From the NCBI GenBank assembly GCA_025603075.1, contig MU626457.1:1-35845 (forward strand): 35,845 nt of DNA. The letters are read 5' to 3'. Below, piece after piece: positions 1 through 35,845 of this stretch. This DNA is from Neoconidiobolus thromboides FSU 785. Lineage: Eukaryota; Entomophthoromycota; Entomophthoromycetes; Entomophthorales; Neoconidiobolaceae. A program made the translations under genes and the position numbers. A model generated the notes under the pieces. It was not told the DNA's origin. It ran no database searches and saw nothing but the letters and a program-made list of their open reading frames with translations. Position 1 is the first letter of the stretch; each line of letters starts with the position of its first letter.

Positions 1-982
1 TTATGAGGAATAGCACGTAATAGGTTACAAGCTATATAAGACAAATAGAATAGACAATACTAATGTAAAATCTATGTAAAATACTATTAAGAAAACTTAG
101 TGGCTTTATTAAATGTTCGAGATATCAGGGATTAATTCAGTTAAAAAGCCTCGAACTATTATACTCTGTAAACTCTTTTATACTCTGAAAAGTATAAGTA
201 TCAAAATGAGAAGATAATATTCTTTTGGGTGGAACTAGAAATTCTCATAACAAATCAAAATAATTAACCATGGGACTGACGAAGCGATATTTCACACTCC
301 TTATAAAAAGTAGAATGTATCTGATCAATATAAATTCTAAATAAGTTTATAATGTATACCTCTGGCAAAAATAAATATACTTATTTTTACATAAATCTGC
401 CTTATCTCCCAACCCCTTTTATCAGTTTTTCGCTAGCTAGAACCTCAACTCTAAGTCTTTAGCAATTTACAGGAATCTAACCGTATAGCCTTTACCCTAA
501 TAAACATCATTGTGAAGTTTGAACTCATTGAAACCGAATGGTACCATTGTTTATCACTGAACTTATAGTATTTATATATACTTACCTTTTGTGCCTCAAT
601 GTTAAACCTATGATACTATTTCTTTCTATCTTTTGCCTTTTTTAGTTGTAAACCGTGTAGTTGCTTTTTCTGTTATTTTTTGCTTACTTATTAAGGTACC
701 TCCTTAAGAAATATCTTCTGTCCCTTCCATCCAGGTATGAAACTTCCATAAAGGGTTTATCTTGTGTACAATTTATTTCACTGACAATTTCATTGTTCCC
801 GTTCAATCGTAACAGCCTTTTCATTCTATCAAAGCCATATCGAGTGTAAAAACAAAATGTATCTTACTTTGCTTCTCTATATCTACTGAAGATATAAAAA
901 GGTTAGATTCTCTTCTGAAACTTTTAGAGAAGTTCCATTAAACAAAGCAGTCATTAAATCTAATTAGCCTTAGCATTTAGTA
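1..982. other. Gene-poor AT-rich stretch, no gene recognised
   Basis: I see no supportable gene here. A 62-codon open frame at 661-849 (+) has no ATG start, is hydrophobic and matches no family I know; it could be a coding relic or chance. The stretch 390-560 is slightly richer in C than its surroundings but has stops in every frame I checked. No tRNA, telomeric repeat or rRNA was seen. Confidence 0.6.
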
Positions 983-1074
983 TATGGGATGTTTTTTTTG
1001 GCTTCATTACTTTTTCTATCTTTTAAGCATTATTTGAGTGGAAAAATTGTTAAACATAAAAATACATCCCCATA
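983..1074 (+). mobile_element. ~104-bp MITE family, copy 1 (internally shortened)
   Basis: This is one member of a family repeated about ten times in this window. It begins TATGGGATG and ends CATCCCCATA, so its ends are inverted repeats. Inside it are the family hallmarks: a run of T, then GGCTTCATTACTTTTT, then a central hairpin whose right arm is GAGTGGAAAAATTGTTA. This copy is about 92 bp because part of the right internal segment is missing. A TA dinucleotide lies at both borders, consistent with a TA target duplication. It has no coding capacity. Confidence 0.85.
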
Positions 1075-2923
1075 TTATTTTAATTAATAAGACAATTGGA
1101 GTCAATCCCTTTCAAAAAAATAATAGAAATTAGTTCAATCTATTTGTAAGCTATAAATTAAGATTATTTAAAAAGATGCAATGTTTTATATTGATATTGT
1201 AAGTTATATTATACATTACCTCAAATTGTAACACAGGTACTTTTCCATAATTTTATAAGTATTTTTTTACTGAGAAAAGGTAAGCGTTTGTTCAGCTCCC
1301 AATGGTAATAAGCTACTTATTTTATTATGATTTCAATAATTATAGTTCTAGAAAAAGTTATAAAATCAAGCCAAGGTTACTTGATGTATTTCATTAATTC
1401 ATCGTTTCTTTCCTGTTGGAATTACAGTCCTTTTAGAAACCTTGACAAAAATCACTCTCTACTCTCTACTTTTTTTGATTTATTAGGATAGCTTACAGTT
1501 AAATGTCTTAATTTTCTAATCTTTGCTTAGTTTTTTCGAATATAAAGTACATTTTTACAAATATATAAGCCCAGAGTATTAAATAATTTTAAGCAAAAAC
1601 CACCAAAACTAACAAAATACTAGAATTTACAACTTTCGAGTTTTTTTACTTCTAGCTATTTAAAGCTTCATCATTGGTAAATATATACAAAATGTGTGAT
1701 GGGTACAAAAAAATATAGCTCCTTAATTTCAAAAATAGTTGAAAAGAAGTTAAAAACAAAAGACATCCCAACCACAAACCAAACTGTTCTAGGTTTTTCC
1801 AAAAGTTTCTTCTATTCTGGATAAAACAAAGTTACTTTACTGTAAAAATTATTTACTGATACAAATTATACTGCTGCCATAAAGATTCATTCAAAATTAC
1901 GGAAACTTGCGAAAAGGCCTAATAAAATAATTTCTAATTTTATAAAGCTAGTTGGGGTTCAAAGTTCGTCTTTGATAACGCTAAAAAGGAATTTATTGGT
2001 TAAAGAGTGTTTTTTCGAAATCTTGAATCTTTCTGGGAAGGCGTTTTATTTGTCAAGCTAATTAATTGAATAGATTTGGTAGTCAATTAGTACAAGCATT
2101 TTTCGCAACGGAATTTTTTCAAGGGCGCTGTTGCTATAAGAGAATTGTTGAAATTATTAATATTAAAACATGTTTTTAATGTTCTATATTAAAATTATTC
2201 AGTACTTTTATATTCTTAAATAAAATATACCTTTCATTATAGATATAGAGTTAAAAGAGATCAACTTATGCTGCACATAAATTAAATAAAAAAATATAAA
2301 TTATAGCTGTCAAAATTTTTTTAAGATGTTTAGTATCTAATCTTATGGTACTTTTTAAATGTTTGATATAGCGACTCCACAATAGAGTACGTAGTATTGA
2401 TCTTTATTTAGTATAATAGCAAAAATTAAATTATAGCTAAAAATAAACGAATCTGAGATTCAAGTAGACCCTTCATTTATTAAATATCGTATAAATTCTC
2501 TAACTTAACAATTGAGTTTGATCCCATCAATTATTCTTAAAATAGGGCCTGGTTAGAAGCTTGATTGGTTTCTAATTTAATTAATTATCTATTTTGATTT
2601 TATCTTTAACTAAAAAATATTCTAATTGATACATGCTATTAGAAACCTTGGAAATTCTACCATTGTTATATATGTTATCGGGTTTTTCTTGAATAACCTC
2701 TGCCTTTAGATGAACTTCATACGTAAAGTAATTTATGTTTAAATATTTTTAAGTTTTAATGAAAAATGTGATTTTAAAGGAAAGTTTTAAAAGTTTGATA
2801 CAGTAAAGTTAGAATAACAAATTCTTATAAAAAGAATGACTATAAGCCTTTGTTATATAAATAGGCATTTTTAATTTTTTCAAATTTTTTTAAAAGATTT
2901 AACTTTATAATCTGTTTATTTAA
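1075..2923. other. Long AT-rich intergenic region
   Basis: No open frame of interest, repeat array or RNA gene was recognised in about 1.8 kb. The last part presumably holds the promoter and 5' leader of the receptor gene that starts at 2924, but I cannot point to a specific element. Confidence 0.6.
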
Positions 2924-3829
2924 ATGGATAAAAACGATCCTCTCTTTTCAACTAACTACCTTATCATAGCTTTGGCATTCGCAGCAGTCTTCCTCAACAC
3001 ATTCTTAATATATTTCTGTTTTAAAGTGAAGCCGTTGGCAAGAGATTTAAAATTAATTATAGCAGTAGCCTCAGTAGAGCTTTGTGCACCCTTAGTGACC
3101 TCGATCGATTATCTATATTATTTTATATATGGCGTAAAGTTGATTAATATCAACTTGGGTTGTCAGGTCCTTGGCTTTATTATAGGAGCAGCTTATTATT
3201 ATGAGATTCAAATCAATGTATTTTTAGCCTTGGAAAGGTTATGTAAAATCTCCGAAATTAAATTGCCAAGGTATGTGTATTTACCGATACATTTAAATGG
3301 ACTCGTTTTTATTGGATTGTCAATATACTGTGTATCCCAACGTTTAATGGTACCATCTGCTACTGAATTAATATGTATGTATCCTGTAGTTGATTCAACC
3401 ATTGGAGCAACCACATATTATTATTCAATCTTTAGTTTCTTTTTTGGGATAGTAATAATAACTTATTGTTATTATAAATTAGCTAGAAATATAACGAGCA
3501 TGCAAAAATTTGTTGAAATTGAAATGAATTGCAATTCAAATCAATCTATAAGTGATAAAAACTCCAAGTATAATATAGTTTTTCTTAAACTATATACAAT
3601 CTTGGCTATTTATACTACCTGTATGTTTGGTTCTTTTTTATTTCACTTGTTAGAAAGTATTTTTCATTACATTTATGGTAAAGTAAATCCGATTATTCTT
3701 GTTATGAATCAACTTGCAGAAATCATGTTTCTAATCGGTATTCTTGCAAACTCAAGTTTCTTTTTAATATTACATACAGGTATTTCTAACGAAGTTAAGA
3801 AGTTTTGTACCAACATTAAATGTTGGTAG
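2924..3829 (+). CDS. Seven-transmembrane, rhodopsin-family-like G-protein-coupled receptor
   Basis: A single ATG-started exon encodes 301 aa. Seven hydrophobic segments can be placed at about residues 11-32, 40-62, 79-105, 118-140, 163-186, 217-242 and 257-284. Family A features are visible: Cys80 at the top of helix 3 and Cys151 in extracellular loop 2, which could form the usual disulphide; an acid-Arg pair (LER, 103-105) where DRY is expected at the end of helix 3; a basic third cytoplasmic loop; and an NSSFF motif (276-280) in helix 7 in place of NPxxY. Cys295 and Cys300 could be palmitoylated. It would sit in the plasma membrane and signal through a heterotrimeric G protein, but the ligand is unknown. 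It is intronless and isolated among MITE copies. This type is not the classical Ste2, Ste3 or cAMP-receptor type of higher fungi. A divergent non-GPCR 7TM protein is the alternative. Confidence 0.75.
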   Translation: MDKNDPLFSTNYLIIALAFAAVFLNTFLIYFCFKVKPLARDLKLIIAVASVELCAPLVTSIDYLYYFIYGVKLININLGCQVLGFIIGAAYYYEIQINVFLALERLCKISEIKLPRYVYLPIHLNGLVFIGLSIYCVSQRLMVPSATELICMYPVVDSTIGATTYYYSIFSFFFGIVIITYCYYKLARNITSMQKFVEIEMNCNSNQSISDKNSKYNIVFLKLYTILAIYTTCMFGSFLFHLLESIFHYIYGKVNPIILVMNQLAEIMFLIGILANSSFFLILHTGISNEVKKFCTNIKCW

Positions 3830-4140
3830 TTAGATAGAAAGCTGTTTGAATTTGTTGTTTTATTTCAATTAATAAAAAATGGATTTACCGTACTATTTTA
3901 TATTGTTTTTGATAATAATTTATAACTTTGGTTAGTAATAACTTAAACTACAAGCTTAAGCATACATTTAATTGCGGATTTATCACTTTTATATCTTGAT
4001 TCATGTTTGTTATGTGATAATCCCTTTTTTATGATATTCTTTTTTGAAAGACATTCCTTGAAACAAAAATCAATAGCTCAATTATAAAAAACAGAAAAGA
4101 AAGGATATGAACAAATGGTTAAAAAGCAACTCGATTTACC
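3830..4140. other. 3' flank of the receptor gene
   Basis: AT-rich sequence carrying AATAAA at about 3870, 40 bp after the stop codon, which could serve as the polyadenylation signal. Nothing else was recognised before the next MITE copy. Confidence 0.45.
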
Positions 4141-4244
4141 ATGGGGATGTTTTTTTTGGCTTCATTACTTTTTCCACCCTTTAAGCGCTATTTGAGTGGA
4201 AAAATTATTAGTAAAGCTCTTAAATATAAAATACATCCCCATAG
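4141..4244 (+). mobile_element. ~104-bp MITE family, copy 2 (best preserved, + orientation)
   Basis: Starts ATGGGGATGT and ends ACATCCCCATA, giving nearly perfect terminal inverted repeats of about 10-11 bp. The central hairpin is clear: TTTTTCCAC on the left pairs with GTGGAAAAA on the right, and its loop contains AAGCGCT. No protein is encoded, so mobility would need a transposase supplied from elsewhere. Confidence 0.9.
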
Positions 4245-4484
4245 GATAACCTACTCTAAACACAATTTTAAAAGTTTAGTTAAAATGACATGTCAGTTCT
4301 AATATTTACACAAAGCTTTGTCCATACTTAACACATATAAAAGTATCAAAAATAGTCTGTGTTTTCTGCTCAAAAGTATTTTTATATCAAGATTCAAATA
4401 ATACTTTAAAAGTAATGAATGCGATCAATGTTGAATATTTAGTTATTTGCTCTGGTAAGTTTTTTGACTCTTCAATCTTTAAAA

Positions 4485-4587
4485 TATGGAGGATGTTTTT
4501 TTGGTTTCATTACTTTTTTCATTTTTTAGGCACTATTGAGTGAAAAAAACACTAGCAAATTTCTTAAACAAAAAAGACACTTCCATA
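4485..4587 (+). mobile_element. ~104-bp MITE family, copy 3
   Basis: Begins TATGGAGGATG and ends CACTTCCATA, with TA at both borders. It keeps the T run, the TTCATTACTTTTT block and the central hairpin (TTTTTTCAT.. / ..GTGAAAAAA) with several substitutions. It lies 240 bp after copy 2 in the same orientation. Confidence 0.85.
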
Positions 4588-4741
4588 TATAATGTTAGTT
4601 TTATACTACCTCTGCTCCTAACTAAATACATATTTTGCTTTTTAGGCTGACCAAAAATTGTCTCATTTTTAAAAGTATTTGAAAGGGGCAACCCCCCACA
4701 AGTAGTTTATTATAGATATTTAAACAAATATATAGAGAGCA

Positions 4742-4967
4742 GTAGGTTATTTGGAAATAATTTCGCATCCAAATTTGTTCTTAGACAGTCTATCAATTAT
4801 AGGGGAAAAGTCAGTTTACTATTTGATTCTCTATTCAATTATTAAAAAAGAACCTGAAAGATGGAAATGTATAAGATCAAAAGCTGATTTTGCATGGAAT
4901 ATGTATATAATCCTAAGGACCGAGGAATATGAATTGGCTATGAATTCCAAATCTAAATTTTTTAAAA
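4742..4967 (+). pseudogene. Coding-like fragment, product unknown, ending in a MITE copy
   Basis: An open frame of about 75 codons has protein-like composition (charged and aromatic residues, e.g. KKEPERWKCIRSKADFAWN around 4847-4903) but no ATG start and a stop just upstream. At its 3' end it runs straight into a truncated MITE at 4968, whose sequence supplies its last codons. I do not recognise the family. The simplest reading is a gene fragment cut by MITE insertion or deletion; a chance open frame cannot be excluded. Confidence 0.3.
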
Positions 4968-5039
4968 TATGGGGATGTAATTTTTTTAAGAATTTTATTA
5001 ACAATCTTTCTACTCAAATAGCGCTTAGAGAATGAAAGA
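4968..5039 (-). mobile_element. ~104-bp MITE family, truncated copy 4 (minus orientation)
   Basis: Starts TATGGGGATGTA and continues with TTTAAGAATTTTATTAAC and CTACTCAAATAGCGCTTAGAG, matching the reverse complement of the family core. It loses similarity at about 5040, before the second terminal repeat, so it is a one-ended copy. Confidence 0.75.
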
Positions 5040-6230
5040 CATTTGTACTCATTAGTATAAGATACAAAGTAGTAAAAAGAAGCAGTAAAAATAATCCGAA
5101 AAACAATTTTATAATAACATGTAGTAATGCCTATCATTTCAGTGCTGTGTTCACTTTTTAAAAGTAGGAATTATAAAATATTCCTAATTAAACTTATACA
5201 AAAATATCCTTCATTTCCTCAACAATGCCTAGGCATATATATTTTTAATAAGCAACTAGTCCTCCATTTTTAATCTTGAAAAATGAACAAATATTCAAAG
5301 GGAAAAATATATCTGGTACATCAAAGCAAATGCTTATAGTGAATATTCAAAGAACAATACACCGTTCAAGCTTACGCTTTTAACCATATAAATAGACTGC
5401 TATTTTTGTATTTATTCATTAGCTATCTATTATTATATCAATCTACTTTTAAAAAAGTGCTTTAAGAAAAAGAATAATCATGTAATTTTTCATCATAATC
5501 GCATAGTTCAATACGGAGGTTGAAAAAGAGTGTATTAAAAAGTTTGGCTGACAACTTTATAAGCATATGAATAAACTTAATATTAATACTACACAATTAC
5601 TCTTGATGGTATTAAAAATAGATAAGTAAAATTGCCAAGTTTTTGTTTTTGTTTTATTAAAGTATGACTATAGTCATCATCTTTACACTCTTTTTTGCTA
5701 AGATTTTAAATTTAGAATTTAACTCACACTCAATCTAAATATAACTTTTAAATTAACCACACTATTACCTCATTCCAAATTTAAGCCAATAAAACTTATG
5801 GATCTTTTTGCGAAATGTAATTAAAAATAAAAATAATTAAACAAAAAAGTAAAATTATTAGGGCACTTTTAAAAGTAAAAGCGGGAAAACTCAAACATTA
5901 TAGACAATCAATTGTTAATTTATAATTTTTTGATAAAGGTCATTCTCATTTTTAATTAGAAATTGGAAAAGCTGCATAATTTGATAAGAAAAGAAGCGGT
6001 GAATAAACGAAAAATATCCAATCAAAATCCAATCATCTCGATTAATCCAGATAGATTGGTCCTAAAAAAAACTTACTGCAATTTTGAAATTTAAATAATT
6101 AATAATCTAATAAATAGATACTTGGTAATAACAGTAACAAAAATTAATTTATGCTAATTTATTGCTTGTACAGGTGTAATAAATAAAGTATTTACAAAGG
6201 GGGAAGGAGAATAAAAAAAGGGATAGAATT
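5040..6230. other. AT-rich intergenic region
   Basis: No gene, RNA or repeat was recognised. The part next to 6230 is the 3' flank of the minus-strand ankyrin gene. Confidence 0.55.
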
Positions 6231-6911
6231 CTATATCTTTAAAAGATTTGGCTTGGAAGCTTGATTTAAAAAGCTTACTAAGGGGCTTGATTTAGCTATT
6301 GTTACAATACTTGTAGTGTCGTAATTAACTAAATTATATGACTTATCTTTTAGATCCGATAAACTTTTTCTTCTAATATTTACATCATTTATATCTAAAC
6401 ATAACTCGGATTTAACGTCTTTCTTTAACATTTTATATAGCAATGGCTCTTGTTTTACTAAGTATTCAGTCATCAACATGGTGGCTGGAACATCTCCTCT
6501 AGCTAAGGCGATAGAAAGTGGGGTTGAGCCATATTTATCCAAAACATGAACCAACGCTCCATTCTCTAGTAAAAGTTTGATCATTTCTAAATTACCATTA
6601 GCTACAGCGTAGTGTAAAGCAGTGCAGCCAACTTCTTGTTTATTCCTAGATAAAGATAATGATCCAGAATATCTTCTAGGTTTTCTTCTTCCATTAACAT
6701 CGCATCCTTTTTCTATGAGATATTTCACTATATGGAGTTGACCATGACATGCGGCTATATGTATTGGTAATAAACCATTTAATACTGAATCTATAGGTTG
6801 ACCATTATCTAATGCAAATTTAACAAGGCCTATGTTTCCAGATGCAGCAGCGGAGTGTAAACCCAAGTTGACTTTACTGGTTGATTTAAACGGGAAATTC
6901 AATTTATTCAT
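6231..6911 (-). CDS. Ankyrin-repeat protein
   Basis: An intronless gene for 226 aa, starting at the ATG at 6909-6911. Four ankyrin repeats are visible: about residues 15-44, 45-77, 95-127 and 128-160. They show the usual signatures (LHSAAASGN, LPIHIAACHGQ, TALHYAVANGN, STPLSIALARG). Repeats 2 and 3 are separated by a basic Ser-rich insert (about 75-93, with RRKPRR), which could be a nuclear-localisation or phosphorylation segment. The C-terminal 65 residues hold no recognised domain. Ankyrin repeats bind protein partners, so no catalytic role is implied. Similar short proteins with a basic insert between repeats occur in zygomycete fungi as far as I recall, but the partner and process are unknown. 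Its lack of introns contrasts with the intron-rich genes on the right of the window. Confidence 0.88.
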   Translation of the reverse strand: MNKLNFPFKSTSKVNLGLHSAAASGNIGLVKFALDNGQPIDSVLNGLLPIHIAACHGQLHIVKYLIEKGCDVNGRRKPRRYSGSLSLSRNKQEVGCTALHYAVANGNLEMIKLLLENGALVHVLDKYGSTPLSIALARGDVPATMLMTEYLVKQEPLLYKMLKKDVKSELCLDINDVNIRRKSLSDLKDKSYNLVNYDTTSIVTIAKSSPLVSFLNQASKPNLLKI

Positions 6912-7810
6912 ATTTAAAAGATATCAATTCAACTCTGATATTAAATTGATATTAAATTTTAATTTACAGTTAAACTATGTCAACAAAAAATTTTGTTTCA
7001 AAAAATTCAATTAAACTTTAAAATGGAAAGTTTTTGCTTTTATATCTTTTTTTTAGTTGCTTATTTATTCTTTGCAAAGTTCACCACTGTAATTTTTGTT
7101 CTTTAAGCAACTAATTTATTACGTTACAGTAAGTGTAGTTTGTAATTTTGGTTATTGATTTTATTGGTTGATCTCCCTTAGGTTGCTTAGGAATCTAGGA
7201 TTTAGCCATTATAAATTTAGATGTTTGCTGCCATAATTTAATAACCACTCTTAGTCATTAAATTTGAATGTTTATCATCGTCCTCTCAATTACCTTTTAT
7301 TTGGTAACTGATTGATTTGTCCGACAACTCCATTCATTTCAACCAATCAATTGGGTTATATTGAAAATAGCTCAAGTTTTGATATTAAACTTTGCTATAA
7401 CCAACTTAATAGGCTAACAACCTAATTACTGTTTTTAAGCTATTAAACTATTATTATTACTATTATATTAATATAATATAGTATTTAAAAGTAAGCATAT
7501 AGATTATATGATATGATTTCATTCCCCTTTTAGTCAGCAAATAAACTATTGGAAATAAAAACCATATGTATGTAAACCCTTCTTTAATATGAAGCATCTG
7601 ATGAATGTTAGGATAAATAATGACGACTATCCTAAAATTTATATTTTATAAAGTAACCAACTATTGAATCTTATTTTTATTTTTAAAGCAAATAATTAGT
7701 TTAAAAAAATTAAAATTCATCTACTATTTTTTATTAATAAACTGAAACATGACATCACCCTGATAATGAAAGCGGAATATAGCCTAATCTTATTTTAAAT
7801 ATATTATTAA

Positions 7811-7867
7811 TAAAAATAACTATAAAAATAACTATAAAAATAAATATAAAAATAAATATAAAAATAT
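7811..7867. repeat. 12-bp tandem repeat, about 4.7 copies
   Basis: The unit is TAAAAATAACTA, changing to TAAAAATAAATA in the later copies. It is a short AT minisatellite in a gene desert with no evident function. Confidence 0.85.
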
Positions 7868-7919
7868 GAAATAAAACCAAAATTTTCGAAGTTCCTTAAG
7901 ATGAATAATAAATTACATG

Positions 7920-7948
7920 AAAATTAATTAATTATATTAATTAATTTT
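7920..7948. repeat. AT-only perfect inverted repeat
   Basis: AAAATTAATTAA (7920-7931) is followed by a 5-base spacer and its reverse complement (7937-7948), giving a 12-bp stem. Such palindromes arise easily in A/T-only sequence, so function is doubtful. Confidence 0.7.
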
Positions 7949-10416
7949 ATAATTGCTTTAATATATTAATTAATTAATTAAGAAAATGTTATTAATTGAA
8001 TTTTCTTTATTAGGATAAATTTATAATGACTTTTTATTCCATTTATTTATTAGAGCTATTAATAAATTTTGGGTTTAAGTTATATTAATTATAGAATTAA
8101 CATTTTACTTGGGTAAAGCATTAATTAGTTCTGGTATATAGGTTAAGTTAGCTTACTATTGAAGACGAAGCTAGATTAAACTGCATTACCATGTATAACA
8201 TCAGGATTTTGTATTTAGTACTGCTTATGATTTATAATTAGCTTACAACTATTAAAGATATGATACAACTTATATGACCGTTGATTATCTAATCAAGAAT
8301 TTATGTTTTTAAATTAATTTATTATTCAAATGAGCTTTCTAAATTAATATTCAAGTTTCATCAATTTGAATATTAATTTATGATATAAGATAAATAGTAG
8401 TTCAGTTAAACCTGAGTTAAAAAATATTTTCTTATAAAGTAATATCATTTTTAGAGTATAATAGTTATATCTTAAGAAAGGATAGTGGTCTAATACGTAT
8501 GGTTTTATATTCAATGTTAATGTTCAAATTTATAGAAAATCTTTACATAGTATAATATTAGCGAAAGCTTTCACATGCAAAATCATTAATACTCTAGAAT
8601 TACAGATAATTTCCAAAACTTGGAATATTTCGCTATAATTGCTGCATACTTCACACTTTATTTACTTATTAGAATTTTAGAATATTTGTTTGTATCCTTG
8701 AAAGAGTTGGTAAATTCTCAAATGAGTCATTAACAAAAATAGCTATGTTTAATTATGAAAAAGAGAACAGGGGTCATTATACCCCCGAACATTTAATAAA
8801 GTTTAGTTTGGCTCTTGATTGATCAATAACTTACATAAGTAAGTTTAAGAACCCTGGTCTAATTTTAAATATTTTTCCAGCTTAGTCTCGATTTAATTTG
8901 AAAAAATTCAAAATGAGGGATAAAAAATGACTTTAAATATAAACTAATCTATTTAACAAATCAAACTAATATTAAAGTTCACGTTTATTGTAACAGTAGC
9001 TTAGTATACTACTTACTGTTTATAAATAAAATAACTCTAAATGCTATAAAAATTACCATTGGACTTCATTACAAATGATGATATGAGGCCCATTAGGCTT
9101 ATATCTATTATTTATTACATTTGAAATCACGGTAATTAAGGTTATTTACCTTTTATTGATTTATTAGTTTATATATCATTCTTATTTTTCAATAAATAAG
9201 TAATTACAAGAAATGGTGTTAGATAATAAATTTGTTTATTTTAATAATATTAATGCAAGTCAATGCGTTTATAACATTTTAATATATAATTGTTAGAAAG
9301 TAACCTATGTTAGCATATTGATTTGAGTTATTTAATTTGAATTTGATAAGAGATCTAGGTTGAAAACGTGAGAAATAAATCTAAGAATCTTATAACTGTA
9401 TATTTGTAAGTAACAAGACATTTATAATCTGGGGTCAAAAACTGCTTATAATTCAGAAAGATTTTTAAATCACTAATTCAAATCTAATCTTATATTATTA
9501 ATTTAATAGAATTTATTCTTTAAAAAAACTAGTAGGATTATTTTAATAATTATAAAACGACAATTGAATTGAAATAAAAAAACAGCAATAAATTAGATAA
9601 AGCTATTATTATTGATTTATTTGTTGATTATAATACTAATTTTATATACCAAAGATGTACGTCATTATTATAATAAAATTAACAAGGTTATAAAAGTATA
9701 GCTTGTTATTATTCTCATTGAGTATGAAACAGTTTTGTTTTTGACCTTTAAACTTCAGTCTCTTATAAATTGTTTTGAATTGTACTATAATGTCAAACAG
9801 CATTAACTTAATTCAGTATACATGTAGAACAGGGTCTATTTAATATTTCATTGTTCTCATTAGTGTTAAACTTACTCAATATTTACTAATGTATTAATAA
9901 TAAAGCTTAATTAATAAAGGCTAAGATGTGACAAGGGCTTATTTTATCATGATTCAAAAATATTATCACAGTTTACTCATTTAATAAATTATTTACTTAG
10001 ATATAGCTATAACTTGAAAACTATAATAGACAGACAAATCAAAATACTTTTTTCATAAACTTACACCAAGGTGCCATCTAGACTCAATTTCTTACCTGGT
10101 ATTGTTTTGGAGGAGATAATGAATTTTTCAAACAGTATTTGTTTAAGATTGTGGATAGAATAGTCAAATATATTATTTATTCACTTTATAATAACTATGT
10201 ATGATTTGAATTTGACCAAAAGAGGTTCATTATATAAAACGGATTATTAATGAGACATGAAGGTAGACTGTACCACTATCGAGTACTTGAACTATTATCC
10301 AAATGTGTAATTTGTACATCATAATATACTTGATAATGACAACAGTGATGATGGTACCAAAATAAATGCTAATTTTTCAAATTTATCAAAGCTAAGTATC
10401 TTCAGTTAATTATAAA

Positions 10417-10523
10417 CATGCGGGGATGTATATTTGTATTTAAGGATTTTGCTAGTAATTTTTCCACTCAAATAGCGCTTGAAAGATGGAAAAAGTAGTG
10501 AAGCCAAAAAAAACACTCCCATG
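10417..10523 (-). mobile_element. ~104-bp MITE family, copy 5 (minus orientation)
   Basis: Starts CATGCGGGGATGTA and ends CACTCCCATG. It carries the family core in reverse (TCCACTCAAATAGCGCTTGA, then GATGGAAAAAGTAGTGAAGCC). It lies just upstream of the leucine-rich-repeat relic at 10650. Confidence 0.88.
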
Positions 10524-10649
10524 TATCAGTATTATCCATGTATTAGTATTATTTGGCAGTTATTTATGTCAACCTAAAGAGCTTGGGATTTTTGAAGATG
10601 TTATGGTTATTAATAATATTTCTCACTTGTTTAAATCCAAATAAATTCA

Positions 10650-11377
10650 TTTTGTAGTTTAGATCTACGCGGATTTAATGTGATTAAAGCAAACCTTGAT
10701 AGCTTGAAGGCATTACAATTAAAGTCGGATGAGCTAGTTAATACAACTAAAATCAGTCCCAATATAAAGTTTGGTTTATCTTTGAAACTAGAAATAGAAA
10801 GAAACTTAATGTTTAGACCTTTCAGTGATTTGAAGCAATTAAAGAATATAAAGTTAATAATTTGTGATAATGTTTCTTTTATTAATATACATGATATAAA
10901 ATCAATTGAAAGCAACAATATTACCACTTTGAATCTTTTAGATTTTAGGGATACGGTCAATTACGATTAATTACGGTTGTTTAAAGTTATTAACCTTAAG
11001 AGAAGTTTGTGGATTATTTATCAAAAGAATTATTGTATAAGATTTCAATTTTACCAATTATTCAGACTATTTCTCTTCTTTTGATAAAGTTTGATATAAG
11101 AGAAATATTTAATAAAGGTAATTTAAATGTGATTAATATAGGTAGCAAAGGATGTATTCCAATTAAGTGTACGTTTGTAAAACAACTCATTACTCATCAT
11201 TTCTATAGTACATTTGAAGGATGTCCCTATTTTTTGTTTTTCTTTCTAAACCTTGAAGTACTTAGAACCATAAACTCTACTTTAACCGTTATATTTAAAG
11301 AATTTAATTACAATCTTAGTACTCATTTAGTGTTCTTTGCCCTTATGATCTCTGGTATAATTACTAATTTTTCTTGA
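10650..11377 (+). pseudogene. Decayed leucine-rich-repeat (RNI/F-box-like) gene
   Basis: The first open segment (about 10650-10970) reads as leucine-rich repeat: it contains SLKALQLKSDEL, FSDLKQLKNIKLIICDNV and NITTLNLLDF, the LxxLxLxxC/N pattern of RNI-like proteins. It ends at a stop. Coding similarity then seems to resume in another frame (LKLLTLREVCGLF) and again at about 11009-11377, where LNLEVLRTINSTL is LRR-like. No single ATG-started frame joins the parts and no clean intron explains the breaks, so I read it as a broken gene. F-box/LRR proteins choose ubiquitination substrates, but no F-box is visible here. A short real protein from 11009 is the less likely alternative. Confidence 0.5.
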
Positions 11378-12149
11378 GGACTAGAAACAATCTCAATGAT
11401 AACTTAGATAAAATTACATCAACTTATTTTATCGAATATATTTTAATATTGTAAACATTCAAAATAAATATTTAAAATGTGAAATATCTAATTTTTTTTA
11501 TAGTGCTTTCTTTAGATAACTATAAGTAATGATTTATTTATATTTATGTCTAGTAAATTTTATTTTAGAAACGTTTATAAATAAAATTCATAAGGTATGG
11601 TATAAAATAACGGATTGACTTTTATTTGTCCAATTCACTACTGGCACTACCCTTGGAGCGTTGTCTCTTTGTATATTGTTTCTACTTTGACAAATCAAGT
11701 ACTGGAGGGCTTTGGACTTTTAAAATTAAAAAATAAAACAAATAAATTATAAAAATAAAATGTTATAGCATACTCTATAAAAATATTTGCATAGCAATTA
11801 GTCAATTCCCTTTAAGTTGTATTAGATATTGAGTAAGTGTATTAAAGTTGTTAATGCTTTGACCTTTCATAGCATAATATGTTATTTTTTAAAAACTTGT
11901 AGCTATTAATCTCTTAATATTTAATATAAATAATATTTTAACAATTAAAAGCAACAACCTAATTTATAAAACTAAAGCATCATAAAACTACAATTTTTCA
12001 ATCAATAAAAAATTTGAGTGATTTATAATCATCTATTAATCTATTTTTGTTAGCTAAACATTTTAATATTATTAGCAAAAAATGCTTATAAATAAAGGAA
12101 AACTTTATTAGAAAAAATAAAAAACTTATAAAAGAATAATATATATATA
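11378..12149. other. AT-rich intergenic region
   Basis: No gene or RNA recognised. It includes a short TA-dinucleotide run at about 12138-12152, next to the GH72 relic. Confidence 0.55.
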
Positions 12150-12805
12150 TATGCATTTTTTGCGCTCAAATTTTCCATAGTAAGCTGCTGAACTAGTATT
12201 ACTGTTAACAACAATAGACTTTGCATCACTTTTTGATAGCTAATTTCCGTTCTTTGTTAAACCAGGGTATGATTCTAAATTCTTTGAAAGTAGAGTAACT
12301 TTACTGGCAAATTCTCCAAACTCACATTCTACTCCTTTATCAACTGTAATTTGTATAATAATAGAATTACATACAGTGAAATTACAGAATGAAAATGGAC
12401 CATGTACAGCTTCAGCAGTGTTAATAGAAAAACCATCACAAGCTCTATTTACATAAATTTAGTTAAGAATTTTACCTAACTTTCCATCATTTTCTTTCAA
12501 CAAATGCTTGTAATTGATTTAAGATTCAAAAAACTGTAAAGGATAAGCACAAATATTACCTGAAGGAGTTGATGGAAGCTTATCAGAAGCTCACCAAGCT
12601 TTTCTGACAGCAGAAAGTTTAACAGTTTTGTTTTTTGAAGTGTAGATATCTTTTTTAAGTAGTTTTAGATTAGTATTAGCATAATGCTTCTTTACTACGT
12701 CAAAACTAGGCAGTAATTTTACCTTATCTCCATCAATATTAACTGAACTATAATCATTATCTTCTTGGCTATATTCATAAGCATTGCTCCTTTTCCAACA
12801 CATCC
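12150..12805 (-). pseudogene. Decayed GH72/CBM43 glucanosyltransferase gene (3' part only)
   Basis: Read on the minus strand from about 12805, one continuous frame aligns with the second half of the intact GH72 gene at 30691-32262. It begins near the end of the catalytic domain (AYEYSQEDNDYSSV for VYEFTEEANNYGLV), passes the KLLPSFDVVKKHY linker, and then covers the CBM43 module (ASDKLPSTPSGNIC; HGPFSFCNFTVCNSIII; VDKGVECEFGEFAS). In-frame stops lie at 12588-12590 (TGA, just after the conserved Trp) and 12519-12521 (TAA), with more downstream. The frame itself is kept, so decay is by point mutation. The whole catalytic half, including both catalytic glutamates, is absent upstream, so it is 5'-truncated as well. 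Several CBM43 cysteines are lost. It cannot make an enzyme and is a relic of the paralogue family. Confidence 0.85.
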
Positions 12806-13512
12806 TACTTTAAAAGTAATAAACGATATGGGACCCATCCTTGAAACTAAGAAAAATTACCTGGCCTAATACTAGCTTACTGTTGACCTTGTACCCTTAC
12901 TTAACACTTGAATAGTTTGCTATTTGTTTATGAGTTACATTTTTCTTTACTTCAGTACTATTGACTTAGTTCGACCCTATTGTTGCTGTATAACCTTGCT
13001 TCAATATTTGAATAATTTAAAAGCTATTATAAAATATAATAAAATATAATAAAATATAACTTATAGACTTATTATATCGCTTTTTGTATTTCAGGACACT
13101 TTTACATTTTATTTTTTAAAAGTAGATGATTGCAATGTCATAAAGAATTTTGGTCAAAATAATTTAATTTTCAAATATAGGAAACATTTATCATCCTAAC
13201 CGGTAACTGAGATTTCTTTAATGTATTAAAAGCGTGTTAAAACATAGCAAACGGTTTAATATTAAATTTGTAAGCATAATTGATATTCAATGATAACAGG
13301 AAGTGATTCACTTTATTTGTGTTATTCTAGCTTACTATGTAAAGCAAAAGTTCAAATTCCTAGGGTAATGTAATTGCCAAAGTAATAAAACAACCTTTTA
13401 AAATAATCTAAGTTTATATAATAGAGTTATTAATTAGTTTATCAATTTATTTTTATTAAAATATGATTGATAAAATATAACTGATAAGAAGTGAATGTAG
13501 ATAGATTAATAC
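12806..13512. other. AT-rich region 5' of the GH72 relic
   Basis: No gene recognised, and no GH72 catalytic-domain similarity was found here, so the relic's 5' half is gone rather than split. A 10-bp tandem repeat lies at 13028-13060. Confidence 0.5.
13028..13060. repeat. 10-bp tandem repeat, about 3 copies
   Basis: Unit AAAATATAAT repeated three times in A/T-rich intergenic DNA. Confidence 0.8.
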
Positions 13513-13600
13513 TACGGGGATACCTGTCTTTAAGAAATTTACTATTTCTCCACTTGATAGTGCTCAAAAAATAAAAAATGAAGTCAAAGCATCACTTATA
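13513..13600 (-). mobile_element. ~104-bp MITE family, strongly decayed copy 6
   Basis: TACGGGGATACCTG, TTTAAGAAATTTACTA, CTCCACTTGATAGTGCTCAAA and AATGAAGTCAAAGCATCACTT follow in the same order as the minus-orientation family core, but with many substitutions and a degraded right terminus. It is the oldest-looking copy in the window. Confidence 0.6.
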
Positions 13601-14480
13601 CTTAATTAGAAAGTAAATAGTATTATTTTTTATAATTGATTACAGTAGCCCTAATAAATAATTAAAAAATTTCATACATTTAATTTTAACGTTAATTTGT
13701 TAATGCTTAGTAATTCAATTTTATAACTTTTTTACACCTATATTGTTAAGCATATATTAATATCTCTCTAAAACATACTGCTTATGTACTTAATAATAAA
13801 CAAAATCTTTGAATTTATTTCACATTAAAAAGTATGGTAGTTTTTTTGGGGGCACTGTACATTGTATTACTAACCGTGCTTTTTATATGTAGTAAAAATG
13901 ACTATCTATGGTTAACCAAATTATTAAGGCTTCAGAGTATAATAATGGGCTTTTCATTTTAAAATTATGAGAAGAAATTATACTTTGGTGCATTGTTTCA
14001 AACTATCAACTAGTACTTTGACTCTAGAGTCGTTATATACATACTTTGTTTACAACTTTGATTCGGAGCCACAATATTATTGAATAATATAGCTTCAACA
14101 ACTTATTGATTCTTAATTTCAGGATTAACGTAGATGTGGACTATACATTTAAATTGGAGGGACTGTTGATTTAACTGTTGATAAAGTATTACCTTGTTGA
14201 TTGGGATTGAATATAAATAAATAATAATAACAATTAGCAAGTAGAAAATCAGATATGCTTTATTCAGGACTAGCATTTTTTTAGAGTAATTTTAACATCA
14301 TAAAATGAAACTAAGTTAAAAGATAAAAAAATAGTAATGCTATGGTCAAAACTTTCTTAATTAAAGTAGTTGATTTTAATCTATAATCTGATTTCCTAGA
14401 TGATTATTTTTCTAATTATACATCCATATTGGATCGTTTGGTTTATATAAGATAGTTTAAGGATTTGAAGAATATCAATA
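13601..14480. other. AT-rich intergenic region
   Basis: No supportable gene, RNA or repeat seen. Confidence 0.55.
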
Positions 14481-14587
14481 TATGGGAATGTATTTTTGTA
14501 TTTAAGAATTTTACTAACAGTTTTTTCACTCAAATAGCGCTTAAAAGATGGAAAAAATAATGAAGCCAAAAAAAACATCCCCACATG
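14481..14587 (-). mobile_element. ~104-bp MITE family, copy 7 (minus orientation)
   Basis: Begins TATGGGAATGTATTTTTG and ends ACATCCCCACATG. The core TTCACTCAAATAGCGCTTAA and GATGGAAAAAATAATGAAGCC is well kept. The open frame that can be read through it on the minus strand is a by-product of the element. Confidence 0.88.
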
Positions 14588-15528
14588 TATATCATATCTG
14601 AAGAAATTTTGAAGATTTAGAAAATATGGAAATACATCGATGGATAAGACATATTTTTCACTACTTTAATCCCACTCTTTTAACGGGGAGTTCATTTTCT
14701 TAGTTAAGGAAAAGGAGTGCGTTATCCTTGGCTACCTGTTTCTCCTTTAGACGATCGTTGGATTTTTTTTGAAAATATGTACCAAAGACAGTAATCATTA
14801 TATTAACATAACAGCTACTAAAGAAGCATTAATAGCAAGGAGAGTGTTGACTGAAAGACTGTAAAATTTATAATAAAATATATCGCTTTAACGATAAGGT
14901 ATCAAATGTAGGTATATAATCTTTCTTATTAAATTAGAAACAATAGCAATAATAGCTATAAGATTTTTATATTTTCTTTTTTTTATTCAATATGATATTT
15001 TTGAATTCATTAGTAAGTACAAAAAACAGAATCATTTTAACACTTATATTTACTTAAATATTATTAATTCAAGCTAAATGTATTTGTTTTTTAGTTTATA
15101 GACATAGATAAATCATTTATAAAAATAAATTAGAAACTTTTATTCGATATCAAAGCTCAAGATATATATATGGGAATATTAGGTCAATATATTTGAAAAG
15201 ATGACAATGATGGTGTAATTATTCTGTCTACTAATAGCAAAAAAACTGTAATCTAAATTAGAAAGTGGCGATTTGCAAATACTTTAAAGCCTTTTTAATT
15301 TAAGCTAAAGTTAACACTGGTGCCAGTCACACTAGTTAAGTTCACCATCCTTACAAGTCAAAAGATAGCTTTTTGAAAACTAGCATCACTTTGGGTCTAG
15401 TTTTATTTATTATGTCCATTCAAGGGTAGGAAATTCTTAAGCACACTTTCTATATTACTAAAAACTATCCATTAATAAGCTGTGTCCTCTAAATCAACTA
15501 GTAAACTATTGAATTCAAAAAAATTCAA
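14588..15528. other. AT-rich intergenic region with small GC-richer patches
   Basis: No gene recognised. A patch at about 14660-14760 is less AT-rich than its surroundings but has stops in all frames I checked; it may be an eroded coding fragment. Confidence 0.45.
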
Positions 15529-15732
15529 TTGAAAACATTGTGCTTTATTAGTGTAAAAGAAAAACCTGGGTTAATCTGGAAAGAGATCGAAAATAGAAAG
15601 GCCTTTCAGCCTGAAGTTAAGGCTGTAGCGAAGGGTGATGAAAAGCAATTGTTGATAGAGATGAATAAAACCCAAGCTTTAGTGGGTTTTCTAAAATGTA
15701 GTTTAAAAGGAAAAGCCATTTTCTTTTAAATA
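15529..15732 (+). pseudogene. Coding-like fragment, product unknown
   Basis: An open frame of about 66 codons with balanced composition (KEKPGLIWKEIENRKAF; then a KAVAKGDEKQLLIEMNK segment) stands out from the A/T-only surroundings. It has no ATG start, so it would need an upstream exon, and I find none. I do not recognise the family. Its base composition suggests relatively recent coding constraint, and transposon or gene debris is plausible. Confidence 0.3.
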
Positions 15733-15969
15733 TTTTGTAATATGGGAGAGAGTGAGGCATTGAGTTTTTATTGTTGCAAATAAGATACAGAGCTTCGATT
15801 CTTCAAAAAAGAAAAAGTTGTTTCATTAAAATTTATGAAAACTAAAATATAAGTATAGATAAAAATTAGAAATTAAATGATTAGACAATATTGGTATACT
15901 AATATTAAATGAAAACTGGGCTAATATTAAAATATCTTAATACCTAAAAATAATTATTACTTGTCTTTA

Positions 15970-16140
15970 TACTCTTTCTCCCTTTTCTAAGCCCTCACTG
16001 CTACTACCTTCAGAGCTATCCACTCATATTGAGCTAAATTACTAGAAAATAATTTCTCTACTTCCCTGGCAGCGATTGCTCTACTATACCCCTACACAAG
16101 TTTATATCATTTAGAATATAAATTTATCTAAGTTATCCCA
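15970..16140 (-). pseudogene. Coding-like relic, product unknown
   Basis: On the minus strand a GC-richer patch reads as about 40 protein-like residues (including YSRAIAAREVEKLFSSNLA and QYEWIALKVVAVRA) before a TAG at about 15985. A second piece (LSVRILAFDWDNLDKFIF) in another frame lies just upstream on that strand. There is no start codon and no clear splice pair. I take it as a broken gene of unknown family. Confidence 0.28.
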
Positions 16141-16305
16141 GTCAAATGCCAGTATTCTTACGCTCAACTATGTTCTTTTATTCTAGTAGTTTTTTGCATT
16201 ACTTTTTTTTGGCTTCATAACCTTTTTAGCTAACTTTACATTTTATTACCTCTTTAATAAATAAAAGCTTTTTTGAGATTTTTGAAAAATATCAAGAATT
16301 CAATG

Positions 16306-16410
16306 TATGAGGGATGTTTTTTTAATTTCATTACTTTTTCCGTTTTTTAAACTCTATTTGAGCAGAAAGATTGTTGGTAAAATTGTTAAACACAAAAATA
16401 CATCACTATA
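16306..16410 (+). mobile_element. ~104-bp MITE family, copy 8
   Basis: Begins TATGAGGGATG and ends CATCACTATA, with TA at both borders. The core TTCATTACTTTTTCCG and CTATTTGAGCAGAAAGATTG is recognisable with several substitutions. About 90 bp upstream (16195-16235) TTTTTTGGCTTCATAACCTTTTT resembles part of another, heavily eroded copy. Confidence 0.8.
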
Positions 16411-17120
16411 TGGTATTTGTTTATTTATTATTAATTGTTTTATATTTATCTAAGCTCTTTTTTGTCCCCATTAAAATAGACAGAAATATTTATAGCAATT
16501 TGTCTGTATTATTTATTATTATATTCAAAGTTGTCAACATTCTGATTTATTTTATAAAACTATTTAAATGAAAAAATCTATTTTTTGTAATTTTTATTTT
16601 AAAATTATCCAAGTACTACTTTATCATTTTCATTTAGGTTATACATTGACAATATTATTACTTGACTTTAACTTTCAATATGGCCCAATCTTAACTCAAA
16701 CTTGGCTTGTTGAACGGAGGATCTTTTGATAAAAATACTTTTATTCTGTCCCCACTTTTGCATTCAGAGGAAGGCTTAGGGGTATATTAACAACCCCTTC
16801 AATACTAACACTTTAATTTAAATTGAACAATTCAGATTTTTCAACTTATCATGGCTCCTTTTGCTACTTGTCTGAGAAATTGCATTCTAAAATAACTGAG
16901 ATTGATTTTAGTTACTATTGAGAATATTAATAGATTAATTTAATATTATTGGGTTAAAATTGTATTTAAATAAATTGGAAGCTATCATTCATTTAAATAG
17001 TAAATAGAAATTAGCTGATGCTACTTTAATATTACACCATTATTACTAGTCACTGTAATCAGAGAGTCATCATATCAAAGTCAATTTTTACAGAATTTTA
17101 ATATAATCATTTATTGAGAA
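16411..17120. other. AT-rich intergenic region
   Basis: No supportable gene. A hydrophobic open frame that starts inside MITE copy 8 and runs to 16571 has no features of a real gene. Confidence 0.5.
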
Positions 17121-17124
17121 TTTA

Positions 17125-17406
17125 GGAACAGTGTTCCTTCCAAAGATTACAATAGATCTTAACAAGGATCTATTGTGGGTCATCGGATGCTTAGTTTTCA
17201 ACCAGCAATGATCCAACCTCAGTAGGTACTTCATAGGTCTGGATTTACCCGTGCACAAGGATAAAGCTTATCGGATGTCAAATTGGGACTATTTATAGTC
17301 CATTTGAAACATTGGGATTTTTAATTAGTGGGATTCTGAAACCTTTTCAAACTTTTTAAGTAATAGTTGATTGGCCAATGATGAAGTTGGGATCTCATTA
17401 TGAGAT
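17125..17406. other. Cluster of perfect hairpins upstream of MDM34
   Basis: Within 280 bp there are four perfect inverted repeats: GGAACA/TGTTCC (17125-17137), ACAATAGATC/GATCTATTGT with an 8-base loop (17149-17176), GGACTAT/ATAGTCC (17286-17301) and ATCTCAT/ATGAGAT (17392-17406). There is also TTGGCCAA at about 17371. ATCGGATG occurs twice between them. The stretch 17150-17300 is clearly GC-richer than its surroundings and does not read as protein. It could be a structured non-coding RNA, the MDM34 5' leader or promoter, or the remnant of an unknown element. Confidence 0.4.
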
Positions 17407-17605
17407 TTGAAATCTATGGTTTATTCTTAAAATCTAGAAATTTAGAGTCTAATTTTATAACTCAAAATTTACAAATTAGGTTTCAAAATCAAATGGTTGG
17501 TGGGGTAAAAGTTACAAAATTTTAGTCAACCCAAAGTTAATGTTTTGAATTTTTCATTTTATATGTCAATTGTAAATTCATCCGTTTAAATTTCTATCTT
17601 TTTAA

Positions 17606-18890
17606 ATGGCTTTTAATTTTAAATGGTCCGATTTTCCACAAGAGTTTTATGATAAAGCTCAAGATATGCTAACCAGTGCTTTAAATAAAGGTACAAGACC
17701 AGCTATGGTAGCGGATAAAATTGTAGTTAAAGAACTTAACTTTGGTACAATAGTAAGTTTTTATAACTTGTTATAAATCTAAATTCTCTTGAGAATTTTG
17801 TAAATTTTAATTCAAATATATACTTAACCTTTATTTATTGTAGGCACCAGAGTTAGAAATATTAGAAATAGGAGAGTTATCTGAAGATAAATTCAAAGGC
17901 ATATTGAAATTAACTTATAATGGGGATGCTTTTATAGAATTAACAACAAAATTACAAGTTAATCCAGTTATTATTAACTCAGAAGTAAGTCTTCAAGCAA
18001 GAAGAGGGATACTTGCAGCTCACCAGCCCTTGATTATGCCAATGCTGTTAAAATTAAGCCAATTAAAATTAAGAGGAATTATAACATTATCACTTTCAAA
18101 AAGTACAGGGATAGCCTTATCGTTTAAAAATGATCCACTTGTTGGGGTAGAGATCAGCTCCTCTTTTGATGATTTAGAACCAATTCGATCCTTTTTACAA
18201 TCTCAAATAGAAACCAAATTAAGAAATGTATTGATTGATGATTTGCCCCAATTATTTTATTCATTATCGGATAAAATTATAGCAAAAAAAGAATTAGCAC
18301 CTTCAAGAAGTTCAGCTTCAGTACCTTCATCCCCACCCACGCCGCTTTATTCTCCTTATTCAATGAGAACGAAATCACCAGAGGGTATTTCAAAGATTTC
18401 TAAAGAGTTTAATTCAATACAAGAACAAGAAAATATCGATTATTTTAAAGTAGGCTATAAAACTCAAATGGATCAATTATCACCCAATAGCCATACTAAT
18501 AGCAGTTATGCAAGTAATAATGAAAATCAAGGTAAATTTTATAGTCGTTCACCACCGTTACCAAAAAAAGACTCTATGCATCCAAGGAGAAATTTTTCCT
18601 TAGATCATTTTCCTAGTATGACTAGTGTGTTTACTAGATCCTCTACAAGCTCGAGTTATTTTAATCATCATACTATATTAACAGAATCAAATATAAATGT
18701 AGACACCCCTAGTTGTAAATCACCAACCTTATCTACATTTTCTACTTGTAGTCATAATGAAGCTAAAATTTATAGTCGTGGAGGACAAATTCATTCCAAT
18801 AGTATTAGTTCACCGCCATCTCATGGATTGAAAGACTTACTAGAACCAGATATTAAAGTATCTGATTCTAGAATTCATTCCAAGTTTTAA
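17606..18890 (+). CDS. MDM34: ERMES complex subunit Mdm34
   Basis: Two exons: 17606-17752 and 17844-18890, with a 91-bp GTAAGT..TAG intron in phase 0. They encode 397 aa. The ATG at 17606 is chosen because the family's conserved N-terminus (MAFNFKWSDF, then ALNKG and PELEILEIGEL) follows directly. Residues 1 to about 210 form the SMP lipid-binding domain (FKGILKLTYNGDAFIELTTK, then LRGIITLSLSKSTGIALSF). The rest is a Ser/Pro/Asn-rich, probably disordered tail, as in other fungal Mdm34 proteins. The protein sits in the mitochondrial outer membrane and, with Mdm10, Mdm12 and Mmm1, tethers mitochondria to the ER and supports phospholipid exchange. ERMES is typical of fungi and absent from animals, which supports the organism call. 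It is convergent with PRP46, with 263 bp between the stop codons. Confidence 0.93.
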
Positions 18891-19153
18891 AATTAAGAGT
18901 TAAATTGAGTAATTGATTTCATTTCTATTTTTAAAGCTTTTAAAAGTTGTTTTTATGTTGTATCATTTTATTTTAGATTAAATAAAATTTATTGTCTTTA
19001 ACATTTATTTAATTTCTATTATTTCACACTTTTTTAAGTATTTTGCTTTTACAATATTGGATTGAATTAAATAATCCAACAAAACGATAATGAAATAAGC
19101 ATAATAATATGATAGTATAAATATAATAAATAATAATTAAAATTTTGTATAAT

Positions 19154-21048
19154 TTAATAACGTTCTTTAAATAAAGAAGGTTTCCAATCAATAGGATGAG
19201 ATTCTGGAGTAGCTTGATCATCTTCCTATATAAAATAAAATAAAATAAAATAAAATAAAATAAAATAAATAAATAGAACCCATCAATTTCATTAATATTA
19301 TTAGAATTTACCTTCCAAATTTTAATAGTTTTATCTGCTTCCCCAGTAATAAATCTTAAACCTGTTTTATCAAAAGAAGAACTAAAGATACCCGCTTCGG
19401 AATCTAAAGATCCAGGTTGAGGTAAAGATTCCACTGTTTGAAAATTATATCCACTTTTCCAATCCCAAAATTTTAAACTACCATTATCGCCTAAATAAAA
19501 ATACATTATATATTATGTTACATTTTACATTATTTAAACGTACCACCAGTAACCATTACATTATCCTGATTAATTGAAAGAGAATTGATAATAGCATCAT
19601 GACCCGAATAGTTTTGAATAAATTTACCTTCAGGACATTTAAATTGTTTAATGTTATCCGGAGAAGCCGATGCAAAAGAAAATTCTCTTGGATGTAAATC
19701 AATAGCTCGAACTGCTTTTTTATGATGTGTAAGTGTATGTAAAGTTTTACCCGCCGCTAAATCATATAATTTGACGGTCGCATCCATAGATCCAGTAATA
19801 ATTTGTGGATCCGCTTCTTGACATTTAACTGTTGGTATAGTACCACGATGACTGGTTAATGTATGAATACATTGTTTAGTTCGCATATCCCATACCCTTG
19901 CAGTAGAATCTCTACCCGCTGTTACAAGCACATCTAATACAGGATGTATGTCTAAGGCATATACAGCAGATAAATGGCCATGATAATGTCGAATCACTTT
20001 GTTATATTCTAAATCCCAACATTTCACCATTTTATCTTCACCACAAGAAAATAAATAAGGATGACGAGAGGATACACCTAAACCTCTTACAGTACTTATG
20101 TGGCCAGTTAATGATAATTTTAATGTTCCAGACGCTAAATCCCAAATCTATTTATTTATCAAATAATAAATAACATTGCTTAATACTAAAATGAAATAAA
20201 ATGATTACTTTTATTGTTCTATCACCAGAACCAGTAGCAAACCATTTATTGCCAGGTTCAACAGCAATGGATCTTACCCAACCTAAATGACCTGATATTA
20301 CCTAAAATTGAAATTAGCATAATTGATATAAATTAAAATAGGTTATCTATTATTCTTACTCTCATAAGTTTCCAAGGAGCATGCCATTCTGGTTTAACTC
20401 GATCAATTTCCCGACGTTTAATTAAAGCGCCCCCTTCACCAGTACCAAATATACTGGAAGTATTACTTTTTTTATTTAATAAAGTTAACACCCCTGCTGA
20501 AGCATCCATTTGTGTACTTCAAAATAAAAATTAATAACATAGTTTGATATAATAAAATGGTATTACCCTTGATTGATGGATAATTGATTTAATGCATCGT
20601 TTGTCACACACTCATTTTCTATTGATAAATCTTCATCTTCAACTGGATATAATGAGAATAAAAATAAATTAATGATGCAATTTAATAACTAATTAGCTTA
20701 CCTGCTACTTTATCTTGATCTACTTTATTTTGTTGTTTAGTTAAAGATTTTGGTAACTGTTTTAGGTTATGATATTCATCTTTTATTTTTACGGATAATT
20801 TTATTTTTTGACTAAATATTTCAAAATAAAATCATTTAAAAAAGTATAATAATTTCAATCAAATTTATTTACCTTGCTGGTATATCTTCTAACTTGGTAT
20901 CTATCACTTGTTTATTTTCAGGAAATAAAGCTAATGCTCTTTTTTTACTATTTTCTAATAATAATTTTATATGTTGTTGAGGTTCTATTGAGTCTCCTTT
21001 TATCTCCTTTTCATTTGCATTCACTTGATTTTCCAATTCACTTGCCAT
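19154..21048 (-). CDS. PRP46: Pre-mRNA splicing factor Prp46/PLRG1 (WD40 repeats)
   Basis: Eight exons on the minus strand: 21048-20873, 20811-20702, 20642-20567, 20516-20360, 20301-20209, 20147-19544, 19490-19312 and 19225-19154, all with GT..AG introns and consistent phases, giving about 488 aa. The first ~170 residues are charged and low in conservation. WD40 repeats follow from [16 protein letters not shown], including [59 protein letters not shown] and [17 protein letters not shown]. The ending [19 protein letters not shown] matches the family's C-terminus. The start is the ATG at 21046-21048; an in-frame TTG upstream is not needed. The protein acts in the nucleus in the Prp19-associated (NTC/Cdc5L) complex that activates the spliceosome. 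It is divergent from the prefoldin gene, 165 bp away, so the two may share a promoter. Intron 7 carries a TAAAA microsatellite. Confidence 0.93.
19230..19276. repeat. (TAAAA)n microsatellite inside PRP46 intron 7
   Basis: About eight copies of a 5-bp TAAAA unit, ending in TAAA repeats, fill half of the 86-bp intron at 19226-19311. Length variation here would alter the intron without touching the coding sequence. Confidence 0.9.
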
Positions 21049-21213
21049 CTTCAAAAAAGTAAATTTGAAATTTGAATAAAGATTAAACCCAATAAATTAT
21101 CATTGGTTTAAAATATCGACCAAAATATCAACATCGAAATTATTTTTAAAAAAACAATTGAAAATGCTTTTACTCTATCTTTCGGATTTAAATAAAGTAA
21201 CAACCAGAAAACA

Positions 21214-21991
21214 ATGGCAACACAAGATAAAAATTCAGAGATGATAGATTTGGCTTCTCTACCACAACAACAATTGGAGCAAGTTAGAGAACAATTAAGA
21301 GAAGTAAAACGAAACATAACATTAATTTGAAACTGGATTAAAAAATTATAAATATTTAGGAAATTTCTCATTTTTCTACTTCATTTAATAAATTAAAACA
21401 AGCTCAAGTTACATTTTTAGAATGTAAAACAAATTTGAATGAAATCAATGAAGGGAATAAAGGTAATTATATAAAAAAATAAGTATAATTGAATATCAAT
21501 TCTTAATTTTAATCTGTATTTAGATAACCAAATCTTAGTACCACTTACAAGTTCAATATCCTTTTTTTATAAATAATAATACTAACATGAAACATATAAT
21601 GATAATTTATTATTAATCTTTAACCTATTAACACATTTATGTACCTGGTCAATTAAGAGATGTTCAAAAAGTTATTGTGGACGTTGGTACCGGTTATTAT
21701 GTTGAAAAGGTAATTTCATTATTTTTATTTCTATTTAAGTTTATTAAAAATGTTGATCCAAATTAGTCAATATCTTCGGCTAAAACTTATTATGATAAAA
21801 AAGTCAAAGAGATACAAGCTAATTTAACTACTTTACAAGATACTATTGCTAAAAAAAGAAATAATCTTAATGGTAAATATTTAGATTTGTTGTATTATAT
21901 AATGTTTTAATATCTTCTTTTATATTTAGTCTTAGAAGATATTTTAGTTTATAAATCCAATCAAGCTTTAAAAGCAAGCGCTAAAAAATAA
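21214..21991 (+). CDS. GIM5: Prefoldin subunit 5 (Gim5), with a U12-type AT-AC intron
   Basis: Six exons: 21214-21303, 21360-21462, 21524-21555, 21635-21709, 21767-21872 and 21930-21991, giving about 155 aa, the usual length. N- and C-terminal helices ([35 protein letters not shown]) flank the conserved core ILVPLTSS, then [24 protein letters not shown]. Prefoldin is a six-subunit cytosolic chaperone that hands unfolded actin and tubulin to the chaperonin CCT. Introns 1, 2, 4 and 5 are GT..AG. Intron 3 (21556-21634) has no usable GT..AG solution: it starts ATATCCTTT and ends AC, and removing it joins PLTSS to IYVPG in frame exactly where the family is conserved. This is a minor-spliceosome intron. 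The gene is divergent from PRP46. The assignment to subunit 5 is firm. Confidence 0.93.
21556..21634 (+). other. U12-type AT-AC intron of the prefoldin 5 gene
   Basis: The 79-bp intron begins ATATCCTTTTT, identical to the U12 AT-AC donor consensus, and ends AAC AC. A candidate U12 branch site TCTTTAAC (21617-21624) matches 7 of the 9 positions of TTCCTTAAC, with its last A 11 bases from the 3' end, inside the expected spacing. There is no AG between the donor and the resumed reading frame, so a U2-type solution is not available. Confidence 0.88.
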
Positions 21992-22360
21992 ACTAGTTTT
22001 TTTACTATTGAATATTTTATGTTTATATTAAGGGTTTTTATTATTTGGATTGTTTGTTGATATTTATAAATTGAATTGATGATTGTTGTTATAGGGTTGT
22101 TGTTATTTTAAAACAGAAAATGGATCCAGTCATAAGGTTGATATATAATTCATAGACTGGTAAGAAGATTAGGTTAAAACAATTCATAATATAAATGTAT
22201 TAATCTGATAGTTAAATAATGTGGGAAAGTATACTTTAAACTAAATTTCATTTTTTAAAACATTACAGAACTATTAAAAAAAATTATAACTTTGATATTA
22301 ATATTAATACTTCAATAAAATTTTACTATATATTTGATTATTAATAATATATTTTTATAT
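21992..22360. other. Intergenic region between prefoldin 5 and tRNA-Ile
   Basis: AT-rich 3' flank with no further gene recognised. Confidence 0.55.
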
Positions 22361-22367
22361 AAAAAAA
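22361..22367 (-). terminator. Oligo-T Pol III terminator of tRNA-Ile
   Basis: Seven A residues on the plus strand make a T7 run on the transcribed strand, 15 bases after the tRNA 3' end. This is the standard RNA polymerase III stop signal. Confidence 0.75.
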
Positions 22368-22381
22368 GGCTTATTACAACA

Positions 22382-22454
22382 TGCTCCGTATAGGGCTTGA
22401 ACCTATGACCTTAGCGTTATTAGCACCACGCTCTGCCAACTGAGCTAACGGAGC
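22382..22454 (-). tRNA. tRNA-Ile(AAT): tRNA-Ile (anticodon AAT)
   Basis: A full cloverleaf can be drawn on the minus strand: 7-bp acceptor stem GCTCCGT/ACGGAGC; D-arm GCTC..GAGC; anticodon stem TGGTG/CGCTA with loop CTAATAA, so the anticodon is AAT (inosine-modified in eukaryotes, reading AUU/AUC/AUA); 5-base variable loop; T-arm ATAGG/CCTAT with loop TTCAAGC; discriminator base A. There is no intron and CCA is not encoded, as expected for a eukaryotic nuclear tRNA gene. The A box (TAGCTCAGTTGG) and B box (GGTTCAAGCCC) are present. Confidence 0.96.
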
Positions 22455-22722
22455 CCGATTATTATTTACTGTTTGCATAAAATTTATATATTTAATTTTT
22501 TTTTAAAATTATTGACTAATTATTTAGTAATGTCGATGTGATGTGTAATTCAATGAAAGGCAAAGGAGAGATAAATGGATGGAATTTTTAGGCATGAAGT
22601 CGATGGCGAACGTTCTATGCATAATTATAGCAATACTCTTTTTAAATAAAGAAAAAATTGATATATGATAAATATGAAGCTTTATTTTATTTCTAAAATT
22701 AAATCAAGCCGACCATTCAATA

Positions 22723-22827
22723 CATGGGAGTGTCTTTTTTGACTTGATTATTTTTTCCATTTTTTAAGCGCTATTTAAGTGGAAAATTTGTTAGTAAGAT
22801 TCTTAAATACAAAAATACATCCCCACA
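22723..22827 (+). mobile_element. ~104-bp MITE family, copy 9
   Basis: Begins CATGGGAGTGTC and ends ACATCCCCACA. The hairpin TTTTTTCCATTTTTTAAGCG / CTATTTAAGTGGAAAATTTG is clear. It faces copy 10 (23201-23304) in the opposite orientation, about 370 bp away. Confidence 0.88.
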
Positions 22828-22854
22828 TTGTGAATTATTGGGACACTCCCATAT

Positions 22855-23200
22855 CTCAGAGCTTATAACGTCACTCCCATCTACATATCCAATTATAAAT
22901 AAACTATTAATATCTATATAATTGTAACAGTCCTCATGTTCCAGATTGATAATCGATTTAACATTAGCAAATTCTTCAGAAGTGAATATACTTATTGCTT
23001 CCATCAACATATTTCAATAGCATTTCAATCTTGTCATAAAAAACTATATTAATCTTCTTCTTTAATATTCGAGATATTATCATATTTAAAAAAAATTACC
23101 TGGATATAGACATGATAAATATTATTTTGTAATACAAAAAAGCGAGGATACATTCTACCATTATTGGAAAGCATTTTATCATTCAAATAATGATTTAGGA
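22855..23200 (-). pseudogene. Coding-like relic caught between two MITE copies
   Basis: On the minus strand, 23200-23098 reads as protein-like sequence (with MLSNNGRMYPRFFVLQN) up to a possible donor CAG|GTAATT. A second open segment, about 23010-22855, reads EAISIFTSEEFANVKSIIN and then CYNYIDINSLFIIGYVDGS before entering MITE copy 9. The two are separated by in-frame stops or an unclear intron. I do not recognise the family. It looks like a gene disrupted by flanking MITE insertions; a short intact gene is unlikely since both ends lie inside MITE sequence. Confidence 0.3.
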
Positions 23201-23304
23201 TATGGGGATGTATTTTTGTATTTAAGAATTTTACTAACAAATTTTCCACTCAAATAGCGTTTAAAAGATGGAAAAAGTAATGAAGCCAAAAAAACACTCC
23301 CATA
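23201..23304 (-). mobile_element. ~104-bp MITE family, copy 10 (minus orientation, well preserved)
   Basis: Begins TATGGGGATGTATTTTTG and ends CACTCCCATA, with TA at both borders. It carries TTTTCCACTCAAATAGCG and then GATGGAAAAAGTAATGAAGCC, almost identical to copies 5 and 7. Confidence 0.9.
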
Positions 23305-23719
23305 TTTTCAATATTATTAATTGGATAATTTTGACTTCAGTGTGGCATTATGGCCTTCTTTTTACTCTTCAGGACATGCGGAAGGTATACCAAACTCAGA
23401 CTTATCATCATAATATGTCAATACACACATTTACTAGAATGGGTATTTTACACGCTCTCCTGTTGCTAAATTACATATTGTTTTTTGATTAGGCTAAATT
23501 ATTAAAAATTTCAAAATTAAATAAACATCAAAACTCAAAACTTAAAACTCAACTAGTTATTAAAGTTATCTTATTTTTTGAATTTTGAATTTGAATTGAA
23601 ACTTTAATTTATTCGTTTTACAAAATACGTCAACAGTAGTTTTAGTTTGAGCAAAATAAGCACTTAAATTAAACCCCTTTTCATCCCAAACAATTAAAAA
23701 AAAGGAAATCTTATCAATC

Positions 23720-25743
23720 ATGTCACCAACTTCCGAATTGTCAAATCACTTTGTACCTTATTATTTAAAAGATAGTTCATTTTCTACTTGGTTACAAAAC
23801 AAACATAATTCTTCAGAAGAACTCTCATATAAAAGAGATTATTTACCTTCCAGTTTGAATTTGAAAGAAAGAAATAGCTTAATGGAGTTAAACTCAATGG
23901 GTAATCAATTAAAATATGTAGGTAAAATTAAAATTAAAACTGGAATTAAAGGTGTGTATTCATTGTAAAATTGATAGGTAAAGAGGATAGTGATTTAGTG
24001 GTTATTAAAACCAATAATTCGATACCGGGTAAATGTGGAGTGTATTATTTTGAAATGGAATTGAAGAATTTCAAAGATAATAAGTAAACTTTATTTCTAG
24101 AATATCAAATAATAGAATAATACTTATTAAACATTATATTAGTATTTTGGTAATTGGATTATGTACCTCAGATATTAAATTTAATAAGTTACCAGGTAAA
24201 TTTTAATAGGAATAATAAATAATAAAAGACCAGAGATAATAATTAAATAAGGGAATGAATTAAATAGCTATGGGTTTCATTTAAATGACAATACCTTATA
24301 TTATTCTAATAATAAATTACAAACGTACGGTACCAAATTTGTAGAAAAAGATATATTAGGTTGTGGTGTTAATTATTATACAAATACTATCTTTTTTACT
24401 AAAAATGGAGTTAATCTTGGTAAGTTTTTTAATCATTTTTTTAAACGAATTCATTTTATAATGAATCTTATATATTTTCAACTTAATAGGTACTGCATTT
24501 AAAGATATAAAGAAAGATTTATTGCCTTGCATTGGTTTAAAAACTCATGGTATTGAAGTTGAACTGAATTTTGGTCATCATAAGTTTAAGTTTGATATTG
24601 AACAATACTATAAAGTAAACTATTTAATAACATAATATCAATATTGATATTAATATAAAAATAATTCAAATAGGAACAAAAAAATAAAATATGGAAATTA
24701 ATTAATGAAAGTAAAATTAATTTAGATGAACAAAAAGAAGATAATAATTCAGCAATCTCCTTTTTAATTTGTTCTTATTTAATTCATCATGGCTATATTT
24801 CAACTGCTTATAAATTAGTCAAAAATTGTTTGAATATTGATATAAGTCAACTTGAAGAAATGGAAGATATTACTATGAAACATAATATAAGGAATAAAAT
24901 AATTGCACAATTAAAAGAAAATAAACAAGAAGATATTCAACGACGACAAAGTAATTATTATTTTAGCTTTTTAAATAGTTTAATAATAATAATAAATTAA
25001 TTAATAATAATAATAATAATAATCGATTTCTAATTAATATTTTTATTTTTTTTAAAAGGTATTAAAGAATACATATTACAAGGAGAAATTGAAAAAAGTA
25101 TTGAAGCTACTAAATTTTATTATCCAAATGTATTTCAAAACAATGAAATGATTTTATTTCAATTAAATTGTCGCTTATTTATTGAAATGATGCGAGAATT
25201 ATATGGTCTAAAGAAATATCAATCAATTGATGAGTTAAATAGTATTAACATCAATAATAACAATAATAAAGATAATAATAATAATCAAAGTATCGAATCT
25301 TGTTTGAATTTTTGTAATGAATTATATCAACAATATAACTCATCTAATAATCCAGAAATTAAAAATTGTTTAACTGTAAGTTCAGTTTTATTATTTATTA
25401 AATTTTTATAAGATAAATTAACAATTAACCTTTTATAATGTATTTTAGGATTTATTTTCATTATTAGCATATAAAGATTTAAGTTTATGTAATAATAAAC
25501 ATTTACTAAATATCGAATCTAGAGAACAATTGGGTAATAAATTAAATAGTGCCATCTTAGGTAATAAATTTTTATATTTTTATAATATTTTATTAATACC
25601 TTATTGAAGTATCTCAAGGAAAACCAGCAATACCACATTTGGAATTAATTTATCGACAAAATTCTACTGTCAATCAATTGTTAGTTGAATATGATATTGC
25701 TGAAGGTGGATTTATTGATATTAAAAGAGATTGTTTAGATTAA
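23720..25743 (+). CDS. GID1: RanBPM/Gid1-type protein (SPRY-LisH-CTLH-CRA), GID/CTLH E3 ligase scaffold
   Basis: Nine exons: 23720-23921, 23978-24083, 24143-24195, 24252-24419, 24490-24614, 24674-24950, 25059-25375, 25449-25560 and 25610-25743; together 497 aa with consistent phases. A SPRY domain spans about residues 65-210 (GKCGVYYFEMEL, ILVIGLCTSD, SYGFHLNDNTLYY, FFTKNGVNLGTAF, PCIGLKTHG). LisH follows (ISFLICSYLIHHGYISTAYKL), then CTLH (KEYILQGEIEKSIEATKFYYP), then the CRA region to the end (LELIYRQNSTVNQLLVEYDIA). The order is that of RanBP9/RanBP10 and yeast Gid1/Vid30. It should be a scaffold of the GID/CTLH ubiquitin ligase, which degrades gluconeogenic enzymes and other targets. An Asn-rich insert around 25247-25287 is specific to this copy. 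For exon 1 I chose the donor at 23922 rather than 23952, which would leave a 26-bp intron and extra residues. Confidence 0.9.
25003..25023. repeat. AAT microsatellite in GID1 intron 6
   Basis: About seven AAT units in the intron between exons 6 and 7. A related AAT/AAC tract in exon 7 encodes the Asn-rich insert. Confidence 0.8.
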
Positions 25744-25746
25744 TAA

Positions 25747-25748
<2 letters not shown>

Positions 25749-25776
<28 letters not shown>
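25749..25776. repeat. ATT microsatellite after the GID1 stop codon
   Basis: Roughly nine ATT units just after the TAA at 25741-25743, so in the 3' UTR. Confidence 0.85.
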
Positions 25777-25777
<1 letters not shown>

Positions 25778-26022
25778 TTTTTCAACTTATCTTTTATAAA
25801 CAATTGAATAAAATTGCAGCAAATAAAAATTTAGTTTAATTAAAATCGATATTACTAATAAAAAAAACTTACCAAGCATTAAGTCCACCAATAAAAATCA
25901 AATTAACTTAGACTAATTTTCGTCTTAGATGAGGTCATCCAAATAATAATTATAAAAAGTACAACTCATAATCTTCAATTTAACATTCTTCTGATTTTAT
26001 AAAAAACAAAAGCAAAACAACA

Positions 26023-26580
26023 ATGAGTAATCTTACTCAATTAGCTACTTTAGCAGGGGGATGTTTTTGGGGCATTGAGCATTATTTTAAAAAAGAATTC
26101 GGTAAAGCAATTATTAAATCTTCCGTTGGATACACTGGTGGTAATATTGAAAATCCTACTTATCGTCAAGTATGTAGTGGTAAAACGGGTCATGCTGAAG
26201 CAGTACAATTAGAATTTGATCCTAATCAAATTGGATATAAAGACCTAGTTCATTTTTTTTTTAGAATTCATGATCCAACTACATTAAATAAGTAGGTTTT
26301 TATTTATTAAATTCTTTTGTTTTTTATACTAAATTCTTCTATTTTTGTTTTTAGACAAGGTAACGATCGAGGTAGTCAATATCGTTCAGCTATCTTTTAT
26401 CATAATGAGGAACAAAAAGCAATAGCTGAAAAAGTTAAGTTAGAGGTTAAAGATAAATGGAAAAATGAAATTATAACTCAAATTGCTCCTTTTGATAAAT
26501 GGTATATAGCAGAAAGAGAACATCAAAATTATTTATTAAACAATCCAGGTGGTTATTGTAATCATCGAATTTATTGGTAA
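26023..26580 (+). CDS. MXR1: Peptide methionine-S-sulfoxide reductase MsrA
   Basis: Two exons: 26023-26291 and 26355-26580, with a 63-bp GTAGGT..TTTTAG intron, encode 164 aa, the usual size. The catalytic motif GGCFWG is at residues 12-17 with nucleophile Cys14. Also present are [18 protein letters not shown] and [21 protein letters not shown], the conserved substrate and thioredoxin-recycling regions. The C-terminal [10 protein letters not shown] carries the likely resolving cysteine (Cys158). The enzyme reduces the S-epimer of methionine sulfoxide in proteins with thioredoxin as donor, repairing oxidative damage. No targeting peptide is visible, so it is probably cytosolic. Its stop lies 132 bp from that of the convergent kinase gene. 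Confidence 0.96.
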
Positions 26581-26597
26581 ATATAGTTAGTTTGTAC

Positions 26598-26622
26598 TCT
26601 TATTCTTATTCTTATTCTTATC
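26598..26622. repeat. 6-bp tandem repeat (TCTTAT)4
   Basis: Four copies of TCTTAT between the convergent MXR1 and kinase genes. Confidence 0.85.
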
Positions 26623-26712
26623 TTTTATGTTATATTAAATATGTTATTATCAATTATTATTATTATTTAAAGTTAATATAAATCATTGCAATTGATAATT
26701 TGTATATTTTAA

Positions 26713-28118
26713 TCAAACTAAAGGCAATTTATTTTCATCTAAATGAAACCATTCTTCTTCATTAAAATTATCAATTGTAGGTGGTTTAATATTTAAAGGG
26801 GGAGGTAATTGATTATGTAAATTTTTAAAATCAATCTTATCAAATATAGGATGTTGCTTCAAACAATTAAAATCTAAAGCACCTAATCTAGATTCTGGCT
26901 CTTTAACCTAAAAGTATATTAATTATAAAAAAACTAGTAATAATAATACAAAACTTACTAATAATTTTTGAATAAAATCTTTCTCAATAGGTAATATGTT
27001 ATCTGTAAATTTATAATCTAAAGCTACTATTTTTTGAAAGATTTGATAATCATTATTAGCATTAAATGGTGTAATTCCAGTTAAAAATTGATAGCAAATA
27101 CAACCTAAAGCCCACAAATCAGAAGATTGATTTGCATCTTTATCTTCTAATAATTCGGGACTAGCATAGTGAGCTGTTCCTACAAATGAATTGGTTTTGG
27201 CTAACAAAATAAAATAAAGTAATGTTGTTATTACAAGTTTTATTATTAAAATATAATAATACTTACTTACTTTAGTTTCATCAACAATAGTTGTAGTTGT
27301 AGCTGGATTATTACAGATTTTTGCTGAACCAAAGTCTGTAATTTTAATATGCATATTTTGATCTAATAATATACTATTTACAATAAAAAGTAAATAACTA
27401 ATAATAATAACAAATTTGATTTCTTACTTTTCTGGTTTCAGGTCTCTATTATTAAAATAAAATAGAATAAAATGAAATAAGTAGTTTCATTTTAATAATT
27501 AATTCTAATTACCTATGAGCAATCCCTTTACTTCTCATATATTCAATAGCTTCCACAATTTCAGCAAGATAAAATTTAGCAATAGGTAATTCAAATATTT
27601 TTTTCTAATTTAGTTTTGATATTTAATAACTATATGGTATTTATAATAATGTCAAATAATTACTTTTTTAAGATAATATAATAAATCCCCATTAGGAACG
27701 AGATCAAGGATATAAACTAAAATTATTACTAAATCATTCTTCCCAATTCAATTTAAAATTATCACTTACATAATCTCAATGGGTCTTGGAAGGTATAATG
27801 TAATTGAACAATAAAAGGGGAATGTTTATTAAGTATTGATAAAGCTTGTTTTTCAATTGAAATATATTTGACTTTATTTTCTTTTATGATAAATTTTTTA
27901 CTAATTACTTTAGCCGCATAACTTTTATTTTTTTTGATTTCAATTGCTTCTACTACCTATAATTAGAGAATCATTAAATGTTAATTAAGAGTGGGATATT
28001 GGGGATTTTCAATTACTGTTGAATAAGAACCTTCTCCTAATATACGACCAAACTTAAAATCATTAACTGTTCGTTTGATAGGCTGGGACGAAGCCTTGGT
28101 TGGGGCGGAAGTGTTCAT
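26713..28118 (-). CDS. PKH1: PDK1/Pkh-type AGC protein kinase
   Basis: Eight exons on the minus strand: 28118-28017, 27956-27770, 27716-27664, 27604-27513, 27445-27428, 27373-27267, 27200-26959 and 26907-26713; 331 aa, all GT..AG with matching phases. Seen in order: glycine loop GEGSYSTV (28-35), catalytic Lys50 in YAAKVI, the PDK1 hallmark IIKENKVKYISIEKQAL, HRDLKPEN (144-151, Asp146), DFG (164-166), activation loop NSFVGTAHYASPE with Ser191 equivalent to the auto-phosphorylated serine of human PDK1, and SSDLWALGCI. The kinase phosphorylates the activation loops of other AGC kinases (Ypk, Pkc and Sch9 in yeast) in sphingolipid and growth signalling. It ends soon after the kinase domain without a PH domain, as in fungal Pkh proteins. 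The catalytic-loop residues RDLKPEN come from an 18-nt microexon. Confidence 0.93.
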
Positions 28119-28334
28119 TTTGAAAAAATTAAAAAATTAAAAAAAACATTCCAAATTTTGAAATTTTTTACTTTTATTTTACAAAAAAAATGTTAACTTT
28201 TGTAAAAATTTCAATTCACTTTATCGCCCAATTGATGATAGGCATGTCTTCAATTAAAAATTAACAAAACAAAACAACAAACAATTTTAATTTTAATTTT
28301 AACATCGATTTTCTTTACAAGAGGTAAAAATACA

Positions 28335-28790
28335 TTAGTCTCTCATTCCTCCCTCACTTTCCTCTCTTCCCCTACCACCACATTTTGAAAAACAATGCAT
28401 TTTATTAAAAAACACCGTCGATAAACAATTATTCGTTTTATATCCTAAGCATCTATTCATTTTTTTACTAAAAAAATAAGCTATTGGTCCCTCTGACCTC
28501 ACTTTACAACCTGTTTGTAAGATCGGTTTTTCAGAACATAGTAATTGAGAATATCTACTTGGTGAAAAATACTGTTGATGTTGTTGATGTTGATGGGTAT
28601 GGGGAGATAAAGATGTGGAAGTTGGAAGTGATTGAGTGAATGTTGGAGATGAATGATAGACTTCATAGCCTTTTGTTTTTATATTTAAAATTTCCATAAC
28701 TGATCGGACTTGTGGTAAGTCATAATAGTATAAGGTAGTGTTATTTACAATAGCTAGTAATATAAATATAAAGAATAACTTTTTTAACAT
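28335..28790 (-). CDS. Secreted protein with a Kunitz/BPTI-like domain
   Basis: A single exon for 151 aa from the ATG at 28788-28790. Residues 1 to about 19 form a signal peptide (KKLFFIFILLAIV core). A low-complexity linker rich in Ser, Thr, His and Gln covers about 47-80. Exactly six cysteines follow, at 85, 95, 114, 122, 133 and 137, with spacing x9-x18-x7-x10-x3; the Kunitz pattern is x8-x15-x7-x12-x3. The aromatic pair YFF before the third cysteine, the seven-residue gap to the fourth and the closing C-x3-C-G-G fit the fold. The residue after Cys95, the P1 position, is Lys, which would suit a trypsin-like protease. It would be exported and could inhibit host or competitor proteases; that is inference. 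The loop between Cys95 and Cys114 is three residues longer than normal. A different six-Cys fold is the alternative. The tail after Cys137 is charged and Gly-rich. Confidence 0.65.
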   Translation of the reverse strand: MLKKLFFIFILLAIVNNTTLYYYDLPQVRSVMEILNIKTKGYEVYHSSPTFTQSLPTSTSLSPHTHQHQQHQQYFSPSRYSQLLCSEKPILQTGCKVRSEGPIAYFFSKKMNRCLGYKTNNCLSTVFFNKMHCFSKCGGRGREESEGGMRD

Positions 28791-29773
28791 TCAAAATATT
28801 AACAAAAAAGAAATAATGTGAATTATTTTATTGATCATTTTTATATTTTTGTATTTATTTTCTCTTTCATATAATATGTTTTTTAATATCATTATTGAAT
28901 AGTTTAGTCTCTTACTAAAGTGACACTTGGAGTTTGATTAAATTAATAAAAACTGCTATTTCAAACTTCAATGGTGGGTATGATTTTAAAATTGATTCAA
29001 TTGAGATATTCAATTTTTGTTTGATGTTTTATAGAAAATAAAGAATTCTTATTGAAATCAAATAAAGTAGTTATTATTTATTATTATATTAATTCAACAA
29101 TAGTTTACCAAATTTAAAAATGAAGCTTTAGCTTTAGTTTTTTATATTAAAATAATAGTATTACTAAATATTAGTTATAAATTAGATAGTTTAATACTGT
29201 AAAAAGTGAATATATTTTTAAAAATACAAATTAATTCAAAAACATTTGCAACAATACTCTATTGTATATTAACAAAACATAAAAGTTTAATTTAAGTTTT
29301 AAGACTAAATTATAATCAGGGTTTAAAAAGGAAAAACTTATTAGGTATAATTAAGTATAAATTCAATATAAATCTGATATAATAAGTTAGTAATGAATCT
29401 ATTTTCAATACAAATAAACATTTCTAAAAATTTGACAAAACTTTTCATTATTTAAACTAATCAAAACCTCATTCTAGAGTATCAGAAAAGCTTTTATATT
29501 TTTGTTAAAATGACATACAAAACAGAACTGATTCAATAACCTCAAGTTACTAAAATATTATAAACTAGATGAGATCAAACTTTTGCAAGGTGAGTTTTCA
29601 ATTTATAACCTCAATCTTCAAGAAAATCACTAAAGATTTGAGGTCAATACATATGACCTCATTAAAATCATTCAACTTCAACTCAATGAACCAATGAAAA
29701 TGATTTCATTAAAACCAATGCCAATTCTTAAAAACACGGCGTAATAAAATCAATTTATTATTTTTTTACAAAA
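28791..29773. other. Intergenic region between two divergent genes
   Basis: About 1 kb of AT-rich DNA between the Kunitz-like gene (-) and the penta-EF-hand gene (+). No gene recognised. A perfect 8-bp palindromic pair lies at 29639-29661. Confidence 0.6.
29639..29661. promoter_or_regulatory. Inverted repeat upstream of the penta-EF-hand gene
   Basis: TGAGGTCA, a 7-base spacer, then TGACCTCA: a perfect 8-bp inverted repeat 113 bp before the ATG. AGGTCA/TGACCT half-sites are typical of dimeric zinc-finger regulators, so it may be a transcription-factor site, but no specific factor can be named. Confidence 0.35.
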
Positions 29774-30517
29774 ATGCAACAAAATCCATATAATCAACAA
29801 CAAAATTCAGCTTATCCACCACCAAGTACACAACAACCCCAGAATCAGTTATGGTCTTGGTTTCGATCCGTTGATACCGATGGTAATGGTCAATTATCCG
29901 TAACGGAATTACAACAAGCATTAGTGAATGGTAAGTTAAATTTAATTCATCTCAATTATAATTTCTTTTATTCATTCAAATCCTCAAATTCTAGGCGATT
30001 GGTCTCCTTTTAATTATGAAACAGTACGTTTAATGGTTGGAATGTTTGATCGGGACCATAATGGCACTATTGGATTTAATGAGTTTCAAGGGTTATGGAA
30101 ATATATTGAAGATTGGAAAAAATGTTTTCAAAGTTTTGATACGGATCGATCTGGTACTATTGATCAAAATGAATTGAAATCGGCTTTAAGAGCTTTTGGT
30201 TATAATTTAAGTGATCGTTTTATAAATTTACTTATCACTAAATTTGATAGACATGGTAAGTTATAATTTGTTATTTTTGAATGGAATTATATTTTTGATT
30301 ATTGTGTTTACGTAGGTGGTAGAAATATTACATTTGATAATTTTATTCAAGTTTGTGTTACAATAAATGTACTCACTGGTTCCTTCCGTAGATTTGATAC
30401 AGATGGTGATGGTTGGATCCAAATAAGATATGAAGATGTAAGTTTTATTTTAGTTTTAAAATATTAATTAATTAATTTATCATTTAGTTCCTTGAATTAG
30501 TTATTACTTCTCGCTAA
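29774..30517 (+). CDS. PEF1: Penta-EF-hand calcium-binding protein (ALG-2/PEF1 family)
   Basis: Four exons: 29774-29930, 29995-30255, 30316-30437 and 30488-30517; 189 aa. A short Gln/Pro/Asn-rich N-terminus (1-25) precedes five EF-hands: loops at 34-45 (DTDGNGQLSVTE), 71-82 (DRDHNGTIGFNE), 101-112 (DTDRSGTIDQNE), 137-148 (degenerate) and 167-178 (DTDGDGWIQIRY). The fifth pairs two molecules into a dimer in this family. The ending YEDFLELVITSR fits. ALG-2-type proteins bind ESCRT/COPII-associated partners on calcium binding and act in membrane repair and trafficking; yeast Pef1 takes part in budding and cation response. The last exon is only 30 nt, so a search by long frames would lose the C-terminus. 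The short N-terminus is closer to ALG-2 than to the longer peflin type. Confidence 0.93.
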
Positions 30518-30690
30518 TTCAATTCTTTACTATTTTATATTATGTTATTTTTTTAAAGCTCTAACTATAAAATAATTAAGCTACGAATGTTATTTCTTTT
30601 TTAGTTTTTTACATTACTATTTTGATTTTATCATAATTTTATAAAATAGTATATAAAAATAAGATACTAATTTAAAATGAAAATTATTTA

Positions 30691-32262
30691 TTAATTTAAT
30701 AAAGAATAAATGAACCCAAAGATAAAGAGTGGGGTATACATAGAATGAGTGGCATATGAAGCACCGTTTTTACCATCTTTACTTCCAGATTTATCGTCAC
30801 TGTCGTCTTCATCTTTAGAAGAATTTGAGTTCTTTGATTTTTTTTCGGTAGTACCATCAATTTTTTTAGCTTTAGGAGCACTTTTTAAATTAGGGTTTAG
30901 TTTACTACATTCTTTACTATCTTTGCCATTGGTTTTCTTATTACTTGAAGCAAATCCATTAAAATCACATTTAGCACCTTTTTTAACTGCTTCACTAAAT
31001 ACAATGGAATTACGTGTGGTAGCATCACAAATCGAAAAGTCCCCATACTCTCCTTTTTCAGTATCGCTTTTAATCAAATCACATACCCCGTCTCCACATG
31101 TTTGTCCAATAAGTTTACCTACCTTTTCACCATTACTTTCAGCTTGGCCATTGTCATTCACTTGACAAGCAAGTGATTCAAACATACATTTACAAGCATC
31201 TTCATTAGGAGTTGGTGGTAATTTTTCAGAAGCTTTCCAATCATCTTCAACAGATGGGCAATTAGATTTCTTACTCTTTGGATTATAATCTCCTTTATTA
31301 GTACCTTTAGGTTTACTATCTTTAAATTTGCTTTTGACAACATCAAAATCGGGTAAAGTTTTAACTTTTCCATTTTTGATTTCAACTAAACCATAGTTAT
31401 TAGCTTCTTCAGTGAATTCATAAACGATACCACCGGACCAAACGGAAGCCATTTCTTCACCATATAAAGCATCAAGGTCACCAAATGGACGAGGGGTAAT
31501 TACGTTACAACCAAATTCTGATAAAATACTTGGTATGCTATAATTTTTCACTTCTTCAGTACGTTTATCATAGCCTGATTTTTGCATACTAGAATCACCA
31601 CACCAAGCATAAATATTAATACCATAAAAATCTGCTCTTTCTTCATCTTTACCACAATTAAAATAATCTTGAATCATATTACGTACATCTGGGTCATCAT
31701 TATTAGCATAGCCAACCGGTATTTTTAAACCTTTATTTTTAATATAAGCTTTAGTATCCCTTAAAATAGCTTTGATATGGGCGGATGCTGGAGTTGTTTT
31801 TTTATCATTAGTAACTTCATTACCAGCAAAAAAACCAATTAAATTTTTAAATTTTGAAAAACTATCAATATTTTGTTTAAAATGAACCAAAATATCAGTA
31901 TCATAAAATGGTAACATTCGATTAATTGATCTTTTTGGTATAGCTAAATCTAATAATAAATAGATATTAGCTTCCTCTAATAATTTCATACATTCATCAT
32001 GATTGTTCCAAGGATATGACTCATAAACTCGAACAGTGTTGACACCTAAATCTTTCAAATATTTGATATCTCTTTTACATCCTTCTGCATCTGCTAATGG
32101 ATCATAGTTACCACCTGCTCTTGGTTGATAAGCTACACCCTTCATAAAGAATTGCTCTCCAGTTTCGCTATCAAAGAATTTACTTCCTTTGATTTCAATG
32201 CGATTAATAGAATACACTGAAAGTGGGAGTAAAGCTAAAATTAATTGATTTATAAGTAGCAT
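30691..32262 (-). CDS. GAS1: GPI-anchored GH72 beta-1,3-glucanosyltransferase with CBM43
   Basis: An intronless gene for 523 aa. Residues 1-18 are a signal peptide. The GH72 catalytic domain covers about 20-313, with acid/base Glu149 in FAGNEV and nucleophile Glu249 in SEFGC; VAYQPRAGGNYDPLAD (44-59) and YGINIYAWCG are family signatures. A Cys-rich CBM43/X8 module follows at about 335-440. Then come a Ser/Lys/Asp-rich spacer and a hydrophobic C-terminus (YTPLFIFGFIYSLLN) for GPI attachment, probably near residues 499-501. The enzyme sits on the outer plasma membrane or wall, cuts a beta-1,3-glucan chain and joins it to another, elongating and cross-linking the wall. The combination with CBM43 is that of yeast Gas1/Gas2. 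A paralogue starts at 35352 on the other strand and a dead relative lies at about 12150-12805. Confidence 0.96.
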   Translation of the reverse strand: MLLINQLILALLPLSVYSINRIEIKGSKFFDSETGEQFFMKGVAYQPRAGGNYDPLADAEGCKRDIKYLKDLGVNTVRVYESYPWNNHDECMKLLEEANIYLLLDLAIPKRSINRMLPFYDTDILVHFKQNIDSFSKFKNLIGFFAGNEVTNDKKTTPASAHIKAILRDTKAYIKNKGLKIPVGYANNDDPDVRNMIQDYFNCGKDEERADFYGINIYAWCGDSSMQKSGYDKRTEEVKNYSIPSILSEFGCNVITPRPFGDLDALYGEEMASVWSGGIVYEFTEEANNYGLVEIKNGKVKTLPDFDVVKSKFKDSKPKGTNKGDYNPKSKKSNCPSVEDDWKASEKLPPTPNEDACKCMFESLACQVNDNGQAESNGEKVGKLIGQTCGDGVCDLIKSDTEKGEYGDFSICDATTRNSIVFSEAVKKGAKCDFNGFASSNKKTNGKDSKECSKLNPNLKSAPKAKKIDGTTEKKSKNSNSSKDEDDSDDKSGSKDGKNGASYATHSMYTPLFIFGFIYSLLN

Positions 32263-33135
32263 AATTATATTAAGTAAATTAAATAAGAAATAGAATTAAA
32301 TAGATATATAATAAACTATTTAAAGTTGATTAAAAACTAAACTGTTATTTTGTTTTATATAAAAGAGAAATGGTTATGGAATGCTTTGTGGATTATATAC
32401 TTATTTTATTAATATGCTATTAATTCATTTTTCTTCTTTTAAGTAAATTTAATTTTCATCACATACAATTGGCTTCTTTTTAATGTTCTACTTTAAGTTG
32501 GTCATTGGAACGAATAACCCCTTTTCATAACATTAATTCTAATTGGTTGATTTAAGTGGCGATATTAATTAAGTTAACCCACTTAAGCTATTTTGATTGA
32601 TAGTTCAAGTGTAATATTGTCATATTTCTTTCGTATTTGCACTTTTAATATATTGTTAATGTCATTTAATTAATTAAATTTTACTGCAATTTTATTATCG
32701 TATTGCTCTTGAGTTTAAATCTTAAATAAAAAAGATATTGAATATTTTATACGTGCTATTATTTTACTGATGAATTTTACAAACTAATGAGTGCAAAGTT
32801 ATTTTAGAATATTAATTTGATGTATTGAAAATTGATGCAGAAATTCTTTAACTTTGAAGCGCTGAATTTATAAAAGAAAATTGAGTTGATTTTATATTAA
32901 AAATCGAATGAAACAATAAGGTAGACTTTTTGATGACTTAATAATTTTAAGATGATTTATATTTAAGTGAAATTATATTTACTTCACAAAGTAAACTCCA
33001 AGCTTAAGGGATAAAGATCTAAAGGTAGCCAATGAAAGCCCTTAATAAATTGCTAACAAAATCAAGAATCCCAAAAACATGTAATACTCTTTTTTAAAAA
33101 AAATACTACTATTGTTTTTTGAACATATAAAAAGG
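32263..33135. other. Intergenic region between GH72 (-) and the HhH gene (+)
   Basis: AT-rich divergent promoter region; no gene or repeat recognised. Confidence 0.55.
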
Positions 33136-34082
33136 ATGCCAAAGATTCGAGGGGCAAGCTCTATGCCTAAAAAGCCAGCAACTGCAAGGAAATCTAAGGT
33201 AAACAAGAGTATCGTTGAGCCCAAGGACTTAGATAATGTACCCGATATTGATTTTGAAGAGATATTACAATGGGTTGGCCGGTATCAAGAAGCACTAGAA
33301 TATAAACAAGAGAACATGTTTGAACAACAAGTTCAACCAGTATTAAATTCCATTGAAAAACTGGTTCAAAAAAATGGGATTATAAAAATTGATGGTCCAC
33401 CAAAATTAACCAGTTTGGAAAAATACCTTTTTGGTGGAGGTGAGGATAAGATTGATTTTAAAAATGACATTAAAATGGATCATCTTACAACTATTATGGG
33501 TTGGAAACTTTCAGTAAGTTTATTGTTATTTATTTAAATCAATGAAAAATAATTACAAAATATAGAGAGGAAAATATCGAATGAGGTTAGCAAGTTTAGT
33601 GAAAGAAAACAAAGAAGAAGAAGTTACAAAGATTATGAATGAGGTGTATGAAAAATTAATTAAAATCGGTAAATTTTTGCTATTTCTAAGTACAAAAGTT
33701 AAATTATAAATAGACTCTGAAACTTTTTTTAACCATAAGGATACTGTTTTTGAATCTATTCAAAAAATAAGTGAAATTCGTGGTTTTGGTCCTGCTACTG
33801 CTTCAGGTATATTATTGTTCTTATTTTAATTACTTTTTTAAAGTAATTATAGGTATTTTAAGTATGATGTCATCGAATCTACCTTACATGTCTGATGAGG
33901 GTTTAACTGGACTTGGAATTGAAAGTAAGTCATATACAGCTAAGGTCTATATGACTTATTTTGCTACGGTTGAAGCAGTGATATCGAAGTTTCAAGAGGA
34001 GTTTAAAGGAGATCCAAGTAAAAAATTAACGCCTAGAGATTTAGAAAGAGCATTTTTTGCTAGGCAGATATTAATATCTTAA
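33136..34082 (+). CDS. Conserved protein with a helix-hairpin-helix motif (DNA-glycosylase-like)
   Basis: Four exons: 33136-33513, 33566-33668, 33714-33806 and 33853-34082; 267 aa with consistent phases. I use the ATG at 33136; the open frame upstream has only a TTG. The N-terminus is basic (PKKPATARKSKVNKS), possibly a nuclear signal. The middle holds a WKLSRGKYRMRLASLV segment. A helix-hairpin-helix signature IRGFGPATASGILSMM lies at about 181-196, followed by LPYMSDEGL. HhH motifs of the form GxGPxTA bind the DNA backbone and occur in base-excision glycosylases, but I do not see the full HhH-GPD catalytic set (no clear Lys/Asp pair) or an iron-sulphur cluster. I recall the same WK[LW]..GK(F/Y)R plus GxGPATAS arrangement in uncharacterised fungal proteins. 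A DNA-binding or repair role is inference. Confidence 0.75.
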
Positions 34083-34479
34083 GTGAGCGAAAGCTCCTCA
34101 TTTTAATAAAAGCTTTTTATATAAAAAATCTTTTGGTTTGAGACTATGTGAAATAACTTTTATTAAAAGTCAAGATGCTTGTTCAATTTTTTAATATTTT
34201 ATTGGACTTTTTAATGGGTTTAGTACTTTATATTACTTAGTTTATTTATACAATGCATTCAATATATGCAATTTCAACATTTAATGAAAGTATATGATAA
34301 TTAATTACAAAACAATAGATAGTAATAAAGCAATATTACTTTATTTAATACATAATTAAGCATAATATTAGATTGTATTTACTTCTTATTGATAGCGTTT
34401 TATCAGATATGTTCTCACAAGAATATACTATATATTAATCAGGGGCTCTATTGTCAGCTTACGTTATTTTAGAACACTG
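34083..34479. other. 3' flank of the HhH gene
   Basis: AT-rich. AATAAA at about 34105 could be a polyadenylation signal. Nothing else recognised. Confidence 0.5.
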
Positions 34480-34583
34480 TATGGTGATGTTTTTTTGATT
34501 TCATCACCTTTTCCATTTTTTGAGCGTTATCTGAGCGGAAAAATTGTTAGGGCAATTCTTAAACAAAGAAATACATCCTCATA
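34480..34583 (+). mobile_element. ~104-bp MITE family, copy 11
   Basis: Begins TATGGTGATG and ends CATCCTCATA, with TA at both borders. The hairpin TTTTCCATTTTTTGAGCG / TTATCTGAGCGGAAAAATTG is kept with some substitutions. Confidence 0.85.
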
Positions 34584-34639
34584 TTTATTTTATCAATAAT
34601 GAATATTATTTTAAAGATTTAATTGACGTCTACTATTGC

Positions 34640-34839
34640 TTAACCCGTTAAGTGCATACGTCGTATATATACGCAAAAAACAGGTGACTTTAAACAATTA
34701 TGCAGAATCAAAGCTTTTACTAAAGAATTTTTTTTAAAAAAAGGGACTTAGGCAACGTATAAACTAATTGTTAAGACAAAAAATTTAGCATCAGGAAAAT
34801 TGACACTTTTTGTTAGAGAAAGAGCGCTTAGTGGGCTAA
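34640..34839. mobile_element. piggyBac-like MITE, about 200 bp
   Basis: The left end reads TTAACCCGTTAAGTGC (34640-34655) and the right end GCGCTTAGTGGGCTAA (34824-34839). The right end is the reverse complement of the left at 12 of 16 positions, with only transitions differing. TTAA followed by CCC is the hallmark of piggyBac insertion, and the subterminal ACGTCGTATATATACG block is common in such elements. No transposase is encoded, so it is a non-autonomous copy. The right-hand TTAA has become CTAA. Confidence 0.65.
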
Positions 34840-35351
34840 TAAACCAGAAAGGAACAAATAAAGCAATTACTTTTTGATACTATTGAAAATTAATTGAGTT
34901 GATTAATTTAATAAGTTGATAATTATAATTAATTACAATTAATAAATAGATTCCACATTATTCAAATAGCTTAAAAAAAGCTGCAAAATTGGCAGTAAGT
35001 TTACATCAAGGTACCGAACATTAGAATTATTTTATAGTGAAATCATTGAATCATTGAATCATTGAACATTTGGGCTTAATAAACAATTAATTTTATTCTA
35101 TCCACCAAATTTTAATAATGAGAACCACAAATTTAATCAAAAAGTTCTTTGAAATTAAACAGAGTAAAAGAAAAACAACTAAAAACTACCAAATAAAGAA
35201 GCTCAAATATTCAATTAATTAATACATCAACAAACCAAAGGATGAGTGGCTTTAAATAGAATATAAAATAGAATTTAACTTAGTGACTTTCTTTAATCTA
35301 TTTCTACTTTGCTTAATTTGAAATTACAAAGTCTATAATTAATTAATAACA
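34840..35351. other. Upstream region of the second GH72 gene
   Basis: AT-rich; contains the 8-bp tandem repeat at 35041-35066. No gene recognised. Confidence 0.55.
35041..35066. repeat. 8-bp tandem repeat (AATCATTG)3
   Basis: Three perfect copies of AATCATTG about 290 bp before the GH72 start codon. Confidence 0.9.
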
Positions 35352-35845
35352 ATGATTCCAACTTTATTTTATTATCTTACTCTTCCAAGCTTATTATTTG
35401 CCTTAAACCCCATTGAAATTAAAGGCTCCAAGTTCTTTGATTCAGTAACTGGAGATCAATTCTTCATGAAAGGTGTAGCTTATCAGCCAAGGGCTGGAGG
35501 TAATTACGATCCTTTAGCTGATGTTGCTGGCTGCAAAAGGGATATACCACATTTAAAAGCTTTAGGTACTAATACCATTCGTGTGTATGAAACTTATAGT
35601 AATAAGAGCCATGATGAGTGTATGAAATTGTTAGATGAAGCTGGTATCTATGTGTTATTAGATCTTCCAACCCCTGATGTTTCAATTAATCGTAATCAGC
35701 CAGCTTATGATACTACCGTGTATAATTTTTATAAACAAAAGATTGATGTGTTTTCCAAGTATAATAATGTACTTGGATTCTTTGCTGGTAATGAAGTTAA
35801 TAATGATAAAACAAACACTCCTTCTTCAGCCCATGTTAAAGCCGC
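35352..35845 (+). CDS. GH72 beta-1,3-glucanosyltransferase, second paralogue (5' part, cut by window end)
   Basis: The ATG at 35352-35354 opens a frame that is still open at the last base, covering 164 codons. Residues 1-17 are a signal peptide (IPTLFYYLTLPSLLFA). The catalytic domain begins with IEIKGSKFFDS and FFMKGVAYQPRAGGNYDPLA. The acid/base Glu148 lies in FAGNEV; the second catalytic Glu and any CBM43 or GPI region are beyond the window. It is very close to the gene at 30691-32262 through the signature region but differs in the signal peptide and in the segment around residues 81-86, so it is a paralogue rather than a recent exact copy. It is likewise intronless as far as seen. Role: remodelling of wall beta-1,3-glucan at the cell surface. 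Confidence 0.94.
   Translation, partial: MIPTLFYYLTLPSLLFALNPIEIKGSKFFDSVTGDQFFMKGVAYQPRAGGNYDPLADVAGCKRDIPHLKALGTNTIRVYETYSNKSHDECMKLLDEAGIYVLLDLPTPDVSINRNQPAYDTTVYNFYKQKIDVFSKYNNVLGFFAGNEVNNDKTNTPSSAHVKA

Follow-up and report, generated by a model that had tools for sequence, protein, structure and literature searches.

The third intron of the prefoldin subunit 5 (PFDN5) gene in Neoconidiobolus thromboides FSU 785 (Entomophthoromycota, Entomophthorales), at 21556-21634, has AT-AC ends, and we put the probability that it is a U12-type intron removed by a retained minor spliceosome at about 95%. The gene lies in a window of 35,845 nt that is one entire contig of a draft genome of 23.1 Mb in 392 contigs. 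Its features, in window coordinates, are:

21214..21991 (+), gene for prefoldin subunit 5, PFDN5, split by five introns into six exons; coding sequence of 468 nt, 155 aa
21214-21303, 21360-21462, 21524-21555, 21635-21709, 21767-21872 and 21930-21991 (+), PFDN5 exons
21304..21359 (+), intron 1, GT-AG, 56 nt
21463..21523 (+), intron 2, GT-AG, 61 nt
21556..21634 (+), intron 3, assigned to the U12 type, AT-AC, 79 nt, phase 0, from the join test and an identical NCBI protein
21556..21568 (+), 5' splice site of intron 3, ATATCCTTTTTTT, with a T-run complementary to the 5' end of U11, AAAAAGGG
21617..21624 (+), branch-site candidate of intron 3, TCTTTAAC, whose second A (21623) lies 11 nt before the end of the intron
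21710..21766 (+), intron 4, GT-AG, 57 nt
21873..21929 (+), intron 5, GT-AG, 57 nt

An AT-AC intron in the PFDN5 gene

Two things show the boundaries of intron 3, namely the reading frame and a public protein of identical sequence. For the join test we used VPLTSS and YVPGQL as anchors, with the first intron base at 21553-21597, the last base no further than 21646 and a minimum intron length of 21 nt, which gave 134 in-frame, stop-free joins. None of the 134 had GT-AG or GC-AG ends, leaving no solution of either kind, and the original prediction that no GT..AG pair joins these flanks is thus upheld. Three joins had AT-AC ends, among which 21556/21634 was the only one to yield the uninterrupted motif LTSS-I-YVPG (product VPLTSSIYVPGQL); the other two added or deleted residues and were rejected. 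The coordinates, the donor ATATCCTTT and the terminal AC of the predicted in-frame AT..AC intron were all confirmed, as were the branch candidate 11 bases from its end and the GT..AG ends of the other four introns.

The spliced translation was letter-identical to an NCBI protein (P0001) named "Prefoldin alpha subunit [Neoconidiobolus thromboides FSU 785]", and the NCBI gene model contains the same 21556-21634 join. In a comparison with PDB, the product matched prefoldin 5 with an E-value of 2.5e-28 and was aligned without a gap over the junction (ltssMyvpg).

U12-type branch sites have a consensus like TTCCTTRAY. The signals of intron 3 are those of a U12-type intron in that the donor ATATCCTTT at 21556 fits RTATCCTTT, the ends are AT..AC, one of the two accepted pairs (AT-AC or GT-AG), and TCTTTAAC is located 11 nt from the intron end, within the optimum of 11-13 nt given for the distance from branch site to 3' end (PMC3584512). 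The duplex of the donor with U11 was estimated to -6.1 kcal/mol. Pairing of TCTTTAAC with the GUAAGGA segment of U12 included one G-U wobble and was weaker than that of TCCTTAAC (-4.8 versus -6.3 kcal/mol), which counts against our interpretation.

To estimate the influence of chance, we generated 100 first-order Markov resamples of the window and searched both strands. The loose pattern ATATCCTT followed by TTRAC and AC occurred twice in the window (21556 on the plus strand and 27713 on the minus strand) versus 0.26 times per resample, and its GT..AG counterpart also twice (8692, plus, and 33744, minus) versus 0.09. The matches at 8692, 33744 and 27713 were rejected as U12-type introns, having no convincing exon join; the last of these is located within a stretch that is open when unspliced. 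The bare donor word ATATCCTTT occurred twice in this AT-rich window versus 1.45 times expected, and the word alone is therefore no evidence. What places the PFDN5 intron above chance is its position, at the one point where an intron is needed to keep the frame, together with the ten introns of the same design found elsewhere in the genome.

Other features of the window include a gene for tRNA-Ile (AAT) at 22382-22454 (-) and a short open reading frame at 28335-28790 (-) whose start is signal-like and whose cysteine pattern, judged by eye, is Kunitz-like.

Sibling introns elsewhere in the genome

We searched the genome with the pattern ATATCCTT-N25-55-CTTAAC-N6-14-AC, using the reversed pattern as a control, and decided by eye which matches to keep. 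The search returned 17 matches versus 6 for the control. Ten of the 17 were judged to be introns because their flanks, once joined, read through in frame where a coding junction is plausible, while the other seven (L013, L018, L020, L022, L023, L025, L027) were dropped for want of a convincing exon join. Retention of the intron introduced an in-frame stop in all ten, stops being common in such AT-rich DNA. The GT..AG counterpart pattern, with a GTATCCTT start and an AG end, gave 7 matches versus 1 for the control, all seven of which were dropped without a convincing join (L032 is located within a long open frame). Equal patterns thus yielded 10 accepted AT-AC introns versus 0 GT-AG introns. 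The shares in human minor introns are 24% AT-AC and 69% GT-AG (PMC8280824); if these held here, ten AT-AC introns of ten would by our arithmetic be roughly a one-in-a-million draw. Since donor, branch and length are all set by the patterns, G-type minor introns of another form may exist.

Pfam searches with the ten joined peptides identified GTP_EFTU, MCM_OB, Clat_adaptor_s, Metallophos and IPK above the cut-off, and Abhydrolase_6 just under it (26.1 versus 26.3 bits). Four joined peptides (L017, L021, L024, L026) matched no Pfam family, their support being the open frame and the motif, and L026 had no match in PDB. Matches in PDB extended across the junction without a gap there for HBS1L (L012), PP5 (L016) and MCM9 (L014). 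The match to PPME1 (L019) was gap-free at the junction with gaps further along, that to AP-1 sigma (L015) was gap-free at the junction but weak (E = 0.0012), with four residues before it, and the IPK match of L028 started two residues past the junction. The AT-AC intron of L014 is located in a gene for an MCM9-like helicase; MCM9 is absent from many fungi.

Together with the PFDN5 intron, the ten siblings were 61-79 nt in length, and phase 0 was the commonest phase (6 of 11). A run of T extends their donors: T was present at positions +9 to +11 in all 11, at +12 in 10, at +13 in 9 and at +14 in 4, counts that are to be read in the light of siblings picked partly by eye. All seven introns with named relatives (L012, L014, L015, L016, L019, L028 and PFDN5) likewise had T at +9 to +11. 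The run spans a stretch that U11 can pair, since the U11 candidate described below starts with AAAAAGGGC.

Candidate machinery and a divergent U6atac

The search for snRNAs suggested with the original prediction, which had named a lack of any U12 or U6atac as a ground for giving it up, gave candidates for all four minor snRNAs. The U11 candidate (65.4 bits, Rfam cut-off 39, genome E-value 1.3e-10) and the U6atac candidate (33.6 bits, cut-off 33, E-value 1.2e-5) passed, while those for U4atac (40.9 bits, E-value 1.2e-4) and U12 (C12:151736; 34.7 bits, E-value 3.0e-4) were below their cut-offs of 53. The acceptance limit for snRNAs in a published survey was an E-value of at most 0.01 (PMC10639083). 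In 14 prokaryote control genomes no minor snRNA match exceeded the cut-off; weak matches at E ≤ 1 were obtained in 8 of the 14 for U6atac and in 1 of the 14 each for U4atac and U11, and U12 had none at E ≤ 0.001. The working segments AAAAAGGG of U11 and the branch-pairing GUAAGGA of U12 are kept, and a Sm-like AAUUUUU is present in both the U11 and the U4atac candidates. Among the proteins, two parts of a CENATAC/CCDC84 gene matched at 46.1 and 27.5 bits (cut-off 25.3) and zf-U11-48K weakly at 19.3 bits, below its cut-off of 21.1; the profile search for PDCD7 gave no match in the genome and none in the controls either. The snRNA candidates, the fitting U4atac/U6atac pair described below, the CENATAC gene and the ten further AT-AC introns support the claim that this organism has a minor spliceosome.

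A major U4 snRNA gene (88.9 bits) is located at 17126-17262 (-) in the window, at a distance of about 4 kb from intron 3 of PFDN5, a nearness that is probably coincidental. Two WD40-type open frames at 19024-20030 (-) presumably resemble spliceosomal PLRG1/Prp46. Two U6 genes of equal score (L038 and L039, at G000:C12:162391 (+) and 172702 (-)) point in opposite directions, some 10 kb from each other, on the contig that also contains the U12 candidate, and two weaker U6-like matches below the cut-off (L040, L041) are located elsewhere.

Two other accounts of the 79 nt in PFDN5 need to be weighed. They could be one of the rare AT-AC introns of the U2 type, which the major spliceosome removes; major introns can have such ends, with 85 AT-AC or related cases in one human analysis (PMC8280824), and the genome has major snRNAs, among them the U4 of the window and a canonical U6. 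We nevertheless regard this as highly improbable given a donor and a branch site 11 nt from the end that are both signals of the U12 type, candidates for the minor snRNAs and ten siblings of the same design. The segment could also be an artefact of assembly or annotation, that is, a frame-breaking error or a pseudogene. This is barely credible for six exons that form one open, conserved frame and an NCBI model with the same join, the more so with ten other genes of the same structure.

Under the favoured interpretation, a U12-type intron and a retained minor spliceosome, the 5' AAAAAGG of U11 would pair with CCTTTTT of the donor and GUAAGGA of U12 with TCTTTAAC, leaving one branch A free. U4atac/U6atac would then arrive in the tri-snRNP, after which U6atac would take the place of U11 at the donor and build the catalytic core by pairing with U12. 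CENATAC may support the A-type intron of PFDN5. We infer from the sequences that the retained minor spliceosome is working, that its snRNAs are expressed and that intron 3 is actually spliced, with the steps in this order.

The U6atac candidate is divergent exactly where the donor should be read. In the alignment to Rfam, the consensus UAUGAAAGGAGAGAAGGUUAGCA is replaced by UACGAGUUGAGAGAUAAUUGGCA. The segment that usually pairs with donor positions +4 to +8 is GUUGA instead of AAGGA, such that three of the five positions can pair (U4-A, C5-G and a U8-G wobble) versus all five with the consensus letters, and RNAduplex gave -3.9 kcal/mol in an odd register versus -8.0 for the consensus. The catalytic triad is GGC instead of AGC, while the major U6 found in this genome has the canonical form and has kept AGC. 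The candidate (C1:41699-41843) is present in a single copy and was the only U6atac found in a search with 18 genome matches at E ≤ 1, a second-best E-value of 0.0074 and 46 of 1136 candidates scored.

U4atac and U6atac pair throughout, at all 13 positions of stem II and all 7 of stem I, and two of these 20 pairs are G-U. Stem II was estimated to -29.1 versus a shuffle mean of -11.8, and 1 of 2000 shuffles was as low. Pairs 60 (U-A to C-G), 63 (C-G to U-A) and 8 (U-A to C-G), two in stem I and one in stem II, differ from the Rfam consensus in both strands. At 4, 13 and 14 the consensus letters do not pair, whereas the N. thromboides letters do. In U12, C5 faces a G of U6atac where the consensus has A, and C4 has become U, making a G-U pair with U6atac. 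These changes in the three snRNAs are leads and do not amount to a covariation test because consensus letters stand in for real sequences. With partners crossed, stem II was -18.7 for the own U4atac with the consensus U6atac and -25.1 for the reverse, the consensus pair reaching -31.6 versus -29.1 for the own pair; stem I was -10.8 for the own pair, -7.1 in both crosses and -13.6 for the consensus pair. The best duplex of the U12 5' end with U6atac was -3.5, in another register, versus -5.3 for the consensus letters, and here the energy does not favour the idea of co-evolution.

Tentatively, and with somewhat less than even confidence, we suggest that the minor spliceosome of Neoconidiobolus has been rewired and reduced to a machine for AT-AC introns alone. 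U11 would read the extended donor ATATCCTTTTT, whereas U6atac would have given up most of the AAGGA helix and exchanged AGC for GGC, made workable by the matching changes in U4atac (U-A to C-G) and U12 (C5 facing G). U6atac might hold the donor by a shorter helix of U4-A, C5-G, two mismatches and a wobble, or alternatively sit on it in a shifted register, GAG-A-GAUA with UAUCCUU; more of the recognition would be carried by U11, the donor T-run and perhaps CENATAC. It is unlikely, if by no means negligibly so, that the C1 locus is instead a decayed or mis-scored copy and that a true, canonical U6atac falls into a gap of the assembly or did not get past the search filter. The score is barely over the cut-off, the model is noisy, as seen from its 18 genome matches, the next at 0.0074, and the weak matches in 8 of 14 controls, only 46 of the 1136 candidates were scored, and the draft has 392 contigs. 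The U4atac-pairing segment of U6atac is also bound as strongly by unrelated stretches, the reverse test being unspecific (best unrelated stretch -35.8 versus -29.3 for U4atac). Decay is argued against by the fitting changes in the partners U4atac and U12, and likewise by the single copy and by a full pairing with three double-sided changes and three new pairs. In the forward test, moreover, none of the 8296 stretches compared bound the 5' end of U4atac better than this locus. A search for 16-mers with at most two mismatches to the canonical U6atac core gave six genome matches, versus 4 for a reversed-pattern control, and all six were rejected as true U6atac, having no snRNA match and poorer stem II pairing with U4atac. 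Two loci at two mismatches from the core, L043 and L045, have GGAGAGATTGTTAGCA in common and similar flanks, with no snRNA match.

Minor splicing in early-diverging fungi and beyond

Most well-studied fungi have lost this second splicing machine, which the insect-associated N. thromboides appears to use on a chaperone gene. The results extend the minor spliceosome to a genome of the Entomophthorales with a seemingly small, AT-AC-only set of introns. If the changes in U6atac are real and the RNA works, they provide a natural experiment on how much U6atac-donor pairing is needed once U11 binds strongly, and test whether the first position of the AGC triad can change alongside its partner strands. 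Should the rewired reading be true, this would be a natural change in a catalytic triad taken as fixed; in Stentor, the triad of the major U6 and its triplex partners are called invariantly conserved (PMC9505925). In our limited literature search we came upon no account of a U6atac with a GGC triad and, judged by title, none of minor introns in Conidiobolus or the Entomophthorales. The main text of PMC10639083 has no mention of Conidiobolus or Entomophthor-, while the species may be included in its supplementary tables.

The PFDN5 intron itself is an ordinary AT-AC intron of the U12 type, and minor spliceosomes are already known from early-diverging fungi. Basidiobolus meristosporus and Rhizophagus irregularis, with 249 and 205 minor introns, are early-diverging fungi like N. 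thromboides, and Rhizophagus is reported to have all four minor snRNAs (PMC10639083); in N. thromboides, by contrast, every minor intron with support has AT-AC ends, and the U6atac candidate is divergent. Rhizopus oryzae and Phycomyces blakesleeanus resemble it in having few U12 introns with the snRNAs present, but these two Mucorales have both types, Phycomyces with 8-9 AT-AC and 8-12 GT-AG introns depending on the method (PMC2846911), whereas the supported set here is AT-AC only. Human CENATAC promotes the splicing of AT-AN minor introns (PMC8280824), and N. thromboides likewise has a CENATAC gene and AT-AC minor introns, which may depend on it. High shares of phase 0 are found in a few species, all of which except Blastocystis have few minor introns (PMC10639083). 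Blastocystis resembles N. thromboides in strongly favouring AT-AC ends (77%) and in having many of its minor introns in phase 0 (49%); it is, however, a stramenopile with 253 such introns of a mean length below 42 bp (PMC10639083), as compared with 61-79 nt and 6 of 11 in phase 0 in N. thromboides.
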